A stretch of 64,000 bases of DNA from an uncultured Lachnospiraceae bacterium (GTDB taxonomy: Bacteria; Bacillota; Clostridia; Lachnospirales; Lachnospiraceae). The stretch covers positions 1 through 64,000 of the forward strand of contig CADBPM010000084.1 of NCBI GenBank assembly GCA_902796595.1, in the 5' to 3' direction. The position numbers and the translations under genes are program-made. Numbering within the stretch: position 1 is the first letter of the stretch; each line of letters starts with the position of its first letter. Below, piece by piece: positions 1 through 64,000 of this stretch. Under the pieces are notes generated by a model. That model did no database searches. It had not been told where the DNA came from and was given only the letters and a program-made list of their open reading frames with translations.

Positions 1-52
1 CTGAGGCAGACGTCTCCCAAATGGGAGCCGCCAAAGCACGTCCCAAGAATGT

Positions 53-81
53 CTGATACATTCTCGGGACTATGGTATAAT
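53..81 (+). promoter_or_regulatory. Promoter P1 of ptsI region (upstream repeat copy)
   Basis: The -35 box is CTGATA (53-58) and the -10 box TATAAT (76-81), with a 17 bp spacer and TGG before the -10 (extended -10). The -35 lies in the loop and first arm base of the inverted repeat GAATGT-N5-ACATTC, flanked by GTCCC/GGGAC (40-44/66-70). This layout suggests an operator. The predicted transcript starts near base 88. Confidence 0.7.
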
Positions 82-152
82 AAGCGCATATTATATCTGC
101 CTGCGGCAGACGTCTCCTAAATAGGAGCCGCCAAAGAACATCACAAGAATGT

Positions 153-181
153 TTGATACATTCTCGGGACTGCGGTATAAT
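153..181 (+). promoter_or_regulatory. Promoter P2 of ptsI (downstream repeat copy)
   Basis: The -35 box is TTGATA (153-158) and the -10 box TATAAT (176-181), with a 17 bp spacer. The -35 matches consensus better than in P1. The inner inverted repeat GAATGT/ACATTC is kept, but the outer GTCCC/GGGAC pairing is broken here (ATCAC against GGGAC). Confidence 0.75.
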
Positions 182-245
182 GAAATTGCTTGAAAAGGTT
201 TAATGATAATAACGAAGATGCCCACCGCTTAGAAAAGAGGATTAT

Positions 246-1877
246 ATGCAGGCAGTTAAAGGAAAAAGCATACTTCCGGGTATTGCTATCGGCAGGCTCC
301 ATATCTACAAAAAAGATGAAGACGAGATAAGAGAAGAAAAGACAGATGATACAGAGGGTGAGGTTAAAAGGTTTGAGTCTGCAAGGCGCGAGGCTGTAAG
401 CGCACAGAGAAAGCTTTATAAAAAGGCGCTTGAAGAGTCCGGAGAGGATACTGCGGATATTTTTCTTGTGCACAGGATGATCCTTGAGGACAAGAGTCTT
501 ATAGATGAGATCTTAAGTCTTATAAAAGAAGGAAACTATACAGCAGAATACGCTGTAAGGGAAGCTTTCAACAGAGAAGCCGCAATTATAGCTGATACAG
601 ATGACAAATATCTTTCTGAAAGAAATTCGGATGTATATGATACTGAAAATGAACTGCTGGCGGCACTTAGAGGTGAGGAGTTGACAGCAGTAAAAAGAAA
701 AGAACCTACCATATATCTTGCTGACGTTCTGTATCCAAGTGATATCGTGAAGGCTGACAGACATCTTTTTTGCGGTTTTGTGACAAAAGGAGGGAGTCCT
801 GTAAGCCACACAGCTATCCTTGCAAAGAGCATGAATCTGCATGCTATTATTGATACAGGGAAGATCGATGAGGAGTGGGAAGGCAAGATCGGCATTATAG
901 ATGGTGATGCAGGCGATCTTTATATCGACCCGCCTGAACGGCTTATTGCGGAATTCAGAAAAAAGCAGGAAAATGAACTTCACGAAAAATCAAAACTGTC
1001 TGACCTTATAGGCAAAAAGAGCATTACTATAGATGGCAAGATAATCAAGCTTTTTGCCAATATAAATGATTCATCGGAAGTAGCCTGTGTAATGGAAAAT
1101 GATGCTGAAGGAATAGGACTTATGCGTTCCGAATTCCTTTATTTCAACAGGGATGACTACCCTGATGAAGAAACCCAATTTAAAGCATACAAGAATGTGG
1201 TTTCAAGCATGGCACCAAAAAGAGTTATAATAAGGACCAGTGACCTTGGAGAAGACAAGATGGCTGATAATATGGATTTTGACCAGAAGGAAAATCCGGC
1301 TTTAGGCTACAGGGGAGTCAGAGTAAGCCTTATGAGGCGTGACCTCTTTAAGACAGAATTAAGAGCGATACTGAGGGCTTCGTGGTATGGCAATGTGGGA
1401 GTGATGTTCCCTATGCTTACCTCCGCGTGGGAACTTTCAGAATGTATAGATGTTCTTTATGAATGTGAGCGCGAGCTTATTTCGGAAGGGTATCAGATAA
1501 AACAGGTGTTAAAGGGGGCAATGGTTGAAACGCCTGCGGCAGTCCTTATAGCGGATGATCTTGCCGAAATGTGCGATTTTCTTTCGATAGGGACCAATGA
1601 CCTCTGCCAGTATACACTGGCACTTGACAGGGAAAATGCAAATCTTGGTGTCTTCTATAACAGCCATCACCCGGCTCTGTTAAGGGAGATAGCAATGACA
1701 GTGGCGGCGGGACACAGACATAACTGCTTTGTGTCTATATGCGGGGAGCTTGCAGCAGATATTTCGCTTACAGGTGAGCTTTTAGGAATGGGGGTGGATG
1801 GTCTGTCGGTTGTACCATCGGAGCTTTTAAAAGTAAGAAAAAAGATAAGAAGCCTTGACCTCAGCAGTGAGGAATAG
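246..1877 (+). CDS. ptsI: Phosphoenolpyruvate-protein phosphotransferase (PTS Enzyme I)
   Basis: Enzyme I takes phosphate from phosphoenolpyruvate and passes it to HPr, the first step of PTS sugar uptake; it is cytoplasmic. The 543-aa protein has an N-terminal HPr-interacting and phosphohistidine domain and a C-terminal PEP-binding TIM barrel. The active-site His188 lies in GGSPVSHTAI. PEP-site motifs are IGLMRSEFLYFNRD, IIRTSDLGEDK and GTNDLCQYTLALDR, and catalytic Cys499 is in CGELAAD. The loop before the His is slightly altered from the usual GGRTSH. It is a little shorter than typical Enzyme I (about 570 aa). GAGG at 237-240 supports the ATG. No ptsH (HPr) lies next to it. Confidence 0.92.
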   Translation: MQAVKGKSILPGIAIGRLHIYKKDEDEIREEKTDDTEGEVKRFESARREAVSAQRKLYKKALEESGEDTADIFLVHRMILEDKSLIDEILSLIKEGNYTAEYAVREAFNREAAIIADTDDKYLSERNSDVYDTENELLAALRGEELTAVKRKEPTIYLADVLYPSDIVKADRHLFCGFVTKGGSPVSHTAILAKSMNLHAIIDTGKIDEEWEGKIGIIDGDAGDLYIDPPERLIAEFRKKQENELHEKSKLSDLIGKKSITIDGKIIKLFANINDSSEVACVMENDAEGIGLMRSEFLYFNRDDYPDEETQFKAYKNVVSSMAPKRVIIRTSDLGEDKMADNMDFDQKENPALGYRGVRVSLMRRDLFKTELRAILRASWYGNVGVMFPMLTSAWELSECIDVLYECERELISEGYQIKQVLKGAMVETPAAVLIADDLAEMCDFLSIGTNDLCQYTLALDRENANLGVFYNSHHPALLREIAMTVAAGHRHNCFVSICGELAADISLTGELLGMGVDGLSVVPSELLKVRKKIRSLDLSSEE

Positions 1878-1900
1878 GCTTTAGGGGGGGACTGGTTGAA

Positions 1901-3028
1901 ATGGAAAAGGACAGAAATTACTACGGTATGCTTTCGGGAATTATAGGTGTTCTTTGTAATTCTCTGCTTGCTGTCGTAAAAATAATAACAGGCATGGCAC
2001 TGTCGTCTATGGCAGTTTTGGGGGATGGGTTTAACAACCTCTCGGATGCGGTATCAAGTGTGATAACCTTGGTCGGAGCCAAGGTTTCCGGCAAAGAGGC
2101 AGACGAGGAGCATCCTTTCGGACATGCGCGAATGGAATACGTTGCATCGGCAGTCGTAGCAGTGCTTATAATTCAGGTCGGACTTACACTTTTGCGCGAT
2201 TCAGTGCAGAGAATATTTAAACCTGAGGCACTTTCTGTATATCCGATGGCACTTGCGATGCTTTTCCTTTCAGTTTTAGTTAAGGGCGGGCTCTTTATTT
2301 TCAACAGAAGATTAGGCAAAAAGAGCGGCTCAAAGCTTTTACTTGCTACAGCCAAGGATTCGTTTTTTGATATCATTACAACAAGTCTTACAATTGCAAC
2401 AACTCTTATCTACGCATATACGAAGGTCAATCTCGATGCCTATGCAGGAGTTATCGTTTCTGTGGTTATAATCATAGCGGGAGCAGACATTTTAAAAGAA
2501 ATGCTGACACCACTGATCGGGGCAAGGATGGACCCGGAGCTTGTAAGCGGGATAAATGATATAATTAAAAATGAGGAGGGGGTGCTGGGAAGCCATGACC
2601 TTGTTATCCATAACTATGGACCTGAGGAAAATATGGCGACTGTCCACCTTGAGCTTGACAAGGAACTTAGGCTTATAGATGCCCATAAGATAGCTGACAG
2701 GGTCGAAAAGGACGTATTTGAGCAGCTTAGCGTGCCGCTTGTCACACATATCGATCCTTCGGATATAAATGATCAGAGGACAAAAAGAGTCAGGGAAAGA
2801 GTAGTAAAAATAATAGAAGCACTTGATACAAAGCTTTCCATACACGATTTTCAGCTTGTAAAGGAAGGTGGCAGATACAAGGCGTCGTTTGACCTGATGG
2901 TTCCTGCTTCTTATTCCAAGGAAGTGACGAGAGAAAGAAAAAAGCAGGTTGATGAACTTCTTACGGCAATGAATTCAAGATATGCCTTTGAAATAACTCT
3001 TGACCATGGAATAAAAGAGGAAAGATAA
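1901..3028 (+). CDS. Cation diffusion facilitator family transporter
   Basis: This 375-aa protein is a CDF exporter, a membrane antiporter that moves divalent metal out in exchange for protons. Hydrophobic helices fill residues 10-200, followed by a cytoplasmic ferredoxin-like domain (about 210-290) and an extra C-terminal segment. Metal-site motifs are GDGFNNLSD in TM2 and DSFFD in TM5. Asn and Asp stand where zinc exporters have Asp/His, which points to the manganese-type CDF clade (MntE/MneP-like); that specificity is inference. Polypurine 1884-1890 is the ribosome binding site, 23 nt after ptsI, so the two are probably co-transcribed. A strong terminator follows. Confidence 0.87.
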   Translation: MEKDRNYYGMLSGIIGVLCNSLLAVVKIITGMALSSMAVLGDGFNNLSDAVSSVITLVGAKVSGKEADEEHPFGHARMEYVASAVVAVLIIQVGLTLLRDSVQRIFKPEALSVYPMALAMLFLSVLVKGGLFIFNRRLGKKSGSKLLLATAKDSFFDIITTSLTIATTLIYAYTKVNLDAYAGVIVSVVIIIAGADILKEMLTPLIGARMDPELVSGINDIIKNEEGVLGSHDLVIHNYGPEENMATVHLELDKELRLIDAHKIADRVEKDVFEQLSVPLVTHIDPSDINDQRTKRVRERVVKIIEALDTKLSIHDFQLVKEGGRYKASFDLMVPASYSKEVTRERKKQVDELLTAMNSRYAFEITLDHGIKEER

Positions 3029-3030
3029 GA

Positions 3031-3059
3031 AAAAACCCGACATGAGAAGTCGGGTTTTT
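3031..3059. terminator. Bidirectional terminator between CDF gene and purine permease
   Basis: A perfect 11-bp stem, AAAAACCCGAC (3031-3041) with GTCGGGTTTTT (3049-3059), encloses a 7-nt loop and has T-rich sequence on both strands. It lies between convergent genes. Confidence 0.9.
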
Positions 3060-3079
3060 CTTTTAGAAATCACTTGAAA

Positions 3080-4447
3080 TCAGCTGAAATTGAATATAAG
3101 TGTAGCTATCCTTAATATGAAAAGTACAAATATCACCCACATTACAGGGCTGACATCGCGGATTTTTTTTGTAAATACCTTTGTGATTACCCATGAAATG
3201 ATACCGAACATGATACCGTTTGCGATTGAGTATGTAAGAGGCATCATAAGGATAGCCATATAAGCGCCTACTGTATCGGCTATGTCACCGTCAAATCTTA
3301 TCTTTGCCGCACTTGATACCATAAGCATACCTACATAGATAAGAGCAGGTGTTGTTGCAAATGATGGAATCGCAAGGAATATAGGGCTTAATACAAGTGA
3401 TGCAAGGAAAAGGCATCCTGTTGTTATGGCAGAAAGACCAGTACGACCGCCTTCTGCAACACCGGCACTTGACTCAACAAAGCTTGTGATCGTTGAAGTA
3501 CCAAGGCAGGCACCGAATACAGTTCCTATTGCATCTGAAAGAAGAATCTTTCCTGCATTTGGAAGCTTTCCGTCTTTGTCAAGAAGGTGAGCCTTATCTG
3601 CAACACCTACAACAGTTCCTACTGTATCAAAAAGGTCTACAAAAAGGAAAGAGAAAAGGATGGCTGTAAACTGTATGAGGTGCTCACCAACCCAGGTGAA
3701 GTTGAAATGGAAAGCAGTATTCTTTATACCGTCAAGGTGAAGACCTGATGAAAAATCAGGGAAAACACTGTATATGCCTGCATCAGGATTTACAACATAC
3801 CAACCTGTCTTTTCTGCGATCATTCCGCAGATCCATGTGAAAATGATACCTATAAGGATAGAACCCTTTACATTGAGGGCTGAAAGGATAACAATCACGA
3901 TAAAGCCGATAAGGGCAAGCATTACCTGTGGTGAGCTGAAATCGCCGAGAGCTATGAGGGTTGACTCATCTGCAACGGTGATCCCTGCACCCTTAAGACC
4001 GATAAGGGCGATAAAAAGACCGATACCGACAGTGATACCATATTTTACATTCTGAGGTATACCGTTTATTATTGCTTCTCTTGCTTTAAATATGGAAAGG
4101 ATTATAAAAATTATACCTTCAACAAGGACTGCTGTAAGAGCGATGGTGAAAGGATCAGCTTCGTTCTTTAATTCTCCAAGACAGACTGTAAAGGCAAAAT
4201 ATGCATTTAATCCCATTCCTGCTGAAAGGGCTATAGGATAATTTGCAAGAAGTCCCATTATAAAGGTGGCAACAGCAGAAGCCAGTGCAGTGGCTACAAA
4301 AACACCGTTTTTATCCATTACCTGACCGAGGATATTCGGGTTTACTGCAAGGATATATGCCATTGCAAGGAAAGTTGTGACGCCGGCGATTATCTCAGTT
4401 TTAACTGAAGAACCGCGCTCTTTAATGTGAAACAGGTTTTCTAGCAT
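3080..4447 (-). CDS. NCS2 family (AzgA/PbuG-like) purine permease
   Basis: A 455-aa polytopic membrane protein of the NCS2/AzgA type, which imports hypoxanthine, guanine or adenine with protons. Family signs are the N-terminal TEIIAGVTTFLAMAYILAVNP, SAGMGLNAYFAF, the segment LFDTVGTVVGVADKA and SSAGVAEGGRTGL. About 12 hydrophobic segments are visible. The reading frame extends 43 codons upstream, but the ATG at 4447 is chosen because AAAGGAG (4459-4465) precedes it and MLENLFHIKERGSS is the typical family start. No purine riboswitch is visible in the short leader. Substrate is inferred from family. Confidence 0.9.
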   Translation of the reverse strand: MLENLFHIKERGSSVKTEIIAGVTTFLAMAYILAVNPNILGQVMDKNGVFVATALASAVATFIMGLLANYPIALSAGMGLNAYFAFTVCLGELKNEADPFTIALTAVLVEGIIFIILSIFKAREAIINGIPQNVKYGITVGIGLFIALIGLKGAGITVADESTLIALGDFSSPQVMLALIGFIVIVILSALNVKGSILIGIIFTWICGMIAEKTGWYVVNPDAGIYSVFPDFSSGLHLDGIKNTAFHFNFTWVGEHLIQFTAILFSFLFVDLFDTVGTVVGVADKAHLLDKDGKLPNAGKILLSDAIGTVFGACLGTSTITSFVESSAGVAEGGRTGLSAITTGCLFLASLVLSPIFLAIPSFATTPALIYVGMLMVSSAAKIRFDGDIADTVGAYMAILMMPLTYSIANGIMFGIISWVITKVFTKKIRDVSPVMWVIFVLFILRIATLIFNFS

Positions 4448-4499
4448 AACAGATAAATCTCCTTTAAAAAATAGTAGCTGCTTTGGACAGCAATTTTGT

Positions 4500-4508
4500 A
4501 TTATATCA
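4500..4508 (-). promoter_or_regulatory. Extended -10 promoter for the purine permease
   Basis: On the minus strand, TGATATAAT (4508 down to 4500) is an extended -10 with the full TATAAT hexamer. The -35 region (about 4523-4528) is poor, as often seen with extended -10 promoters. The predicted leader is about 45 nt. Confidence 0.55.
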
Positions 4509-4592
4509 AAAAAAAAGGAAAAGTATACCTTTTTTCGGCGTTTTATCTTATAATAAATCCTAATGCAATTTATCACCGGTTTTAGTTTGGAC

Positions 4593-4620
4593 TTGAATTT
4601 TAGCTTAAAAGTGGTATCAT
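4593..4620 (+). promoter_or_regulatory. Probable valS promoter
   Basis: TTGAAT (4593-4598) and TATCAT (4615-4620) have a 16 bp spacer and an extended TGG before the -10. Transcription would start about 50 nt before the valS ATG. That leaves no room for a T-box leader. Confidence 0.55.
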
Positions 4621-4675
4621 ATACAATGTGTTTTTATGTAACGTTAGAGAAATAGTCAGATCAGAAGGGAACAAT

Positions 4676-7366
4676 ATGAAAAAGGAACTTGAAAAAACAT
4701 ACGACCCAAAACAGATTGAGGACAGAATCTATAAAAACTGGCTTGATCAGAAATATTTTCACGCCGAAGTCAATCCAAATAAGAAACCATTTACAATAGT
4801 AATGCCTCCTCCAAATATCACAGGACAGCTCCACATGGGACACGCTCTTGATAATACCATGCAGGATATCCTTACAAGATTCAAGAGAATGCAGGGATAT
4901 GAGGCACTCTGGCAGCCTGGCACAGACCACGCCAGTATAGCTACCGAGGCAAAGATTGTTGCCAAGCTTAAAGAAGAAGGCACAAGCAAGGAAGAACTCG
5001 GCAGAGAGAAATTCCTTGAAAGAGCATGGGACTGGAGAAAGCAATACGGTACACGTATCACATCGCAGCTTAAGAAGCTTGGTTCTTCATGTGACTGGGA
5101 TCGTGAGCGCTTTACTATGGACGAAGGTTGTTCTGAAGCGGTAAAGGAAGTCTTTGTAAAGCTTTACGACAAGGGACTTATCTATAAGGGTTCACGTATT
5201 GTCAACTGGTGTCCTCACTGCCTTACTTCAATTTCAGATGCGGAAGTTGAATATGAAGAGCAACAGGGACATTTCTGGCATATAAAGTATCCTCTTGTTG
5301 ATGAAAACGGCAAGCCAAGTACAACCGAGTTCCTTGAATTTGCCACAACAAGACCTGAGACCATGCTTGGAGATACTGCTGTTGCAGTCAATCCTGAGGA
5401 TGAGAGATATAAGTATCTTAAGGGAAGATATGTATGGCTTCCTATAGTAAACAAGCCTATTCCTGTAGTAGAAGATTCCTATGTTGATATGGAGTTCGGT
5501 ACCGGTGTTGTAAAGATAACACCTGCACATGACCCTAACGACTTTGAAGTAGGTAAGCGTCATGATCTTCCGGAGATAAATATACTTAATGATGATGCCA
5601 CTATCAATGAAAACGGCAGCAGATTTGAGGGTATGGACCGCTACGAGGCAAGAAAGGCTATCGTAGAGGAACTTGAAAAAGAAGGTCTTCTTGTTCGCAT
5701 AGAGGATTATTCACATAACGTAGGTACCTGCTACAGATGTCACACCACTGTAGAGCCTATGATAAAGAAGCAGTGGTTCGTAAAGATGGATGAGCTTATA
5801 AAGCCAGCAGCAGATGCTGTTAAAAATGGCGATATAAAGCTTATTCCTGAGAGAATGACCAAGACCTATTTCAACTGGACAGATAATATCCGCGACTGGT
5901 GCATAAGCCGTCAGCTCTGGTGGGGTCACAGGATCCCTGCATGGTATTGCGAGGACTGCGGTGAGACTATAGTATCAAAGGATGTGCCGTGCGAGTGTCC
6001 TAAGTGCAAGAGCAAGCGCCTTACTCAGGACCCTGATACTCTTGATACATGGTTTTCATCAGCACTTTGGCCATTTTCAACACAGGGCTGGCCTAAGGAG
6101 ACTCCTGAATTAAAGTATTTCTACCCTACAGATGTACTTGTTACCGGTTATGATATCATTTTCTTCTGGGTTATCAGAATGATCTTCTCAGGATATGAAC
6201 AGACCGGAAGGGCTCCATTCCATACGGTACTTTTCCATGGCCTTGTAAGAGATTCACTTGGTCGCAAGATGAGTAAATCTCTTGGAAATGGTATCGATCC
6301 TCTTGAGATCATTGATAAATACGGTGCTGATGCTTTAAGACTTACTCTTATAACCGGAAACGCACCCGGCAATGATATGCGTTTCTACAATGAAAGAGTA
6401 GAGGCAAGCCGTAACTTTGCAAATAAAGTATGGAACGCAAGCCGTTTCATCATGATGAACCTTGATGCGGCGGATGTGCCTGCAGAGATCGATTTTAACA
6501 AGCTTACTCCTGCAGACAAGTGGATCATTTCACGTTGCAATGATGTTGTAAAGGAAGTTACAGAAGGTCTTGATTCCTTCGAACTTGGTATTGCAGTTCA
6601 GAAGGTATATGATTTTATCTGGGAAGAGTTCTGCGACTGGTACATTGAAATGGTCAAGCCACGTCTTTACTCTGATACAGATGAAACAAAGGCTGCAGCG
6701 CTCTGGACTCTTAAGAATGTCCTTATAACTGCACTTAAGCTTCTCCATCCTTACATGCCTTTTGTCACAGAAGAGATCTATACAACTCTTCGCGAGGATG
6801 AGCCGAATGAAGAAGTAAAGGCAAAGATGGAAGAGTCTATCATGATCTCTGACTGGCCGGTTTACAAAAATGAGTGGCATTTTGAAAAGGAAGAACGCAA
6901 TATTGAAATGATGAAGGAAGCTGTAAAGGCTATCCGTAATGTGCGTACATCAATGAATGTTCCTCCTTCAAGAAAGGCAAATGTATTTGTTGTTTCGAAT
7001 GATGAATCTGTCCGTACATCATTTACAGAAGGCAAGGTTTTCTTTGATTCACTTGCTCATGCCGCAGAGGTAAATATTCAGTCAGATAAAAATGGAATCG
7101 CAGACGATGCTGTATCTGCGGTTATTCCTGAAGCTACCATATACATGCCTTTCTCAGACCTTGTAGATGTTGATAAGGAAATAGAACGTCTTACAAAGGA
7201 AAAGAAGAGACTTGAGGGTGAGCTTAAGAGATCACATGCGATGCTCACAAACGAGAAGTTCCTTTCAAAGGCACCGGCTGAAAAGGTTGCTGAAGAAAAG
7301 GAAAAACTTGCCAGATATGAAGATATGATGAAGAAAGTTGATGAGGAACTTGCTCATCTTCAGTAA
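4676..7366 (+). CDS. valS: Valyl-tRNA synthetase
   Basis: ValRS charges tRNA-Val with valine in the cytoplasm and edits misactivated threonine. The 896-aa protein has the class Ia HIGH motif as HMGH (from His53) after PPPNITGQL, the CP1 editing domain (about 195-380), the KMSKS motif at 531-535, an anticodon-binding domain, and a C-terminal coiled-coil arm rich in Lys/Glu (about 830-896). The ATG at 4676 is preferred over an upstream in-frame start at 4628, because AGAAGGGA (4663-4670) precedes it and MKKELEKTYDPKQIE is the usual N-terminus. It is probably monocistronic, ending at a long inverted repeat. Confidence 0.97.
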   Translation: MKKELEKTYDPKQIEDRIYKNWLDQKYFHAEVNPNKKPFTIVMPPPNITGQLHMGHALDNTMQDILTRFKRMQGYEALWQPGTDHASIATEAKIVAKLKEEGTSKEELGREKFLERAWDWRKQYGTRITSQLKKLGSSCDWDRERFTMDEGCSEAVKEVFVKLYDKGLIYKGSRIVNWCPHCLTSISDAEVEYEEQQGHFWHIKYPLVDENGKPSTTEFLEFATTRPETMLGDTAVAVNPEDERYKYLKGRYVWLPIVNKPIPVVEDSYVDMEFGTGVVKITPAHDPNDFEVGKRHDLPEINILNDDATINENGSRFEGMDRYEARKAIVEELEKEGLLVRIEDYSHNVGTCYRCHTTVEPMIKKQWFVKMDELIKPAADAVKNGDIKLIPERMTKTYFNWTDNIRDWCISRQLWWGHRIPAWYCEDCGETIVSKDVPCECPKCKSKRLTQDPDTLDTWFSSALWPFSTQGWPKETPELKYFYPTDVLVTGYDIIFFWVIRMIFSGYEQTGRAPFHTVLFHGLVRDSLGRKMSKSLGNGIDPLEIIDKYGADALRLTLITGNAPGNDMRFYNERVEASRNFANKVWNASRFIMMNLDAADVPAEIDFNKLTPADKWIISRCNDVVKEVTEGLDSFELGIAVQKVYDFIWEEFCDWYIEMVKPRLYSDTDETKAAALWTLKNVLITALKLLHPYMPFVTEEIYTTLREDEPNEEVKAKMEESIMISDWPVYKNEWHFEKEERNIEMMKEAVKAIRNVRTSMNVPPSRKANVFVVSNDESVRTSFTEGKVFFDSLAHAAEVNIQSDKNGIADDAVSAVIPEATIYMPFSDLVDVDKEIERLTKEKKRLEGELKRSHAMLTNEKFLSKAPAEKVAEEKEKLARYEDMMKKVDEELAHLQ

Positions 7367-7406
7367 ATTTGCTCGTAAGCCCCTAAAAAGATTTGTAAAA
7401 AATTCT

Positions 7407-7479
7407 AAAGCATGGTATATTTATTGTAAATGATTTAAGCCTTAAGTGTTCTATCAGCAAAAATATACCATGCTTTTTT
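7407..7479 (+). terminator. Long inverted repeat/terminator between valS and fapA
   Basis: Perfect 16-nt arms AAAGCATGGTATATTT (7407-7422) and AAATATACCATGCTTT (7461-7476) enclose a 38-nt loop and run into T6 (7474-7479). The GGAGGG ribosome binding site of the next gene starts at the following base (7480). It is most simply the valS terminator, but it is large and could also act as a leader switch. Confidence 0.75.
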
Positions 7480-7490
7480 GGAGGGTGATT

Positions 7491-8963
7491 ATGGCCGATA
7501 ACAACAATCTGTCTGATGGATTTGACCTTTCTTTAGAAGACCTTTTAAAAAATGATACAGCGGAAGAAACACCTGAGAATCTCAAGTTGGACTGGAGAAG
7601 CAGATCTATTGTTTCCATTTCGGAAGATGCAATGGAAGCTTATATCATGCTTTGGCCTCTTAACGATGAAGATATGGTCACACTTGAGGATATCATAGGT
7701 TTTCTTATTTCAAAACAGGTAAAATTCGGATTTCTTGAAGATGAGATCGAAAGGATATTAAATGACCACATCTTTCTTGAAGAAGTCTGTGTGGCACGTG
7801 GTGTTCCTCCTGTTCAAGGTGAAGACGGCTATTTTGAAATGTTTATAAAAAAAGCAGGAGAAAGAAAGCCTGTCATCAATCCTGACGGAACTGTAAATTA
7901 TGCTGCTTATGAGGCTGTTTCTGTCGTTGAAAAGGATCAGCTCATAGCAAAGTATCATAAGGGTAAAATAGGTAAAGACGGCAAGAACATAAAAGGTGAT
8001 AAGGTTGTTGCCAATAAAGGACAGGAAAAAAGGCCATACACCGGTAAAGGCTTTTATACCAACGAAGATAAAACTGAATATTATGCTACGTTCAGCGGCA
8101 GGGCTGATTATACAGAAAATTCGCTTATAGTAAGCCATGTACTTGATGTGGCAGAAGATGTGGATATCAAGTATGGAAATATAGATTTTGCAGGTGATGT
8201 CAATGTCAAGGGGGATGTACTTTCGGGAATGTATATCCGCACTACCGGTTTCCTTACTGTGGATGGACACGTTGAAGATGCAGAGCTTACTGCTGCCAAG
8301 GGTATCATACTAAAAAACGGTATGCAGGGAAGTGGAAAGGGTCATATCAGGACTGACGGCAATGTTGAAGGAAGGTTCTTTGAACAGACTATAATCGAAG
8401 CCGGCGGCAATGTTCATGCCAATTCCATTCTTTCATGCGATATTACTGCAAAGGGCAGCGTGAAGGTGGACGGCAATTTTGGAGCACTTGTTGGTGGTGT
8501 AATCCGTTCAAGAAGCTTTGTGGAGGCTGCTTATATTGGAAACCTCAGCAATGTCAAGACTGAGATAATAGTCGGTACTAAGGGAGATCCTAAGGTACTC
8601 TTAAAGCAGCTTGAAGACCAGCTTATGAAAGCTACTAAAAACCTTTATACAGTCGAAGGTAAGAAAAAAGTTCTTGATGATGCAGTGGCAAAGGGAATAA
8701 AAGACCCAAGGATCACAGAACTGCATAAGGCTGTAATGAGAGAGAAGATTAGTTTGAATTCAGAAATAATGGAGATCAGGAAGCGCAGGGATGAGCTTGC
8801 GGAGTTTATTTCAAACGCTCAGAATGCACGCGTGGTTGCAAGTGAACAGGCTTATCCGGGAACCATGATAACGGTTAACGGAGCAAAGCTGCGTATCCCT
8901 GATATCGTAAATGGAGTGACTATAAAGCTTCGCGATGGCAAGGCTGTTATGGTTAGAAATTAA
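7491..8963 (+). CDS. FapA family protein (DUF342)
   Basis: This 490-aa protein belongs to the FapA/DUF342 family, named for a Vibrio protein involved in polar flagellar assembly; the molecular role elsewhere is unknown. An N-terminal acidic domain (about 1-170) is followed by a repetitive beta-helix-like core (about 175-370) with repeated short beta strands and Gly turns (DVNVKGDVLSGMYI, GFLTVDGHVEDAEL). A coiled coil follows (about 375-445), then a small C-terminal beta domain. GGAGGG (7480-7485) selects the ATG at 7491. It heads an operon with a 45-aa ORF, a zinc-ribbon TPR protein and dut. No flagellar genes are in the window, so a flagellar role cannot be assumed. Confidence 0.85.
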   Translation: MADNNNLSDGFDLSLEDLLKNDTAEETPENLKLDWRSRSIVSISEDAMEAYIMLWPLNDEDMVTLEDIIGFLISKQVKFGFLEDEIERILNDHIFLEEVCVARGVPPVQGEDGYFEMFIKKAGERKPVINPDGTVNYAAYEAVSVVEKDQLIAKYHKGKIGKDGKNIKGDKVVANKGQEKRPYTGKGFYTNEDKTEYYATFSGRADYTENSLIVSHVLDVAEDVDIKYGNIDFAGDVNVKGDVLSGMYIRTTGFLTVDGHVEDAELTAAKGIILKNGMQGSGKGHIRTDGNVEGRFFEQTIIEAGGNVHANSILSCDITAKGSVKVDGNFGALVGGVIRSRSFVEAAYIGNLSNVKTEIIVGTKGDPKVLLKQLEDQLMKATKNLYTVEGKKKVLDDAVAKGIKDPRITELHKAVMREKISLNSEIMEIRKRRDELAEFISNAQNARVVASEQAYPGTMITVNGAKLRIPDIVNGVTIKLRDGKAVMVRN

Positions 8964-8975
8964 GGAGATTTCAGG

Positions 8976-9113
8976 ATGCTTGATTTTGAAAAAGAGCTCG
9001 AAAAGTTTACTCCGAGCCTTGAGGTGAACGACGCAGAAGATTCGATCCGCAACAACGATATGTCTGATATCGCTGATCTTATTAAGGAGATAATAGAGGA
9101 GAACAGGAAGTAA
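8976..9113 (+). CDS. Small acidic protein of unknown function (45 aa)
   Basis: An ATG at 8976 with AAGGAG (8962-8967) at proper spacing opens a 45-codon frame starting MLDFEKELEKFTPSLE and ending at a TAA directly before the next ATG (9114). It is acidic (Asp/Glu-rich) and probably helical, especially at its C-terminal end (DIADLIKEIIEENRK). I recognise no family. Tight packing between fapA and the TPR gene, plus a good ribosome binding site, support it as a real gene. It may partner one of these two proteins; that is inference. Confidence 0.7.
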   Translation: MLDFEKELEKFTPSLEVNDAEDSIRNNDMSDIADLIKEIIEENRK

Positions 9114-10532
9114 ATGCGTTGTCCATACTGTCGAAGTGAACTAACAGAAAATAATACCTGCCCCGGATGCGGCAGGAATATGATAAAATTTAAAAAGCTT
9201 TACAGAATATCCAACAGGTTTTACAATGAAGCACTCAGTAAAGCAAAGGACAGAGACCTTACGGGAGCTATCATAAAGCTTCGCAACTGTCTTAAGGTTG
9301 ATAAAAGAAATGTAGACGCCAGAAACCTTTTAGGACTTATTTATTATGAGACAGGTGAAAGCATAGAGGCGTTGAGCCAGTGGGTAATAAGTAAGAACTA
9401 CAAGGAAAAGGATAATATTGCTGACAGGTATATTTCTATGATACAGGATGATCCGGTGAGACTCTCCCGTATCAATCAGCTTGTTAAAAAATATAATGCG
9501 GCTCTTGAAACAGCAAAGAACGGTAATCCTGATATAGCTATAATCTCGCTTAAAAAAGTGACGGCAGAGGAGCCTCATTTTTTAAAGGCTTTACAGCTGT
9601 TGGCACTTCTTTATATAAAAAATAAAGATTACACAAGGGCAAGGAAATATCTTAATATGGCTTCAAAGATAGATGTTTCCAACCCTATAACAAATGAGTA
9701 TCTTAAGGAAGTTTCAAAGCACTCCGAAGAGATAACCGAAGCCCAGGTGAAGGCTGTAAAGGTTGAGGACAGGTATGTATCTGGCAGAGAGTCCTTTGCA
9801 CCGAAGTCAACCTATAAGGAATATCACCCGAATTTCATGCCATGGATAACCCTGATTTTGGGTGTAGCAATAGGCATAGCCTTTTTTATGACAGCAATTG
9901 TGCCGGGAGTAAAAGAACAGGCTGTGGAAAACAGCAGAGCTGATATAGTAAAGGTCAATGAAGAGATAGCAAAGGCAAATTCAGACCTTGATGCTGTAAA
10001 AACTGAAAATGATCTGCTTACAAAGCAGGTAAACGACCTCAAAACTCAGCTTGGCAAGCCTACGGGGACAAGCAGTGCATCGGGTTCGGCTGTTTCAAGT
10101 GGAAGTGCAGTTGCAGCATACAATTATCTCTTTAAGGCAGTTTCGTATTATCTTGTTCAGGATAATGAAAATACAGCAAGCACTTTGATCAAGGTTACAA
10201 AAACAGATATCACCAATAAAGATGCTCTTGCTCTTTATAATACTATGGCGGAAGCTGTATTTGCAGACCAGTCTGTTGCACTTTTTAATCAGGGAAGAGA
10301 TACTTACAACAATGGAAAATATGATGATGCGATAAAACTTTTGCGTGATTCACTGAAGATGGACCCTGACAATGTAGATTCGATATATTTCCTCGGACGT
10401 GCATACGACAGAAAGGGTGACAGCAAGAGGGCAGAAGCATTTTATAGAAAGGTGCTTACAGATTACAGCAATTCAAACAGGGCACCTGAGGCAAGATCAA
10501 GACTTAAAGCACTTGGAGTAACATTAGAGTGA
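9114..10532 (+). CDS. Zinc-ribbon and TPR-repeat membrane protein
   Basis: A 472-aa protein starting with a zinc ribbon (CPYC at 3-6 and CPGC at 16-19), then TPR repeats (about 30-195) and one transmembrane helix (about 243-265, [20 protein letters not shown]). Next come a coiled coil (about 270-315), a Ser/Gly linker and C-terminal TPRs (about 330-465) with [17 protein letters not shown] and [12 protein letters not shown]. It looks like an inner-membrane scaffold with TPR domains on both sides. The start is directly next to the stop of the 45-aa ORF, and its stop overlaps the dut start, so translation is probably coupled. Function unknown. Confidence 0.8.
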
Positions 10533-10966
10533 AAAAACAGATAAAGATAAAATATATTTCAAAAGATATAGAAAAGCTAAGATATATTGCAGGCAATTCC
10601 GACTGGATAGACCTTAGGGTTGCATGTGATATATCCATGAAGAAAGGCGAGTTCAGACTGATTCCTTTGGGAATCGCAGTAGAACTGCCCAAGGGTTATG
10701 AGGCACATATAGTGCCAAGAAGTTCTACTTACAAAAATTTTGGATTGATCCAGACAAACCACATGGGAGTCGTGGATGAATCTTATTGCGGAGATAATGA
10801 TGAATGGATGTGGCCTGCGCTTGCATTAAGAGATACAGAACTTCATGTAAATGATAGAGTCTGCCAGTTCCGTATCATGGAACATCAGCCGGAGATTGAA
10901 TTTGAAGAAGTAGATTCATTGGAAAGCCCTGACAGGGGCGGATTTGGAACGAGCGGGAAGAATTAA
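10529..10966 (+). CDS. dut: dUTP diphosphatase (trimeric dUTPase family)
   Basis: dUTPase hydrolyses dUTP to dUMP and pyrophosphate, keeping uracil out of DNA. The 145-aa protein shows the trimeric dUTPase motifs in order: SDWIDLRVA (I), PRSST (II), [10 protein letters not shown] (III, uridine site), RVCQFRI (IV) and the C-terminal P-loop-like arm RGGFGTSGK (V). It starts with GTG, overlapping the TPR stop by 4 nt (GTGA). Its last four codons and stop form half of a 28-bp palindrome shared with the convergent regulator gene. A dCTP deaminase activity is unlikely given the motif set. Confidence 0.88.
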
Positions 10967-10978
10967 TTCTTCCCGCTC
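10951..10978. terminator. 28-bp perfect palindrome over two convergent gene ends
   Basis: GAGCGGGAAGAATT (10951-10964) is followed by its exact complement AATTCTTCCCGCTC (10965-10978). It spans the last codons of dut and of the convergent XRE gene, whose stop codons overlap in TTAA (10963-10966). The T-tract after it is weak on the plus strand (CATTTTC) and absent on the minus strand. It may work as a terminator or as a clash point for convergent transcription. Confidence 0.75.
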
Positions 10979-11325
10979 GCATTTTCAGATTCATTATTCT
11001 GTTTGTAAAGAAGATATTCAGCGTAGTCTTTCATTTCTGTGGCATTTTCAGGCGTAAGCTGCTGATAAAGGTTGAAAAATTCTACAATATCTTTATCGAG
11101 GACTTCTCCACCGACCGGAAGATAAGCATCCGAAACACCAAGCAGATAGTCACATGAAACATCAAAGTATTTTGAGAGAGCGATGAGCTTGTCAAAAGAA
11201 GGTTCGTTTCTCTTGGACTCATAGTTTGATATAGCGGTGGGCTTAAGACCTAATATATCTGCAAGTTCACTTTGTGTAAGCTTATGCTTCTGCCTGAGGT
11301 TTTTTAATCTGACGTTGAAATTCAT
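10963..11325 (-). CDS. XRE family transcriptional regulator
   Basis: A 120-aa DNA-binding protein with an N-terminal Cro/CI-type helix-turn-helix ([20 protein letters not shown], then [21 protein letters not shown]) and the common YLLGVSD end of the domain. A helical C-terminal segment (about 70-115) may dimerise. The ATG at 11325 is chosen because GGAGG (11331-11335) precedes it; an in-frame TTG lies four codons further upstream. Targets are unknown. It is transcribed away from the signalling operon, so autoregulation or control of that operon is possible. The last residues are SGKN, the same as the convergent dut. Confidence 0.88.
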
Positions 11326-11366
11326 TATTACCTCCAAGACAAGATTTTTATTTCATTCTTATTAAC

Positions 11367-11395
11367 ATAATAACCCTGACTTTTCATTTTGTCAA
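11367..11395 (-). promoter_or_regulatory. Promoter of the XRE regulator
   Basis: On the minus strand, TTGACA (11395-11390), a 17 bp spacer, then TATTAT (11372-11367). The -35 is consensus. The rest of the 311-bp divergent gap (11326-11636) holds the forward promoter at 11544-11552 and inverted repeats in its leader. Confidence 0.8.
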
Positions 11396-11543
11396 TAAAA
11401 TTTCAACTATCTCATGTTTGCTGTGTAATAAATTTAAACATTTGACGTATTGCACGACCTGACCACGAAAAGAGAAAAAACCTCCTTATTTACTTAATGA
11501 GTTTGTGTAAAGATATATAAAAGATGAAAAAAATTTATGGTTG

Positions 11544-11552
11544 TGTTATAAT
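11544..11552 (+). promoter_or_regulatory. Extended -10 promoter of the signalling operon
   Basis: TGTTATAAT at 11544-11552 is an extended -10 with a full TATAAT. The -35 region is weak. The leader downstream holds two overlapping inverted repeats: GGTCAAA/TTTGACC (11564-11570/11588-11594) and AACTGT/ACAGTT (11583-11588/11602-11607). They share base 11588 and cannot both form fully. Confidence 0.6.
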
Positions 11553-11636
11553 GATACTGATGGGGTCAAAAGTTCATAGAAAAACTGTTTGACCGGTATA
11601 GACAGTTACTTACATTTGGTTTGCGAGGTAATATTT

Positions 11637-13130
11637 ATGTCTGATGAAGCGAATGAAATAAGTCTTGACCTACTCGGATCTTTGGTATCTGAAATGATGT
11701 TTCTTTTTGACAGAGAGGGCAGGCTTCTTAGCTGTTCTGATTATGCAAGAACAGAGATGGGATACTTTTCAAGTGAATATCCGGGGAACTTTTCAAGAAT
11801 CTTTCCGGGGGCTAAACTTGATGAAACAGGGAGAAAGCCTGTGCGTACAGATATGTACAGAAAAAATGAAACGTGTTTTCCTGTAGTTCTTAAGATAAAC
11901 AAGGTTAATAATGATGTATATTTTGCGTGTGCAGATGACAGAACAGATGTAAAGGCTCTTTCTATAGAAATAAATAATCTTAAGGAAGAACTAAACACAG
12001 CACAGGCATATAAAAATGAATTTGTTTCCAATATAACACATGAGCTGCGCACTCCGGTCAATGGTATTCTCGGAATGGCAAGAGCCCTTCTTGATTCGGA
12101 TCTTACACCGTATCAGCTTGATTATGTAAATACGATCGAGCGAAGCTGCATCAATATGAGCAAGATCATCAATGATATGCTCGATTTTTCAAAGATGGCA
12201 GCAGGAAAGCTTACTCTGGAGAATAAGCCTTTTGCCTTCAGGGACTTCATAAATAAGACTATGGCTTCAAATGTTACTCTTATAAATGAAAAGGGATTGA
12301 AGCTTATCTTGAATGTATCAGATGATATTCCTAAAGTTCTTGTAGGAGATGAATTAAGACTTACTCAGATTCTTAACAACTTTATGAGTAATGCGATAAA
12401 ATTTACAACCGTCGGACATATAGCTGTAGATGTATCTCTTACAAAAAATGAGGAAAATTACGCTGAACTCTTTTTTATGGTAATGGATACAGGCATAGGC
12501 ATTGCCAAGGAGGATATGAACAAGCTTTTCAAGAGCTTTTCGCAGGTCGATGCATCCATAACAAGAAGGTTTGGCGGCACAGGTCTTGGTCTGTCTATCT
12601 GCAGGCAGCTGGTTGAAATGATGGGCGGCTCGATAAAGGTAGAAAGTGAAGAAGGAAGAGGAAGCTCCTTCTCCTTCTCTGTTATTCTCGGGAAGCCTGA
12701 AAATGAAGAGAAGTCTTTAAATGATATTGAGTTTCCTTCCGGTAATTTCGTTTACGAAGGAAATGGTCAATATACAGAGACTGCAATGGACAACAGCTCT
12801 TATCCGAACAAAAGACACTCTGGACTTGATTTTTTTAAAAGTCTGGAAGATGACTATGAACTCAGCACAGAGGGAAATCTTAAGCAGATAAAATCCTTTA
12901 TGGATAAGCTTATTATATGTATAGAACTTGGCAACTGGGAAAAAGCGGAAAATTTCTCAAGTGCGGTGAAAAATCTTATTTCTGATGATGAATCAGATAA
13001 GAAGCTAAAGAGAGATGCCTTCAGACTTGAGCTTGTAGTAAGACGTGAAAGCTACGACGAGTCTATTAAACTTTTTAATAATTTAAAAGCAGAACTTGAA
13101 GAAATGTATCCGGAGAGTAGAGATAAATGA
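11637..13130 (+). CDS. Histidine kinase (PAS-like sensor, HisKA, HATPase)
   Basis: A 497-aa cytoplasmic-looking sensor kinase. It has an N-terminal PAS-like domain (about 15-105, MFLFDREGRLLSCSDYA), a short coiled coil, a HisKA domain with phospho-His135 in NITHELRTPVNG, and an intact ATPase domain (N box NNFMSNAIKF, DTGIGI, GGTGLGLSIC). A C-terminal helical region of about 140 aa is of unknown role. No receiver or membrane helix is present. The ATG at 11637 has GCGAGG upstream; an in-frame TTG at 11589 is less likely. Its stop overlaps the next gene (ATGA), so kinase and REC-HD protein are translationally coupled. Confidence 0.87.
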   Translation: MSDEANEISLDLLGSLVSEMMFLFDREGRLLSCSDYARTEMGYFSSEYPGNFSRIFPGAKLDETGRKPVRTDMYRKNETCFPVVLKINKVNNDVYFACADDRTDVKALSIEINNLKEELNTAQAYKNEFVSNITHELRTPVNGILGMARALLDSDLTPYQLDYVNTIERSCINMSKIINDMLDFSKMAAGKLTLENKPFAFRDFINKTMASNVTLINEKGLKLILNVSDDIPKVLVGDELRLTQILNNFMSNAIKFTTVGHIAVDVSLTKNEENYAELFFMVMDTGIGIAKEDMNKLFKSFSQVDASITRRFGGTGLGLSICRQLVEMMGGSIKVESEEGRGSSFSFSVILGKPENEEKSLNDIEFPSGNFVYEGNGQYTETAMDNSSYPNKRHSGLDFFKSLEDDYELSTEGNLKQIKSFMDKLIICIELGNWEKAENFSSAVKNLISDDESDKKLKRDAFRLELVVRRESYDESIKLFNNLKAELEEMYPESRDK

Positions 13131-14182
13131 CAGCAAATATATTGATCGTTGATGATGTAATGACAAATCTTGCTGTGCTTTCGGGAGTTGTAAAAAATTC
13201 CGGTTATGTGGCAAGACCTGTGCAGAGTGCAGGTGAGGCAAGAAAGGCAATAGCGGCTATGATGCCTGATCTTATTCTTCTTGACATCACTATGCCGGAT
13301 ATTGACGGATTCGAATTTTGCCGTATTCTTAAAAATGATCCGAAAACGTCGGGTATACCGATAATATTTGTATCTGCGCTGAATGATCAGGAAACTAAGA
13401 GAAAGTGCTTTGCTTTGGGTGCAGCGGACTTTATCGAAAAGCCTTTTAATACAAGTGAAGTTACAATGCGTATTGATACGCAGATCAAAAATATAACACT
13501 GAAGCGAGAATTGGAAAAATATAACATACGACTTCACAAAATGATGAAGGATCAGTTTCAAAAAATTTCCAACGATCAGCGCTTTTTGATATATGGTCTG
13601 GTGAAGCTTGCAGAAAGCAGAGAAGACCCGACAGGGACACACATGATAAATGTGTCGGTCAATTCCAAGTTTTTGGCGCAGAGCCTCCAGCTTTCGCCGA
13701 AGTATGAAAAAGAGATAAGCAATAATTTTATTGAGGATATCGAATTGGCAGCTCCTTTGCATGATATTGGAAATCTTGCGATAGGAGACAGGATATTACT
13801 GAAAAAAGGAAAGCTTACTCCAGATGAGATGATGGTAATGAAGACTCATACCGAGATAGGTGCGAGAACACTTAAGGAAATTCACGAAAAAAATGAATAT
13901 TCCGAGTATCTTGGCATGGCGACAGATATAGCATATTTCCACCATGAAAAATGGAACGGAACCGGATATCCTAAAAACCTTAAGGGTGAGGAGATACCGA
14001 TTTCAGCAAGGATTTTTTCAATAGTGGATGTTTATGACACTCTTACAAGGGAAAAATGCTACAGAAATGCCTATTCACATGCAGATGCAGTTGATATCAT
14101 AGAAGGTGAAGCAGGTATAAGTTTTGATCCGGATATAGTTGACATATTTTTGAAAATTCAGAATCAGCTGAGGAGAAATTAA
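13127..14182 (+). CDS. Response regulator with HD-GYP-like output domain
   Basis: A 351-aa protein with a receiver domain (1-120; phospho-Asp53 in LLDITMPDIDG, Lys in IEKPFN) joined by a coiled coil to an HD-GYP-type domain (about 150-345). HD-GYP enzymes hydrolyse cyclic di-GMP. Conserved pieces are TGTHMINV, HDIGN (His212-Asp213), the GDRILLKKGKLTPDE helix region, KTHTEIG and HHEKWNGTGYP. The usual HDIGK lysine is Asn216, so activity may be changed. It is probably the target of the upstream kinase. The gene overlaps the kinase gene by 4 nt, with CGGAGAG as ribosome binding site. Confidence 0.87.
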   Translation: MTANILIVDDVMTNLAVLSGVVKNSGYVARPVQSAGEARKAIAAMMPDLILLDITMPDIDGFEFCRILKNDPKTSGIPIIFVSALNDQETKRKCFALGAADFIEKPFNTSEVTMRIDTQIKNITLKRELEKYNIRLHKMMKDQFQKISNDQRFLIYGLVKLAESREDPTGTHMINVSVNSKFLAQSLQLSPKYEKEISNNFIEDIELAAPLHDIGNLAIGDRILLKKGKLTPDEMMVMKTHTEIGARTLKEIHEKNEYSEYLGMATDIAYFHHEKWNGTGYPKNLKGEEIPISARIFSIVDVYDTLTREKCYRNAYSHADAVDIIEGEAGISFDPDIVDIFLKIQNQLRRN

Positions 14183-14183
14183 A

Positions 14184-15596
14184 GTGTCTGTAACGAGTCT
14201 GGAACCTATAATAAGGATTTTTGTTGAATCGACAAAGATCGAAATGTTAAACTTTGACAATTATCTGATGGCTGCAGAAGGCGAAGGCTACTTTACAAGG
14301 GATGTACTTTCCCAGATGGTAAAGATAGTCCGCGAACTCAGGTCCAAATCAGATATGCTTCTTTATGATAATATCGCTCTTGTAAGCGGAGCTCTGGAAA
14401 GATTGCTCGACAGCTACAGAGATCAGCGTGCCGAAACGCCCGACTTTGATCAGATGGATCAGGTTCTTGCGGGGTATTCTGCCTTTGTGCAGATGGAAGC
14501 GGACAAGCTTTCAGGCGGAAGAGCAGTTGATGGAAGCACGGACTCTGTTATGGAGCTTATAAACTCTATGGATACGGGACTGGTCGGGTTTGGAAAGTCT
14601 CCGACAAGGCAGCCGGGGGAAAGAAGAAGGTTCTATATTGCAAGTCAGATAGAGACTTTCACACCTGATGAAGTCGCAGATAAGGAAAGCACTGAGGAAA
14701 CGGGCGAACCTTGCGAAACTTACGAGGAAGAAGCAGAAGAGGGCGTTGAAAAAAAGAATGCTGATGCCAAGACTCCTGAGGAGGTTCTTGTCACTTTAAA
14801 GAACAAGCTTACTTCATATACTATAAGTGACGATGAAATGGAGGAATTAAGGCAGATCGCATTTGACCTTGACGACATCTTATCATGCTTTATTTCAGAA
14901 GAGAATAAGGACAATCAGATCTGCGTGATACTTTCTGAGATAAATCGGTCCCTTGGAAACTGGGTTGAAAGAAACCGCCTCACCGATCTTTCGGGAATCG
15001 TGACAAAAGCAAGGATCGTGGCGCATGAAAATGCGGTCAAACAGGGAAAAGAGGTTAATGTTACACTTGACCTTGATGAAGACGATAGTGAAGAAAAGAG
15101 GATATGCCGGATCGAGAAATATAAGGTAGGACCTCTTTCAAGGGCTGTGACGCATATTGTAAGAAATGCTGTAAGTCATGGTATAGAAACGCCGGAGGAA
15201 AGAAAAGCGGCAGGAAAGGATGCAGTTGGCAATATAAAAGTAGGTATTCACAGCATCAAGGATAATGGAGGAGTGGAGCTTTATTTTGAAGATGACGGCA
15301 GAGGTTTTGATACAAATGCGGTTATCCGTCGCGCTTCGCTTCGAGGGATACTTACAAAACCTATGGATGATTATTCTGAAGAAGAGATCATGCAGCTGCC
15401 TTTTGTTTCAGGATTTAATCAGCGCAATGACAGGACTTCGGGCGCATCAGGTGTAAATGCAGGTGCAGAGGCGTCGGCAAAGCTGATAAGAGAAATTCAT
15501 GGCAAAGTAAAAATTAGGAGTGAGAAGGGTAAAGGTACCAGAGTAACGATAAAATTGCCTTATGATCATATTTCTGATCTGGCGAATTTTCTTTGA
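14184..15596 (+). CDS. CheA-like protein with degenerate HPt and ATPase
   Basis: A 470-aa protein with two recognisable parts. Residues about 25-75 resemble a CheA P1/HPt helix bundle (MLLYDNIALVSGALERLLDS), but the phosphorylated His appears replaced by Arg50. Residues about 230-465 resemble CheA dimerisation and HATPase domains: N box HIVRNAVSHGIETPEERKAAG, G1 DDGRGFD and GKGTRVTIKLP. The usual GVGMD G2 segment is replaced by SGVNAGAEAS. There is no CheW-binding P5 domain. An acidic linker (about 165-200) joins the parts. GTG start, 1 nt after the REC-HD stop, with GAGGAGA upstream. It may be a scaffold or modulator rather than an active kinase (inference). Confidence 0.75.
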   Translation: MSVTSLEPIIRIFVESTKIEMLNFDNYLMAAEGEGYFTRDVLSQMVKIVRELRSKSDMLLYDNIALVSGALERLLDSYRDQRAETPDFDQMDQVLAGYSAFVQMEADKLSGGRAVDGSTDSVMELINSMDTGLVGFGKSPTRQPGERRRFYIASQIETFTPDEVADKESTEETGEPCETYEEEAEEGVEKKNADAKTPEEVLVTLKNKLTSYTISDDEMEELRQIAFDLDDILSCFISEENKDNQICVILSEINRSLGNWVERNRLTDLSGIVTKARIVAHENAVKQGKEVNVTLDLDEDDSEEKRICRIEKYKVGPLSRAVTHIVRNAVSHGIETPEERKAAGKDAVGNIKVGIHSIKDNGGVELYFEDDGRGFDTNAVIRRASLRGILTKPMDDYSEEEIMQLPFVSGFNQRNDRTSGASGVNAGAEASAKLIREIHGKVKIRSEKGKGTRVTIKLPYDHISDLANFL

Positions 15597-15624
15597 TGAC
15601 ACAGTTTAGAGGGGTTCATTTGTT

Positions 15625-16029
15625 ATGAAGATATTGCTTGCTGAGGATGATTTCGCAAGTCGCAAATTTGCACAGAAGTTTCTTTCCAAATATGGTGTTG
15701 TAGATGCCACAACTGATGGCGAGGAAGCTGTGGCAGCATGGGAACTTGCATACGAAGACGGAGAACGCTATGACCTTATATGCCTTGATATCATGATGCC
15801 GAAGATTGATGGGGTGGAGGCCCTTGCAAGGATAAGGGATGCGGAAGCACATGCCAACATCCCTTTTGAAAAACAATCCAAGATAATCATGATAACAGCC
15901 CTGTCTGACATGAAATATGTCGATGGTGCATTTGAACTTGGATGTGACGGTTATGCCACAAAGCCGCTTAATACGGTCAAGTTTGAAGAAGTTTTGGGTA
16001 GAATGGGACTTTTGGACAATGAGCTTTAA
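15625..16029 (+). CDS. CheY-like single-domain response regulator
   Basis: A 134-aa stand-alone receiver. It has the acidic pocket AEDD, phospho-Asp55 in CLDIMMPKIDG, the Thr switch in MITALSD and Lys in ATKPLN. There is no output domain, so it signals by protein binding or passes phosphate on. It ends the kinase/REC-HD/CheA-like operon, starting 28 nt after the CheA-like gene with AGAGGGG (15608-15614). The next gene starts inside its last codons. Confidence 0.9.
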   Translation: MKILLAEDDFASRKFAQKFLSKYGVVDATTDGEEAVAAWELAYEDGERYDLICLDIMMPKIDGVEALARIRDAEAHANIPFEKQSKIIMITALSDMKYVDGAFELGCDGYATKPLNTVKFEEVLGRMGLLDNEL

Positions 16030-17833
16030 AAGAAGGATAAGATACCTTATAACAGGCAATATGCCTATTGCTTTGCCTGTTATTTTTCTTTACAGAATGT
16101 TTTTATTTTCAGTGCTTACACCCTTGTGGTTTTATACTGCAAATGTGGCACTGAGGGCAGCCGGATACAGTTATATTACCTTGAACAATCTTGCGCCCTT
16201 TCTTCTGCATCCGTTTGCATGGATATTTTTGGCATTTTGGCTTGTGGTTTTTGCGTTTTTAGCTCTTTTTGAGCAGGCGTTTTTGATATTTTCGTATTCA
16301 AGAACAGCGCAACATCTGGAGTTCAGATTTTCTGACCTGTTTTCGTGTATTGCAAGACTTGTAAGACATCCTGTCAAAAGAAATGTCTTTGGTATTGCCT
16401 TGTTTTCTTTTTTGTTAGAAGTACTGATAATGGCTCCGTGTTCACCTTTTTTGATAAAGAAGGTAAGGAGCCTTTTTGCTGTGCTTAATTTTGTTTTTTT
16501 AAATAAAGCAGGTACCCTGTTATTTATGATAGGACTGCTCTTGCTTTTTTATGCGGCTTTATGTAGGCTTTTTATTGTTCATTATTACACTCTTGAAAAT
16601 CTGAATACTCATGAATGTGCTGTTAAAAACGCCGGTCTGATAAGAAGAAATGGTAAAAAAACAGTGCTCTTTGCGGTTTTGCTTTTTCTTGTTATCGGTA
16701 TGGCGACATGGTTTTTTTATGCTGCTTTGACATTTGTGGTCGTAAGCTTTATGCATCTTTTTATGAGCGGGGATGTGGTGCTTGCTGCATATATGCAGTT
16801 TTCAGACAGACTGAACTACTTCTTCATACTTATTTCGGACACTCTGTCATTGTATATATTTGAAAGAATAGCGGTGAAGAAATTTTATCTGCTAAAGGAC
16901 AGACTCAACGAGCTTACAAGTCATGAGGAAATGAGGGGGTACAAGATTGAGACCAACAGGCTCATGAGAAATATAAGCATTCTCATGGTTGTTGTTATGA
17001 TCATCGTGACCATAGCCTCTACTTCAAATATCGTCTTAAATGGTGTCAGAGATATCGGTGGTATAAGTATCTGGTGCAATTTTTCTGCCCATAAGGGAAT
17101 GTCTGCCATGGCACCGGAAAATACGATTCCGGCAATGGAAAAGGCTATCAGTGCGACAGCAGATTACAATGAACTTGATGTACATTTGAGTAAGGACGGT
17201 TATCTTGTTGTCATGCATGACTCGTCCTTTAAAAGAACTTGCGGGGTGAAGGGCACCATTGAAAAATCTACTCTGAAAAAGATAGAAAAACTCGATGCAG
17301 GAAGCTTCTTTTCTTCTGAATATTCAGGGACTAAGGTGCCGCTTCTTGACGAAGTTATGGAGTTATGCAAGGGTAAGATAAAGCTAAACATAGATGTCAA
17401 GCCTGTTAATGGAAATGATAGAAAGATCGCAGCAAAGGTAGTCAGTAAAATACATGAATTTGATTATACGAACCAGTGTGTTGTCACATCTCTATCAAAA
17501 AAAGTGCTTGATGAGGTGAAAAGGCTGGACCCTGATATAAAGACCGGATACATTTTAAATATGGCTTCGGGTACATTTTACAAAATGGAAGGTATTGACT
17601 TTTTTAGTCTGAAATATACAACTGTTACTGCAGAAGGCGTGCAGGGGGCACATTCAATGGGACGCGAGATATGGGCGTGGACAGTGAATGACAAGGACGA
17701 CCTTCTTAAAATGCAGAGTCTCGGGGTGGACAATGTTATAACAGATAATGTGGTGTTTGCAAGAAAGGTTTACTCCGAAAAATTTGACAGCCATTCTATA
17801 ATAGGAATAGTAAAGATGGCTTTGACACACTGA
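16019..17833 (+). CDS. Membrane-anchored glycerophosphodiester phosphodiesterase
   Basis: A 604-aa protein. About seven or eight transmembrane helices fill residues 1-350 (the GDPD membrane-domain type), followed by a GDPD catalytic domain (about 360-590) that splits glycerophosphodiesters into glycerol-3-phosphate and an alcohol. Catalytic motifs are AHKGMSAMAPENT (usually AHRG), NELDVHLSKDG, VVMHD and NIDVKP. The frame is open further upstream, but the ATG at 16019 gives a typical cytoplasmic start (MSFKRRIRYLITGN). It overlaps the CheY-like gene by 11 nt, with GGGA about 10 nt before it. Its likely role is phospholipid or teichoic-acid turnover. Confidence 0.85.
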   Translation: MSFKRRIRYLITGNMPIALPVIFLYRMFLFSVLTPLWFYTANVALRAAGYSYITLNNLAPFLLHPFAWIFLAFWLVVFAFLALFEQAFLIFSYSRTAQHLEFRFSDLFSCIARLVRHPVKRNVFGIALFSFLLEVLIMAPCSPFLIKKVRSLFAVLNFVFLNKAGTLLFMIGLLLLFYAALCRLFIVHYYTLENLNTHECAVKNAGLIRRNGKKTVLFAVLLFLVIGMATWFFYAALTFVVVSFMHLFMSGDVVLAAYMQFSDRLNYFFILISDTLSLYIFERIAVKKFYLLKDRLNELTSHEEMRGYKIETNRLMRNISILMVVVMIIVTIASTSNIVLNGVRDIGGISIWCNFSAHKGMSAMAPENTIPAMEKAISATADYNELDVHLSKDGYLVVMHDSSFKRTCGVKGTIEKSTLKKIEKLDAGSFFSSEYSGTKVPLLDEVMELCKGKIKLNIDVKPVNGNDRKIAAKVVSKIHEFDYTNQCVVTSLSKKVLDEVKRLDPDIKTGYILNMASGTFYKMEGIDFFSLKYTTVTAEGVQGAHSMGREIWAWTVNDKDDLLKMQSLGVDNVITDNVVFARKVYSEKFDSHSIIGIVKMALTH

Positions 17834-17850
17834 GAGGGAGATGAAAGTAC

Positions 17851-19050
17851 ATGAAATATGATTTTACAACTATGCTTGACAGACATGGAATGGACGCGAT
17901 AGCAACAGACCCTCCGGAAGGGCTTTTTGCAAAGACTGATCCGGAATTTTCAAGAATACCTATGTGGGTTGCGGATATGAATTTTAAAACTTTTCCTGTG
18001 ATCACAGAAGCAATGAGAAAAAGGCTTAATCATCCGGCTTTCGGGTATTTTACCCCGCGTGAGGAATATTTCAACCAGATAATTGAATGGCAGAAGGAAA
18101 GAAATGGTGTAGAGGGGCTTACAAAAGAAGCCATAGGCTATGAAAATGGCGTTCTTGGTGGTCTGATCTCTGCAGTAAATGTTATGTGTTCGCGAGGTGA
18201 TAATATCCTGCTTAATTCACCGACTTATATAGGCTTTACGCACTGCCTTAAGGACAACGGCTATAATATAGTTCTTTCTCCTTTAAAGAAAGACGATAAG
18301 GGCATATACAGGCTCGATATCTGCGACATGGAAAGAAAGATCGTTGAAAACAATATTCATGCCGCAATTTTCTGCTCTCCGCATAATCCATGCGGTAGAG
18401 TATGGGAGAAGGAAGAGCTTGAAGAGGTGACTGAACTTTTTAAAAAATACGATGTTCAGGTTGTCTGCGATGAAATCTGGTCGGACCTTATAATGCCGGG
18501 GTATAAACATATTCCTTTTCAGAGTGTGAGCGAGGATGCGAGACAGAGAACAGTGGCGCTTTACGCCCCTTCAAAAACTTTCAACCTTGCAGGGCTTATA
18601 GGAAGTTATCATATCATTTACAACAAAAAGCTTCGTGAAAGGGTGTTAAAGGAATCAAGCCTTTCTCATTATAATTCCATGAATGTCCTTTCTATGTATG
18701 CTCTTATCGGGGCTTACACCAAAGAGGGCGGAGAATGGCTTGACGAACTTGTAAAGGTACTATATGATAATGCAGAATATGCCGTTGAAATGATAGATAG
18801 GCATTTCAAGGGTGTAAAGGCAACAAGACCAGAAGGAACCTATATGCTTTTCCTTGACTGTACAAACTGGTGCAGGGAACATGCTAAAAGCCTTGACTGG
18901 CTTTTAGCGGAAGGAAACAGAGTAGGTGTTTTATGGCAGGATGGCAGACCATTTCATGGAGAGTGCCATATACGGATGAATCTGGCACTTCCTGCGGCAG
19001 TTGTAAAGGAAGCTTTCCATAGACTTGACAGATATGTTTTTAATGCGTGA
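17851..19050 (+). CDS. PatB/MalY-type pyridoxal-phosphate C-S lyase
   Basis: A 399-aa fold-type I PLP enzyme of the MalY/PatB group, most often cystathionine beta-lyase (cystathionine to homocysteine, pyruvate and ammonia) or an aminotransferase. Markers are IPMWVADMNFKT, NSPTYIGF, CSPHNPCGRVW, CDEIWSDL, the PLP-binding Lys242 in APSKTFNLAGL, and the carboxylate-binding Arg in HIRMNLA. AGAGGGAG precedes the ATG, 17 nt after the glycerophosphodiesterase gene. It probably acts in methionine/cysteine metabolism. A maltose-regulator role as in E. coli MalY cannot be judged. Confidence 0.87.
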   Translation: MKYDFTTMLDRHGMDAIATDPPEGLFAKTDPEFSRIPMWVADMNFKTFPVITEAMRKRLNHPAFGYFTPREEYFNQIIEWQKERNGVEGLTKEAIGYENGVLGGLISAVNVMCSRGDNILLNSPTYIGFTHCLKDNGYNIVLSPLKKDDKGIYRLDICDMERKIVENNIHAAIFCSPHNPCGRVWEKEELEEVTELFKKYDVQVVCDEIWSDLIMPGYKHIPFQSVSEDARQRTVALYAPSKTFNLAGLIGSYHIIYNKKLRERVLKESSLSHYNSMNVLSMYALIGAYTKEGGEWLDELVKVLYDNAEYAVEMIDRHFKGVKATRPEGTYMLFLDCTNWCREHAKSLDWLLAEGNRVGVLWQDGRPFHGECHIRMNLALPAAVVKEAFHRLDRYVFNA

Positions 19051-19065
19051 TAGGTGGTTAAGAAG

Positions 19066-20433
19066 TTGGATAAAAGATTATTTTTAAAAAAGGCTGTTGG
19101 TTTTCTTATTTTAATGCTTGCGTTTTTCTGCTTTTTTTCAGGAGATGCCTATGCCGGTAAGAAATCGAAAAAATCATCAAAAAAGCCTGCATATTATACG
19201 ATAACGCCAAGGACCAAGCCTTGCAGGAAGATGTATTTTAACTCGACATATGGTAAAACAACAAAGAACAGCTATACCATAAGGTCTTATATGGATAAGC
19301 TTGAGAAAAAAGGCGGCGGTACGCTGGTACTGAAAAAGGGAACTTATTATTTAAACAACACTGTCTATATCTCAAGCAATGTAAAACTTGTATTTAATGA
19401 CGGGGTAGTCCTCAAAAAAACCTACAAGAAGTACTATGGCTTCAGCGGGGCTTTTCCGCCGTCGCTTTCTATGTTTATGCTGTGTGCTCCCAAGATAGCC
19501 ACTAAATCCTACGGATATAAGCCGGGAAAATTTCCGAAGGCATACAAAAAATATAACGGTGTACACGATGTAAAGATTTTAGCCAAGGGGAAATGCACCA
19601 TAGACCTTTGCAATGTAAAGGATAATGCCAAGAAGGTCGGAGCCATCGGCTTTGAAATGGGTCATAACAAAAATATAATCATTGACGGCATAACATTTAA
19701 AAATTGCGATAACGGGCATTTTATAGAACTTGATGCAGGTAAAAATGTTACGGTGAAAAACTGCACCTTCAAAGACATGAGAGACCACAAGAATGCCAAG
19801 CGTGAAGCTATAAATATAGATAATCCTGAGAACAGAGGCTTTACAGTTACATGGAGTTCGTATGATAAGACAGGGTGTAGCGACATAAGCATTGAACGCT
19901 GTATCTTTAAGGACGTAAATGCAGGAATCGGTGATCACAATTATGTAAAAGAACATCCTCATAAAAATATATATGTGGGCAACTGTGTGTTCGATGGGTG
20001 TTATGCATACGGGATCCATGCTGAAAACTGGAAGGATTCCGAAATAAACTGCTGTATATTTAAAAATATGCCAAATTCCGAAAATGCATGGATAGGCTAT
20101 CCGATAGCGGGAGATTATATGGATAACCTTATTGTGGATCGCTGCGAATTTAATAATACATACTGTGTTATAAGGATAGACAAAAACTGCAATATGACTC
20201 CTGACTGCCTCTGGTATACTAATATTTACAAAAATGTGGTCACAGATGTTATTGATAATAACGGGGAGATATGGACCTTTGACAAGGCAAAAAATGTATT
20301 TGCGATCGCTGCACCTAAACAGACTCCTCAGACAGAAACAACCGCAGCTACATCATCAGCTGTAAATGTCAATGTACCGCAGAGCGCAATTCCTAAAATA
20401 GCATCAGATTCCGCGATAAATACAGGAATGTAA
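19066..20433 (+). CDS. Secreted right-handed parallel beta-helix protein
   Basis: About 455 aa with an N-terminal signal peptide (KRLFLKKAVGFLILMLAFF, likely cut after DAYA). It then has a Lys-rich segment, a pectate-lyase-like parallel beta-helix (about 90-400) with repeats such as VKLVFNDGVVL, KNIIIDGITFKNC and KNIYVGNCVFDGC, and a Thr/Ala-rich tail. Such folds often cleave or bind polysaccharides; no specific activity can be assigned. TTG at 19066 is chosen because AGGTGG (19052-19057) lies 8 nt before it; GTG at 19054 is an alternative. It follows the PatB gene closely. Confidence 0.75.
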   Translation: MDKRLFLKKAVGFLILMLAFFCFFSGDAYAGKKSKKSSKKPAYYTITPRTKPCRKMYFNSTYGKTTKNSYTIRSYMDKLEKKGGGTLVLKKGTYYLNNTVYISSNVKLVFNDGVVLKKTYKKYYGFSGAFPPSLSMFMLCAPKIATKSYGYKPGKFPKAYKKYNGVHDVKILAKGKCTIDLCNVKDNAKKVGAIGFEMGHNKNIIIDGITFKNCDNGHFIELDAGKNVTVKNCTFKDMRDHKNAKREAINIDNPENRGFTVTWSSYDKTGCSDISIERCIFKDVNAGIGDHNYVKEHPHKNIYVGNCVFDGCYAYGIHAENWKDSEINCCIFKNMPNSENAWIGYPIAGDYMDNLIVDRCEFNNTYCVIRIDKNCNMTPDCLWYTNIYKNVVTDVIDNNGEIWTFDKAKNVFAIAAPKQTPQTETTAATSSAVNVNVPQSAIPKIASDSAINTGM

Positions 20434-20451
20434 GACTGTAAAGAAAAAAAC

Positions 20452-20480
20452 TTGACAGATGAATTTGCGCGGAGTATAAT
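20452..20480 (+). promoter_or_regulatory. Full-consensus promoter for ylxM-ffh
   Basis: TTGACA (20452-20457), a 17 bp spacer, then TATAAT (20475-20480). Both hexamers are perfect. Only 9 bases separate the -10 from the ylxM ATG, so the mRNA would have a 5' leader of about 0-4 nt. Confidence 0.92.
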
Positions 20481-20489
20481 GCCATAGGT

Positions 20490-20834
20490 ATGGAAAAAAT
20501 ACTTGATGATGTCGAAACAAGAGTCAGAGCCGCAAAGCTTTTTGATCAATATGGCGCATTGCTTAAGGATAATGCAAGAGGGATATTTGAAGAATATTTT
20601 TCAGATGATCTTTCTTTATCAGAAGTGGCAAGCCACGCCGGTATTACAAGGCAGGGGGTTCACGACTCCATTAAGAGAAGCTTGGGGCAGCTTGAAGAAT
20701 ATGAATCAAGGCTGCAGCTTGTTTCGAGGCGCGAAGAAGCAGAAATACTTATAAGTGAGCTTGAAAAGATAAGCCTTAAAAGCAACGACAAGGCTCTTAA
20801 GAAAATTGCAGTAAAACTTGAAAGTTTAGTATAA
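20490..20834 (+). CDS. ylxM: YlxM/P13 family HTH protein (UPF0122)
   Basis: A 114-aa protein of the YlxM family, encoded before ffh in many Firmicutes and linked to signal recognition particle function. The core is a sigma-region-4-like helix-turn-helix: FDQYGALLKDNARGIFEEYF, LSLSEVASHAGITRQGVHDSIKR, then a helical tail with LEEYESRLQL. ATG at 20490 is the only start codon compatible with the family's N-terminus; no ATG/GTG/TTG follows in frame before the conserved core. There is no clear Shine-Dalgarno, and the promoter predicts a leaderless mRNA. ffh follows after 22 nt. Confidence 0.88.
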   Translation: MEKILDDVETRVRAAKLFDQYGALLKDNARGIFEEYFSDDLSLSEVASHAGITRQGVHDSIKRSLGQLEEYESRLQLVSRREEAEILISELEKISLKSNDKALKKIAVKLESLV

Positions 20835-20856
20835 TAGTATAAAAGGAGGAAGCGAA

Positions 20857-22218
20857 ATGGCATTTGACAGCCTTACAGCCAGACTCCAGGAAGTTTTTAA
20901 AAACCTCAGAGGTAAGGGAAAGCTTTCTGAAGCAGATGTAAAGTCTGCTTTAAGAGAAGTCAAAGTAGCCCTTCTTGAGGCGGATGTCAACTTCAAAGTA
21001 GTCAAGGACTTCATAAAGACAATAGAGGCAAGGGCAGTCGGTGCAGAAGTGATGAATTCACTTACTCCTGGGCAGATGGTCATAAAGATAGTTAATGAGG
21101 AGATGGTAAGTCTCCTTGGTTCCGAGAAAAAGGAAATAAAAGTTCTTCCTCGTGACCAGATAACTATAGTCATGATGTGCGGTCTTCAGGGTGCCGGCAA
21201 GACTACCACTACGGCAAAGCTTGCAAAGAAGCTTTCAAGCAACAAGATAAAGCCTTTGCTTGTTGCCTGCGATATATACAGACCTGCGGCTATCAAGCAG
21301 CTCCAGGTAAACGGTGAAAAGGTAGGCGTTCCCGTATTTACAATGGGTGATGACCATGCCCCTTGCGATATCGCGAAGGCAGCAGTTGCCCATGCAAAAG
21401 AAAATGGCGAAAATCTCCTTTTCCTTGATACAGCCGGTCGTCTTCAGATTGATGAAGCTATGATGGATGAGCTTGTCAAGATAAAGGACACAGTAGATGT
21501 CACAGAGACCATTCTTGTTGTGGATTCCATGACAGGTCAGGAAGCCGTAAATGTTGCAAAGACATTCGATGAAAAGATCGGTGTGGATGGCATCATCCTT
21601 ACAAAGCTCGATGGTGATACCAGAGGCGGTGCAGCTCTTTCTGTAAGAGCAGTTACAGGAAAGCCTATAGTGTATGCCGGTATGGGTGAAAAGCTTACAG
21701 ATCTCGAGGAATTTTATCCTGATCGTATGGCAAACAGGATTCTTGGTATGGGTGATATTCTTACTCTTATCGATAAGGCATCCAATTCGATCGACATTGA
21801 AAAAGGTAAGGAGCTTGAAAAGAAGATCCGCAAAGCGGAATTTGATTACAACGATATGCTTGACCAGTTCGAGCAGATGAAAAAACTTGGTTCCCTCAAA
21901 GATATCATGGGGCTTATGCCTTCCAAACTTACCAGTAAGCTTGGTGATGCGGATATGGATGAATCTGAAAATCAGATGAACCGCGTAAAGGCAATAATAC
22001 TTTCCATGACAAAGGAAGAGAGAGCAAACCCGAACCTTTTAAATCCTTCCCGCAAGAACAGGATAGCAAAGGGTGCAGGAGTTGATATTTCCGAGGTCAA
22101 TCGTCTTGTAAAGCAGATGGATCAGATGAAAAAGCTGATGAAGCAGATGGGCGGTATGATGAAGGGAAAGCATAAAGGCGGTTTTGGAAGCAGGTTTAAA
22201 ATGCCGTTTGGATTTTAA
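20857..22218 (+). CDS. ffh: Signal recognition particle protein Ffh
   Basis: Ffh binds 4.5S/6S RNA and signal sequences of nascent membrane proteins and brings them to FtsY. The 453-aa protein has the N domain (1-90), the GTPase G domain (about 95-300) with GLQGAGKTTTTAK, DTAGRLQID and TKLDGDTRGGAALS, and the Met-rich M domain (about 320-453) with KQMDQMKKLMKQMGGMMKG. AAAGGAGG (20842-20849) precedes the ATG. It is in an operon with ylxM. Length and motifs are typical. Confidence 0.98.
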   Translation: MAFDSLTARLQEVFKNLRGKGKLSEADVKSALREVKVALLEADVNFKVVKDFIKTIEARAVGAEVMNSLTPGQMVIKIVNEEMVSLLGSEKKEIKVLPRDQITIVMMCGLQGAGKTTTTAKLAKKLSSNKIKPLLVACDIYRPAAIKQLQVNGEKVGVPVFTMGDDHAPCDIAKAAVAHAKENGENLLFLDTAGRLQIDEAMMDELVKIKDTVDVTETILVVDSMTGQEAVNVAKTFDEKIGVDGIILTKLDGDTRGGAALSVRAVTGKPIVYAGMGEKLTDLEEFYPDRMANRILGMGDILTLIDKASNSIDIEKGKELEKKIRKAEFDYNDMLDQFEQMKKLGSLKDIMGLMPSKLTSKLGDADMDESENQMNRVKAIILSMTKEERANPNLLNPSRKNRIAKGAGVDISEVNRLVKQMDQMKKLMKQMGGMMKGKHKGGFGSRFKMPFGF

Positions 22219-22273
22219 TGTCCCGGCTTTTTAATAAATAAATCACACATTAATTTTTGGAGGAATATTTAAA

Positions 22274-22516
22274 ATGGTAAAGATCAGACTTATGAGAATC
22301 GGTATGAAGAAGAAACCTTTCTATAGAGTTGTCGTTGCTGACGAAAGAGTAGCTCAGCATGGTAACTTTATCGAGCAGATCGGTACTTATGATCCAAATA
22401 AGGAACCAGCTGCAATCAATATCGATGCAGATCTTGCAAAGAAGTGGATCGGAAATGGTGCTAAGCCTACAGAAGTTGTTGGCAAGCTTCTTAAGAGAAC
22501 AGGCATCTGCGATTGA
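22274..22516 (+). CDS. rpsP: 30S ribosomal protein S16
   Basis: An 80-aa protein starting MVKIRLMRIGMKKKPFYRVVVAD, the S16 signature, with IEQIGTYDP and the C-terminal VGKLLKRTG. S16 helps assemble the 5' domain of the 30S subunit. GGAGGA (22259-22264) lies upstream. It is in the conserved ffh-rpsP-khpA-rimM-trmD-rplS order, 55 nt after ffh. Confidence 0.97.
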   Translation: MVKIRLMRIGMKKKPFYRVVVADERVAQHGNFIEQIGTYDPNKEPAAINIDADLAKKWIGNGAKPTEVVGKLLKRTGICD

Positions 22517-22536
22517 TGATTCCGGAAGGAGTGGCT

Positions 22537-22764
22537 ATGAAAGAATTAGTTCAGACTATTGCCATGGCCCTTGTTGATCATCCGGATCAGGTTGAGACTA
22601 CTGAGACCACTGAGAACGATGAAACAACAGTAGTTCTTCATGTGGCCGATGACGATATGGGCAAGGTGATCGGCAAACAGGGTAAGATCGCCAGAGCTAT
22701 CAGGATCGTTACTAAAGCTGCGGCATCAAGAAATAATGCCAAGGTAAATGTAGAGATTAAATGA
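22537..22764 (+). CDS. khpA: KhpA, KH-domain RNA-binding protein (YlqC)
   Basis: A 75-aa single KH domain protein with the GxxG loop in DMGKVIGKQGKIARAIR. KhpA pairs with KhpB/EloR and binds RNA; in streptococci it affects cell elongation. An in-frame ATG lies 24 nt upstream (22513) overlapping rpsP, but GGAAGGAG (22523-22530) places the start at 22537 (MKELVQTIAMALVDHPD). A terminator-like hairpin comes 7 nt after the stop. Confidence 0.93.
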   Translation: MKELVQTIAMALVDHPDQVETTETTENDETTVVLHVADDDMGKVIGKQGKIARAIRIVTKAAASRNNAKVNVEIK

Positions 22765-22771
22765 CCGTTCA

Positions 22772-22798
22772 GGGAGGATGAAAAATCCTCCCTTTTTT
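22772..22798 (+). terminator. Intrinsic terminator inside the rpsP-khpA-rimM-trmD run
   Basis: The stem GGGAGGAT (22772-22779) / ATCCTCCC (22785-22792) has a 5-nt loop, followed by T6 (22793-22798). It is a textbook terminator between khpA and rimM. No promoter for rimM is visible after it, so it probably works as a partial attenuator. Confidence 0.88.
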
Positions 22799-22817
22799 GA
22801 GTAAAGAAAGGAATTTA

Positions 22818-23357
22818 ATGAGAGAAAATTATCTTCGTGTCGGTGTGCTTACAAGTACACATGGTATAAGGGGAGAAATGAATGTATTTCCGACCACAGA
22901 TGATATAAAGCGTTTTGACACACTTTCGCGTGTTTTTGTTGACACTGCTTCTGGAAAGGCAGCTATAAAACGTGATCGCGGTCTGGTTGAAATGAAAGTG
23001 ACCGGAGTGAAGTATTTTAAGAACATGGTCATTCTTAAATTCGAAGGCTATGACAAGATTGAAGATATAGAACAATACAAAGGTCTCGACCTGCTTGTTG
23101 CAAGAGAGGATGCCATTCCGCTTGCCGATGGAGAACATTTTATATGCGATATAATAGGGCTTAAGGTTGTTACGGATGAAGGTGAGAACTTAGGTGTGGC
23201 ATACGATATGTTAGAGACCGGCGCCAATAATGTACTTGTTGTAAAGACAGAAGATGAAAAGGAAATCCTTGTTCCTTATGTTCCTCAGTTCATAAAGAAT
23301 GTTGATATAGATGGTGAGACACTTACTGTTCACCTTATAGATGGTATGAGAGAATGA
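22818..23357 (+). CDS. rimM: Ribosome maturation factor RimM
   Basis: RimM binds S19 and matures the 3' head domain of the 30S subunit. The 179-aa protein has an N-terminal beta-barrel (LRVGVLTSTHGIRGEMNVFP) and a C-terminal PRC-barrel (VVTDEGENLGVAYDMLETGANNV, ILVPYVPQFI). ATG at 22818 with AAAGGAA (22807-22812) is preferred over an in-frame TTG at 22797 that lies at the end of the terminator T-run. The stop overlaps trmD. Confidence 0.95.
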   Translation: MRENYLRVGVLTSTHGIRGEMNVFPTTDDIKRFDTLSRVFVDTASGKAAIKRDRGLVEMKVTGVKYFKNMVILKFEGYDKIEDIEQYKGLDLLVAREDAIPLADGEHFICDIIGLKVVTDEGENLGVAYDMLETGANNVLVVKTEDEKEILVPYVPQFIKNVDIDGETLTVHLIDGMRE

Positions 23358-24148
23358 GCATCATGAATTTTTGTGTTATGACGCTGTTTCCCGAAATGAT
23401 AGAGGCCTGTCTTGGAGAAAGCATAATAGGGAGAGCCAGAGAAAAGGGAATTGTAAATGTTGATGCTGTAAATATCAGAGATTACACTCTTGATAAGCAT
23501 AAAAAGGTTGATGATTACTGCTATTCAGGCGGAGCGGGGATGCTCATGCAGCCTGACCCAATCGTAAGGTGTTATGATGCAGTGAAAGAAAAGATGAGTA
23601 TTCCAAAAGAAAACAAGCCGAGACTTGTCTATGTCACACCGCAGGGACAGACCTTTACCGAAAAGATGGCGGCAGAGTTTGCAAAAGAAGAAAATCTGAT
23701 CTTTCTTTGCGGTCATTACGAAGGTATAGATGAAAGGGCTCTTGAGCTTATCGTCACAGATTATGTTTCGATAGGTGATTATGTTCTTACAGGAGGAGAA
23801 ATGCCTGCCTGTATTATGATAGACGCTATTTCAAGACTGGTGCCGGGAGTTCTTAATAATGAGGAGTCCGCCGTGGGCGAGTCCTTTACGCATGGACTTC
23901 TTGAATATCCACAGTACACAAGACCGGCTGAATATATGGGTAAAAAGGTGCCGGAGGTCCTGCTTTCGGGGAATCACGCTCTTATAGAGAAGTGGAAACT
24001 TGAAGAGGCATTGAAAAGAACATACGAGCGCAGACCTGATCTTTATGAAGAATATATAAAAAACAATGAACTTCCGCCCAAAACTGTGCTCCCGGACGGT
24101 ACGATAGTTCCAAAGAAGCGAAAAATGCGGAAACCTGAAGAAAATTAA
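23354..24148 (+). CDS. trmD: tRNA (guanine-N1)-methyltransferase TrmD
   Basis: TrmD methylates G37 of tRNAs next to the anticodon, using S-adenosylmethionine, and prevents +1 frameshifting. The 264-aa protein has the trefoil-knot SAM site ([28 protein letters not shown]) and the substrate loop [18 protein letters not shown]. The start at 23354 overlaps the rimM stop (ATGA). An ATG at 23363 ([12 protein letters not shown]) fits the family equally well and may be the true start. The C-terminus is basic and slightly extended ([12 protein letters not shown]). Confidence 0.96.
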
Positions 24149-24161
24149 CGAGAAAATTTTC

Positions 24162-24190
24162 TTGAACAACATAAACAAGTATGATATAAT
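24162..24190 (+). promoter_or_regulatory. rplS promoter
   Basis: TTGAAC (24162-24167), a 17 bp spacer, then TATAAT (24185-24190), with TGA before the -10 (extended). It gives rplS its own transcript with a leader of about 85 nt, separate from trmD. Confidence 0.82.
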
Positions 24191-24196
24191 AAATAG

Positions 24197-24281
24197 GCTT
24201 TATGTAAACCGATGGTCCTCTGTTGCGAATGGTTTGGTTGGCCTGCAGCATTACGAACATTCAGAAAAGGAGATTTTTAAA
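24197..24281 (+). ncRNA. Candidate L19 (rplS) autoregulatory leader
   Basis: The leader between the rplS promoter and ATG can form a stem TGTTGC (24221-24226) with GCAGCA (24245-24250), enclosing GAATGGTTTGGTTGGCCT. It is G/T-rich and ends in AAAAGGAG. Ribosomal-protein L19 leaders are a known class in low-GC Gram-positives and sit in this place. The match is by position and general form, not a model search. Confidence 0.5.
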
Positions 24282-24638
24282 ATGAACGAACTTATCAAAG
24301 AGATCGAAGCAGCCGAGATGAAGAAAGAAGTCAAGGACTTCAAGGTTGGAGATACAGTTAAGGTATCTGCAAGAGTAAAAGAAGGACAGCGCGAAAGAAT
24401 CCAGCTTTTTGAAGGAACAGTTATCAAGAGACAGGGTGGCGGTGCCAGAGAGACATTCACAGTCAGAAAGCTCTCAAGCGGTATCGGTGTAGAGAGAACA
24501 TGGCCTGTTCATTCACCTAATGTAGCTGATATCGAGGTTGTTCGTCATGGTAAGGCGAGAAGAGCTAAGCTCAACTTCCTTCGTGAGCGCACCGGAAAGG
24601 CTGCAAAGCTTAAGGAAATCGTCAGCAAGGCTGATTGA
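24282..24638 (+). CDS. rplS: 50S ribosomal protein L19
   Basis: A 118-aa protein with L19 signatures: [58 protein letters not shown] and [18 protein letters not shown]19 sits at the 30S-50S interface. AAAAGGAG (24265-24272) lies before the ATG. The frame is open upstream through the leader to 24162, but family length and the ribosome binding site fix the start here. A strong terminator follows. Confidence 0.97.
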
Positions 24639-24661
24639 TCTTAGTTCGGATTATTTCTCTG

Positions 24662-24697
24662 AAAGGACAACAAAATATTTGTTGTCCTTTTATTTTT
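24662..24697 (+). terminator. rplS terminator
   Basis: AAAGGACAACAAA (24662-24674) pairs perfectly with TTTGTTGTCCTTT (24678-24690), followed by TATTTTT. No clear promoter follows before lepB, so lepB may depend on read-through. Confidence 0.9.
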
Positions 24698-24710
24698 AAA
24701 GGATAATGTT

Positions 24711-25355
24711 ATGAGAAGATATAAGCATTTTCATAGAAAAGAAAAGAGACAGCCATCATCAAGGGCAATTTTTATTGTTAAAGAAATACTTATAACATGG
24801 GCAGAGATTGTACTCGTTATCTTTTTAGCTTATTTTATCACTGACAAAACACTGTTGAAGTCACCTGTATCAAGCGAGTCAATGTCACCAACCCTAAAAT
24901 TAGGCGATGTGATCATTGTAAATAAATTGGCATACGAATTTTCTCTGCCGGCAAGGAACGACGTTATCGTATATAAGCAGGCGGGCAGAGAACATAGCTA
25001 TTATGAGATAAGTCGCGTTATAGGGCTGCCTGGTGAAAAAGTAAGGATCACAAACGGAACTATCTACATTAATGACAATCCTATAGAAGAAAAAATAAAT
25101 GTTCCAGCGATAAAAAACAGCGGTCTTGCCGAGGACGGAGTTGTTCTTGACAATAATGAATTTTTTGTACTGGGAGATAATCGGAATAAAAGTGAGGACA
25201 GTCGCTTTGCGAATGTCGGTAATATCATAAAAAGTGATATAATTGGAAAGGCAGTAGCTACAGAAAAGCCATTTTCATTTGTATCCAAACTGAACCTGAA
25301 GGAAAATGCCGTTATCGAAGATGATAAAACATCCTCTTCAATAGCAAAAGAGTAG
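24711..25355 (+). CDS. Signal peptidase I-like protein, catalytic Lys replaced
   Basis: A 214-aa S26 family protein. A basic N-terminus and one transmembrane helix (about 25-45) are followed by box B with Ser57 in SSESMSPTLKLGD, box C (NKLAYEFSLPARNDVIVYK), box D (ISRVIGLPGEKV) and box E (GDNRNKSEDSR). In active bacterial enzymes box D reads KRxxGLPG and the Lys is the general base; here the codon is AGT (Ser101, 25011-25013). It may be inactive, use another base, or be regulatory. AAAGGA (24698-24703) supports the ATG. An intact paralogue lies two genes downstream. Confidence 0.85.
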   Translation: MRRYKHFHRKEKRQPSSRAIFIVKEILITWAEIVLVIFLAYFITDKTLLKSPVSSESMSPTLKLGDVIIVNKLAYEFSLPARNDVIVYKQAGREHSYYEISRVIGLPGEKVRITNGTIYINDNPIEEKINVPAIKNSGLAEDGVVLDNNEFFVLGDNRNKSEDSRFANVGNIIKSDIIGKAVATEKPFSFVSKLNLKENAVIEDDKTSSSIAKE

Positions 25356-25371
25356 TGATAAGGAGGACACT

Positions 25372-26232
25372 GTGAGCGATATACATTGGTATCCGGGTCA
25401 TATGACCCGTGCTGTCAGAGAAATGAAGGAAGACATCAAACTTATAGATATAATGATAGAGATAATTGATGCCAGGATCCCTGTTAGTTCGCGCAATCCG
25501 GATATTGACAGTATGGCACAGAACAAGTCCAGAATAATAATCTTAAATAAGTCAGATCTTGCTGATGAAGCAGCCACAACGGCGTGGATGGAGAAATTTA
25601 CAGCCGATGGGATGATAGCAGTAAAGACTAATGCCAAGAACGGCAGCGGTCTTAAGGTAATGAAAGAAGCCATTGCAAAGGCAAGTGAGGCAAAGATCGC
25701 AAGGGACCGTAAGAGGGGTATTCTTAACAGACCGGTAAGAGCGATGGTCGCAGGAATACCAAATGTAGGGAAATCTACCTTTATCAATGCCTATGCAGGA
25801 AGAGCAGTAGCAAAGACTGGCAATAAACCTGGTGTGACAAGGGGAAAGCAGTGGATAAAGCTTAATAAAACAGTTGAGCTTCTCGATACCCCAGGCATTT
25901 TATGGCCAAGGTTTGATGACAGGACTACAGCAAGACATCTTGCTTATATAGGTTCTATGAAAAACGAGGTTATCAATACCAGGGAGCTTGCCTGCGAGTT
26001 TATTAAGGAGATCGGTCAAGATTATCCTGATATGCTTCTTAAGGTTTATGGCTTTGAGTCCGAAATAAAAGGTGAAGTAAATGGAATCGAAGCAGCATTT
26101 TTAAATGAACTTGCTCTTAAAAGAGGAATGCTTTTAAAGGGCGGCGAGCCTGATATTGATAAGGCGGCGGCACTGCTTCTTGATGATTTTAAGAATGGAA
26201 GGCTCGGTAAGATCACACTTGAGAAGGTTTGA
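25372..26232 (+). CDS. rbgA: Ribosome biogenesis GTPase RbgA (YlqF)
   Basis: RbgA is a circularly permuted GTPase needed for late assembly of the 50S subunit. The 286-aa protein shows motifs in permuted order: G4 NKSD (about 59), then G1 GIPNVGKST (about 128), G2 region GVTRGKQW and G3 DTPGILWP. A C-terminal ANTAR-like helical domain follows. The N-terminal signature is HWYPGHMTRAVREM. GTG start, with AAGGAGGA (25360-25367). It lies between the two signal peptidase genes, as rplS-lepB-rbgA-rnhB does in many Firmicutes. Confidence 0.95.
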   Translation: MSDIHWYPGHMTRAVREMKEDIKLIDIMIEIIDARIPVSSRNPDIDSMAQNKSRIIILNKSDLADEAATTAWMEKFTADGMIAVKTNAKNGSGLKVMKEAIAKASEAKIARDRKRGILNRPVRAMVAGIPNVGKSTFINAYAGRAVAKTGNKPGVTRGKQWIKLNKTVELLDTPGILWPRFDDRTTARHLAYIGSMKNEVINTRELACEFIKEIGQDYPDMLLKVYGFESEIKGEVNGIEAAFLNELALKRGMLLKGGEPDIDKAAALLLDDFKNGRLGKITLEKV

Positions 26233-26234
26233 TT

Positions 26235-26990
26235 ATGATTTCAAATACAGGATCAGTCGTACAGGACGAAGAGAAAAGCGACAGGATTGATGAATCACTT
26301 GAATTCTGTGCAGATATTTACAGATATTATAAAAGAAGTGATAAGGGCTTTGATCCTGAGAGTATAGTCAAAGACTATACAGATACTCCTCCTAAAAAAA
26401 AGAAGCAGGAAGAAGAGTTGAATAAAACTCAGATAATATATATCCCAGATTATGAAATTGAGCGCAGAAAGGATATTGCCACTTTTTTAAAAAAGGCTCT
26501 GATCATATTTTTACTTATCTTTACAGTAACGCTTGTCTGCAGAACATTTTTTATACAGGAAACACTTGTTGAAGGCTCATCAATGATGCCGACTTTATCC
26601 GATGATGACAGACTTATGCTGATAAAGCCTCCGGTCTGTGGCTCCTTTAAAAGATATGACATTGTCGTATTCACCAAAAAGGACGGAGAGCTTTATGTGA
26701 AAAGGATCATAGGGCTTCCCGGTGAAAGATTATTGATAAAAGAAGGGCATGTTTATATAAATGGGGAGCTTCTTTATGATGACCCTTTATTTGATGACAC
26801 TATGAAATATTCCGGTGCTGCGGCAAACGAGATCACCTTGAAGGACAATGAGTATTTTGTTCTGGGCGATAACAGAAATAACAGTTATGATTCACGCTTT
26901 GACGATGTCGGTCTGGTGGATATAACAAAAATTGAAGGAAAAGTGTTCTTGAGGATATACCCTTTTAAGAATCTTGGAACGATAGAATAA
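26235..26990 (+). CDS. lepB: Signal peptidase I
   Basis: A 251-aa S26 peptidase that cuts signal peptides from exported proteins on the outer face of the membrane. A long charged cytoplasmic N-terminus (about 1-85) precedes a single transmembrane helix (about 88-108). The catalytic Ser lies in GSSMMPTLSDDD and the catalytic Lys in YVKRIIGLPGER; box E is GDNRNNSYDSRF. Both residues of the dyad are present, unlike the paralogue upstream. ATG at 26235 with GAGAAGG is chosen over TTG at 26229. Its stop overlaps the rnhB ATG by one base. Confidence 0.94.
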   Translation: MISNTGSVVQDEEKSDRIDESLEFCADIYRYYKRSDKGFDPESIVKDYTDTPPKKKKQEEELNKTQIIYIPDYEIERRKDIATFLKKALIIFLLIFTVTLVCRTFFIQETLVEGSSMMPTLSDDDRLMLIKPPVCGSFKRYDIVVFTKKDGELYVKRIIGLPGERLLIKEGHVYINGELLYDDPLFDDTMKYSGAAANEITLKDNEYFVLGDNRNNSYDSRFDDVGLVDITKIEGKVFLRIYPFKNLGTIE

Positions 26991-27736
26991 TGGAAAACAT
27001 AGCACTGATCAAAGAAAAATTTTCAAAGTGTCCGGAAATGGAACTTGAAGCATTTGTAAATACTTACGGAGCAGATGAAAGAAGCGGTGTAAAAAAACTG
27101 GTACTTAAAGCCGAAAAAAAAATAGAAGAGTATCAAAAAGAGCTACTTCGTATAGATGGTATGCGGAAATTTGAAAAGAAGTTCTCGGACTGTGAATATA
27201 TATGTGGAGTAGATGAGGTTGGCAGAGGACCTTTGGCAGGACCTGTTTATGCAGGAGCAGTAGTGCTTCCAAGGGATTGCATTATTCCTTATGTCAATGA
27301 CAGCAAGAAGCTTACTGCTAAAAAGCGTGAGGAGCTTGCAAGGGTTATTTCTGAAAGGGCTGTGTCAATAGGGCTTGGCGGTGTCGATAATGAGACGATA
27401 GATAAGATAAATATTCTTCAGGCAACCTACGAAGCAATGAGACGTGCTGTGGCAGCGCTTACAGTTAAACCGGATATAATACTTGTAGATGCACTACATA
27501 TACCGGGAATTGATATACCGCAGGAATCTATAATAAAGGGTGATGCAAAGAGCATCAGTATCGCTGCAGCGAGCATAATCGCAAAAGTTGCAAGAGATAA
27601 CTATATGACCAGAATGGATAAGGAATATCCTGTTTACAATTTTTTAAAGAACAAGGGATATGGTTCGAAGGAACATTACGATGCCATAAATAAGTACGGT
27701 ATATGCCCATTACATAGAAGAACATTCGTGCATTAA
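26990..27736 (+). CDS. rnhB: Ribonuclease HII
   Basis: RNase HII removes ribonucleotides and RNA primers from RNA-DNA hybrids. The 248-aa protein has an N-terminal helical extension (about 1-62) before the catalytic domain. Acidic residues are in GVDEVGRGPLAGPV (Asp-Glu), in ILVDALHIPG (Asp) and near the conserved SIAAASIIAKVARD helix. VNDSKKLTAKKREEL is typical. TAATG overlap with lepB indicates an operon. Confidence 0.95.
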   Translation: MENIALIKEKFSKCPEMELEAFVNTYGADERSGVKKLVLKAEKKIEEYQKELLRIDGMRKFEKKFSDCEYICGVDEVGRGPLAGPVYAGAVVLPRDCIIPYVNDSKKLTAKKREELARVISERAVSIGLGGVDNETIDKINILQATYEAMRRAVAALTVKPDIILVDALHIPGIDIPQESIIKGDAKSISIAAASIIAKVARDNYMTRMDKEYPVYNFLKNKGYGSKEHYDAINKYGICPLHRRTFVH

Positions 27737-27738
27737 CT

Positions 27739-27803
27739 ATCTTATCACACAGTGATAAGATGCAGCCTTCGCTCATCGCTGACAGGCGATAATACAATGA
27801 GCG
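27739..27803 (+). other. Structured leader between rnhB and the FlhB-like gene
   Basis: Two hairpins lie in the 107-nt gap: ATCTTATCAC/GTGATAAGAT (27739-27748/27752-27761, 3-nt loop), and CGCTCAT/ATGAGCG (27770-27776/27797-27803) enclosing an inner CGC/GCG. No T-run follows, so neither is a normal terminator. They may protect or regulate the downstream message. Confidence 0.5.
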
Positions 27804-27843
27804 GCAGGTTCCCATTCATAGAAGCGTAAAGGAGGCGAGGAAC

Positions 27844-28152
27844 ATGGCAGACAACAAGAAACCAGACAGAGACAGGACTGCTGTTGCCTTAGGCTACGAT
27901 CCGGATGTAGACAAGTCTCCTTACGTTATTGCAGCCGGCAAGGGATACATGGCTGACAAGATCATAGAAGAATCAAAGAAATCCAATGTTCCCCAGTACA
28001 AGGATGCTAAACTTGCAAATACACTTTCGAAACTTGATATAGGTGAAAATGTGCCTCCGGAGCTTTATGAAGTTGTTGCGCAGGTTCTTGTATTTGTCGA
28101 TAAAATGGATACCTTGCGTGATAAGTTGAATAAATCAAATAAAAGAAAGTAG
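27844..28152 (+). CDS. FlhB C-terminal domain-like protein (YlqH/FlhX type)
   Basis: A 102-aa soluble protein that matches only the cytoplasmic C-terminal domain of the type III export switch protein FlhB/YscU: TAVALGYDPDVDKSPYVIAAGKGYMADKI, NVPQYKDAKLANTLSKLDIGENVPPELYEVVAQVL. The self-cleaving NPTH motif is absent (DRTAVAL instead) and there is no membrane domain. Stand-alone versions next to rnhB are known in Firmicutes (B. subtilis YlqH); in some bacteria FlhX can partly replace the FlhB tail. GGAGGCGAGG precedes the ATG. Confidence 0.88.
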   Translation: MADNKKPDRDRTAVALGYDPDVDKSPYVIAAGKGYMADKIIEESKKSNVPQYKDAKLANTLSKLDIGENVPPELYEVVAQVLVFVDKMDTLRDKLNKSNKRK

Positions 28153-28169
28153 TTTCTACGGAGTATTTT

Positions 28170-28532
28170 TTGAACAATAGAAAGATAGGCAGCAGGTACG
28201 AAGAACTTGCCGCAGAATACCTTGTAAATAAAGGATATGAGATATTAGAGAGAAATTTCTACACAAAACGAGGTGAACTGGATATAATTGCTTTTGATAT
28301 GGCAGGTGATACGCTTGTTTTTGTAGAAGTGAAATACAGATCAAGTCTTAAAAACGGTGCACCCTATGAGGCGGTGACGCCAGCTAAGCTTTATCATATT
28401 ACTAAGTCCGCAGAGGCTTATATAGTCACTCATGGCGGATATGGAAAGAAAATGAGGATAGATGTTATTTCGATATTAAAGCAGCATGAAGGATATGAGA
28501 TAAAACATCTTCAGAATGTTACGGGATTTTAA
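28170..28532 (+). CDS. YraN family endonuclease-like protein (UPF0102)
   Basis: A 120-aa protein of the YraN/UPF0102 family, with a Holliday-junction-resolvase-like PD-(D/E)XK fold. The motif residues are Asp in GELDIIAFD and Glu-Val-Lys in VFVEVKYRSS; the N-terminus is GSRYEELAAEYLVNKGYEILERN. The biological role is not settled. TTG start at 28170 with CGGAG (28159-28163). It sits in the rnhB/flhB-like/yraN order common to Clostridia. Confidence 0.9.
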   Translation: MNNRKIGSRYEELAAEYLVNKGYEILERNFYTKRGELDIIAFDMAGDTLVFVEVKYRSSLKNGAPYEAVTPAKLYHITKSAEAYIVTHGGYGKKMRIDVISILKQHEGYEIKHLQNVTGF

Positions 28533-28534
28533 AT

Positions 28535-29848
28535 ATGGCAGGACATAAAATACTTACAGTTGAGCCGGGCAGTATAGCTGAGGAAGTAGGCATTGAGCCG
28601 GGAGACAGCATAGTTGCCATAAATGGCAAGGAAATAAAGGATATTTTCGATTATCGTTATATGCTTGATGATGATGAAGTTACTATACTTTTTAAAAAGG
28701 CAGACGGCGAAGAATGGGAAATAGATATAGAGAAGGACGAGCATGATGATTTAGGACTTGGATTTGGCAAGGGTCTTATGGATGAATACAGTCATTGCAG
28801 GAACAAGTGCGTTTTCTGCTTTATAGACCAGATGCCTCCGGGAATGCGTCAGACCTTATATTTCAAAGATGATGATGCGAGACTTTCTTTTCTTCAGGGA
28901 AATTATATCACCCTTACCAATATGAGCGATGAAGATTTTGAAAGAGTCATAAAGTTCCATCTTTCACCTATCAATATTTCTGTACATACAACAAACCCTG
29001 AGTTAAGATGCAGAATGTTGAACAATCGATTTGCAGGCAATGTTCTTGAAAGAATAGCAAAACTTGCAGAAGCACATATAGAAATGAATACACAGATAGT
29101 CTGTTGTAAGGGGTATAATGACGGTGAGGAGCTTGACCGTACAATAAGGGAATTGTCCCAGTACCTCCCTTATGTAAAGAGTCTTTCGGTCGTTCCGGTC
29201 GGCATGACAAAGTTCAGGGATCAGAACAAGCTTGCAAAACTTACAAAATTTACGCCGGAAGATTCAAAAAAGATCATCAGACAGCTCACAGCATGGGGAG
29301 ACAAGATAAAGGCAGAGCATGGAACAAGATTTGTCTTTGCCAGTGATGAGTGGTTTATAATGGCAGGAATGGAAATTCCGGACGCATCATATTATGAAGG
29401 ATATGGGCAGATTGAAAATGGCGTGGGCATGGTGCGTGACCTTACAGACAGTGTAAAGGAAGCCTTGGATGAAGTCGCAAGTGACGATAGGAGCGGAAAG
29501 ATCACCATTGCAACCGGAACTCTTGTATATCCTTATATAAAGATGCTTGCTGATGTTGTCTGCGACAAATTTCCGGGACTGTCCTGTGATACATATGGGA
29601 TAATAAATAATTATTTCGGCAAGGAGATAACTGTAGCAGGTCTTTTAACTGCGACCGATATAATAGACCAGCTTAAGGACAAGGACCTTGGCAAATATCT
29701 TCTTCTTCCGGATACGCTTTTAAGAACAGGAACAAATGTTCTTCTTGACGATATGACTACGGAAGATATTGAGAAAGCTTTACAAATAAAAGTCCGTATT
29801 GTAAAATCAGAAGGTGAGTCCTTTGTACATGGAATCATTGACCCGTAA
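28535..29848 (+). CDS. PDZ-radical SAM-DUF512 protein
   Basis: A 437-aa protein of the DUF512 family, with an N-terminal PDZ-like domain (about 1-70, VEPGSIAEEVGIEPGDSIVAINGK), then a radical SAM-type cysteine motif HCRNKCVFCFIDQMPPGM, and a large DUF512 C-terminal domain (VVPVGMTKFR, GYGQIENGVGM, VLLDDMTTEDI). The iron-sulfur cluster and SAM chemistry are inferred from the Cys spacing (CxxxCxFC). Substrate unknown. It lies directly before der, a conserved neighbour in Clostridia. It starts 2 nt after yraN. Confidence 0.88.
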   Translation: MAGHKILTVEPGSIAEEVGIEPGDSIVAINGKEIKDIFDYRYMLDDDEVTILFKKADGEEWEIDIEKDEHDDLGLGFGKGLMDEYSHCRNKCVFCFIDQMPPGMRQTLYFKDDDARLSFLQGNYITLTNMSDEDFERVIKFHLSPINISVHTTNPELRCRMLNNRFAGNVLERIAKLAEAHIEMNTQIVCCKGYNDGEELDRTIRELSQYLPYVKSLSVVPVGMTKFRDQNKLAKLTKFTPEDSKKIIRQLTAWGDKIKAEHGTRFVFASDEWFIMAGMEIPDASYYEGYGQIENGVGMVRDLTDSVKEALDEVASDDRSGKITIATGTLVYPYIKMLADVVCDKFPGLSCDTYGIINNYFGKEITVAGLLTATDIIDQLKDKDLGKYLLLPDTLLRTGTNVLLDDMTTEDIEKALQIKVRIVKSEGESFVHGIIDP

Positions 29849-29885
29849 ACAGATGGAATTTTAAAAGAAAAGGGCACAATAATAA

Positions 29886-31223
29886 ATGAAACCAATAGTA
29901 GCGATCGTAGGACGTCCTAATGTAGGAAAGTCCACACTTTTTAATAAGATAGCGGGAAGCGATATTTCTATCGTAAAAGACACTCCGGGTGTTACCCGCG
30001 ACAGGATTTATGCCGATGCTGAATGGCTTGGTAAAAATTTTACCATGATAGATACAGGCGGTATTGAACCGAATACAAGCGATATCATTCTTTCAGGTAT
30101 GAGAGAACAGGCTCAGATCGCGATTGATACTGCCGATGTCATCATGTTCATAGTGGATGGCAGAGCGGGGCTTGTTGATGCAGACAACGAAGTTGCTCAG
30201 ATGCTTAGAAAGTCAAAGAAACCTGTGGTTCTTGTTGTAAATAAGATAGACAGTCTTAAGAAGCAGGAAGCGGATGTATATGAGTTTTATAATTTAGGAC
30301 TTGGTGATCCGATTGCTATTTCTGCTGCCAACCAGACCGGTATAGGCGATCTTCTTGATGCCGTCACTGAAAAGTTCCCTGAAAATGAAAAGGGGGATGA
30401 TGATGAGGATATCCCTAAGGTGGCAATAGTAGGCAAGCCTAATGTAGGTAAATCTTCTATCATAAATAAGCTTCTCGGAGAGAACAGAGTCATTGTTTCA
30501 GATATTGCAGGAACAACAAGGGATGCGATAGATACAAGGGTGCGCCGCAACGGCAAAGACTACATCATGATAGATACAGCCGGTATCCGTCGTAAGAGCA
30601 GGATAAAAGAAGAACTTGAAAGGTATTCGATCGTCCGTACCGTCACCGCTGTTGAAAGAGCAGATGTTGTTGTACTTGTCATAGACGCATCAGAGGGAGT
30701 CACAGAGCAGGACGCGAAGATCGCAGGAATAGCTCATGAACGCGGCAAGGGTGTTGTGATCGTTGTAAATAAATGGGATCTTATCGAGAAAAATGATAAG
30801 ACCATGAATGAGCATACAGAAAAGATCCGTAATGTGCTTTCATATATGCCTTATGCTCAGCTCCTCTTTATATCAGCACTTACAGGTCAGAGGCTCAACA
30901 AGCTTTTTGATATGATAGATATTGTTATAGAAAATCATGCTCTGCGTATTTCAACAGGTGTGCTGAACGATATTCTTGCAGAAGCCGTTGCACTTCAGCA
31001 GCCGCCTTCAGACAAAGGCCGCAGACTTAAGCTGTTCTACATAACACAGGTGGCAGTAAAACCGCCTACCTTCATCATATTTGTGAACAGCAAGAAGCTT
31101 ATGCATTATTCATATCAGAGATATATTGAAAATAAGCTTCGTGAGGCGTTTGGCTTTATCGGAACGCCGATTCATTTTATAATAAGAGAGCGAAATGCTG
31201 ACGAACAGATTGTAATTCACTGA
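29886..31223 (+). CDS. der: Ribosome biogenesis GTPase Der (EngA)
   Basis: Der has two tandem GTPase domains and a KH-like C-terminal domain, and is needed for 50S assembly. The 445-aa protein has first P-loop GRPNVGKST (about 8-16), DTGGIE and NKID; second P-loop GKPNVGKSS (about 183), DTAGIRRKS and NKWD; and a C-terminal KH-like domain from about 355. Length and layout are typical. It starts the der-plsY-gpsA run. Confidence 0.97.
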
Positions 31224-31252
31224 TCAGCCATTCGCAGGGGATTGGAACGAAA

Positions 31253-31903
31253 ATGTTAAAAATGTTTCTTGTACTTCTGCTTGGGTATGCTTTTGGAAGC
31301 ATACCTACAGGGGTTATAGTAGGTCGCGCCAATCATGTTGATATAAAACACGAAGGCAGCGGCAATATAGGTTCTACTAATGCTCTTCGCACCATGGGTT
31401 TTTTGAGAGGGGGGCTTCCTACTCTTGTAGGAGACTTTGCAAAGGCGATGATTCCTGTTGCACTTACAAAATACGTTATTTGCAATGGGCTTCAGGGCGG
31501 TGAATATGGAATTTTTTCTACAGATTTCTATACACTTGTCGCAGGCTTTGGCACAGTTCTTGGTCACAATTTTCCGTTTACCCTTAAATTTAAGGGAGGA
31601 AAGGGGGTTGCAGCAACGTATGGCACCATGCTTATATTCAGTCTGCCTGCTGCCCTTCTTGAAATGATCGTGATGATCATTACAGTTGTGTTTACAAGGT
31701 ATGTCTCGCTTGGTTCCATAATTGCCTATACATTTTTCCCTGTTCTTGTGGGACTTGTAACTCGCGGACAGTGGGCGGTGGTTGCTGTAGCGTGCCTCTT
31801 TTCTGTTCTTGGCATAGTAAGACACCATGCCAACATAGGAAGGCTTTTGGCAGGTAAGGAAAATAAATTCAGTCTTTCTCACAAAAAACGTCAGTCAGAG
31901 TGA
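31253..31903 (+). CDS. plsY: Acyl-phosphate:glycerol-3-phosphate acyltransferase PlsY
   Basis: PlsY moves an acyl group from acyl-phosphate to glycerol-3-phosphate in the membrane, the first step of phospholipid synthesis. The 216-aa protein has five or so transmembrane helices and the three PlsY motifs: GSIPTGVIVGR with GSGNIGSTNALR, the GKGVAATYG segment within KFKGGKG, and the C-terminal HHANIGRLLAGKENK. AGGGGA is the ribosome binding site. It is paired with gpsA, which makes its substrate. Confidence 0.96.
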   Translation: MLKMFLVLLLGYAFGSIPTGVIVGRANHVDIKHEGSGNIGSTNALRTMGFLRGGLPTLVGDFAKAMIPVALTKYVICNGLQGGEYGIFSTDFYTLVAGFGTVLGHNFPFTLKFKGGKGVAATYGTMLIFSLPAALLEMIVMIITVVFTRYVSLGSIIAYTFFPVLVGLVTRGQWAVVAVACLFSVLGIVRHHANIGRLLAGKENKFSLSHKKRQSE

Positions 31904-31940
31904 GAAAGCTAAAAATATCTTATTCCTAAGGAGATTAAAA

Positions 31941-32969
31941 ATGGGAGTTAAAGTTGGTGTACTTGGAGCAGGAAGCTGGGGTACAGCTCTTGCTATTCTT
32001 CTTTTTGAAAATGGTAATGAAGTTACATTGTGGTCAGCGCTCAAACCTGAGGTTGAGCAGATTTCAAAATACAGAGAACTTCCTGACCGTCTTCCGGGAG
32101 TAAAGATCCCTATGGGAATCAAAGTTACAGATGATGTAGAGGAAGTCTGCAAGGATAAGGATCTTTATGTTTTTGCAGTTGCATCACCTTATGTCAGGTC
32201 TACTGCAAAGCTTGCAGCTCCGTTCCTTAACAGGGAAACTCCTATAGTAAATGTTGCCAAGGGTATAGAAGAATCGACACTTGAAACACTTACAGGTGTT
32301 ATAGAAAGTGAACTTAAGGCTGATAATGGTAATATCGGAGATGTTGCAGTTCTTTCCGGACCGAGCCACGCTGAGGAAGTAAGCCGCGGTATTCCTACAA
32401 CTGTAGTCGTAGGCGCTAAAACAAAGAAAACCGCTGAATTTATCCAGAATGTGTTTATGTCCCCAAGATTCAGAGTATATACAAGCCCTGATATAATAGG
32501 TATAGAGCTTGGCGGTTCTATAAAGAATGTTATTGCTCTTGCAGCAGGTATCCTTAACGGTCTTGAGTATGGCGACAACACAAAGGCAGCTCTTATTACA
32601 AGGGGAATTTCTGAAATAACCCGTCTTGGCGTTACACTTGGCGGAAAGCCGGAAACCTTTGCAGGTCTTTCAGGAATAGGAGATCTTATCGTTACCTGTA
32701 CAAGTGCACATAGCAGAAACTGGAACGCAGGCTATCTTATAGGAAAGGGCGTTCCTGTAAAAGACGCCATGGAAAGAGTACATCAGGTAGTTGAAGGTGT
32801 TTATTCTGCAAAGGCGGCACTTAAGCTTGCAGAGGAGAAGCACGTTGAAATGCCTATCGTCGAAGAAATGAATCAAGTTCTCTTTGATAACAAGGATGCC
32901 AGACAGGCTGCCACAGATCTTCTTACAAGAGACAAGAGAGTAGAGAACAATAATCTTTCATGGGACTGA
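31941..32969 (+). CDS. gpsA: NAD(P)-dependent glycerol-3-phosphate dehydrogenase
   Basis: GpsA reduces dihydroxyacetone phosphate to glycerol-3-phosphate for phospholipid synthesis. The 342-aa protein has the NAD-binding GVLGAGSWGTALAILL, NVAKGIE, LSGPSHAEEV, catalytic Lys in LGGSIKNVIALAAGI, and GLSGIGDLIVTCTSAHSRN. AAGGAG precedes the ATG. It directly follows plsY and precedes mutS by 4 nt. Confidence 0.97.
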   Translation: MGVKVGVLGAGSWGTALAILLFENGNEVTLWSALKPEVEQISKYRELPDRLPGVKIPMGIKVTDDVEEVCKDKDLYVFAVASPYVRSTAKLAAPFLNRETPIVNVAKGIEESTLETLTGVIESELKADNGNIGDVAVLSGPSHAEEVSRGIPTTVVVGAKTKKTAEFIQNVFMSPRFRVYTSPDIIGIELGGSIKNVIALAAGILNGLEYGDNTKAALITRGISEITRLGVTLGGKPETFAGLSGIGDLIVTCTSAHSRNWNAGYLIGKGVPVKDAMERVHQVVEGVYSAKAALKLAEEKHVEMPIVEEMNQVLFDNKDARQAATDLLTRDKRVENNNLSWD

Positions 32970-32973
32970 TATA

Positions 32974-35730
32974 ATGACCATTCGTAATGAAAAAGAATAT
33001 ACTCCCATGATGCGGCAGTATCTGGAAGTAAAGAAAAAATATGAAGACTGCATTCTTTTCTATCGTATCGGTGATTTTTATGAGATGTTCTTTGATGATG
33101 CCCTCAAGGCATCAAAGCTTCTCGATATCACCCTTACGGGGAAGGATTGCGGAGTAGAAAAAAGGGCGCCCATGTGTGGGGTACCCTTTCATTCCGTTGA
33201 GCCATATATAAATAAGCTTGTAAAAGATGGCATGAAAGTAGCTATCTGCGAGCAGGTAGAGGATCCGAAACAGGCAAAAGGGCTTGTTAAAAGGGATGTT
33301 ATAAGAATAGTCACGCCGGGCACCAATATGGATGCGGCATTGCTTGATGATTCCAAAAACAATTTTCTTATGGGAATAACAGGAAACGAAGGAAATTTTG
33401 GCGTTTCTTTATGTGATGTAAGTACAGGTGAATTCTTAGTTACAGAGATAAAGAGTAAAAGAGAGCTTGTAAATGAGATTTCAAAATTTGAACCTTCGGA
33501 GATTGTCTGCTCCGAAAATGTAAAAACTACAGGTATTCTTGATGATCCTATGATACAGAGGGCTGAAATCTCTGTTTCTGTTCTTGAAAAAAGATATTAT
33601 GATAAAAATGCAGCCGCAGAAACCATAAAGCACCATTTTAAAGTTTCTGTCCTTAATGGACTTGGACTTTCAGATATTCCGGAAGGCGTATCTGCCGCCG
33701 GTATGGTCTTAAAATATCTGTATGAAACTCAGAAGAATGATCTGTCACATATCCTTACGATCAAGCCTTATTTTGTAAATAAATATATGGTGATCGATCA
33801 GAGTACCAGAAGAAATTTGGAACTCTGTGAGACTTTGCGCGATAAGGAGAAAAAAGGGTCTCTTCTCTGGGTACTCGACAGGACAAGGACAGCAATGGGA
33901 GCAAGGCTCTTAAGATCATTTATAGAACAGCCTCTTGTAGATAAGGAAGCTATAGAAAAGAGGCTTGATGCGGTAAGTGACCTTTGTTCAAATATAATTA
34001 CAAGAGAAGAAATAAGAGAGTATCTTAATACTGTATACGACCTTGAAAGACTTCTTGCAAGGATATGCTACAGAACAGCAAATCCGCGAGATATGCTTGC
34101 TTTTCACTCCTCGCTTGAAATGCTTCCTGCGATCAAAAGAGAAATTGGCGAATTTAGTGCCCCGCTCCTAAAGGAACTAAATGAAAAATTAGATACCCTT
34201 CAGGACTTATATGAGCTTACAGGCAGAGCCCTTGTAGATGAACCGCCTATATCTATAAGAGAAGGCGGTATGATAAGAGAAGGCTACAACGAACAGGTAG
34301 ACAACTTAAGAAAAGCCAGTACAGATGGAAAACAATGGGTTGCCGAGCTTGAAAATGAAGAAAAAGAAAAAACAGGGATCAAGAACCTCAAAATAAAATA
34401 TAATAAGGTTTTCGGCTATTATTTTGAAGTGACCAATTCCTACAAGAACCTTGTTCCGGACAGCTGGACAAGGAAGCAGACTCTTGCAAATGCTGAAAGG
34501 TACATAAATCCGCGTCTGAAAGAGCTTGAAAATACGATCCTTGGTGCAGAAGAAAAGCTTGTTTCTCTGGAATATGACCTTTTCTGTGAATTGAGAGACA
34601 AGGTTGCGGCAGAAAGCGCAAGAATAAAAATGACAGCAGGAGCGATCGCTGCGGCCGATGTTTTTGCTTCACTTGCCTGTGCGGCAGAGGAGGCGGGCTA
34701 TGTAAGACCTTCTATCAATACAGAAGGTGCTATCAATATAAAAGGCGGAAGACATCCGGTTGTTGAAAAAATGATTGGCGGCGGTTTCATTTCAAACGAT
34801 ACATATTTAGACGACTCGGATGACAGGATACTTATAATAACCGGCCCTAATATGGCAGGAAAGTCAACCTACATGAGACAGACAGCCCTCATAACGCTTA
34901 TGGCTCAGATAGGAAGCTTTGTTCCGGCCGACAGCGCAGATATAGGAATCTGCGACAGGATATTTACAAGAGTGGGAGCGAGCGACGACCTTGCAAGCGG
35001 ACAGTCAACCTTTATGGTTGAAATGACTGAGGTGGCAAATATCCTAAGAAATGCTACAAAGAACAGCCTGCTTATACTTGATGAGATAGGCAGGGGCACA
35101 AGTACCTTCGATGGACTTGCAATAGCATGGGCAGTAGTTGAATATATAGGAAACCGTAAGATATTAGGCGCCAAAACACTTTTTGCCACCCATTACCATG
35201 AACTTTCGGAGCTTGAAGGCAAGCTTTCGGGAGTGCATAACTATTGCATAGCCGTTAAAGAAGAGGGAGACGATATAGTTTTCCTTAGAAAGATAATAGA
35301 AGGCGGCGCTGATAAGAGCTATGGTATCCAGGTTGCCAGACTCGCAGGCGTTCCTGATGCGGTGATAGAAAGAGCAAAAGAAATAGCAGAAAAACTTACC
35401 AGCAACGATATTCTTGAAAATGCAAAGAAGATTGATGTTCATGCGATCGGGAAGGCTCTTTCAGGTAAAAATGCAGGCGAGGATATACTTGATACAAATG
35501 TTATCCAGTTCCTTGAAGATAATGACAGTAAACCTGATAAAAAGACAGAGAGAAGGATAGCAAAGGAGTCCGAGGTGGCGGACAGTGCCCAGATGTCTTT
35601 CTTTGCCAATTCCAGCAATCAGGATATCATAGAAGAACTGCTCAATATGGACTTGCAGGCTATGTCTCCTATAGAGGCGTTAAACAGTCTGTATGCCATG
35701 CAGAAGAAGGTAAAGAACAGATTATTGTGA
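32974..35730 (+). CDS. mutS: DNA mismatch repair protein MutS
   Basis: MutS finds mismatches and starts repair with MutL. The 918-aa protein has the mismatch-binding Phe-X-Glu in GDFYEMFFDDA (N-terminus), connector, lever and clamp domains, and the C-terminal ATPase with Walker A GPNMAGKST (from 624), DEIGRGTSTFDGLA (Walker B) and TLFATHYHEL. A C-terminal extension (about 800-918) carries the usual helix-turn-helix-like dimer segment. Start 4 nt after gpsA with a weak site (GGGA). No beta-clamp motif was checked in detail. Confidence 0.97.
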   Translation: MTIRNEKEYTPMMRQYLEVKKKYEDCILFYRIGDFYEMFFDDALKASKLLDITLTGKDCGVEKRAPMCGVPFHSVEPYINKLVKDGMKVAICEQVEDPKQAKGLVKRDVIRIVTPGTNMDAALLDDSKNNFLMGITGNEGNFGVSLCDVSTGEFLVTEIKSKRELVNEISKFEPSEIVCSENVKTTGILDDPMIQRAEISVSVLEKRYYDKNAAAETIKHHFKVSVLNGLGLSDIPEGVSAAGMVLKYLYETQKNDLSHILTIKPYFVNKYMVIDQSTRRNLELCETLRDKEKKGSLLWVLDRTRTAMGARLLRSFIEQPLVDKEAIEKRLDAVSDLCSNIITREEIREYLNTVYDLERLLARICYRTANPRDMLAFHSSLEMLPAIKREIGEFSAPLLKELNEKLDTLQDLYELTGRALVDEPPISIREGGMIREGYNEQVDNLRKASTDGKQWVAELENEEKEKTGIKNLKIKYNKVFGYYFEVTNSYKNLVPDSWTRKQTLANAERYINPRLKELENTILGAEEKLVSLEYDLFCELRDKVAAESARIKMTAGAIAAADVFASLACAAEEAGYVRPSINTEGAINIKGGRHPVVEKMIGGGFISNDTYLDDSDDRILIITGPNMAGKSTYMRQTALITLMAQIGSFVPADSADIGICDRIFTRVGASDDLASGQSTFMVEMTEVANILRNATKNSLLILDEIGRGTSTFDGLAIAWAVVEYIGNRKILGAKTLFATHYHELSELEGKLSGVHNYCIAVKEEGDDIVFLRKIIEGGADKSYGIQVARLAGVPDAVIERAKEIAEKLTSNDILENAKKIDVHAIGKALSGKNAGEDILDTNVIQFLEDNDSKPDKKTERRIAKESEVADSAQMSFFANSSNQDIIEELLNMDLQAMSPIEALNSLYAMQKKVKNRLL

Positions 35731-35740
35731 GGAGGAAAGC

Positions 35741-37804
35741 ATGGCAATCATAAATGTTCTTGACAAGGCTACAGTTGACAAGATTGCAGCCGGCGAGGTT
35801 ATAGAAGGTCCATCTGCTGTGGTCAAAGAACTGGTTGAAAATGCTGTTGATGCCGGTTCCTCACAGATTACCGTTGAAATAAAGGATGGCGGTACAACTC
35901 TGATACGTGTTACCGACAATGGAAAGGGAATAGGACCCGATGATGTCGTAAATGCCTTCAAGGCACATGCGACAAGCAAGATAAAGGATGCCTCTGACCT
36001 TTTCGGAGTAAGGAGCCTTGGCTTTAGAGGGGAGGCGCTTTCAAGCATTGCGGCGGTAGCGAAGGTTGAAATGCTTACGAAGACAGCCGACACTGTGTCC
36101 GGCACAAGGTACGTTATAGAGGGCGGCGTAGAGAAGGAATCTGCAAGTGTGGGGTGTCCTGAGGGTACGACATTTATTATAAGAGACCTTTTTTACAATA
36201 CGCCTGCAAGGCGAAAATTCCTTAAGAGCCCTGCGACTGAGGGAAGATATATAGAAGAAGTTATGGAACACATGGCAGTAAGCTTTCCTGACATTGCCTT
36301 TAAGTTCATCCTTAATTCTTCCATGAAGCTTCAGACTCCGGGAAACGGACGTCTTAAGGATGTGATCTACTATATGTACGGCAGAAATATAGCAGGAAGC
36401 CTTATACCTGTAAATGACCCTGATAAGGAGGGAGAACTCGTCGGCGGCATAAGCGTAAGAGGGTATGTCGGAAAGCCTGACCTTACCCGCGGAAACAGGG
36501 AATATGAGAGCTATTTTGTAAACGGGCGCTATATAAAGGATAAAGTGATAACGAGGGCCGTAGAGGATGCCTTCAAGTCATTTTTAATGCAGCACAGATA
36601 CCCGTTTACCTGCCTTTTGATATCAGTAGACAGTTCCCTGGTAGATGTAAATGTTCATCCGAGAAAGCTTGAAGTAAGATTTGCAGATCAGGATGATATC
36701 TATAAGAGAGTATATAATTCCGTAGATTATGCCCTCCATCACAGAGAGCTGATACCTGAAGCAGAAAAAAAGGCAGAAGCCGATAAGAAAAGCCTTGTAA
36801 GACCGGTAGTTACGGCACAGCCGCAGGTGCAGGAAGAAGTTAAAAATGAAGCTTCCATGAAAGAGGCAGAAGACTCTTTAATGATAAAGCATGATGCAAG
36901 CGAAGGCATTAAGGAAGAAACCTCTGTAAAAATTCCTGATATCCCTATGCCGGAGCCATTTGAAAACAGAAGAAATGCAGAGTGGAAAAAGGAGATAAAG
37001 CCGTTATTTGCGCCTGTTGACTCTCTACTTCATGAAAATACCTCTTATGGAAGTGGGTCTCATAAGGACTTGAAAGAAGCTTCCCCCAATATAGAAGAGG
37101 GCATGGTTAAAGAAAAGACACCCCAGACGGATGCCCCAAAGGCAGAGGATAAAGTGGAGAAGAAGTCTGCTTTCGGTTCATTTCAACAGGTAGGCTTTAA
37201 GGAGGGAGTTCTTTCTGAGGAAAATCTTAAGGAAATCAACATAGTAGGACAGATATTTGACACATATTGGATACTTTCGTATGGAAACAAGGTTTATCTT
37301 GCCGATCAGCATGCCTGCCACGAAAAGGTTATGTATGAGCACTTTGTCAAACTGCTTGAGAATAAGGAAGTGACAAGTCAGAATCTCATGCCGCCTGTAG
37401 TCGTGAGCCTTTCTCCTGCGCAGGCAGAGATATTTTCAAAAATCTCAGATTATCTTAATAAACTTGGCTTTGAAGTTGACCCGTTTGGTGGCAATGAATA
37501 CGCTATAAAGGCTGTACCGACGGAGTTGTATGGACTGTCGGAAAGGGAACTCTTCTTTGACATCCTTGACCAGTATGCAGAAGAGGGCAGATATGCAACG
37601 CCTGATACTATACTTACAAAGATAGCGACTATGGGATGCAAGGCGGCAGTAAAGGGAAATATGAAGATGACGCATGAGGAGATGAAGGAGCTTCTTACCA
37701 AGATGGTAAAGCTTGACAATCCGTACAATTGCCCGCATGGAAGACCTACTATGATAGCTATTTCAAAAGATGACCTTGAAAAGAAATTTAAAAGACAGAT
37801 TTAA
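35741..37804 (+). CDS. mutL: DNA mismatch repair endonuclease MutL
   Basis: MutL links MutS to strand removal and in Gram-positives nicks DNA itself. The 687-aa protein has the GHKL ATPase domain (1-330: IAAGEVIEGPSAVVKELVENA, DNGKGI, FRGEALSS), a poorly conserved acidic linker (about 340-480), and a C-terminal endonuclease domain. The metal-binding motif DQHACHEKVMYE lies at 522-533, with GCKAAVKG and CPHGRP further on. The DQHA(X)2E(X)4E pattern is intact, so endonuclease activity is expected. GAGGAGGAAA precedes the ATG, 10 nt after mutS. Confidence 0.97.
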   Translation: MAIINVLDKATVDKIAAGEVIEGPSAVVKELVENAVDAGSSQITVEIKDGGTTLIRVTDNGKGIGPDDVVNAFKAHATSKIKDASDLFGVRSLGFRGEALSSIAAVAKVEMLTKTADTVSGTRYVIEGGVEKESASVGCPEGTTFIIRDLFYNTPARRKFLKSPATEGRYIEEVMEHMAVSFPDIAFKFILNSSMKLQTPGNGRLKDVIYYMYGRNIAGSLIPVNDPDKEGELVGGISVRGYVGKPDLTRGNREYESYFVNGRYIKDKVITRAVEDAFKSFLMQHRYPFTCLLISVDSSLVDVNVHPRKLEVRFADQDDIYKRVYNSVDYALHHRELIPEAEKKAEADKKSLVRPVVTAQPQVQEEVKNEASMKEAEDSLMIKHDASEGIKEETSVKIPDIPMPEPFENRRNAEWKKEIKPLFAPVDSLLHENTSYGSGSHKDLKEASPNIEEGMVKEKTPQTDAPKAEDKVEKKSAFGSFQQVGFKEGVLSEENLKEINIVGQIFDTYWILSYGNKVYLADQHACHEKVMYEHFVKLLENKEVTSQNLMPPVVVSLSPAQAEIFSKISDYLNKLGFEVDPFGGNEYAIKAVPTELYGLSERELFFDILDQYAEEGRYATPDTILTKIATMGCKAAVKGNMKMTHEEMKELLTKMVKLDNPYNCPHGRPTMIAISKDDLEKKFKRQI

Positions 37805-37815
37805 GGAAGTAATAT

Positions 37816-39102
37816 ATGAATTCATTAAAGACGATGTATAAGGAACTTGGCGTAAGCGAGGAAGTATTTGATTTCTGTGAAAAGATAGCGGAAGATCTTA
37901 CAGATCGCTTTGCCAAAATAGATGAAACAGCAGAATACAATCAGCTTAAGGTTATTCAGGCTATGCAGAAGAATAAGCTTTCTGAGGCCCATTTTAGTCC
38001 TACGACCGGTTATGGCTATGATGATATAGGAAGAGATGCACTTGAAGCTACTTACGCTGATATTTTCCACACAGAAGCAGCGCTTGTAAGACCGGCAATC
38101 CAGTGCGGCACACATGCCCTTGCAATTGCTCTTTTTGGAAACTTAAGACCGGGCGACGAACTTCTTTCACCTGTAGGAAGACCTTATGATACACTCGAAT
38201 CTGTTATCGGCATCAATCCGACACCGGGTTCACTTGCAGAATATGGGGTTACTTATCGTGAGGTAAACCTTAAAGAAGACTATTCATTTGATTATGAGGG
38301 CATCAAGGCTGCTATCAATGAAAAGACAAAGCTTGTCACGATCCAGCGTTCAAAGGGATATGCTACAAGACCTACTTTCTCTGTAGAGCAGATCGGAGAA
38401 CTTATATCATTTATAAAGGGCGTAAAGAAGGATGTTATCGTCATGGTAGACAACTGCTATGGCGAATTTACAGAAAGGATAGAGCCTACTGATGTCGGAG
38501 CAGATATGGCGGTCGGCTCACTTATAAAGAACCCTGGCGGCGGTCTTGCACCTGTCGGCGGTTATATCGCAGGAACGGAAAAGTGTATAGAAAATGCAAG
38601 CTGCCGTATGACCTGTCCGGGTCTTGGAAGAGAAGTAGGACCTACTCTTGGGCTTAATCAGGCATTCTTTCAGGGACTTTTCCTCTCTCCTACGGTTACA
38701 GCAGGAGCGATAAAGGGAGCCATATTTGCAGCCAATATCTATGAGAAGCTTGGTTTTAATGTGATTCCAAATTCAGTAGAACCTCGTTACGACATAATTC
38801 AGGCAGTCAGCCTCAACAGTCCGGAGGCTCTGTGTGCATTCTGCGAGGGTATTCAGGCAGCAGCTCCGGTAGACAGCTTTGTAAAGCCTGAACCGAGTGA
38901 CATGCCGGGATACACAGATCAGGTCATCATGGCAGCAGGAGCTTTTGTGCAGGGTTCTTCAATAGAGCTTTCAGCAGACGGCCCGCTCCGTCCGCCGTAT
39001 GCTGTATATTTTCAGGGAGGACTTACATGGGATCATGCTAAGTTCGGCATTATGATGAGTCTTCAGAAGATGGTAGAAAAAGGACTTGTAAAATTATCTT
39101 AA
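37816..39102 (+). CDS. YnbB-like PLP-dependent enzyme (methionine gamma-lyase family)
   Basis: A 428-aa PLP enzyme of the family annotated as methionine gamma-lyase-like or aluminium-resistance protein (B. subtilis YnbB). Markers are SPTTGYGYDDIGRDALE, RPAIQCGTHALAIALFGNLRPGDE, the cofactor site VMVDNCYGEF, and the presumed PLP Lys in GSLIKNPGGGLAPVGGY. The true substrate of this family is not established. It follows mutL by 11 nt; in many relatives miaA sits in this stretch but it is absent here. The stop codon's last base is the first base of a 16-bp terminator stem. Confidence 0.88.
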   Translation: MNSLKTMYKELGVSEEVFDFCEKIAEDLTDRFAKIDETAEYNQLKVIQAMQKNKLSEAHFSPTTGYGYDDIGRDALEATYADIFHTEAALVRPAIQCGTHALAIALFGNLRPGDELLSPVGRPYDTLESVIGINPTPGSLAEYGVTYREVNLKEDYSFDYEGIKAAINEKTKLVTIQRSKGYATRPTFSVEQIGELISFIKGVKKDVIVMVDNCYGEFTERIEPTDVGADMAVGSLIKNPGGGLAPVGGYIAGTEKCIENASCRMTCPGLGREVGPTLGLNQAFFQGLFLSPTVTAGAIKGAIFAANIYEKLGFNVIPNSVEPRYDIIQAVSLNSPEALCAFCEGIQAAAPVDSFVKPEPSDMPGYTDQVIMAAGAFVQGSSIELSADGPLRPPYAVYFQGGLTWDHAKFGIMMSLQKMVEKGLVKLS

Positions 39103-39138
39103 AAGAGAAAGCGTCGCGAAATGCGACGCTTTCTCTTT
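39102..39138. terminator. Bidirectional terminator between ynbB-like gene and rfbC
   Basis: The perfect 16-bp stem AAAGAGAAAGCGTCGC (39102-39117) / GCGACGCTTTCTCTTT (39123-39138) has a GAAAT loop and T-rich ends on both strands. It lies one base before the rfbC stop region, so it serves both convergent genes. Confidence 0.93.
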
Positions 39139-39139
39139 A

Positions 39140-39745
39140 TCAAAAATGAAAAGTATCTTTTATTCCGCTCCAGAGTTCATCTTTGGCAGAAAGATTAAGA
39201 GGTGTGCCATCCTTAAGTGCGTAGCCTTCTGCACTTGGACTGCCCTTGTATTCACCTGTAAGTTCCGGCCATTCTATGCCTATTTCAGGGTCGTTCCAGG
39301 CAAGACCGCCCTCATCATTTGCATGCCAGAAGTCGTTTACCTTGTAGCAGAATTCTGCTGTGTCCGAAAGAACAAGGAAACCATGAGCAAAGCCCTCTGG
39401 AATAAGAAATTGCTTCTTGTTTTCTTCAGAAAGAGTGACACCGTACCATTTGCCGAAGGTCTTGCTTTCACTTCTTAGGTCGACTGCTACATCAAATACA
39501 GTTCCCTTTATGGCACGAACAAGCTTGCACTGAGGAAAATGCTTCTGGAAATGAAGACCTCTCAATACGCCCTTTGTGCTCATTGACTGATTGTCCTGAA
39601 CAAATTTTATGTCAAAACCGGCTTCTTTCATATCGTTTTCATTGTAGGTTTCCATGAAGTAACCCCTTGCATCTCCATGGACTGCAGGGGTGATAACGCA
39701 AAGTCCCTCGATACCGCCTACATTTTTTTCTACACTTATCTGCAT
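39140..39745 (-). CDS. rfbC: dTDP-4-dehydrorhamnose 3,5-epimerase
   Basis: RfbC/RmlC epimerises dTDP-4-keto-6-deoxyglucose to the rhamnose configuration, the third step of dTDP-L-rhamnose synthesis for surface polysaccharide. The 201-aa cupin protein has HGDARGYFMETY, QDNQSMSTKGVLRGLHFQ (catalytic His), VFDVAVDLR, and IPEGFAHGFLVLSD. ATG at 39745 is chosen because AAGGAG (39753-39758) precedes it; the open frame runs 22 codons further up into rfbD. rfbD lies upstream by 11 nt in the same operon. Confidence 0.95.
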   Translation of the reverse strand: MQISVEKNVGGIEGLCVITPAVHGDARGYFMETYNENDMKEAGFDIKFVQDNQSMSTKGVLRGLHFQKHFPQCKLVRAIKGTVFDVAVDLRSESKTFGKWYGVTLSEENKKQFLIPEGFAHGFLVLSDTAEFCYKVNDFWHANDEGGLAWNDPEIGIEWPELTGEYKGSPSAEGYALKDGTPLNLSAKDELWSGIKDTFHF

Positions 39746-39756
39746 CGTAATTCTCC

Positions 39757-40728
39757 TTAAAGCATTGATATATCTATTTCTTTTAAATATCTTGCAACGG
39801 CATCGCTCCAAAGAGGAAGAGGAGTGAAGCCCATTTCAACCAGTTTGCTCTTATCAAGACGGCTGTTTACAGGTCTTGCTGCCTTTGAAAGTCCGTATTC
39901 TGCACTTGTTACCGGAGTGACCTTTGTAGTGTACCCCGCCTGTCTGTAGATTTCCTTTGCGAAATCATACCATGAGATATAACCGGTCTTTGTGCCTTCT
40001 TTTGTAAATTCACCATGTGAAGGGTCAATTTCGCTGTTAGTTGCATGATAATAGCCGTATTTTTCGGTCTCGTTCATGTCTGAAAGAAGGATTGCAAGGT
40101 CTTTAGTATAAGTCGGAGTGCCGATCTGGTCATTTACAACACGAACTTCATCGTGTGTCTTTCCGACTTTAAGCATGGTTTTGATAAAATTGTTTCCATT
40201 GAGACCAAAAACCCATGCGATCCTTACGATAAAGTATTTATCAAGATTTTCACTTACCGCAAGTTCGCCGGAAAGCTTTGTCTTTCCGTAGACATTTAAA
40301 GGGGCGTAGGTCTTGCAGTCCGGCTTCCAAGGTGTTGTTCCCTGACCGTTAAAGACGTAGTCGGTTGAAATGTATGTCATCACACTGCCACTTTCCTTGC
40401 AGGCAAGGGCAATGTTTCTTGTGCCGTCTTCATTTACAGCCACAACCTTGTCTTTTTTATCATCGTCTTCTGCGGCATCGACTGCAGTCCATGCTGCACA
40501 GTGGATCACTGCATCAGGCTTTATTTTTGTTATCGCTTCTTTTACGGCTTTTTTATCTGTGATATCAAGTGAGATATAAGGTGCCTTTGTAACGGGACTT
40601 TCGTCATTTATTCCGCTGTATGAAGCGGCAAGATCAGTTCCGGTAACATTATGTCCGCGTGAAATAAGTTCATTCGCAACATCGTGACCGAGCTGTCCCG
40701 CAACTCCTGTGATTAAAAAAGTTTTCAT
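39757..40728 (-). CDS. rfbD: dTDP-4-dehydrorhamnose reductase
   Basis: RfbD/RmlD makes dTDP-L-rhamnose using NAD(P)H. The 323-aa short-chain dehydrogenase has the N-terminal nucleotide site TGVAGQLGHDVANEL, AAWTAVDAAEDD, ISTDYVFNG and the YGKTKLSGE catalytic Tyr-Lys pair. ATG at 40728 with GAGGTTCTT just upstream. It forms a two-gene minus-strand operon with rfbC. rfbB is separate at 51.5 kb, and rfbA is not in the window. Confidence 0.95.
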   Translation of the reverse strand: MKTFLITGVAGQLGHDVANELISRGHNVTGTDLAASYSGINDESPVTKAPYISLDITDKKAVKEAITKIKPDAVIHCAAWTAVDAAEDDDKKDKVVAVNEDGTRNIALACKESGSVMTYISTDYVFNGQGTTPWKPDCKTYAPLNVYGKTKLSGELAVSENLDKYFIVRIAWVFGLNGNNFIKTMLKVGKTHDEVRVVNDQIGTPTYTKDLAILLSDMNETEKYGYYHATNSEIDPSHGEFTKEGTKTGYISWYDFAKEIYRQAGYTTKVTPVTSAEYGLSKAARPVNSRLDKSKLVEMGFTPLPLWSDAVARYLKEIDISML

Positions 40729-40773
40729 AAGAACCTCGTTGTGTGTTGAAAAATTTTATGCATAACTTTTACT

Positions 40774-40802
40774 ATGATAGCTTCTATTTGCAAAAAACGC
40801 AA
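40774..40802 (-). promoter_or_regulatory. Probable promoter of rfbDC
   Basis: On the minus strand, TTGCGT (40802-40797), a 17 bp spacer, then TATCAT (40779-40774). The leader is about 40 nt. It lies back to back with the consensus promoter of asp23. Confidence 0.6.
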
Positions 40803-40825
40803 GGATAAAGAATTGGCAAATATTT

Positions 40826-40854
40826 TTGACACAGACATCATATAAGGATATAAT
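40826..40854 (+). promoter_or_regulatory. Full-consensus promoter of asp23-fakA
   Basis: TTGACA (40826-40831), a 17 bp spacer, then TATAAT (40849-40854). Transcription should start near 40861, just before the first of two similar hairpins, giving a leader of about 108 nt. Confidence 0.92.
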
Positions 40855-40863
40855 AAAGAGTAC

Positions 40864-40902
40864 CATTTAGTCGGGAACAGATACTTTTGAACCCGACATC
40901 AT
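40864..40902 (+). promoter_or_regulatory. Leader hairpin copy 1 (before asp23)
   Basis: CATTTAGTCGGG, a 16-nt loop ending CTTTTGAA, then CCCGACATCAT. The stem is GTCGGG (40870-40875)/CCCGAC (40892-40897). A close copy lies before fakA. No T-run follows, so it is not a normal terminator. Confidence 0.65.
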
Positions 40903-40968
40903 ATTAAATAAGTGTTGCTGCCTGCAGGGCGGCTTAAACTAAGTGCCAGTCGCACGGAAAGAGGTCGT

Positions 40969-41328
40969 ATGAAGGGTTATGTAAATACAGATATTGGTGA
41001 AGTAGCTTTGACTAATGATGTAATAGCTAATTATGCCGGCTCTGCTGCTGTGGAGTGTTTCGGTATTGTGGGAATGGCGATTGTCAGCGTTAAAGACGGG
41101 ATTTCTACTCTTCTCGGCCGCGAGAACCTAAGGAAGGGCGTTGAAATAGCAGTTGACAGCAAGAATGAGATAAGAGTCAGACTTCACGTTATCGTAGCGT
41201 ATGGAGTTAATATCTCAACCGTCTGCAATAATCTTATTGAAAATGTAACATATAAGGTAGAAGAGTATACAGGACTTAAAGTAAAGAAAATAGCTGTATA
41301 TGTAGAAGGCGTCAGAGTCACAGAATAA
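40969..41328 (+). CDS. Asp23/Gls24 family envelope stress protein
   Basis: A 119-aa protein of the Asp23/Gls24 family (YloU-like), small cytoplasmic proteins often tied to envelope stress; the exact function is unknown. Typical segments are GEVALTNDVIANYAGSAAVECFGIVGMA, then VRLHVIVAYGVNISTVCNNLIENV and KIAVYVEGVRV. ATG at 40969 with GAAAGAGG (40957-40964). It precedes fakA (YloV), as in B. subtilis yloU-yloV. Confidence 0.93.
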   Translation: MKGYVNTDIGEVALTNDVIANYAGSAAVECFGIVGMAIVSVKDGISTLLGRENLRKGVEIAVDSKNEIRVRLHVIVAYGVNISTVCNNLIENVTYKVEEYTGLKVKKIAVYVEGVRVTE

Positions 41329-41337
41329 AAATCATAT

Positions 41338-41373
41338 CATTTAGTCGGGAAAATGCTTTTGACCCGACATTAT
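41338..41373 (+). promoter_or_regulatory. Leader hairpin copy 2 (before fakA)
   Basis: CATTTAGTCGGG, a 13-nt loop with CTTTTGA, then CCCGACATTAT. The stem is GTCGGG (41344-41349)/CCCGAC (41363-41368). It repeats the hairpin before asp23, with the loop middle changed and 3 nt shorter. Confidence 0.65.
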
Positions 41374-41406
41374 CTGATCATTTATTAGTTTTGGAGGAAT
41401 GAAAAC

Positions 41407-43038
41407 GTGGCAGTTAATAAATTAGATGCCGTTCTGTTAAGAAAGGCTTTTCTTGCAGGAGCGGCAAGACTGGAATCACAGAAGGACAGGATCAATGAAC
41501 TTAATGTATTTCCGGTTCCTGATGGTGATACCGGTACCAATATGACGCTTACTATCATGTCAGCTGTCAGAGCTGTAAATGAGGTTGAAGAACCTACAGT
41601 TGACGCTATTTGCAAGGCGATGTCAAGCGGTTCTTTAAGAGGTGCAAGAGGCAACTCGGGTGTTATCCTTTCACAGCTCTTAAGGGGACTTTCAAGAGAA
41701 ATGAAGTCCAATCCTGACAATATAACCGTTGAAACAATGGCTGCGGCATTTACAAGAGCCACAGATACAGCATACAAGGCTGTAATGAAGCCTAAGGAAG
41801 GAACGATCCTTACAGTAGCAAGAGGTGGTTCTGATAAGGCAAAAGAGCTTGTGGGAACTACAGAAGATCTTGTTGAATTCCTTGAGCAGGTTGTTGCCTA
41901 TATGGAAGAGGTACTTGACAGGACACCGGATCTTCTTCCTGTTCTCAAAGAAGCAGGAGTGGTTGATTCAGGCGGTACCGGACTTCTTGAATGCATGAAG
42001 GGCGCACTTGATGCGATAGCAGGCAAGGATGTTCCGCTTGCTACAGGTATTGAGAAGGCAGAAGCAGAAGAAAAAGAAGAAGAGAAGTATGGCTTTAAGG
42101 CAAAGCTTACTCTTAAGGCAGACAAGCCATTTACCTCAGCAGATCAGATTGCGATCGAGAAGGCAGTAAGTGATATTGCTTCATTTAAGACAGAGGGTAG
42201 CGGCAGCGAAGTTAAAATGAGCTTTGCTACAGACAAGCCGGGTCAGGTGCTTGAAGAGGTTCTTTCATACGGCTCTGTTTCAGAAATGAATGTGGAAAAT
42301 CTCCATACTGTTATAAAAGAAACCAAGCCTGCACCGGAAAAGGAAGAGAGAGAAACAGCAGAATTATCAGAAGAGCATAAGGATATCGCATTTATAGCAG
42401 TTTCTGCAGGAAGCGGATTATCAGAAGTATTTAGACAGCTTGGCGCAGATCTTGTTATAGAGGGCGGACAGACAATGAATCCAAGCACAGAGGATGTGCT
42501 CAATGCCATTACAAAGATAAATGCAGATAATGTATTTATCTTCCCTAACAATAAGAACATAATCCTTGCCGCCAACCAGGCAAGAGATCTTACAGAAGAC
42601 AAGAAGGTTTATGTCATCCCTACAAAGACGATCCCTCAGGGAATCACAGCCCTCATTGCATACGAATATGGTTCGGCAGCAGATGATGTCGAAGCGGCTA
42701 TGCTTGATGCGATCAAAGAGGTGAAGTCAGGCGAAGTTACCTACGCTGTGCGCGATACATCAGTAGATGGAAGACCTATAAAGCAGGGCGATATCATGGG
42801 TATAGGTGATGATGGTATAATTTCTGTTACAAGAAGCGTGGAAGATACAGTTTCCGAAATGGCAGATACATTGATAGATGAATCTTCATCACTTGTTACA
42901 CTTTATTATGGTGCAGATATCAAGGCAGAGGATGCAGAAAGCCTTAAGGAAAAGATTACCGCAGAGCATTCAGGCGTAGATGTTGAGCTTCAGGAAGGCG
43001 GACAGCCTGTATATTATTATATTATTTCTGTTGAGTGA
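41407..43038 (+). CDS. fakA: Fatty acid kinase FakA (YloV, DhaL-domain)
   Basis: FakA phosphorylates fatty acids held by FakB (DegV) proteins, giving acyl-phosphate that feeds PlsX/PlsY. The 543-aa protein has an N-terminal DhaL ATP-binding domain (ELNVFPVPDGDTGTNMTLT, GARGNSGVILSQLLRG), a middle domain with EKYGFKAKLTL, and a C-terminal domain (IVEGGQTMNPSTEDVLNAI-like stretch, NNKNIILAANQA). GTG start at 41407 with TTGGAGGA (41391-41398). No FakB gene is in the window. plsY, which uses acyl-phosphate, is at 31 kb. Confidence 0.92.
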   Translation: MAVNKLDAVLLRKAFLAGAARLESQKDRINELNVFPVPDGDTGTNMTLTIMSAVRAVNEVEEPTVDAICKAMSSGSLRGARGNSGVILSQLLRGLSREMKSNPDNITVETMAAAFTRATDTAYKAVMKPKEGTILTVARGGSDKAKELVGTTEDLVEFLEQVVAYMEEVLDRTPDLLPVLKEAGVVDSGGTGLLECMKGALDAIAGKDVPLATGIEKAEAEEKEEEKYGFKAKLTLKADKPFTSADQIAIEKAVSDIASFKTEGSGSEVKMSFATDKPGQVLEEVLSYGSVSEMNVENLHTVIKETKPAPEKEERETAELSEEHKDIAFIAVSAGSGLSEVFRQLGADLVIEGGQTMNPSTEDVLNAITKINADNVFIFPNNKNIILAANQARDLTEDKKVYVIPTKTIPQGITALIAYEYGSAADDVEAAMLDAIKEVKSGEVTYAVRDTSVDGRPIKQGDIMGIGDDGIISVTRSVEDTVSEMADTLIDESSSLVTLYYGADIKAEDAESLKEKITAEHSGVDVELQEGGQPVYYYIISVE

Positions 43039-43041
43039 TAG

Positions 43042-43070
43042 TTGACAGTCAGAATATGTTGTGATAAAAT
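43042..43070 (+). promoter_or_regulatory. rpsO promoter
   Basis: TTGACA (43042-43047), a 17 bp spacer, then TAAAAT (43065-43070), with TGA before the -10. It gives a leader of about 95 nt before rpsO. Confidence 0.85.
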
Positions 43071-43076
43071 AAGAAC

Positions 43077-43171
43077 TTGTGTGGCGACACACTGAGCATA
43101 CCTTCTCTCAGTTCGCGGAGACTCCGACCCGGGCTTTGGGATGGCGAAATTATGAAAGGAGACAGATCACT
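43077..43171 (+). ncRNA. Candidate S15 (rpsO) autoregulatory leader
   Basis: The leader can form a hairpin GTGTG-GCGA-CACAC (43079-43092) with a GNRA tetraloop, and an alternative CTGAG/CTCAG stem (43092-43096/43107-43111). A GC-rich segment with GACCCGGG follows and ends near AAAGGAG (43155-43161). Structured S15-binding leaders before rpsO are known in several bacterial groups. Assignment is by position and folding only. Confidence 0.5.
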
Positions 43172-43438
43172 ATGATGACAAAAGAAAAGAAAGCTGAGAT
43201 CATTAAGAAGTTCGGTAGAAATCCTGAAGATACAGGATCTCCAGAAGTTCAGATCGCCCTTCTTACAGAGCGTATCAATGAGCTTAACGCTCATCTTGCT
43301 GTAAATAAGAAGGATCATCATTCAAGAAGAGGACTTCTTAAGATGGTTGGTGCAAGAAGAAGACTTCTTTCTTACTATCAGAAGAAGGATCTTGAGGGCT
43401 ATCGTAAGCTCCTCGGTGAGCTTGGACTTCGTAAGTAA
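43172..43438 (+). CDS. rpsO: 30S ribosomal protein S15
   Basis: An 88-aa protein with S15 signatures: [48 protein letters not shown] and [22 protein letters not shown]15 binds 16S rRNA early in 30S assembly. ATG at 43172 with AAAGGAG 10 nt upstream; a second ATG follows directly. The open frame upstream through the leader is not expected to be coding. Confidence 0.97.
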
Positions 43439-43517
43439 TTATCGAAAGTTTAAGTTCGTATCTGAATAACAATCAACAGATTAAAATATATTTTATACAC
43501 ACAACACAAAAACACTG

Positions 43518-43546
43518 GGAGAACAGCTATTGCTGTTCTCCTTTTT
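43518..43546 (+). terminator. rpsO terminator
   Basis: The perfect 10-bp stem GGAGAACAGC (43518-43527) / GCTGTTCTCC (43532-43541) has loop TATT and is followed by T5. The 79 bases between rpsO and this hairpin hold no feature I can name. Confidence 0.92.
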
Positions 43547-43559
43547 GCGTATATAAGGC

Positions 43560-43588
43560 TTGTGTGCAATTTCATGAAATGTTATAAT
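43560..43588 (+). promoter_or_regulatory. Promoter of the S41 protease gene
   Basis: TTGTGT (43560-43565), a 17 bp spacer, then TATAAT (43583-43588). The predicted leader is about 35 nt and contains GGGGAAGG as ribosome binding site. Confidence 0.72.
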
Positions 43589-43628
43589 AAGTTGAAATAG
43601 GTATAAATTTATTGGGGAAGGTTTTGAA

Positions 43629-44909
43629 ATGATAAAAAAATTCAAATTATTAGTTTTACTTTTGACATTTTCTCTGATTTTTACAGGCCCAGTAGATGTC
43701 TATGCCGCCACAGGCACAGAGATTGCATCCACGAAGCAGACCGCTAAGCTCTCTAAGGAGAGAAAAGAGCATTTCTCAGAACTCATGGATGAATATTCCA
43801 TATTTGTCGGAAGGTATTATTATCTTGATTACGATCTTGATGAAATGAAGGAAAAGACTCTTAAGCTGGTTGATAATGATTCAACAGATGAAGATTGTCT
43901 GCATTACTACTTTGCAACGCTTGACCCTTGGTCAGGTTATTATACTGAAAAAGAATTTGACCTTATCAACTCTTCAATGAGTGGTTCCTTCTACGGAATA
44001 GGTGCAAGTGTTTCCTTAAATACCGACCCTGTAGGGGTGCTTATAGGAGAAGTCTACGAAGGGTCACCTGCAGAAAAGGCAGGAATCAAGGCAGGAGACA
44101 TCATAACGAAAATAGATGGGAAAAGCACTAAAAAGCTCACTCTTAGTGAATCTGTCAAACTTATGCGAGGAGAAAAGGGAACAGACGTAAAGATAACATT
44201 TATTCGTAAAAATTCAAAGGGCAAATATAAGACAAAGACAGTTACAGCAACCAGAGATGAGATAACTATTAAAACTGTCACATCCAAATTTTTGAAAAAA
44301 AATAAAATAGGTTACGTTAAGGTTACCGAGTTTGATGAAAATACTGATGAGCTTTTCGATAAGGAAATATCAAAACTTGAAAATAAGGGTATAAAGAGCC
44401 TTGTTATCGATCTCAGAAATAACCCTGGCGGCTACGTTGATACAGCTGTAAATATGGCAGGAAGAATCCTTCCTGCCGGTACACTTGTTACATATCTTGA
44501 ATCAAGTGATGGAGAAAGAGAGAACTATGTCGCACCGGAGACGGACGGCACATGGAAAGAAGATAAGACTCTTGATATCCCTATCGTTATCATGCTGAAC
44601 GAGAACAGTGCAAGTGCTTCGGAACTTTTTACAGGCTGTATAAGAGATCAGTATAAGCATGGTATGACTATAGTTGGCACAAAGTCCTATGGAAAGGGAG
44701 TTGCTCAGAGCTTCAGAATGGCAAGCGGTCCGGATAAAGATGAACTAGCATTTATCAAACTTACGACCGCAGGATATTTTACTCCTTCAGGCGAATCAGT
44801 ACATAAAAGGGGTATCACTCCTTATCATATCGTGAAAAACAGCACTAAAAAGAACGCAGAAGACAAACAATTCAAAAAAGCTCTTTCTTATGCACTTAAA
44901 CTCAGATAA
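43629..44909 (+). CDS. S41 family C-terminal processing protease (CtpA-like)
   Basis: A 426-aa exported serine protease with a signal peptide (KKFKLLVLLLTFSLIFTG, likely cut near VYA), an N-terminal helical domain, a PDZ domain (about 125-205, IGEVYEGSPAEKAGIKAGDIITKIDG) and an S41 catalytic core. The dyad is Ser331 in NSASASELF and Lys356 in SYGKGVAQS, 25 residues apart as in Tsp/CtpA. DLRNNPGGYVDTAV is typical. Such enzymes trim or degrade envelope proteins. It lies before the EAL protein gene, 32 nt apart, likely an operon. Confidence 0.92.
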   Translation: MIKKFKLLVLLLTFSLIFTGPVDVYAATGTEIASTKQTAKLSKERKEHFSELMDEYSIFVGRYYYLDYDLDEMKEKTLKLVDNDSTDEDCLHYYFATLDPWSGYYTEKEFDLINSSMSGSFYGIGASVSLNTDPVGVLIGEVYEGSPAEKAGIKAGDIITKIDGKSTKKLTLSESVKLMRGEKGTDVKITFIRKNSKGKYKTKTVTATRDEITIKTVTSKFLKKNKIGYVKVTEFDENTDELFDKEISKLENKGIKSLVIDLRNNPGGYVDTAVNMAGRILPAGTLVTYLESSDGERENYVAPETDGTWKEDKTLDIPIVIMLNENSASASELFTGCIRDQYKHGMTIVGTKSYGKGVAQSFRMASGPDKDELAFIKLTTAGYFTPSGESVHKRGITPYHIVKNSTKKNAEDKQFKKALSYALKLR

Positions 44910-44941
44910 AAGTTTTGTTCGTGAAATGAAGAGGTAACAGT

Positions 44942-47227
44942 ATGAAAAGTCTCTTTATGCTGATCTATACGCTGGTTGCAATTACGTTGACTTTTCTGGC
45001 GGCGTCTGCCCACAAAAGGAAAGAGGGCAGATATACAGAAAAGCTTACAAATGTACTTATCTGGGCGATGATAGCAGTCCTTGCTCAGGGTGTTATAGTT
45101 TCTGCCACAAATGCGGTTATGGCAGAAATAGGCTTTTCACTGTTTTTTATTTCCATTGACTGGATACTTGTAAATCTCCTCTATCTTATCTGCACATTTA
45201 CTTCGTATGAGATGCGGTACAAAAGAATTGCCCAGATAGTGCTAAGAACGTATCTGTTCGTGGATACAATGTTTTTTTTGACTAATTATTTCACAAGACT
45301 GGAATTCAATATTGAAAGGATAACAAGAGAAAATCAGATTTATTTTAAGGCTTTTCATCAAAACCTGTATACTGCTCATCTTATAGCGTGCTATATTATT
45401 TCGGCACTTATAGCGTTCCTTCTTATATGGAAAATCGCTCATGTCACTTATCTTTACTGGGATCGCTACATAATGATGCTTGTGGCATTTTTATCTGTGA
45501 TCCTATGGGATGCAGCTTATGTATTCCTTGGTGACATTATTGACTATTCTGTAATGGGCTATGCTATGGCAGGCATCCTTGTGTACTATAACATAATGAT
45601 CTATAAGCCAAAGCTCCTTATAGATCACATGCTTTCAAACATTGTCAATATCGGAAGAAGTGCAGTTATTTTCTTTGATGCAGATGATGATTGTGTATAT
45701 GTAAATGAAAAAGCAAAAGACCTTTTTGAGATAGAAGATAATGATTATGGTGACTGCGGAGACAAGATAGAGCATATCCTTGGAGATACCACAATAGACA
45801 GAAGTCTTGATTATTACGATGTTATATGCAATACAATGCTTCGCGGCATTTCATTTCACCTTGATGTCGAATATCATTTGATCGAAAAGTCCGGAAAGAA
45901 ACTGGGATATTTCTTTAGCATAGAGGACAGGACAGCAGATATAGATGCACTAAACAGAGAGCATTATCTTGCTTCACATGATGGCTTGACAGGACTTTTC
46001 AACAGAGACTATTTTTATTCAAAAGTAAAGGAAGTACTTGACCATGACCCGCAAGGGGAGTATTACCTTGTTGCTGCGGATGTAAAAGATTTCAAACTGA
46101 TAAATGATGTATTTGGCACAAGAGTGGGCGACAATGTGCTTATGGCGATCGCCACAGCTGTAAAAGAGCATAAACACAGGGATACCATTGCCAGCAGGCT
46201 TACTGGAGACAAGTTCTGTGCCTTAGCAAGGAGAGAGCATTTCAGCGAGAGTACATTATTACAGGGAGCTGATGCGATTTCAAAGATCAAGGGCGTAAGC
46301 TATCCTCTTGTTTTGAGATTCGGTATCTATTATATCGAGGACAGGTCGCTGTCGATAAGTTCCATGATAGACAGGGCTTTTATGACTATTTCTTACAACA
46401 GAGCAGAATTTAAGAACCGCATTTATTATTACGACAACAGGATAAGGGAAGAAAGACTTCTTGAAAAGAAGCTCTCAGGTGAACTTACGGAAGCTATCGT
46501 AAATGAAAATATAAAGTTATATCTACAGCCTCAATGTACTGCAGATGGAAGTGTAAAGGGAGCGGAGGCTCTTGTGCGCTGGGATCACCCTGAAGACGGG
46601 CTTCTTCTTCCTGGCAGATTTGTCCCGTTATTTGAAAGAAATGGTCTTATACCGGTTCTTGACCGATATATATGGGAATGTGCGGCAAAGCTTCTTAGAA
46701 AATGGAAAAATGAAGGGTTGCTTAATTACTATATTTCGGTAAATATATCACCTACAGATTTCTTTTTCCTTGATGTATACGATGAATTTCACAGGCTGAT
46801 CAAAAAATATGATATAGATCCTGCCAATCTGAGACTTGAGATCACAGAGAGCATAATGATAAATGATATAAAGAGAAAGCTTACTGTGCTCGAGGAACTT
46901 CACAAGGAAGGCTTTATCATTGAAATGGATGATTTCGGCAGTGGATATTCGTCACTTAACATGTTAAAGGACCTTCCGGTCGATGCGATAAAGATCGATA
47001 TGGGCTTCCTTTATAATGCAGGTGACATGGATAAGAGCAAAAAGATATTAAGAATGGTGGTCGAACTTGCTAAAGAACTTAAAATGCCTGTTATCTGTGA
47101 GGGTGTTGAAAGTGAATTCCAGGTTGAATTTTTGAATGGGATAGGGTGCGACTATTACCAGGGATATTATTTTTCAAGGCCGGTGCCTATTGATAAATTT
47201 GAACAGCACATGATACAAGGCGGATAA
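44942..47227 (+). CDS. Membrane EAL-domain phosphodiesterase with degenerate GGDEF
   Basis: A 761-aa protein. About seven transmembrane helices (1-225, a sensor of the histidine-kinase N-terminal type) are followed by a PAS-like domain (about 235-330), a GGDEF domain (about 340-500) whose signature reads TGDKF (421-425), and an EAL domain (about 510-755). EAL active-site residues look complete: E542-A-L-V-R, NIS, EITES, DDFGSGYSSL, KID, EGVE and YQGYYFSRP. So it is predicted to degrade cyclic di-GMP and not make it. GAGGTAAC lies before the ATG. Confidence 0.92.
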   Translation: MKSLFMLIYTLVAITLTFLAASAHKRKEGRYTEKLTNVLIWAMIAVLAQGVIVSATNAVMAEIGFSLFFISIDWILVNLLYLICTFTSYEMRYKRIAQIVLRTYLFVDTMFFLTNYFTRLEFNIERITRENQIYFKAFHQNLYTAHLIACYIISALIAFLLIWKIAHVTYLYWDRYIMMLVAFLSVILWDAAYVFLGDIIDYSVMGYAMAGILVYYNIMIYKPKLLIDHMLSNIVNIGRSAVIFFDADDDCVYVNEKAKDLFEIEDNDYGDCGDKIEHILGDTTIDRSLDYYDVICNTMLRGISFHLDVEYHLIEKSGKKLGYFFSIEDRTADIDALNREHYLASHDGLTGLFNRDYFYSKVKEVLDHDPQGEYYLVAADVKDFKLINDVFGTRVGDNVLMAIATAVKEHKHRDTIASRLTGDKFCALARREHFSESTLLQGADAISKIKGVSYPLVLRFGIYYIEDRSLSISSMIDRAFMTISYNRAEFKNRIYYYDNRIREERLLEKKLSGELTEAIVNENIKLYLQPQCTADGSVKGAEALVRWDHPEDGLLLPGRFVPLFERNGLIPVLDRYIWECAAKLLRKWKNEGLLNYYISVNISPTDFFFLDVYDEFHRLIKKYDIDPANLRLEITESIMINDIKRKLTVLEELHKEGFIIEMDDFGSGYSSLNMLKDLPVDAIKIDMGFLYNAGDMDKSKKILRMVVELAKELKMPVICEGVESEFQVEFLNGIGCDYYQGYYFSRPVPIDKFEQHMIQGG

Positions 47228-47261
47228 AACCTAAAGTATATGCAAGCTTTCATATCATAAG

Positions 47262-47295
47262 AAAATAGTGTTGTGCATTGCACAGCACTATTTTT
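47262..47295 (+). terminator. Terminator after the EAL gene
   Basis: AAAATAGTGTTGTGC (47262-47276) pairs with GCACAGCACTATTTT (47280-47294), with one T-G pair and a 3-nt loop, ending in T5. Confidence 0.9.
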
Positions 47296-47306
47296 ACGTG
47301 CTCTTA

Positions 47307-47335
47307 TTGCTAAGAAAAGGCGGTTGTGCTATAAT
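47307..47335 (+). promoter_or_regulatory. pnp promoter
   Basis: TTGCTA (47307-47312), a 17 bp spacer, then TATAAT (47330-47335), with TGC before the -10 (extended). The leader (about 72 nt) has an imperfect hairpin TGGGATG/CACCCCA (47363-47369/47379-47385). Confidence 0.75.
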
Positions 47336-47413
47336 TTAAGTTGATTTTGTGTACAGCTGTGTTGGGATGCTTTTCAGACACCCCATCATAAATTTATATA
47401 TAAAGGAGACATT

Positions 47414-49510
47414 ATGTACAAGAGTTTCAGTATGGAACTTGGCGGACGTACGCTTACAGTTGATGTAGGCAGAGTTGCCAAGCAGGCAAATGGTGCTGCT
47501 TTCATGCATTACGGCGACACAACAGTACTTTCAACCTGTACCGCATCAGAAAAGCCAAGAGAAGGTATAGATTTTTTTCCACTGTCAGTTGAATATGAAG
47601 AAAAGATGTATGCAGTTGGCAAGATTCCTGGTGGTTTCAACAAGCGTGAAGGCAAGGCATCAGAAAATGCCATCCTTACTTCCAGAGTTATAGATCGTCC
47701 TATGCGTCCGCTTTTCCCAAAGGATTACAGAAACGATGTTACTCTCGACAATCTTGTTATGAGTGTTGATCCGGATTGCAGTCCGGAGCTTACAGCTATG
47801 CTTGGTTCTGCTATTGCAACATGCATTTCTGATGTTCCTTTTGACGGACCATGTGCAATGACACAGATAGGTCTTGTCGATGGCGAATTTATCATAAATC
47901 CTACAGAAAAGCAGCAGGCAGTTTCAGAGCTTAAGCTTACAGTTGCATCTACCAGAAATAAGGTGATCATGATCGAGGCTGGTGCCAATGAGATTCCTGA
48001 AGCCAAGATGATAGAGGCTATTTATACAGCTCATGAGACCAATCAGGAGATCATAAAGTTTATCGATGAGATAGTTGCAGAATGCGGCAAGACAAAGAGT
48101 GAATATGTAAGCTATGCTGTTCCTGAAGAATTTATGGAAGCCATAAAGGCTGAAGTTCCACAGGAAGAGATGGAAAAGGCTGTATTTACCGATGATAAGC
48201 AGACTCGTGAAGCAAATGTTTCTGCCATTACAGACAGACTTGCAGAAAAATTTGCCGACAACGAAGAATGGCTTCCTTTCCTTGCAGATGCAGTATACCA
48301 GTATCAGAAGAAGACAGTCCGCAAGATGATCCTCAAAGATCATAAGAGACCTGATGGTCGTGATATAAAGCAGATCAGACCTCTTGCAGCAGAAGTGGAT
48401 ATCATCCCTCGCGTTCATGGTTCTGCCATGTTTACACGTGGACAGACACAAATCTGTAATGTTACAACTCTTGCACCTTTATCAGAAGTACAGAAGGTAG
48501 AGGGACTCAATTCAGAAGTGAACTACAAGAGATACATACATCACTACAACTTCCCTTCATATTCTGTTGGTGAGACAAAGCCAAGCAGAGGACCGGGACG
48601 TCGTGAAATAGGACATGGTGCACTTGCAGAGAGAGCACTTGTTCCTGTTCTTCCAAGTGAAGAGGAATTCCCTTATGCTATTCGTTCTGTTTCTGAGACA
48701 TTCGAATCAAACGGTTCAACAAGTATGGGCTCCACATGTGCATCATGTATGTCACTTATGGCTGCAGGTGTTCCGCTTAAGAGAATGGTGGCAGGTATAT
48801 CCTGTGGTCTCGTTACTGGCGAGACAGACGACGATTACATCGTTCTTACAGATATCCAGGGACTTGAGGACTTCTTCGGAGATATGGACTTCAAGGTTAC
48901 CGGTACAACAGAGGGTATTACAGCGATCCAGATGGATATCAAAATCCATGGTCTCACACGTCAGATAGTTGAAGAAGCTATTTATCGTACTAGAGAAGCA
49001 AGACTCTTTATCATGGATACCTGCATGAAGCCTGCAATCGCTGCTCCTCGTGCTTCTGTAAATGAATATGCACCTAAGATCGAGCAGATTGCCATCAATC
49101 CTGATAAGATTGGTGATGTTGTAGGTCAGAAGGGCAAGAACATAAATGAGATCATCGCAAGAACAGGCGTCAAGATCGATATAACAGACGATGGCTTTGT
49201 AAGTATTTGCGGAACTGACAAGGAAATGATAGAGGAAGCTAAGAGACTTATAAGTGTTATAGCTTCTGATTTCACAGAAGGTCAGATCTATACCGGTAAG
49301 GTTATTTCTATCAAAGAGTTTGGAGCTTTTGTTGAATTTGCACCTGGTAAGGAAGGTATGGTACACATAAGCAAGGTTGCGAAGGAACGTATAGCCCATG
49401 TAGAGGATGTTCTTACTATCGGTGATGAAGTAAGGACTATCTGTCTCGGAAAAGATCGTATGGGCAGAATTTCCTTCTCTATCAAGGATGTACCGGCAAA
49501 CGCACAGTGA
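47414..49510 (+). CDS. pnp: Polyribonucleotide nucleotidyltransferase (PNPase)
   Basis: PNPase degrades RNA from the 3' end with phosphate and can also add tails. The 698-aa protein has two RNase PH-like domains (about 1-230 and 310-545; FMHYGDTTVLSTCTAS, IDRPMRPLFPKDYR, RPDGRDIKQIRPL, NGSTSMGSTCASCMSLMAAG), then a KH domain (IGDVVGQKGKNINEIIA) and an S1 domain (GQIYTGKVISIKEFGAFVEF). AAAGGAG (47402-47408) precedes the ATG. It is coupled to the M16 peptidase gene by a GTGA overlap. Confidence 0.98.
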   Translation: MYKSFSMELGGRTLTVDVGRVAKQANGAAFMHYGDTTVLSTCTASEKPREGIDFFPLSVEYEEKMYAVGKIPGGFNKREGKASENAILTSRVIDRPMRPLFPKDYRNDVTLDNLVMSVDPDCSPELTAMLGSAIATCISDVPFDGPCAMTQIGLVDGEFIINPTEKQQAVSELKLTVASTRNKVIMIEAGANEIPEAKMIEAIYTAHETNQEIIKFIDEIVAECGKTKSEYVSYAVPEEFMEAIKAEVPQEEMEKAVFTDDKQTREANVSAITDRLAEKFADNEEWLPFLADAVYQYQKKTVRKMILKDHKRPDGRDIKQIRPLAAEVDIIPRVHGSAMFTRGQTQICNVTTLAPLSEVQKVEGLNSEVNYKRYIHHYNFPSYSVGETKPSRGPGRREIGHGALAERALVPVLPSEEEFPYAIRSVSETFESNGSTSMGSTCASCMSLMAAGVPLKRMVAGISCGLVTGETDDDYIVLTDIQGLEDFFGDMDFKVTGTTEGITAIQMDIKIHGLTRQIVEEAIYRTREARLFIMDTCMKPAIAAPRASVNEYAPKIEQIAINPDKIGDVVGQKGKNINEIIARTGVKIDITDDGFVSICGTDKEMIEEAKRLISVIASDFTEGQIYTGKVISIKEFGAFVEFAPGKEGMVHISKVAKERIAHVEDVLTIGDEVRTICLGKDRMGRISFSIKDVPANAQ

Positions 49511-50790
49511 TCAGAATTAGCAGATTATCAAACAATATACCATTCGTCAGGGAGGAGATGGGGTATCTTGGTACCGTCTCCTTAGGCGTGTGGGTTAAAT
49601 GCGGCTCGGCCTATGAGAACCATGACAACAATGGTATGGCTCATCTGGTCGAGCACATGCTTTTTAAAGGAACAGGCAGTAAGAATGCAACGGAGATATC
49701 CGATGTGATGACATCGCTTGGCTCCGGTTTTAATGCCTATACTGCCAAGGAATTTACCTGCTTTTATGTAACGGTTCTTACAGAGCATCTTTCTTCTGCG
49801 GTCTCTCTTCTTGCTGAAATGTTAACTGACTCAGTGTTCGATGAAAACGAATTTAAACGGGAAAAGGATGTTGTACTGGATGAAATAGCCCTGTACAATG
49901 ATTCACCGGATGATGCAGTGTATGAAATGCTTGAAAAGTCAGTGTGGAAGGATCATCCACTCGGTTTTCAGATTTCAGGAGACGAAGAGCAGGTTGGAGC
50001 TTATACAAGAGACGAACTTTACGATTTTTACCAGAAAAATTATGTTTCCGGTAATATAGTAATTTCGGCAGCCGGCAATTTTGATGATGACAAGCTTGTT
50101 GAACTTCTTCAAAGCAAGTTTGAAAAGATAAAAAGTGGACCTGAAAATTCAGGGCTTACAGTTCCGGAATACAGAAGATGCATTTATGTTGAAAAGAAGG
50201 ATACAGACCAGATCTATTTAAATGTATGTATGCTTGGCTGTACTGTGAATGCACCCGACAGATATGCGGACAGCGTGATAGAAACAATACTTGGCGGCAG
50301 TGAAAGTTCAAGGCTCTTTAGAAAAGTGAGAGATGAAAAAGGACTTACATATTCTATATCATCATCAACTGATTCATATATATGCGCAGGTCTTTCTTTT
50401 GCGGATGTTATAGTTGACCGCGAAAAAATGGGCATAACACTGGAAACGATCCTTGATATCATAAAAGATATAAGAAAGAGCGGTATAACCGAGAGAGAGC
50501 TTATAAGAACCAAAGAACAGGTTAAAAGTGAGCTCATGATAGAAGCGGAATCTACAAGGTATCGTATGTCTTCCTATGGCAAGGGAATGCTTTTCAGAAA
50601 CAGAGCAATGTCTGCCGGCGAGGTTATAGATATGATAAATTCAGTGGATATAGAAGCCTGTATGAATGTTGCCGGCAAATATCTTGATACAGAAAACCTC
50701 AGTGTTTCAGTTGTCGGACCTGTAACTAAAAATGATGTAAATTTCATTAAGAATCTTACAGGAATCAGTACAGTGCTTGACAAATCCTGA
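49507..50790 (+). CDS. M16 family zinc peptidase (YmxG-like)
   Basis: A 427-aa pitrilysin-type metallopeptidase. The inverted zinc motif HLVEH (46-50) lies in MAHLVEHMLFKGT; the third ligand is Glu in VVLDEIALYNDSPDD. The C-terminal half has the second M16 fold with SSRLFRKVRDEKGLTYSISS. It starts with GTG overlapping the pnp stop (GTGA). pnp followed by an M16 peptidase (mlpA/ymxG) is conserved in Firmicutes. The physiological substrate is unknown. Confidence 0.93.
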   Translation: MIRISRLSNNIPFVREEMGYLGTVSLGVWVKCGSAYENHDNNGMAHLVEHMLFKGTGSKNATEISDVMTSLGSGFNAYTAKEFTCFYVTVLTEHLSSAVSLLAEMLTDSVFDENEFKREKDVVLDEIALYNDSPDDAVYEMLEKSVWKDHPLGFQISGDEEQVGAYTRDELYDFYQKNYVSGNIVISAAGNFDDDKLVELLQSKFEKIKSGPENSGLTVPEYRRCIYVEKKDTDQIYLNVCMLGCTVNAPDRYADSVIETILGGSESSRLFRKVRDEKGLTYSISSSTDSYICAGLSFADVIVDREKMGITLETILDIIKDIRKSGITERELIRTKEQVKSELMIEAESTRYRMSSYGKGMLFRNRAMSAGEVIDMINSVDIEACMNVAGKYLDTENLSVSVVGPVTKNDVNFIKNLTGISTVLDKS

Positions 50791-50861
50791 ATCCATGTCA
50801 TAATGAAGCAAGGCTAAGGGAAAATGTTTAATTGCTGTCACCTTTCGGGTGTACGGCATAA

Positions 50862-50935
50862 GCGTTTGTAGCTCAGTTGGATAGAGCACTGGCTTCCGAA
50901 GCCAGGTGTCGCGGGTTCGAGTCCCACCAGACGCA
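50862..50935 (+). tRNA. tRNA-Arg (anticodon CCG)
   Basis: A 74-nt cloverleaf with acceptor GCGTTTG/CAGACGC and discriminator A, D-arm TAGCTCAGTTGGATAGAGCA, anticodon stem CTGGC/GCCAG around TTCCGAA (CCG at 50896-50898), and T-loop TTCGAGT. The T-stem GCGGG/CCCAC has one C-A mismatch. CCA is not encoded. It reads codon CGG. Confidence 0.93.
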
Positions 50936-50986
50936 ATGTACATTAACAATCGCATGTTTCATGCACCATAGATAAGGAGTGATCTC

Positions 50987-51487
50987 TTGAATCGTTCTGT
51001 AATAGGTTTTGTTATTGTAACCGGGGCTGCTGTCCTTTATTCAAAGGAATATAAGGCAGCTTACAACCAGATCCACCACAAGGTATCTACTGTTGGTGAT
51101 CACAGCTTTTATGTTGCGTGTGCTAGTCTTGCCATGTGCAATATACTTGATAAATTCGGTATATATACACATAAGAAGGAGATGGTTCTGGCAGCGTTGT
51201 GTCATGACCTTGGCATAATCGGAAGATATGAAAAATATTCAAGTCCTATGCAAACTCTTAACGAACATCCGATTGATTCTGTAGAAGTGTCAAGAGAACT
51301 TCTTGGAAATGATGCCAACGAACTCACAGATGATATAATCGCACACCACATGTGGCCTGCAAAGTCCGGCATGCCAAGGAGTCTTGAGGGCTTCATCATT
51401 ACGGTTGCCGATAAGTACTGTGCAATAATGGAAACAGTTTTCATGAAGAGGATGCCGAGAGTAGAAGAGTACTTTGCAAGGGTTTAA
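50987..51487 (+). CDS. HD domain hydrolase
   Basis: A 166-aa metal-dependent HD phosphohydrolase-type protein. HD motif parts are His in VGDHSFYVA, the His-Asp pair in LAALCHDLGIIGR, and His-His in IIAHHMWPAKSGMPRS, with Asp in VADKYCAI. The hydrophobic N-terminus (SVIGFVIVTGAAVLY) could be a membrane anchor or the first helix. Substrate unknown; relatives include nucleotidases. TTG start at 50987 with AAGGAG (50974-50979). It lies directly after tRNA-Arg and before rfbB. Confidence 0.85.
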   Translation: MNRSVIGFVIVTGAAVLYSKEYKAAYNQIHHKVSTVGDHSFYVACASLAMCNILDKFGIYTHKKEMVLAALCHDLGIIGRYEKYSSPMQTLNEHPIDSVEVSRELLGNDANELTDDIIAHHMWPAKSGMPRSLEGFIITVADKYCAIMETVFMKRMPRVEEYFARV

Positions 51488-51512
51488 AAAAATCAGAGAA
51501 GGGGAAAATGTT

Positions 51513-52550
51513 TTGAAAAGGATTATAACCGGCGGAGCCGGATTTATTGGAAGTAATTTTATTTATCACATGCTTGAGGCTCATCCGGAGGATGAACTTA
51601 TCTGTCTTGATAAGCTTACTTATGCAGGCAATCTTGAGAACCTTACAGAGGCGCTTAAGAATCCGCATCTTAAATTTGTGAAGGGAGATATTTCAAACAG
51701 AAAGTTTGTATACGACCTTTTTGAAACGGAAAAACCGGATCAGGTAGTCAATTTTGCTGCTGAATCTCATGTAGACAGATCAGTTCTTTATCCGGATGAG
51801 TTTCTTAACAGCAATGTTATGGGAACAGGTGTTCTTCTTGATGCCTGCAGAAAGTACGGCAATATAAGATTCCATCAGGTATCTACAGATGAAGTATATG
51901 GAGATCTCCCTCTTGACAGACCAGATCTCTTCTTTACAGAAACGACTCCGTTACATGCATCAAGCCCTTATTCTGCATCCAAAGCATCAGCAGATCTTAT
52001 AGCACAGGCTTATCACAGGACTTTTGGTCTTCCTGTGACTATTTCAAGATGCTCAAACAACTATGGTGCTTATCAATTCCCTGAGAAGCTCATACCTCTT
52101 ATGATATGGAATGCTACTCATGATAAGGAACTTCCTGTGTACGGCGAAGGCAAGAATGTAAGGGATTGGCTTTACGTCATGGATCACTGCAAGGCAATAG
52201 ACCTTATCCTTGAAAAAGGAACAATAGGTGAGGTTTATAATATCGGTGGACACAATGAAAAGACCAATATGGATGTGGTAAAGATAATTCTTGAAAAGAC
52301 AGGCAAGTCAGAGAGCCTTATCAAGCATGTTACAGACAGACCTGGACATGACAGGAGATATGCCATAGACCCTGCTAAGATTCATAGGGACCTTGGCTGG
52401 CAGCCGGAGACACCTTTTGCAGAAGGTATCGTTTATACTATAGACTGGTATCTTGCTCATACAGAGTGGATGGCGCACATTATGAGCGGCGATTATGAAA
52501 AGTATTACGATACTATGTATACCGACAGAGATAAGAAATTTTCAAGATAA
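51513..52550 (+). CDS. rfbB: dTDP-glucose 4,6-dehydratase
   Basis: RfbB/RmlB turns dTDP-glucose into dTDP-4-keto-6-deoxyglucose using bound NAD, the second step of dTDP-L-rhamnose synthesis. The 345-aa extended short-chain dehydrogenase has TGGAGFIGSNFI, NFAAESHVDRS, STDEVYGDLP, the catalytic YSASKASAD and SRCSNNYGAYQFPEKLIP. TTG at 51513 is chosen because GAAGGGG (51498-51504) precedes it and MKRIITGGAGF is the usual start; the frame is open to 51474. rfbC/rfbD are 11 kb away. Confidence 0.95.
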   Translation: MKRIITGGAGFIGSNFIYHMLEAHPEDELICLDKLTYAGNLENLTEALKNPHLKFVKGDISNRKFVYDLFETEKPDQVVNFAAESHVDRSVLYPDEFLNSNVMGTGVLLDACRKYGNIRFHQVSTDEVYGDLPLDRPDLFFTETTPLHASSPYSASKASADLIAQAYHRTFGLPVTISRCSNNYGAYQFPEKLIPLMIWNATHDKELPVYGEGKNVRDWLYVMDHCKAIDLILEKGTIGEVYNIGGHNEKTNMDVVKIILEKTGKSESLIKHVTDRPGHDRRYAIDPAKIHRDLGWQPETPFAEGIVYTIDWYLAHTEWMAHIMSGDYEKYYDTMYTDRDKKFSR

Positions 52551-52557
52551 ATGAGAA

Positions 52558-52590
52558 AATGCCAGACTGCATTGTTGTCAGTCTGGCATT
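52558..52590. terminator. Terminator between rfbB and histidine kinase gene
   Basis: The perfect 12-bp stem AATGCCAGACTG (52558-52569) / CAGTCTGGCATT (52579-52590) has a 9-nt loop and T-rich sequence on both sides. It is placed between convergent genes. Confidence 0.88.
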
Positions 52591-52604
52591 ACTTTTATGT
52601 ACTT

Positions 52605-54173
52605 TTATGTTCCGACTATCTCAGGAAATTCGAAAGTAAATTCTGTGCCTTCACCCACTTCACTTGCTACAGAAATTGTTCCGTCATGCTTTAGGGCTAT
52701 CTGCCTTGCTATTGCAAGCCCAAGACCTGAGCCTTTGGCGTTCTGACGAAGTTTGCTCCTGTAAAATTTATCAAATATATAAGGAAGCTCCTGCTTGGAA
52801 ATTCCTACACCATGATCTCTTATTTTTACAACGAGCTTTTTTCCGCATACACTGTAAATATCACCATCGATATTCCAAGTCTTATCGATAAGGCTGTCAC
52901 GGTTCCTTATCACAGGAAGTCCCTCTTTTTCCTCTATTGAAATATCTATAGTGCTTCCCTCATTTGAAAATTTAACAGCATTATCTACTATGACCATAAA
53001 CATCTGTCTGATACGGTCGTAATCGCCATACATAAGATATACTTCCGAATCGCAGGTGTGGTTTACAGTCATGTTTTTCTTGGCAGCAAGGGCTCCTGCA
53101 GACCTGTCGATATCGTCAAATACCTGAACCAGATTTATAGGCTCTTTTTCAATTTCAAAATCAGGATTCTGCATCTTGCTGAGAGCAAGTAGATCACCTA
53201 CAAGTCTTTGCATGCTTTCCATTTCGGAAAGCATCTTTGAATAGTAGTCCATTCTTGTAGGCTCATCTGTAACAATACCATCCGCAAGAGTCTCGGTATA
53301 AGCTCTTACAACGGTTATAGGTGTTCTTAATTCATGAGAAACATTTGCAAAGAAATCTATTCTCATCTGGTCGAGCTTTTTTCTTTCATCCTCTGCTTCA
53401 TGAAGCTTATCTGAAAGAATATCCACAGTCCTTGCAAGATCTCCAAGCTCGCCTTTTTTCTCTATGCCAGTATGAGCAGTATAGTCTCCTTCTGCAAGCC
53501 TTAAGGCTGTTTTTCTCATTTTTGAAATAGGCCTTGTGATAGACCCGGCAAAGAAAATTGCTACAAATACTGCCACTAAAAGAGCAATGATCGTTGAAAA
53601 GATAACAATTCTTGTGCCGGACTCTATAACATGCTGCTGACTTTCAGCCCGCTGATTAAAGAGAACTGCACCCACAACGTTTCTATGAGCGTCGATAACA
53701 GGCGCTCCTGCAAAAATATAAGTGCTCTGGTAGGTGTCTGAGTATTTATCCATAGAATAAACATGTCCTCTGAACACCTCGTTTAAAATTGGCTTTATCT
53801 CTGCAAGCTGTTCATCGTCGAGGTCGATGTTTACATATTCGTTTGCAAGAGGGTGGTCCGGATTTGAAACGATCCAGACATCCGCGGTCTCTGTTTCATC
53901 AAGAACTTCTATAAATGCAGGGTATCCTATGGTATCTCTGTCCTGAACATATTGCGATACTCTTGCCGCGACCTGCTTTGCCTGCTTCAAAAGTCCATGG
54001 CCGGTACTTTCTACTGTAGTCCTTGAAAAAAGCTGTATAAATATAATACCTGTCAGTATTGCAAATATTGCCATGACTACAGCATAATTTCTGAACATAA
54101 GAAAGAACAGACTGTGCGTGGCAAATTTGGATGTTTTTTCTTTTTCTTCTGCTTTGTAATCAACCGAAATCAT
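52605..54173 (-). CDS. Sensor histidine kinase (HAMP type)
   Basis: A 522-aa membrane kinase with two transmembrane helices (about 30-50 and 187-210) around an extracytoplasmic sensor domain, a HAMP domain (about 210-262), HisKA with phospho-His280 in ANVSHELRTPITV, and HATPase (DNAVKF, DHGVGI, KGSGLGLAIARQIA). An insert lies in the ATPase domain (about 405-440). This layout is PhoR/VanS-like and pairs with the OmpR-type regulator gene directly upstream; ATG and regulator stop overlap by one base. Signal unknown. Confidence 0.92.
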   Translation of the reverse strand: MISVDYKAEEKEKTSKFATHSLFFLMFRNYAVVMAIFAILTGIIFIQLFSRTTVESTGHGLLKQAKQVAARVSQYVQDRDTIGYPAFIEVLDETETADVWIVSNPDHPLANEYVNIDLDDEQLAEIKPILNEVFRGHVYSMDKYSDTYQSTYIFAGAPVIDAHRNVVGAVLFNQRAESQQHVIESGTRIVIFSTIIALLVAVFVAIFFAGSITRPISKMRKTALRLAEGDYTAHTGIEKKGELGDLARTVDILSDKLHEAEDERKKLDQMRIDFFANVSHELRTPITVVRAYTETLADGIVTDEPTRMDYYSKMLSEMESMQRLVGDLLALSKMQNPDFEIEKEPINLVQVFDDIDRSAGALAAKKNMTVNHTCDSEVYLMYGDYDRIRQMFMVIVDNAVKFSNEGSTIDISIEEKEGLPVIRNRDSLIDKTWNIDGDIYSVCGKKLVVKIRDHGVGISKQELPYIFDKFYRSKLRQNAKGSGLGLAIARQIALKHDGTISVASEVGEGTEFTFEFPEIVGT

Positions 54174-54889
54174 CAGCTATCTTTCTTTTCGTTATATTCA
54201 AATTTGTAACCGACACCCCAGATAGTTTTTATGCACCAGTTAGGATGATCGACCTTGTCAATTTTTGCTCTGAGTCTTTTTATATGAGAATCGACAGTTC
54301 TTCCGTCACCGTAATAGTCATATCCCCACAAAGTATCAAGCAGGACATCTCTTGTAAATACGCGGTTTGGACTGCCAGCCAGGGTCCACATGGTCTCTAT
54401 TTCCTTTTTGGTAAGCCTAATGCTTTCGCCGCCTATGGAAAGAGAGTATTCATCGAGATTAACTTCAAGATTATCGATCTTTATTATTTTCTCATTTCCT
54501 GCATTATCGTTTTCGGAAGAGGAGTTGTTTTCAAAACGTCTCAACACAGCGCGGACTCTTGCCATGACTTCGCTTGGTGAAAACGGCTTTACTATATAAT
54601 CGTCGGCACCTATATCGAGTCCCATGATACGCTCAAAATCTTCACCGCGGGCAGTTACAAGGATAACAGGAACATTTGACACAGCCCTTATCTTTCTGCA
54701 GACTTCATAACCATCTATTTTAGGCATCATTACATCAAGAAGAACACATATCGGCTGTTCTTTTTCAAACAGTTCGACAGCTTCCTGACCGTCAGCGGCA
54801 ACTACCGGAACATAGCCTTCTTTTTTACAATAAGCCGCAAGGACTCTTGTTATATCTTCGTTATCATCAGCAATTAAAATCTTTGACAT
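54173..54889 (-). CDS. OmpR/PhoB family response regulator
   Basis: A 238-aa regulator with a receiver domain (acidic pocket ADDNED, phospho-Asp52 in LLDVMMPKIDG, Lys in VKPFSPSE) and a C-terminal winged helix (LTKKEIETMWTLAGSPNRVFTRDVLLD, GRTVDSHIKRLRAKI, WGVGYKFEY). ATG at 54889 is chosen (GGAGG at 54894-54898, short 4-nt spacing); an in-frame TTG at 54907 is an alternative. It pairs with the downstream kinase. An inverted repeat over its own promoter may be an autoregulatory site. Confidence 0.93.
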   Translation of the reverse strand: MSKILIADDNEDITRVLAAYCKKEGYVPVVAADGQEAVELFEKEQPICVLLDVMMPKIDGYEVCRKIRAVSNVPVILVTARGEDFERIMGLDIGADDYIVKPFSPSEVMARVRAVLRRFENNSSSENDNAGNEKIIKIDNLEVNLDEYSLSIGGESIRLTKKEIETMWTLAGSPNRVFTRDVLLDTLWGYDYYGDGRTVDSHIKRLRAKIDKVDHPNWCIKTIWGVGYKFEYNEKKDS

Positions 54890-54949
54890 AATACCTCCGA
54901 TCTTCAAGTCTTAGAATTACGTATAATCTGGAATCTAGCCCCTTGTATC

Positions 54950-54985
54950 ATCATACCCTAAGAAATTTACATTTTCAAGGGTATG
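54950..54985 (-). promoter_or_regulatory. Promoter of the two-component operon with overlapping inverted repeat
   Basis: On the minus strand, TTGAAA (54978-54973), a 17 bp spacer, then TATGAT (54955-54950). The inverted repeat CATACCCT (54952-54959) / AGGGTATG (54978-54985) overlaps the -10 and touches the -35. On the plus strand it is followed by GGC and T7, so it could also stop leftover transcription. Confidence 0.65.
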
Positions 54986-55102
54986 GGCTTTTTTTCACAA
55001 ATTACCACAAAAAAAGTCTACAATAAACTGCTTAATTGTCACAATTATGACATAAATTTAGTATATCATGAAATTGTTCAAAGACAGACGGAGGTTGATA
55101 TT

Positions 55103-55723
55103 ATGAATAAGATCAAGAAGACCGCTCTGTCATGCATGGTTATGCTGCTTATGCTTCTGTCGCCGGTTATTATAAGCCCGGTTGTGGCTTATGCCGGAGA
55201 GGTATCGACTGAATCAGAATCCAGCGAGCCGAAGTTAAATGTTACCGATTTTTCTATGGTAACAGATGACAACTTCACTATCAAAGTGTTTAACGTGACA
55301 GAGGGACAAAAAATTTCCTTCAAGTCCAGTGACGAAGACATCGCAGAAGTCAACAAAACTGGCAGGGTCACTGCCAAAAAGGTCGGTGAAGCTATCATTA
55401 CCGTTTCACTTGACGGCGACAAGACTTTTAAGTGCAAGGTCACCGTTGGTCCTCCAGCCATAAGTGTTAAGCTTACTTTAAGCAACTTAACTCTTGAGGT
55501 TGGCAGTCGCAAGACTCTTCAGACCATCATCAAGCCGAACACATCTACAGAAGTACCTGTATTTTCAAGTACGGATCCGGATGTTGTCGCCGTTACTTCT
55601 TCAGGTAAGGTAGTTGCCAAATCTACCGGCAAGGCTTACATCATTTCCGAAATAGCAAATGGAAAGTATGATATGTGCCTTGTTACAGTTGTTAAAGCTG
55701 AAAAGACTGAAAAAGCCGAATGA
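55103..55723 (+). CDS. Secreted protein with Big2 (Ig-like) domains
   Basis: A 206-aa protein with a signal peptide (NKIKKTALSCMVMLLMLLS, likely cut near AYA) and two bacterial Ig-like group 2 domains (about 43-118 and 120-198). Each has the repeating pattern FKSSDEDIAEVNKTGRVTAKKVGEAIITV / FSSTDPDVVAVTSSGKVVAKSTGKAYI (first pattern split here: SSDEDIAEV, GRVTAKKVGEA). Big2 domains usually serve as cell-surface adhesion or spacer modules. No anchor motif is present, so it is probably free or loosely bound. ATG at 55103 with GGAGG (55090-55094). Divergent from the two-component operon. Confidence 0.88.
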   Translation: MNKIKKTALSCMVMLLMLLSPVIISPVVAYAGEVSTESESSEPKLNVTDFSMVTDDNFTIKVFNVTEGQKISFKSSDEDIAEVNKTGRVTAKKVGEAIITVSLDGDKTFKCKVTVGPPAISVKLTLSNLTLEVGSRKTLQTIIKPNTSTEVPVFSSTDPDVVAVTSSGKVVAKSTGKAYIISEIANGKYDMCLVTVVKAEKTEKAE

Positions 55724-55762
55724 TTTTTGATTTGGTACCTGGTAATATTTAAGATTTTCTGC

Positions 55763-55794
55763 AGGGCAGGTTTTTAACCTGTCCTATTTTTTTT
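55763..55794 (+). terminator. Terminator after the Big2 gene
   Basis: AGGGCAGGTT (55763-55772) pairs with AACCTGTCCT (55776-55785), with one G-T pair and a 3-nt loop, followed by T8. Confidence 0.92.
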
Positions 55795-55848
55795 GACGCA
55801 GTAAGATCGATCTTTAGAGCATAGCTTTTATTGTCTGAAAAATTATAG

Positions 55849-55877
55849 TTGAAATGAAATGCGCCTTGTGATATAAT
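55849..55877 (+). promoter_or_regulatory. tRNA-Ser promoter
   Basis: TTGAAA (55849-55854), a 17 bp spacer, then TATAAT (55872-55877), with TGA before the -10. Transcription would start about 6 nt before the tRNA. Confidence 0.85.
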
Positions 55878-55889
55878 CATATTTCGTGT

Positions 55890-55977
55890 GGAGCGGTATC
55901 GAAGTGGTTATAACGGCCTCGACTCGAAATCGAGTAATCAGGAAACTGGTTCGTGGGTTCGAATCCCACCCGCTCCG
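55890..55977 (+). tRNA. tRNA-Ser (anticodon CGA)
   Basis: An 88-nt tRNA with acceptor GGAGCGG/CCGCTCC and discriminator G, anticodon stem CTCGA/TCGAG around CTCGAAA (CGA at 55925-55927), a long class II variable arm, and T-arm GTGGGTTCGAATCCCAC. CCA is not encoded. It reads codon UCG. holA follows after 71 nt. Confidence 0.95.
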
Positions 55978-56048
55978 CTTTATTTTTTGAATATATGCCT
56001 TCTCCTGTGCAAGCAGGTGAGGGCTTTTCTACTTTTAAGGAGAATAAT

Positions 56049-57035
56049 ATGGCAAATGCATTTGAGGATGATATTAAGAGTGGTGATTTTCACAGGTGTT
56101 ATCTTCTTGCAGGCGATGAACCTTACCTTGTAAAATACAGAAAAAACTCTCTTATCAAGGCTCTTGTAAAAGAGGGTGACGAGATGAACCTTACTGTATT
56201 TGATGAAAAGGACATAGATGCAAGCAATATTTCAAAGGTAAAAGATATTGCGGAGACTATGCCTTTTTTTGCTGAAAAGAGAGTAGTGGTTCTTGAAAAT
56301 TCAGGACTCTTTAAAAATCAGAATGATATGGCGGACTATATCGCTGATATCCCTAAAACAACGGTTATTATTTTTGCAGAAAAAGAAATCGATAAAAGAA
56401 ACAGACTCTATAAGGCAGTAGGAAAATACGGTCTTGTTGTTGATTGCGCTCCTATGGCGCCGGAGACCTTGCTTAGCTGGGTCGGTGCCTTGTTTAAGAG
56501 AGGAGAGAGAAGGATCACAAAGAGCACTGCTTCATATCTGGTAGAGCGTGTAGGACAAGATATGTTCACTCTTTCAAATGAGATAGCAAAGCTTATAGCT
56601 TTTACAGAGGGAAGGGATATTGTCGAGGAAGCTGATATAAATGCAGTTTGTGCCAAAAGACCACAGGATCAGATATTTAAGATGATGGATGCCATAGGAA
56701 GAAAAGATGAGAAGGCGGCACTTGAATTTTATTTTGACCTCCTTAAAATGGGAGAACCGCCTTTAAGAATCTTGTATATGCTTAACAGGCACTTCCATAT
56801 CCTTTTGCAGATAAAAGACCTTATGAAAAGGGGGAGACAGTCGGAGGCAGCATCGCTGCTTAAGATTCCACCTTTTACAGTGAAAAATTATGCCGCTCAG
56901 GCAGGACATTTCAACGAAAAGGTACTTTACGAAGCCTTCAATGAGGGCGTTGCGACGGATGAAGCTATAAAGACCGGTCAGGCGATAGACCAGATAGCAG
57001 TGGAAGAACTTATAATAAAGTATTCTTTGAAATGA
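56049..57035 (+). CDS. holA: DNA polymerase III subunit delta
   Basis: HolA opens the beta sliding clamp within the clamp loader. The 328-aa protein matches the bacterial delta family: DDIKSGDFHRCYLLAGDEPYLV at the start, VKDIAETMPFFAEKRVVVLE, the AAA-like core without nucleotide-binding residues, and a C-terminal domain with QIFKMMDAIGRKDEKAALEF and LRILYMLNRHFHILLQIK. AAGGAG (56037-56042) fixes the ATG at 56049; the open frame runs upstream into the tRNA but is not used. Confidence 0.93.
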   Translation: MANAFEDDIKSGDFHRCYLLAGDEPYLVKYRKNSLIKALVKEGDEMNLTVFDEKDIDASNISKVKDIAETMPFFAEKRVVVLENSGLFKNQNDMADYIADIPKTTVIIFAEKEIDKRNRLYKAVGKYGLVVDCAPMAPETLLSWVGALFKRGERRITKSTASYLVERVGQDMFTLSNEIAKLIAFTEGRDIVEEADINAVCAKRPQDQIFKMMDAIGRKDEKAALEFYFDLLKMGEPPLRILYMLNRHFHILLQIKDLMKRGRQSEAASLLKIPPFTVKNYAAQAGHFNEKVLYEAFNEGVATDEAIKTGQAIDQIAVEELIIKYSLK

Positions 57036-57049
57036 ATGAGAACAAAATA

Positions 57050-57092
57050 AAAGAGCTCAGATCATGCATTTGTTTGGCAATCTGAGCTCTTT
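57050..57092. terminator. Bidirectional terminator between holA and cls
   Basis: The perfect 13-bp stem AAAGAGCTCAGAT (57050-57062) / ATCTGAGCTCTTT (57080-57092) has a 17-nt loop and lies between convergent genes. Confidence 0.88.
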
Positions 57093-57139
57093 ATCGTATA
57101 AAATCTGTACATTTCTTATCATTAAGCCGTCAGTGATTT

Positions 57140-58783
57140 TCATACAAGGTAGTCAAATATCTTAAATACAGTACCTACAAATCTCTGACTCAAACGTTGA
57201 TTTTTCAGATCTTTTTTGGTGACCCTATGGCACCTTTTAAAGGTATCTATAAAGTCCTCTTTAATATCGGAGAGCACCTGTGAATCTTCCATATATACAG
57301 CATCTTCAAAATTGTGATACAGGCTTCTGTAGTCAAGGTTAATAGAGCCTACTACAGCTCTCTTATTGTCACTTAAGAAAACCTTTGCATGAACAAAGCC
57401 CGGTGTGTATTCGTATATTTCAACCCCGGCTTCAATAAGAGGTTTGCAATAACTGCGGGTCAGAGCAAAAACAATCTTCTTGTCAGGTATATGCGGAATG
57501 ATTATTTTAACAGAAATTCCCTTCTTGGCGGCACTTTTAAGAGTGTTCTGCATCTCTTCATCAAGAATCAGATAAGGAGTCATTATGTACACATAACTTT
57601 CTGCGCGGTTTATTATGTCCATATAGACAGCCTCTCCAACTCTTTCATCGTCAAGAGGGTTGTCTCCGAATGGAATGATATAGCCGTCAGAAATCTGCTT
57701 TTCGAACACGATCCTTTCTGTATATTTTTTACATTCGTTCTTAAGGTTAAGTATGTCACTTTTATCCATTTCCAAGGCTGAAAGTCTTTTGCCGCGGTGT
57801 CTGGTGATGGGGTCTGCCAGTGCCCAGTCCTGCAGCATCATAAGGGTCATTGTCTTTACCGCATCACCGTAGAGTCTTACACCTGTGTCCTTCCAGTGCC
57901 CGAATTTACTCCCATTGTTTATGTATTCATCGGCAAGATTAACCCCGCCAGTAAAGCCGATTGTCCCATCCACGATAAAAAATTTTCTGTGATCTCTGTA
58001 GTTGTAGGTGGTTGAAATAAATGGCATTATTTTATCAAAGATACGACAGTCTATCCCTATTTTGGCAAGGAGATTAGGGTAATTGTGAGGGAGCTTTGCA
58101 AATTCACACATACCATCGTAAAGGACTCTGACTTCAACGCCCTCCTTTGCCTTTTTTGCAAGGAGATTAAGAATCTGCCCCCACATGTGGCCTTCTTCGA
58201 TAATAAAATATTCAATGAAAATGAAATGTTTTGCATGTTCAACTGCGGTAAGAATGTCAGGCAGCATATCATCGCCGAGCTTATAATATTTAACTGCCGT
58301 ATGCCTGTATACAGGAAATGTGCCGGTTCTTTCGATGTATTTTAGAAGGTTGCAGGTGTGTGTTGAATTATGTTTTAGCCTTTTGAGTGCATCGCTGTCC
58401 TTTACGAGCACGCCTTTTGTGGCTTCTGTTACAGTGATAGAGGCTTTTTTTAACATCCTGTGACCTACATCATTTTTAACTAAAAGATACATTCCCGCGG
58501 AATATATAGGGAGAATGGCAAACATTGCTACCCAGGTCATTTTAACGCTTGTGCTGTCGCTGCTTCCAAGGACAACAAATATGAAGATTGCACGAAGGGC
58601 AAGGTTGACACCGAGATATTCAGGCATGGCATCATAAAAGAAGACGAACATTGAAAGAAGGATACTTGTCTGCAGGAGGATCAATATAACATTTATACCG
58701 GTTCTTCCGAATATAATGCGAAGCAGACCTTTTTTGCTGTCTTTAACGAGTTTCAGTTCTTTTATACGACGAAATTTCTTCAT
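57140..58783 (-). CDS. cls: Cardiolipin synthase (phospholipase D family)
   Basis: Cls joins two phosphatidylglycerols into cardiolipin at the membrane. The 547-aa protein has two or three N-terminal transmembrane helices (about 25-110) and two phospholipase D HKD motifs: YRDHRKFFIVDGTIGFTGG and VHAKVFLSDNKRAVVGSIN. The linker GVNLADEYINNGSKFGHWKD is typical. ATG at 58783 is chosen because AAAGGA (58795-58800) precedes it; the frame stays open to 58927 with an unlikely basic extension. Confidence 0.93.
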   Translation of the reverse strand: MKKFRRIKELKLVKDSKKGLLRIIFGRTGINVILILLQTSILLSMFVFFYDAMPEYLGVNLALRAIFIFVVLGSSDSTSVKMTWVAMFAILPIYSAGMYLLVKNDVGHRMLKKASITVTEATKGVLVKDSDALKRLKHNSTHTCNLLKYIERTGTFPVYRHTAVKYYKLGDDMLPDILTAVEHAKHFIFIEYFIIEEGHMWGQILNLLAKKAKEGVEVRVLYDGMCEFAKLPHNYPNLLAKIGIDCRIFDKIMPFISTTYNYRDHRKFFIVDGTIGFTGGVNLADEYINNGSKFGHWKDTGVRLYGDAVKTMTLMMLQDWALADPITRHRGKRLSALEMDKSDILNLKNECKKYTERIVFEKQISDGYIIPFGDNPLDDERVGEAVYMDIINRAESYVYIMTPYLILDEEMQNTLKSAAKKGISVKIIIPHIPDKKIVFALTRSYCKPLIEAGVEIYEYTPGFVHAKVFLSDNKRAVVGSINLDYRSLYHNFEDAVYMEDSQVLSDIKEDFIDTFKRCHRVTKKDLKNQRLSQRFVGTVFKIFDYLV

Positions 58784-58843
58784 ATATTTATAATTCCTTT
58801 TCTGGCGACTTCTGTGCCGTATCGTTTGGAACACGATAATAAA

Positions 58844-58872
58844 AGTATAGCTGATTAAACTCTTCAATACAA
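58844..58872 (-). promoter_or_regulatory. Probable cls promoter
   Basis: On the minus strand, TTGTAT (58872-58867), a 17 bp spacer, then TATACT (58849-58844). The leader is about 55 nt. Confidence 0.65.
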
Positions 58873-58883
58873 GTTTTACGGGG

Positions 58884-58912
58884 TTGATTTTCTTAAGATA
58901 TATCTGTAAAAT
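58884..58912 (+). promoter_or_regulatory. Probable pepF-argS promoter
   Basis: TTGATT (58884-58889), a 17 bp spacer, then TAAAAT (58907-58912). The leader is about 63 nt, ending in GGAGG (58971-58975). It lies back to back with the cls promoter. Confidence 0.6.
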
Positions 58913-58981
58913 AAAAAGGAATGTCAATAGTCAGGTAATTTTTAATATCGTCGTGCAGGGCATGATGAGCGGAGGATAAAG

Positions 58982-60781
58982 ATGGAAAACGCACTTCCAA
59001 AAAGAAATGAAGTACCAGTTGAACTTACATGGAATCTTTCAGATATCTATAAAAGTGATGCTGAATGTGAAAAAGAAGCAAACGAGGCTTTAAGCCTTGC
59101 AGATGAACTTGCCGCAAAGGCAGGTCATGTTTGTGAAAATGCAGAATCTCTTTATAAGACAATGAAGCTTTACGAAGAGATATCAAGAAAGATCATGAGA
59201 GCGTATAATTATGCAAGCATGTCTTCAGATGTCGATACTGCCGATCAGGCACACCAGTCTCTTCGCGGAAAGATCGAGACTACCTCAGTAGCTATAAATG
59301 AAAAGTCAGCTTTCCTTGAACCTGAGATACTTGCAGCAGGAGAGGGAAAGATAGATGCATTTTACAATGAACTTCCGGATCTTAAATATTTCAAGGTTAC
59401 ACTTGATGAGATCTTAAGGCTCGCTCCACATACATTAAGCCGCGAGATGGAAGAAGTGCTTGCTTTGGCCGATGATATGGCAGGTACACCATACAATGCA
59501 TTTAACATGCTTGCCGATGCAGACCTCAAATTCCCTTCAATAAAGGATGAAGAGGGCAACGAGGTTACTATAACAAACGGTCGTTTTGTTCCTCTTGAAA
59601 TGAGCCATGACAGAAGAGTCCGCAAGGAAGCTTTTGAAAAATATTATAATACCTATGGTTCCTTCCGCAATACATGGGCTTCGCTGTACTATGGTCAGGT
59701 AAAACAGCAGATGTTCTATACAAAGATGAGAAAATATCCGTCAGATTTTGAAGCTGCTGTAAATCGCGTTAATGTATCGCCTGACGTATGCAGAAATCTT
59801 ATCGCATCTGTTCATGACAATATCGAAAAGATGTACCGTTATGTAAGACTCAGAAAGAAGCTTCTTAAAGTAGATGAGCTTCACATGTATGATGTCTACA
59901 CTCCTATGATAAGTGATTATACACCTCATTATACAATAGAAGAGGCAAAGGAACTTGTACTTAAGGCTCTTGCTCCTCTTGGAAGCGACTACACTGATGT
60001 ATTGAAGAAGGCTTTCGTAGAGAGATGGGTCGATGTAGTTGAAAATGAAGGTAAGCGCGGCGGTGCTTATTCAGAAGGAGTTTACGGGGTTCATCCTTAT
60101 GTGCTCCTTAATTTCAACGGAACGCTTGATGATGTATTTACTCTTGCTCATGAGATGGGACACTCAATGCACTCATATCTTTCAGACAACAACCTTAGCT
60201 TCTTTGATTCAAATTACAAGATATTTGTTGCCGAGGTTGCAAGTACTACCAACGAAGTACTTCTTCTTGAATACATGCTTAAGAGGGCACAGTCTGAAAA
60301 TGAGAAGCTCTTCCTTCTCAATCACTACCTTGAAAGCTTCAAGGGTACTCTTTTCAGACAGACAATGTTCGGTGAGTTTGAAATGAAGACCAACGAGCTT
60401 GCGGAAGCTGGTACTCCTCTTACTGCAGAGGTTCTTACAAAGACTTATTATGACCTTAATAAGTTTTATTTCGGACCAGATATGGTTTCAGATGAACTTA
60501 TCGGAAATGAGTGGATGAGAATACCTCATTTCTACTATGATTTTTATGTTTATCAGTATGCTACAAGCTTCTCTGCTGCAGTTGCTATCGCTCACAGAAT
60601 ACTTGATGAGGGAGAAGCTGTTGTAAAGCCTTATAAGCAGTTTCTTTCATCCGGCTGCACAAAGGACCCTGTAAGTCTTCTTAAGATCGCAGGTGTGGAT
60701 ATGACGACCAGAGAGCCTGTTGACAGTGCTCTTAAGGTATTTGAAGAAGTTATTGCTGAAATGGAGAATTTAACTAAATGA
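58982..60781 (+). CDS. pepF: Oligoendopeptidase F
   Basis: PepF is a cytoplasmic M3 family zinc peptidase that cuts short peptides. The 599-aa protein has the zinc motif HEMGH (390-394) in TLAHEMGHSMHSYLS, the downstream Glu ligand in VAEVASTTNEVLL, and M3 markers KRGGAYSEG and QYATSFSAAVAIAHRIL. Start MENALPKRNEVPVELTWNL is typical, with GGAGG. Its stop overlaps the argS start (ATGATG), so the two are one operon. Confidence 0.96.
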   Translation: MENALPKRNEVPVELTWNLSDIYKSDAECEKEANEALSLADELAAKAGHVCENAESLYKTMKLYEEISRKIMRAYNYASMSSDVDTADQAHQSLRGKIETTSVAINEKSAFLEPEILAAGEGKIDAFYNELPDLKYFKVTLDEILRLAPHTLSREMEEVLALADDMAGTPYNAFNMLADADLKFPSIKDEEGNEVTITNGRFVPLEMSHDRRVRKEAFEKYYNTYGSFRNTWASLYYGQVKQQMFYTKMRKYPSDFEAAVNRVNVSPDVCRNLIASVHDNIEKMYRYVRLRKKLLKVDELHMYDVYTPMISDYTPHYTIEEAKELVLKALAPLGSDYTDVLKKAFVERWVDVVENEGKRGGAYSEGVYGVHPYVLLNFNGTLDDVFTLAHEMGHSMHSYLSDNNLSFFDSNYKIFVAEVASTTNEVLLLEYMLKRAQSENEKLFLLNHYLESFKGTLFRQTMFGEFEMKTNELAEAGTPLTAEVLTKTYYDLNKFYFGPDMVSDELIGNEWMRIPHFYYDFYVYQYATSFSAAVAIAHRILDEGEAVVKPYKQFLSSGCTKDPVSLLKIAGVDMTTREPVDSALKVFEEVIAEMENLTK

Positions 60782-62577
60782 TGAAATTGCTCGATATAGT
60801 TAAGGAGGCGGTGAAGCGTGGTTTTACTGCCGCCGGATACGATGAAAAATATGCCATGGCGGGGGTAAGCAACAGACCTGACCTTTGCCAGTACCAGTCA
60901 AACGGTGCGATGGCAGCAGTGAAGGAATACCACAAGGCTCCTCTTGTTATCGCAGAGGAAGTTGCCGCAAAGATTGCAGAAGATCCTGGATCAACTAAGA
61001 TTTTTGGTAAGGTTGAGGCTGTAAAGCCTGGCTTTCTTAATTTTACACTTAAGGATGAATACCTTGCAGAATATGCGGATGAAATGGCCATGAAGCCTGA
61101 TCTTGGATTTGAAAAGAGTACAAACCCAAGAAATATCGTACTTGACTACGGCGGACCGAACGTTGCAAAGCCTCTTCATATAGGACACCTTCGTTCAGCC
61201 ATAATCGGAGAGAGTATAAAGAGGATAGAGCGTTTTGCAGGTCACAAGGTAACGGGTGACGTTCATCTTGGTGACTGGGGTCTGCAGATGGGACTTATCA
61301 TTACAGAGATCCGTCACAGACATCCGGAGCTCCCTTATTTTGACGAAAGCTTTACAGGTGAATTTCCTAAGGAGGCTCCGTTTACAATAAGCGAGCTTGA
61401 GGAGATCTATCCTTGCGCCAGCGGAAAGTCAAAAGAAGACCCTGAGTACAAGGCAGAAGCACTCAAGGCTACCCATGACCTTCAGGCAGGCAACAGAGGG
61501 TATATGGCTCTTTGGAATCATATCATGAATGTTTCTGTTACGGACCTTAAGAGAAACTATGACAACCTCAATGTGTTCTTTGATCTTTGGAAGAAGGAAA
61601 GTGATGCCCAGCCATATATTCCTGACATGGTTGAGAAAATGAAGAAGGACGGTCACGCTTATCTTTCAGAAGGCGCTCTTGTTGTAGATATAGCAGAGCC
61701 AAATGATAAGAAGGAATACCCTCCTTGTATCATCCTTAAGAGTGATGGTTCTTCACTTTACGAGACCACAGACCTTGCAACGATAGTTGAAAGAATGAAG
61801 CTTTTCAACCCTACAGATATAATCTATGTAGTAGATAAGAGACAGGAACTTCACTTTATCCAGCTTTTCAGAACTGCAAGAAAGACCGGAATAGTAAATG
61901 AAGATACCAATCTTGTTTTCTTAGGCTTTGGTACAATGAACGGCAAGGACGGCAAGCCTTTTAAGACGCGTGAAGGCGGAGTTATGAGGCTTGAGACTCT
62001 TATAAAAGACATTACTGAAGAAGTATCAAAGAAGATGAGCGACCGCGATATTTCGGAAGAGCAGAAGAAGGAGATCGCAAAGCAGGTCGGTCTTGCTGCA
62101 CTTAAATATGGTGATCTTTCAAATCAGGCAGCAAAGGACTATGTTTTCGACCTTGACAGATTTTCTTCATTTGAAGGAAATACAGGCCCATATATCCAGT
62201 ATACTGTTGTAAGAATAAGATCGATCCTTGATAAATACAGTGCTGAATTGGGAGTAAATAGGGCAGAGGCAGTAAAGAACCTTGAAAGTGCTTCAATGCT
62301 TGCACCTGCAAATGACAGTGAGAGAACACTTCTTCTTACTGTTGCCCGCTTTGGGGATATGCTTGCCAATGCGGCAGCAGAGTACGCTCCGCATAAGATA
62401 TGCGCTTATATTTATGAGCTTGCCAATAACTTTAGCTCATTTTATCATGATAATCATATACTTACCGAAAGTGATGAAAATAGAAAGAAGAGCTGGCTCA
62501 AGCTTTCAGCTCTTACAGAAAAGGTACTTGTAACATGTCTTGACCTTCTTGGTATAGAAGCGCCGGAAAGGATGTAA
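60778..62577 (+). CDS. argS: Arginyl-tRNA synthetase
   Basis: ArgRS charges tRNA-Arg. The 599-aa class Ia enzyme has an N-terminal Add1 domain (1-110), HIGH-type motif in YGGPNVAKPLHIGHLRSAI, a KMSK-equivalent in GKDGKPFKTREGGVMRL (like E. coli ArgRS), and an anticodon-binding DALR domain with SNFSSFYHD-like NFSSFYHDNHIL. ATG at 60778 overlaps the pepF stop; a second ATG directly follows. The ribosome binding site is weak (ATGGAG about 14 nt upstream), consistent with translational coupling. Confidence 0.97.
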   Translation: MMKLLDIVKEAVKRGFTAAGYDEKYAMAGVSNRPDLCQYQSNGAMAAVKEYHKAPLVIAEEVAAKIAEDPGSTKIFGKVEAVKPGFLNFTLKDEYLAEYADEMAMKPDLGFEKSTNPRNIVLDYGGPNVAKPLHIGHLRSAIIGESIKRIERFAGHKVTGDVHLGDWGLQMGLIITEIRHRHPELPYFDESFTGEFPKEAPFTISELEEIYPCASGKSKEDPEYKAEALKATHDLQAGNRGYMALWNHIMNVSVTDLKRNYDNLNVFFDLWKKESDAQPYIPDMVEKMKKDGHAYLSEGALVVDIAEPNDKKEYPPCIILKSDGSSLYETTDLATIVERMKLFNPTDIIYVVDKRQELHFIQLFRTARKTGIVNEDTNLVFLGFGTMNGKDGKPFKTREGGVMRLETLIKDITEEVSKKMSDRDISEEQKKEIAKQVGLAALKYGDLSNQAAKDYVFDLDRFSSFEGNTGPYIQYTVVRIRSILDKYSAELGVNRAEAVKNLESASMLAPANDSERTLLLTVARFGDMLANAAAEYAPHKICAYIYELANNFSSFYHDNHILTESDENRKKSWLKLSALTEKVLVTCLDLLGIEAPERM

Positions 62578-62578
62578 T

Positions 62579-63907
62579 ATGTATCGCCTGACAGCCCGCC
62601 TTATAGTATACAGAGATATTAGAAATGATGGGATCTTAAAGTCCCTGTCAGAAATAATAAAGGATTTTGACAAGGGTCTTGCAGATGAATTTCTCGACAG
62701 AGAAGCTATGGTGTCAAGGATCTACGAGCAGATACATAAGCTCTTGGATCTTGCTACTGTATATGGTTTTGACGATAATCTCTGGCATAATTACCTTACA
62801 TTTCTTCTTATAACTACCGAGGTGCCATTCTCAGTAGTCTGTGAGAAGGCGGGCGATCGGGGCGGTTCTGTAGTCTCATTTGCAAAAAGCGACCTTAAGA
62901 TAATGAAGGAGCTTTTTGATTATGATTTTACAAGGATAGAAAATGAACTTGGAATAGACTGCTTTTCAGTCATAGAAAATTATCAGTCTGTAAAGAAAAG
63001 TTCCAATGCCTATAATGCCAATGTTTCAACCTGTGTGAGAAGAATCTCAAAGGAACTTGAAAATGCCGCAGATGAAAATGAGATGTATGACATTTTAACT
63101 TGCTTTTACAAGGACTTTGGAGTCGGAAAGTTCGGTCTTAATAAGGCATTCAGAGTAAAGGACAATAACGGCAGTGCCATGATCAGGCCTATAACCAATA
63201 TTGCAGATGTGAGATTTGACGATATCATAGGTTATGAAAGTCAGAAAAAAGAGCTTATAGAAAACACCAGAGCTTTTGTTGAGGGAAGACACGCCAACAA
63301 CTGTCTTCTTTATGGCGATGCCGGTACAGGAAAGTCCACAAGCATCAAGGCTGTGCTTAATGAATTTTATCCTGAGGGACTCAGGATGATAGAGATCTAC
63401 AAGCACCAGTTTGCCTGCCTTGCAGATACCATATCGCAGATAAAGAGCAGAAATTATAGATTTATCATCTATATGGATGATCTTTCCTTTGAAGATTTTG
63501 AGATAGAATATAAATATCTTAAGGCTGTGATAGAGGGTGGGCTTGAAATAAGACCTGAAAATGTGCTTATCTATGCGACGAGCAACAGGCGCCATCTTAT
63601 AAAAGAGAGTTTTAACGACAGAAATGATATGGGAGAGGGCAGCAATGATGTTCATCATTCAGACACGCTTCAGGAAAAACTTTCACTTGTTGCAAGGTTC
63701 GGACTAAAGATAAATTATTCAGCCCCGGGTGAGTCGGAATACCTCAATATCGTAAAGGAAGTTGCCGCAAAGTATAAAGATAAGATCAAGCTTTCCGAAG
63801 AAGAACTTCTAAAAGAAGCGAAAAAATGGGAGATTTTTGCGGGCGGCAGGTCCGGCAGAACTGCAAGGCAGTTTATAGACAGTATCTTGTCAAATGGAGG
63901 CAGGTAA
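62579..63907 (+). CDS. DUF815 family AAA-type ATPase
   Basis: A 442-aa protein of the DUF815 family of predicted ATPases. The N-terminal half (1-190) is helical and unrecognised. The ATPase domain (about 205-430) has FDDIIGYESQKKELIENT, Walker A GDAGTGKST, Walker B IIYMDDLSFE, a sensor-like IYATSNRRHLI and a C-terminal arginine-rich RSGRTARQFIDS. Function unknown. It follows argS after 1 nt, with AAAGGA upstream. Its stop overlaps the next ATG (TAATG). Confidence 0.85.
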   Translation: MYRLTARLIVYRDIRNDGILKSLSEIIKDFDKGLADEFLDREAMVSRIYEQIHKLLDLATVYGFDDNLWHNYLTFLLITTEVPFSVVCEKAGDRGGSVVSFAKSDLKIMKELFDYDFTRIENELGIDCFSVIENYQSVKKSSNAYNANVSTCVRRISKELENAADENEMYDILTCFYKDFGVGKFGLNKAFRVKDNNGSAMIRPITNIADVRFDDIIGYESQKKELIENTRAFVEGRHANNCLLYGDAGTGKSTSIKAVLNEFYPEGLRMIEIYKHQFACLADTISQIKSRNYRFIIYMDDLSFEDFEIEYKYLKAVIEGGLEIRPENVLIYATSNRRHLIKESFNDRNDMGEGSNDVHHSDTLQEKLSLVARFGLKINYSAPGESEYLNIVKEVAAKYKDKIKLSEEELLKEAKKWEIFAGGRSGRTARQFIDSILSNGGR

Positions 63908-64000
63908 TGAAAAAGTCAGTATACAAGGTTAACATAAAAAGCGTTTTAGCTGTAATGTTTGCCTGTATGCTGGCTTTTTTATGTTGCTTTCATCAGGTCA
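63907..64000 (+). CDS. Exported protein, cut by window end
   Basis: An ATG at 63907 overlaps the DUF815 stop, with GGAGG (63896-63900) upstream. The 31 visible codons start MKKSVYKVNIKSVLAVMFAC and continue hydrophobic (MLAFLCCF), as in a signal peptide. No family can be assigned from this fragment; the window ends inside the gene. Confidence 0.6.
   Translation, partial: MKKSVYKVNIKSVLAVMFACMLAFLCCFHQV

Follow-up and report, generated by a model that had tools for sequence, protein, structure and literature searches.

The question raised by the locus described here is why a bacterium should keep, beside an intact histidine kinase, a CheA-like protein that has lost both its CheW-binding domain and its phosphorylatable histidine. 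The locus lies in a 64,000-nucleotide stretch of DNA from an uncultured Lachnospiraceae bacterium of gut or mouth type (contig CADBPM010000084.1, positions 1 to 64,000 of the forward strand; hereafter, the window). Four genes, all on the forward strand, form the operon: a soluble histidine kinase (11637..13130), a response regulator with a receiver and an HD domain of the HD-GYP type (REC-HD, 13127..14182), a short CheA relative that is a putative pseudokinase (mini-CheA, 14184..15596) and a CheY-like single receiver (15625..16029). All four ORFs are open and each has a plausible ribosome-binding site; that of mini-CheA begins with GTG, with GAGGAG upstream. The spacing was re-measured and the genes are packed as tightly as a first-pass annotation had claimed, with a 4 nt overlap between kinase and REC-HD followed by gaps of 1 and 28 nt. 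The Pfam matches are HisKA and HATPase in the kinase, Response_reg and HD in REC-HD, only HATPase_c in mini-CheA and Response_reg in the CheY-like protein. No convincing membrane segment was found in any of the four proteins. Promoter and terminator scans gave scores no better than those of shuffles.

The kinase consists of an N-terminal PAS-type fold, HisKA (H135, within an HELRTP motif), HATPase and a C-terminal TPR-like domain of four helices, predicted by AF2 as two helical hairpins. It had been described as intact and without membrane helices or a receiver; the Pfam matches and a hydrophobicity scan, in which no strongly hydrophobic segment appeared (best 19-residue Kyte-Doolittle mean 1.07), agree with this. 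A degenerate HPt, an idea taken from the sequence pattern, was considered for the C-terminal domain and rejected, as weak, sub-threshold Pfam hits (TPR_2, BTAD, RPN7, RapH_N) and the AF2 model favour a TPR-like fold. In REC-HD, the receiver residues D53 and K105 and the HD-GYP ligands (H172, H212, D213, H241, H272, H273, D301) are intact by Pfam, alignment and motif counts, and GTGYP is present too. Retention of the metal ligands is consistent with the earlier assignment of this protein to the cyclic-di-GMP type. The Lys of HDxGK is replaced by Asn216 in the window and by Asn or Ser in its congeners, so that the activity of REC-HD is uncertain. The REC and HD architecture and the HD ligands are shared with the NosR-family REC-HD-GYP phosphodiesterases (NCBIfam NF053512), but the protein scores 134.7 bits, far below the cut-off of 400 bits, and differs from them in the HDxGK Lys. 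The CheY-like receiver retains D55 and K113.

In the AF2 model of mini-CheA (mean pLDDT 70), P1 is made of five helices and is followed by a disordered stretch (residues 133-193), a hairpin resembling P3, and P4. P1 matches CheA P1 structures, among them 1i5n (Z 17.8) and 3kyj (Z 17.7). P4 superimposes on 1i58 with Z 23.3 and rmsd 1.9 over 174 residues (VIA-align) and matches 4xiv in phmmer at 1.6e-26. The helical hairpin predicted for residues 216-265, which has no Pfam H-kinase_dim match, aligns with P3 of 1b3q at an rmsd of 4.9 over P3-P4 (Z 22.2). P2 is absent, as judged from the predicted structure and the structural matches. P5, the CheW-binding domain, is missing as well, in line with the first-pass annotation: neither Pfam nor phmmer gave a CheW match, and the protein stops right after P4. 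Class III histidine kinases join a sensory domain to an ATPase of the CheA type; this identity was rejected for mini-CheA, whose N-terminus has the P1 fold and in which Pfam finds no sensor domain. In full-length CheAs, P2 is preceded by a [FY]Y[IV] motif. Mini-CheAs retain this motif despite the loss of P2 (residues 151-153 here); situated in the disordered stretch, it is possibly a docking motif.

The HPt helix pattern and the N and G1 boxes noted earlier in this protein are thus present, the former as a P1 fold by structure prediction and match, the latter as residues (N box H324, N328, H332; G1 D370, G372, G374) that are invariant in an 11-sequence alignment. Alignment with relatives puts Arg50 (codon 14331..14333) in the phospho-His column, as noted earlier, and residues 1-280 contain no His at all. 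The G2 box had been called rearranged. It is altered, with GVNAG at residues 423-427 (15450..15464) for GRGVG in relatives (S-G-V-N-A-G-A-E versus S-G-R-G-V-G-M-D), but it is not erased, since the first and last Gly are retained and the middle one is gone. With just one of three G2 glycines missing, P4 could still bind ATP; from the motif, a loss of ATP binding is also possible.

The genus of the window is apparently Catonella; its species include Catonella morbi ATCC 51271 and the rumen MAG RUG055 (L034). Of the five species compared, four carry the mini-CheA gene, and the fifth (G301) has neither REC-HD nor a canonical CheA. The four-gene order, which the first-pass annotation had proposed to seek in other Lachnospiraceae, was found in three congeneric species (with a CheY gene that is either damaged or truncated close to the contig end in RUG055), in a member of another genus (L040; HK, REC-HD, mini-CheA, CheY) and in L076, where the CheA-like gene is split. 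Its recurrence in the three congeners and in L040 shows that the order is no chance arrangement. Neither finding that the first-pass annotation had named as speaking against it was obtained: the P1 site has no His and G2 is altered, and relatives do have the gene order. About a dozen other loci, such as that of Velocimicrobium porci (L142), read HK-REC-HD-mini-CheA without CheY, and four two-gene loci are reduced to HK-REC-HD, mini-CheA being gone (L077, L079, L099, L111). In L076 (7393-8747), and likewise in L145, the mini-CheA gene consists of two overlapping ORFs, reflecting either an assembly error or a frameshift. At L037 (6536-7009) a 157-aa protein, which we take to be CheX-like, is encoded in the place of CheY beside a His-bearing mini-CheA.

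Kinase orthologues were identified by the C-terminal domain as marker. The kinase is present in 47 of 299 Lachnospiraceae genomes; outside the family, only three matches to this domain were found among genomes drawn from the order. The loci of the kinase-bearing genomes were compared together with 80 further named loci. The commonest setting is a full chemosensory operon, at the head of which the kinase stands in most of the genomes that have it, HK-REC-HD-CheR-CheB-CheY-CheA (about 715 aa, with P5)-CheW-MCP, of which the kinase, REC-HD, CheY and mini-CheA of the window correspond to genes 1, 2, 5 and 6. The earlier suggestion of a reused chemotaxis core is strongly supported by these orthologues of all four genes, found in complete operons of relatives that have a full-length CheA. 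In an unrooted tree of concatenated HK and REC-HD sequences (41 loci), all 13 reduced loci, whether of four, three or two genes, fall to the same side of a branch with 100/100 support; the kinase-only tree did not resolve the base of this reduced clade, whereas the concatenated one did. As the tree is unrooted, the direction from full to reduced is taken from P2 and P5, domains that CheA already possessed before the family came into being. Comparative sequence evidence strongly supports the view that the operon of the window arose by reduction of a second chemosensory operon, of the Lachnospiraceae type. Relative to the latter, it lacks the receptor, CheW, CheR, CheB and, within CheA, P2 and P5; it keeps the kinase, REC-HD, CheY and a mini-CheA made up of P1, a P3-like hairpin and P4.

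Some further arrangements were observed among the compared loci. A P5-less CheA is found alongside CheB and CheY in L042, L043 and Kineothrix alysoides (L183:10835-12145, 436 aa), and in a similar operon with CheB and CheY it is split over two ORFs (L177:10827-12158); these look like separate reductions. The seeming occurrence of P5 in L040 and L161 arose because the P5 query contained the end of P4. Three Roseburia-like genomes (L180, L182, L200) have a tandem arrangement, HK-REC-HD-CheR-HK-REC-HD.

All 57 full-length CheA rows have the phospho-His of P1 (the loci contain 52 distinct long CheA sequences), as does every mini-CheA from other genera whose sequence spans P1 (17 distinct). None of the four species of the window's genus that carry the operon retains it; R, I, R and R stand in its place. 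G2 is intact in all but the window and RUG055, both of which read GVNAGAE. P5-less relatives elsewhere thus have an intact phospho-His and G2, and the degeneracy of P1 is specific to this genus. Most simply, the phospho-His would have been lost in the ancestor of the genus. The loss of His in all four species and the change of G2 in two imply that P1 died first and that G2 changed later in one sub-lineage.

The mini-CheA ORF nevertheless remains uninterrupted in four species whose sequences are 40-56% identical. Because almost every pair shows saturation at synonymous sites, the comparison was confined to pN and pS; values are pN 0.31 and pS 0.83 for the window and RUG055, and pN 0.12 and pS 0.75 for L035 and L036. 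With pN far below pS, mini-CheA is under constraint. The divergence of P1 relative to that of REC-HD is 1.6-2.5 within the genus (a small sample of six non-independent pairs), compared with a median of 2.07 in His-bearing relatives. For P4 the ratio is 1.9-2.6 in five of the six pairs, also non-independent, compared with a median of 1.37 in relatives; the exception is the pair L035/L036, which has a canonical G2 and a ratio of 1.27. Because P1 evolves no faster than in relatives with the His, we read its surface as probably still needed and in use, and P4 as probably under relaxed constraint in the sub-lineage of the window. The canonical, constrained P4 of L035/L036 is a hint that ATP turnover could remain relevant in that pair.

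Retention of the gene despite the loss of P5 and of the His suggests that a kinase has turned into a non-enzymatic partner. The best explanation, for which we put the chances at about even, is that the operon is a reduced chemosensory operon whose kinase drives both REC-HD and CheY, with mini-CheA as a pseudo-HPt or pseudokinase partner. The PAS-containing kinase would autophosphorylate at H135 and serve as phosphodonor to REC-HD and to the lone CheY. REC-HD would then break down cyclic-di-GMP or a similar nucleotide and so favour motility. Mini-CheA would neither make nor pass phosphate any more; by analogy with CheA P1-CheY structures, its P1 may still dock the receivers and sequester, position or shield them, and its P4 may yet bind ATP, as a switch. 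The first-pass annotation had proposed a scaffold or phosphate-flow modulator, a role that mini-CheA might have. The whole system would operate beside the canonical chemotaxis array, not within it. Put forward tentatively is a more specific account, in which CheA became a pseudokinase stepwise within one genus. Its His-less P1 would dock receivers as a pseudo-HPt and thereby gate a kinase/HD-GYP/CheY pathway, the chemotaxis core being put to new use with neither receptors nor CheW nor phosphotransfer; the His-bearing, P5-less mini-CheAs of sister genera would represent the intermediate stage.

Mini-CheA might instead be functionless after the losses of P5 and then of the phospho-His, its gene being on the way out. 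The repeated loss of the gene in the reduced clade (L077, L079, L099, L111), the relaxed P4 in the sub-lineage of the window and the disappearance of the whole operon from G301 would fit such a decay, which we consider unlikely given that the ORF has stayed open in four species across 40-56% identity and saturated synonymous sites, that P1 is not relaxed, and that the window and RUG055 have exactly the same altered G2, GVNAGAE. It is likewise doubtful that mini-CheA is an active ATPase or kinase which phosphorylates another Hpt in trans, for instance that of the canonical CheA (its P1) or a stand-alone Hpt protein: the operon holds no Hpt gene, the P4 of the window is relaxed and its G2 altered, and the retention of P1 would be without reason, even though the N and G1 boxes are intact, the L035/L036 pair combines a constrained P4 with a fully canonical G2, and the genome has other Hpt domains. 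A relay continued by phosphorylation of P1 at a residue other than His would make use of the preserved fold and rate of change of that domain; the lack of any His in residues 1-280, and the finding that the His-less Hpt domains of ChpA are not phosphorylated in vitro (PMC10782961), render it highly improbable.

More than half of the REC-HD orthologues in full operons have the HD His replaced, mostly by Cys (HD to CD), with intact receiver residues; reduced systems are therefore likelier than full ones to act through HD-GYP activity. The genome of the window contains 25 GGDEF matches, about 19 MCPs and the further Hpt domains mentioned above. No chemotaxis gene adjoins the operon within the window, as had been stated before, and a canonical flagellar/chemotaxis operon with a CheA of 710 aa sits on another contig; its genes are presumably CheB, CheA, CheW, CheC, CheD and a SigD-like one. 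All 14 genomes with reduced-type loci have a CheA match, compared with 159/299 overall (hypergeometric 1e-4, phylogeny uncorrected). G301, alone among the five species in lacking the operon, also has no canonical CheA, which suggests a non-chemotactic species. The best reading is that the presence of the module follows the presence of chemotaxis and that the system is linked to motility.

Mini-CheA shares with CheA (1b3q, 1i58, 1i5n) the folds of P1 and P4, a predicted hairpin resembling P3 and the N and G1 boxes, and it is directly related to bona fide CheAs of chemosensory operons; it differs in lacking P2, P5 and the phospho-His, in its altered G2, and in having no CheW or receptor adjoining. 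P5 was present in 100% of 13,673 CheAs surveyed, the core being P1, P3, P4 and P5 (PMC10782961); P5-less relatives would escape a survey whose search requires CheW. Pseudomonas aeruginosa ChpA also has Hpt domains without the phosphorylatable His, with a role stated to be undetermined (PMC10782961), but in ChpA-type multi-Hpt CheAs the dead domains are extra copies beside working ones, whereas the sole Hpt of mini-CheA is dead. Rhodobacter sphaeroides CheA3 (PMC10782961), whose P1-CheY6 complex (3kyj) is among the closest structural matches of P1, is another CheA with a non-functional part; there the P1 His is kept and the kinase domain is dead, while in mini-CheA the dead part is P1. Borrelia burgdorferi CheA1 is dispensable for chemotaxis in vitro and has another regulatory role (PMC10703414); it resembles mini-CheA as a CheA relative, for which a role outside chemotaxis is here only proposed, and differs from it in having the full P1-P5. 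Literature searches returned no account of the four-gene operon or of a P5-less CheA, which is weak evidence of absence because most subscription journals lay outside their scope.

CheA and its CheW-coupling P5 are considered inseparable, and the published survey draws the core accordingly. Here, a clade of Lachnospiraceae has kept P5-less CheAs in an operon with a soluble kinase and REC-HD, and one genus has gone further and lost the phosphate carrier itself. The relatives form a graded natural series from the full operon over a P5-less, active-looking mini-CheA, a dead P1 and an altered G2 to gene loss, which allows the role of His-less Hpt domains to be tested by comparing close relatives. 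The proposed system would point to a motility-linked signalling route outside the chemotaxis array in gut and oral Lachnospiraceae.

Downstream of the operon is a gene for a membrane-domain glycerophosphodiesterase (GDPD, 16019-17833). Its probable start codon, ATG at 16019, lies within the end of the CheY gene, so that the two genes would share 11 nt. An aminotransferase-like gene and another gene (17851-20433) come shortly after it in the same orientation. The transcript may therefore exceed four genes. The GDPD gene does not adjoin the operon in L035/L036. Upstream (10529-11337) are genes for a dUTPase and for a divergent XRE-type regulator; as these neighbours also occur in L034-L037, the site looks vertically inherited.
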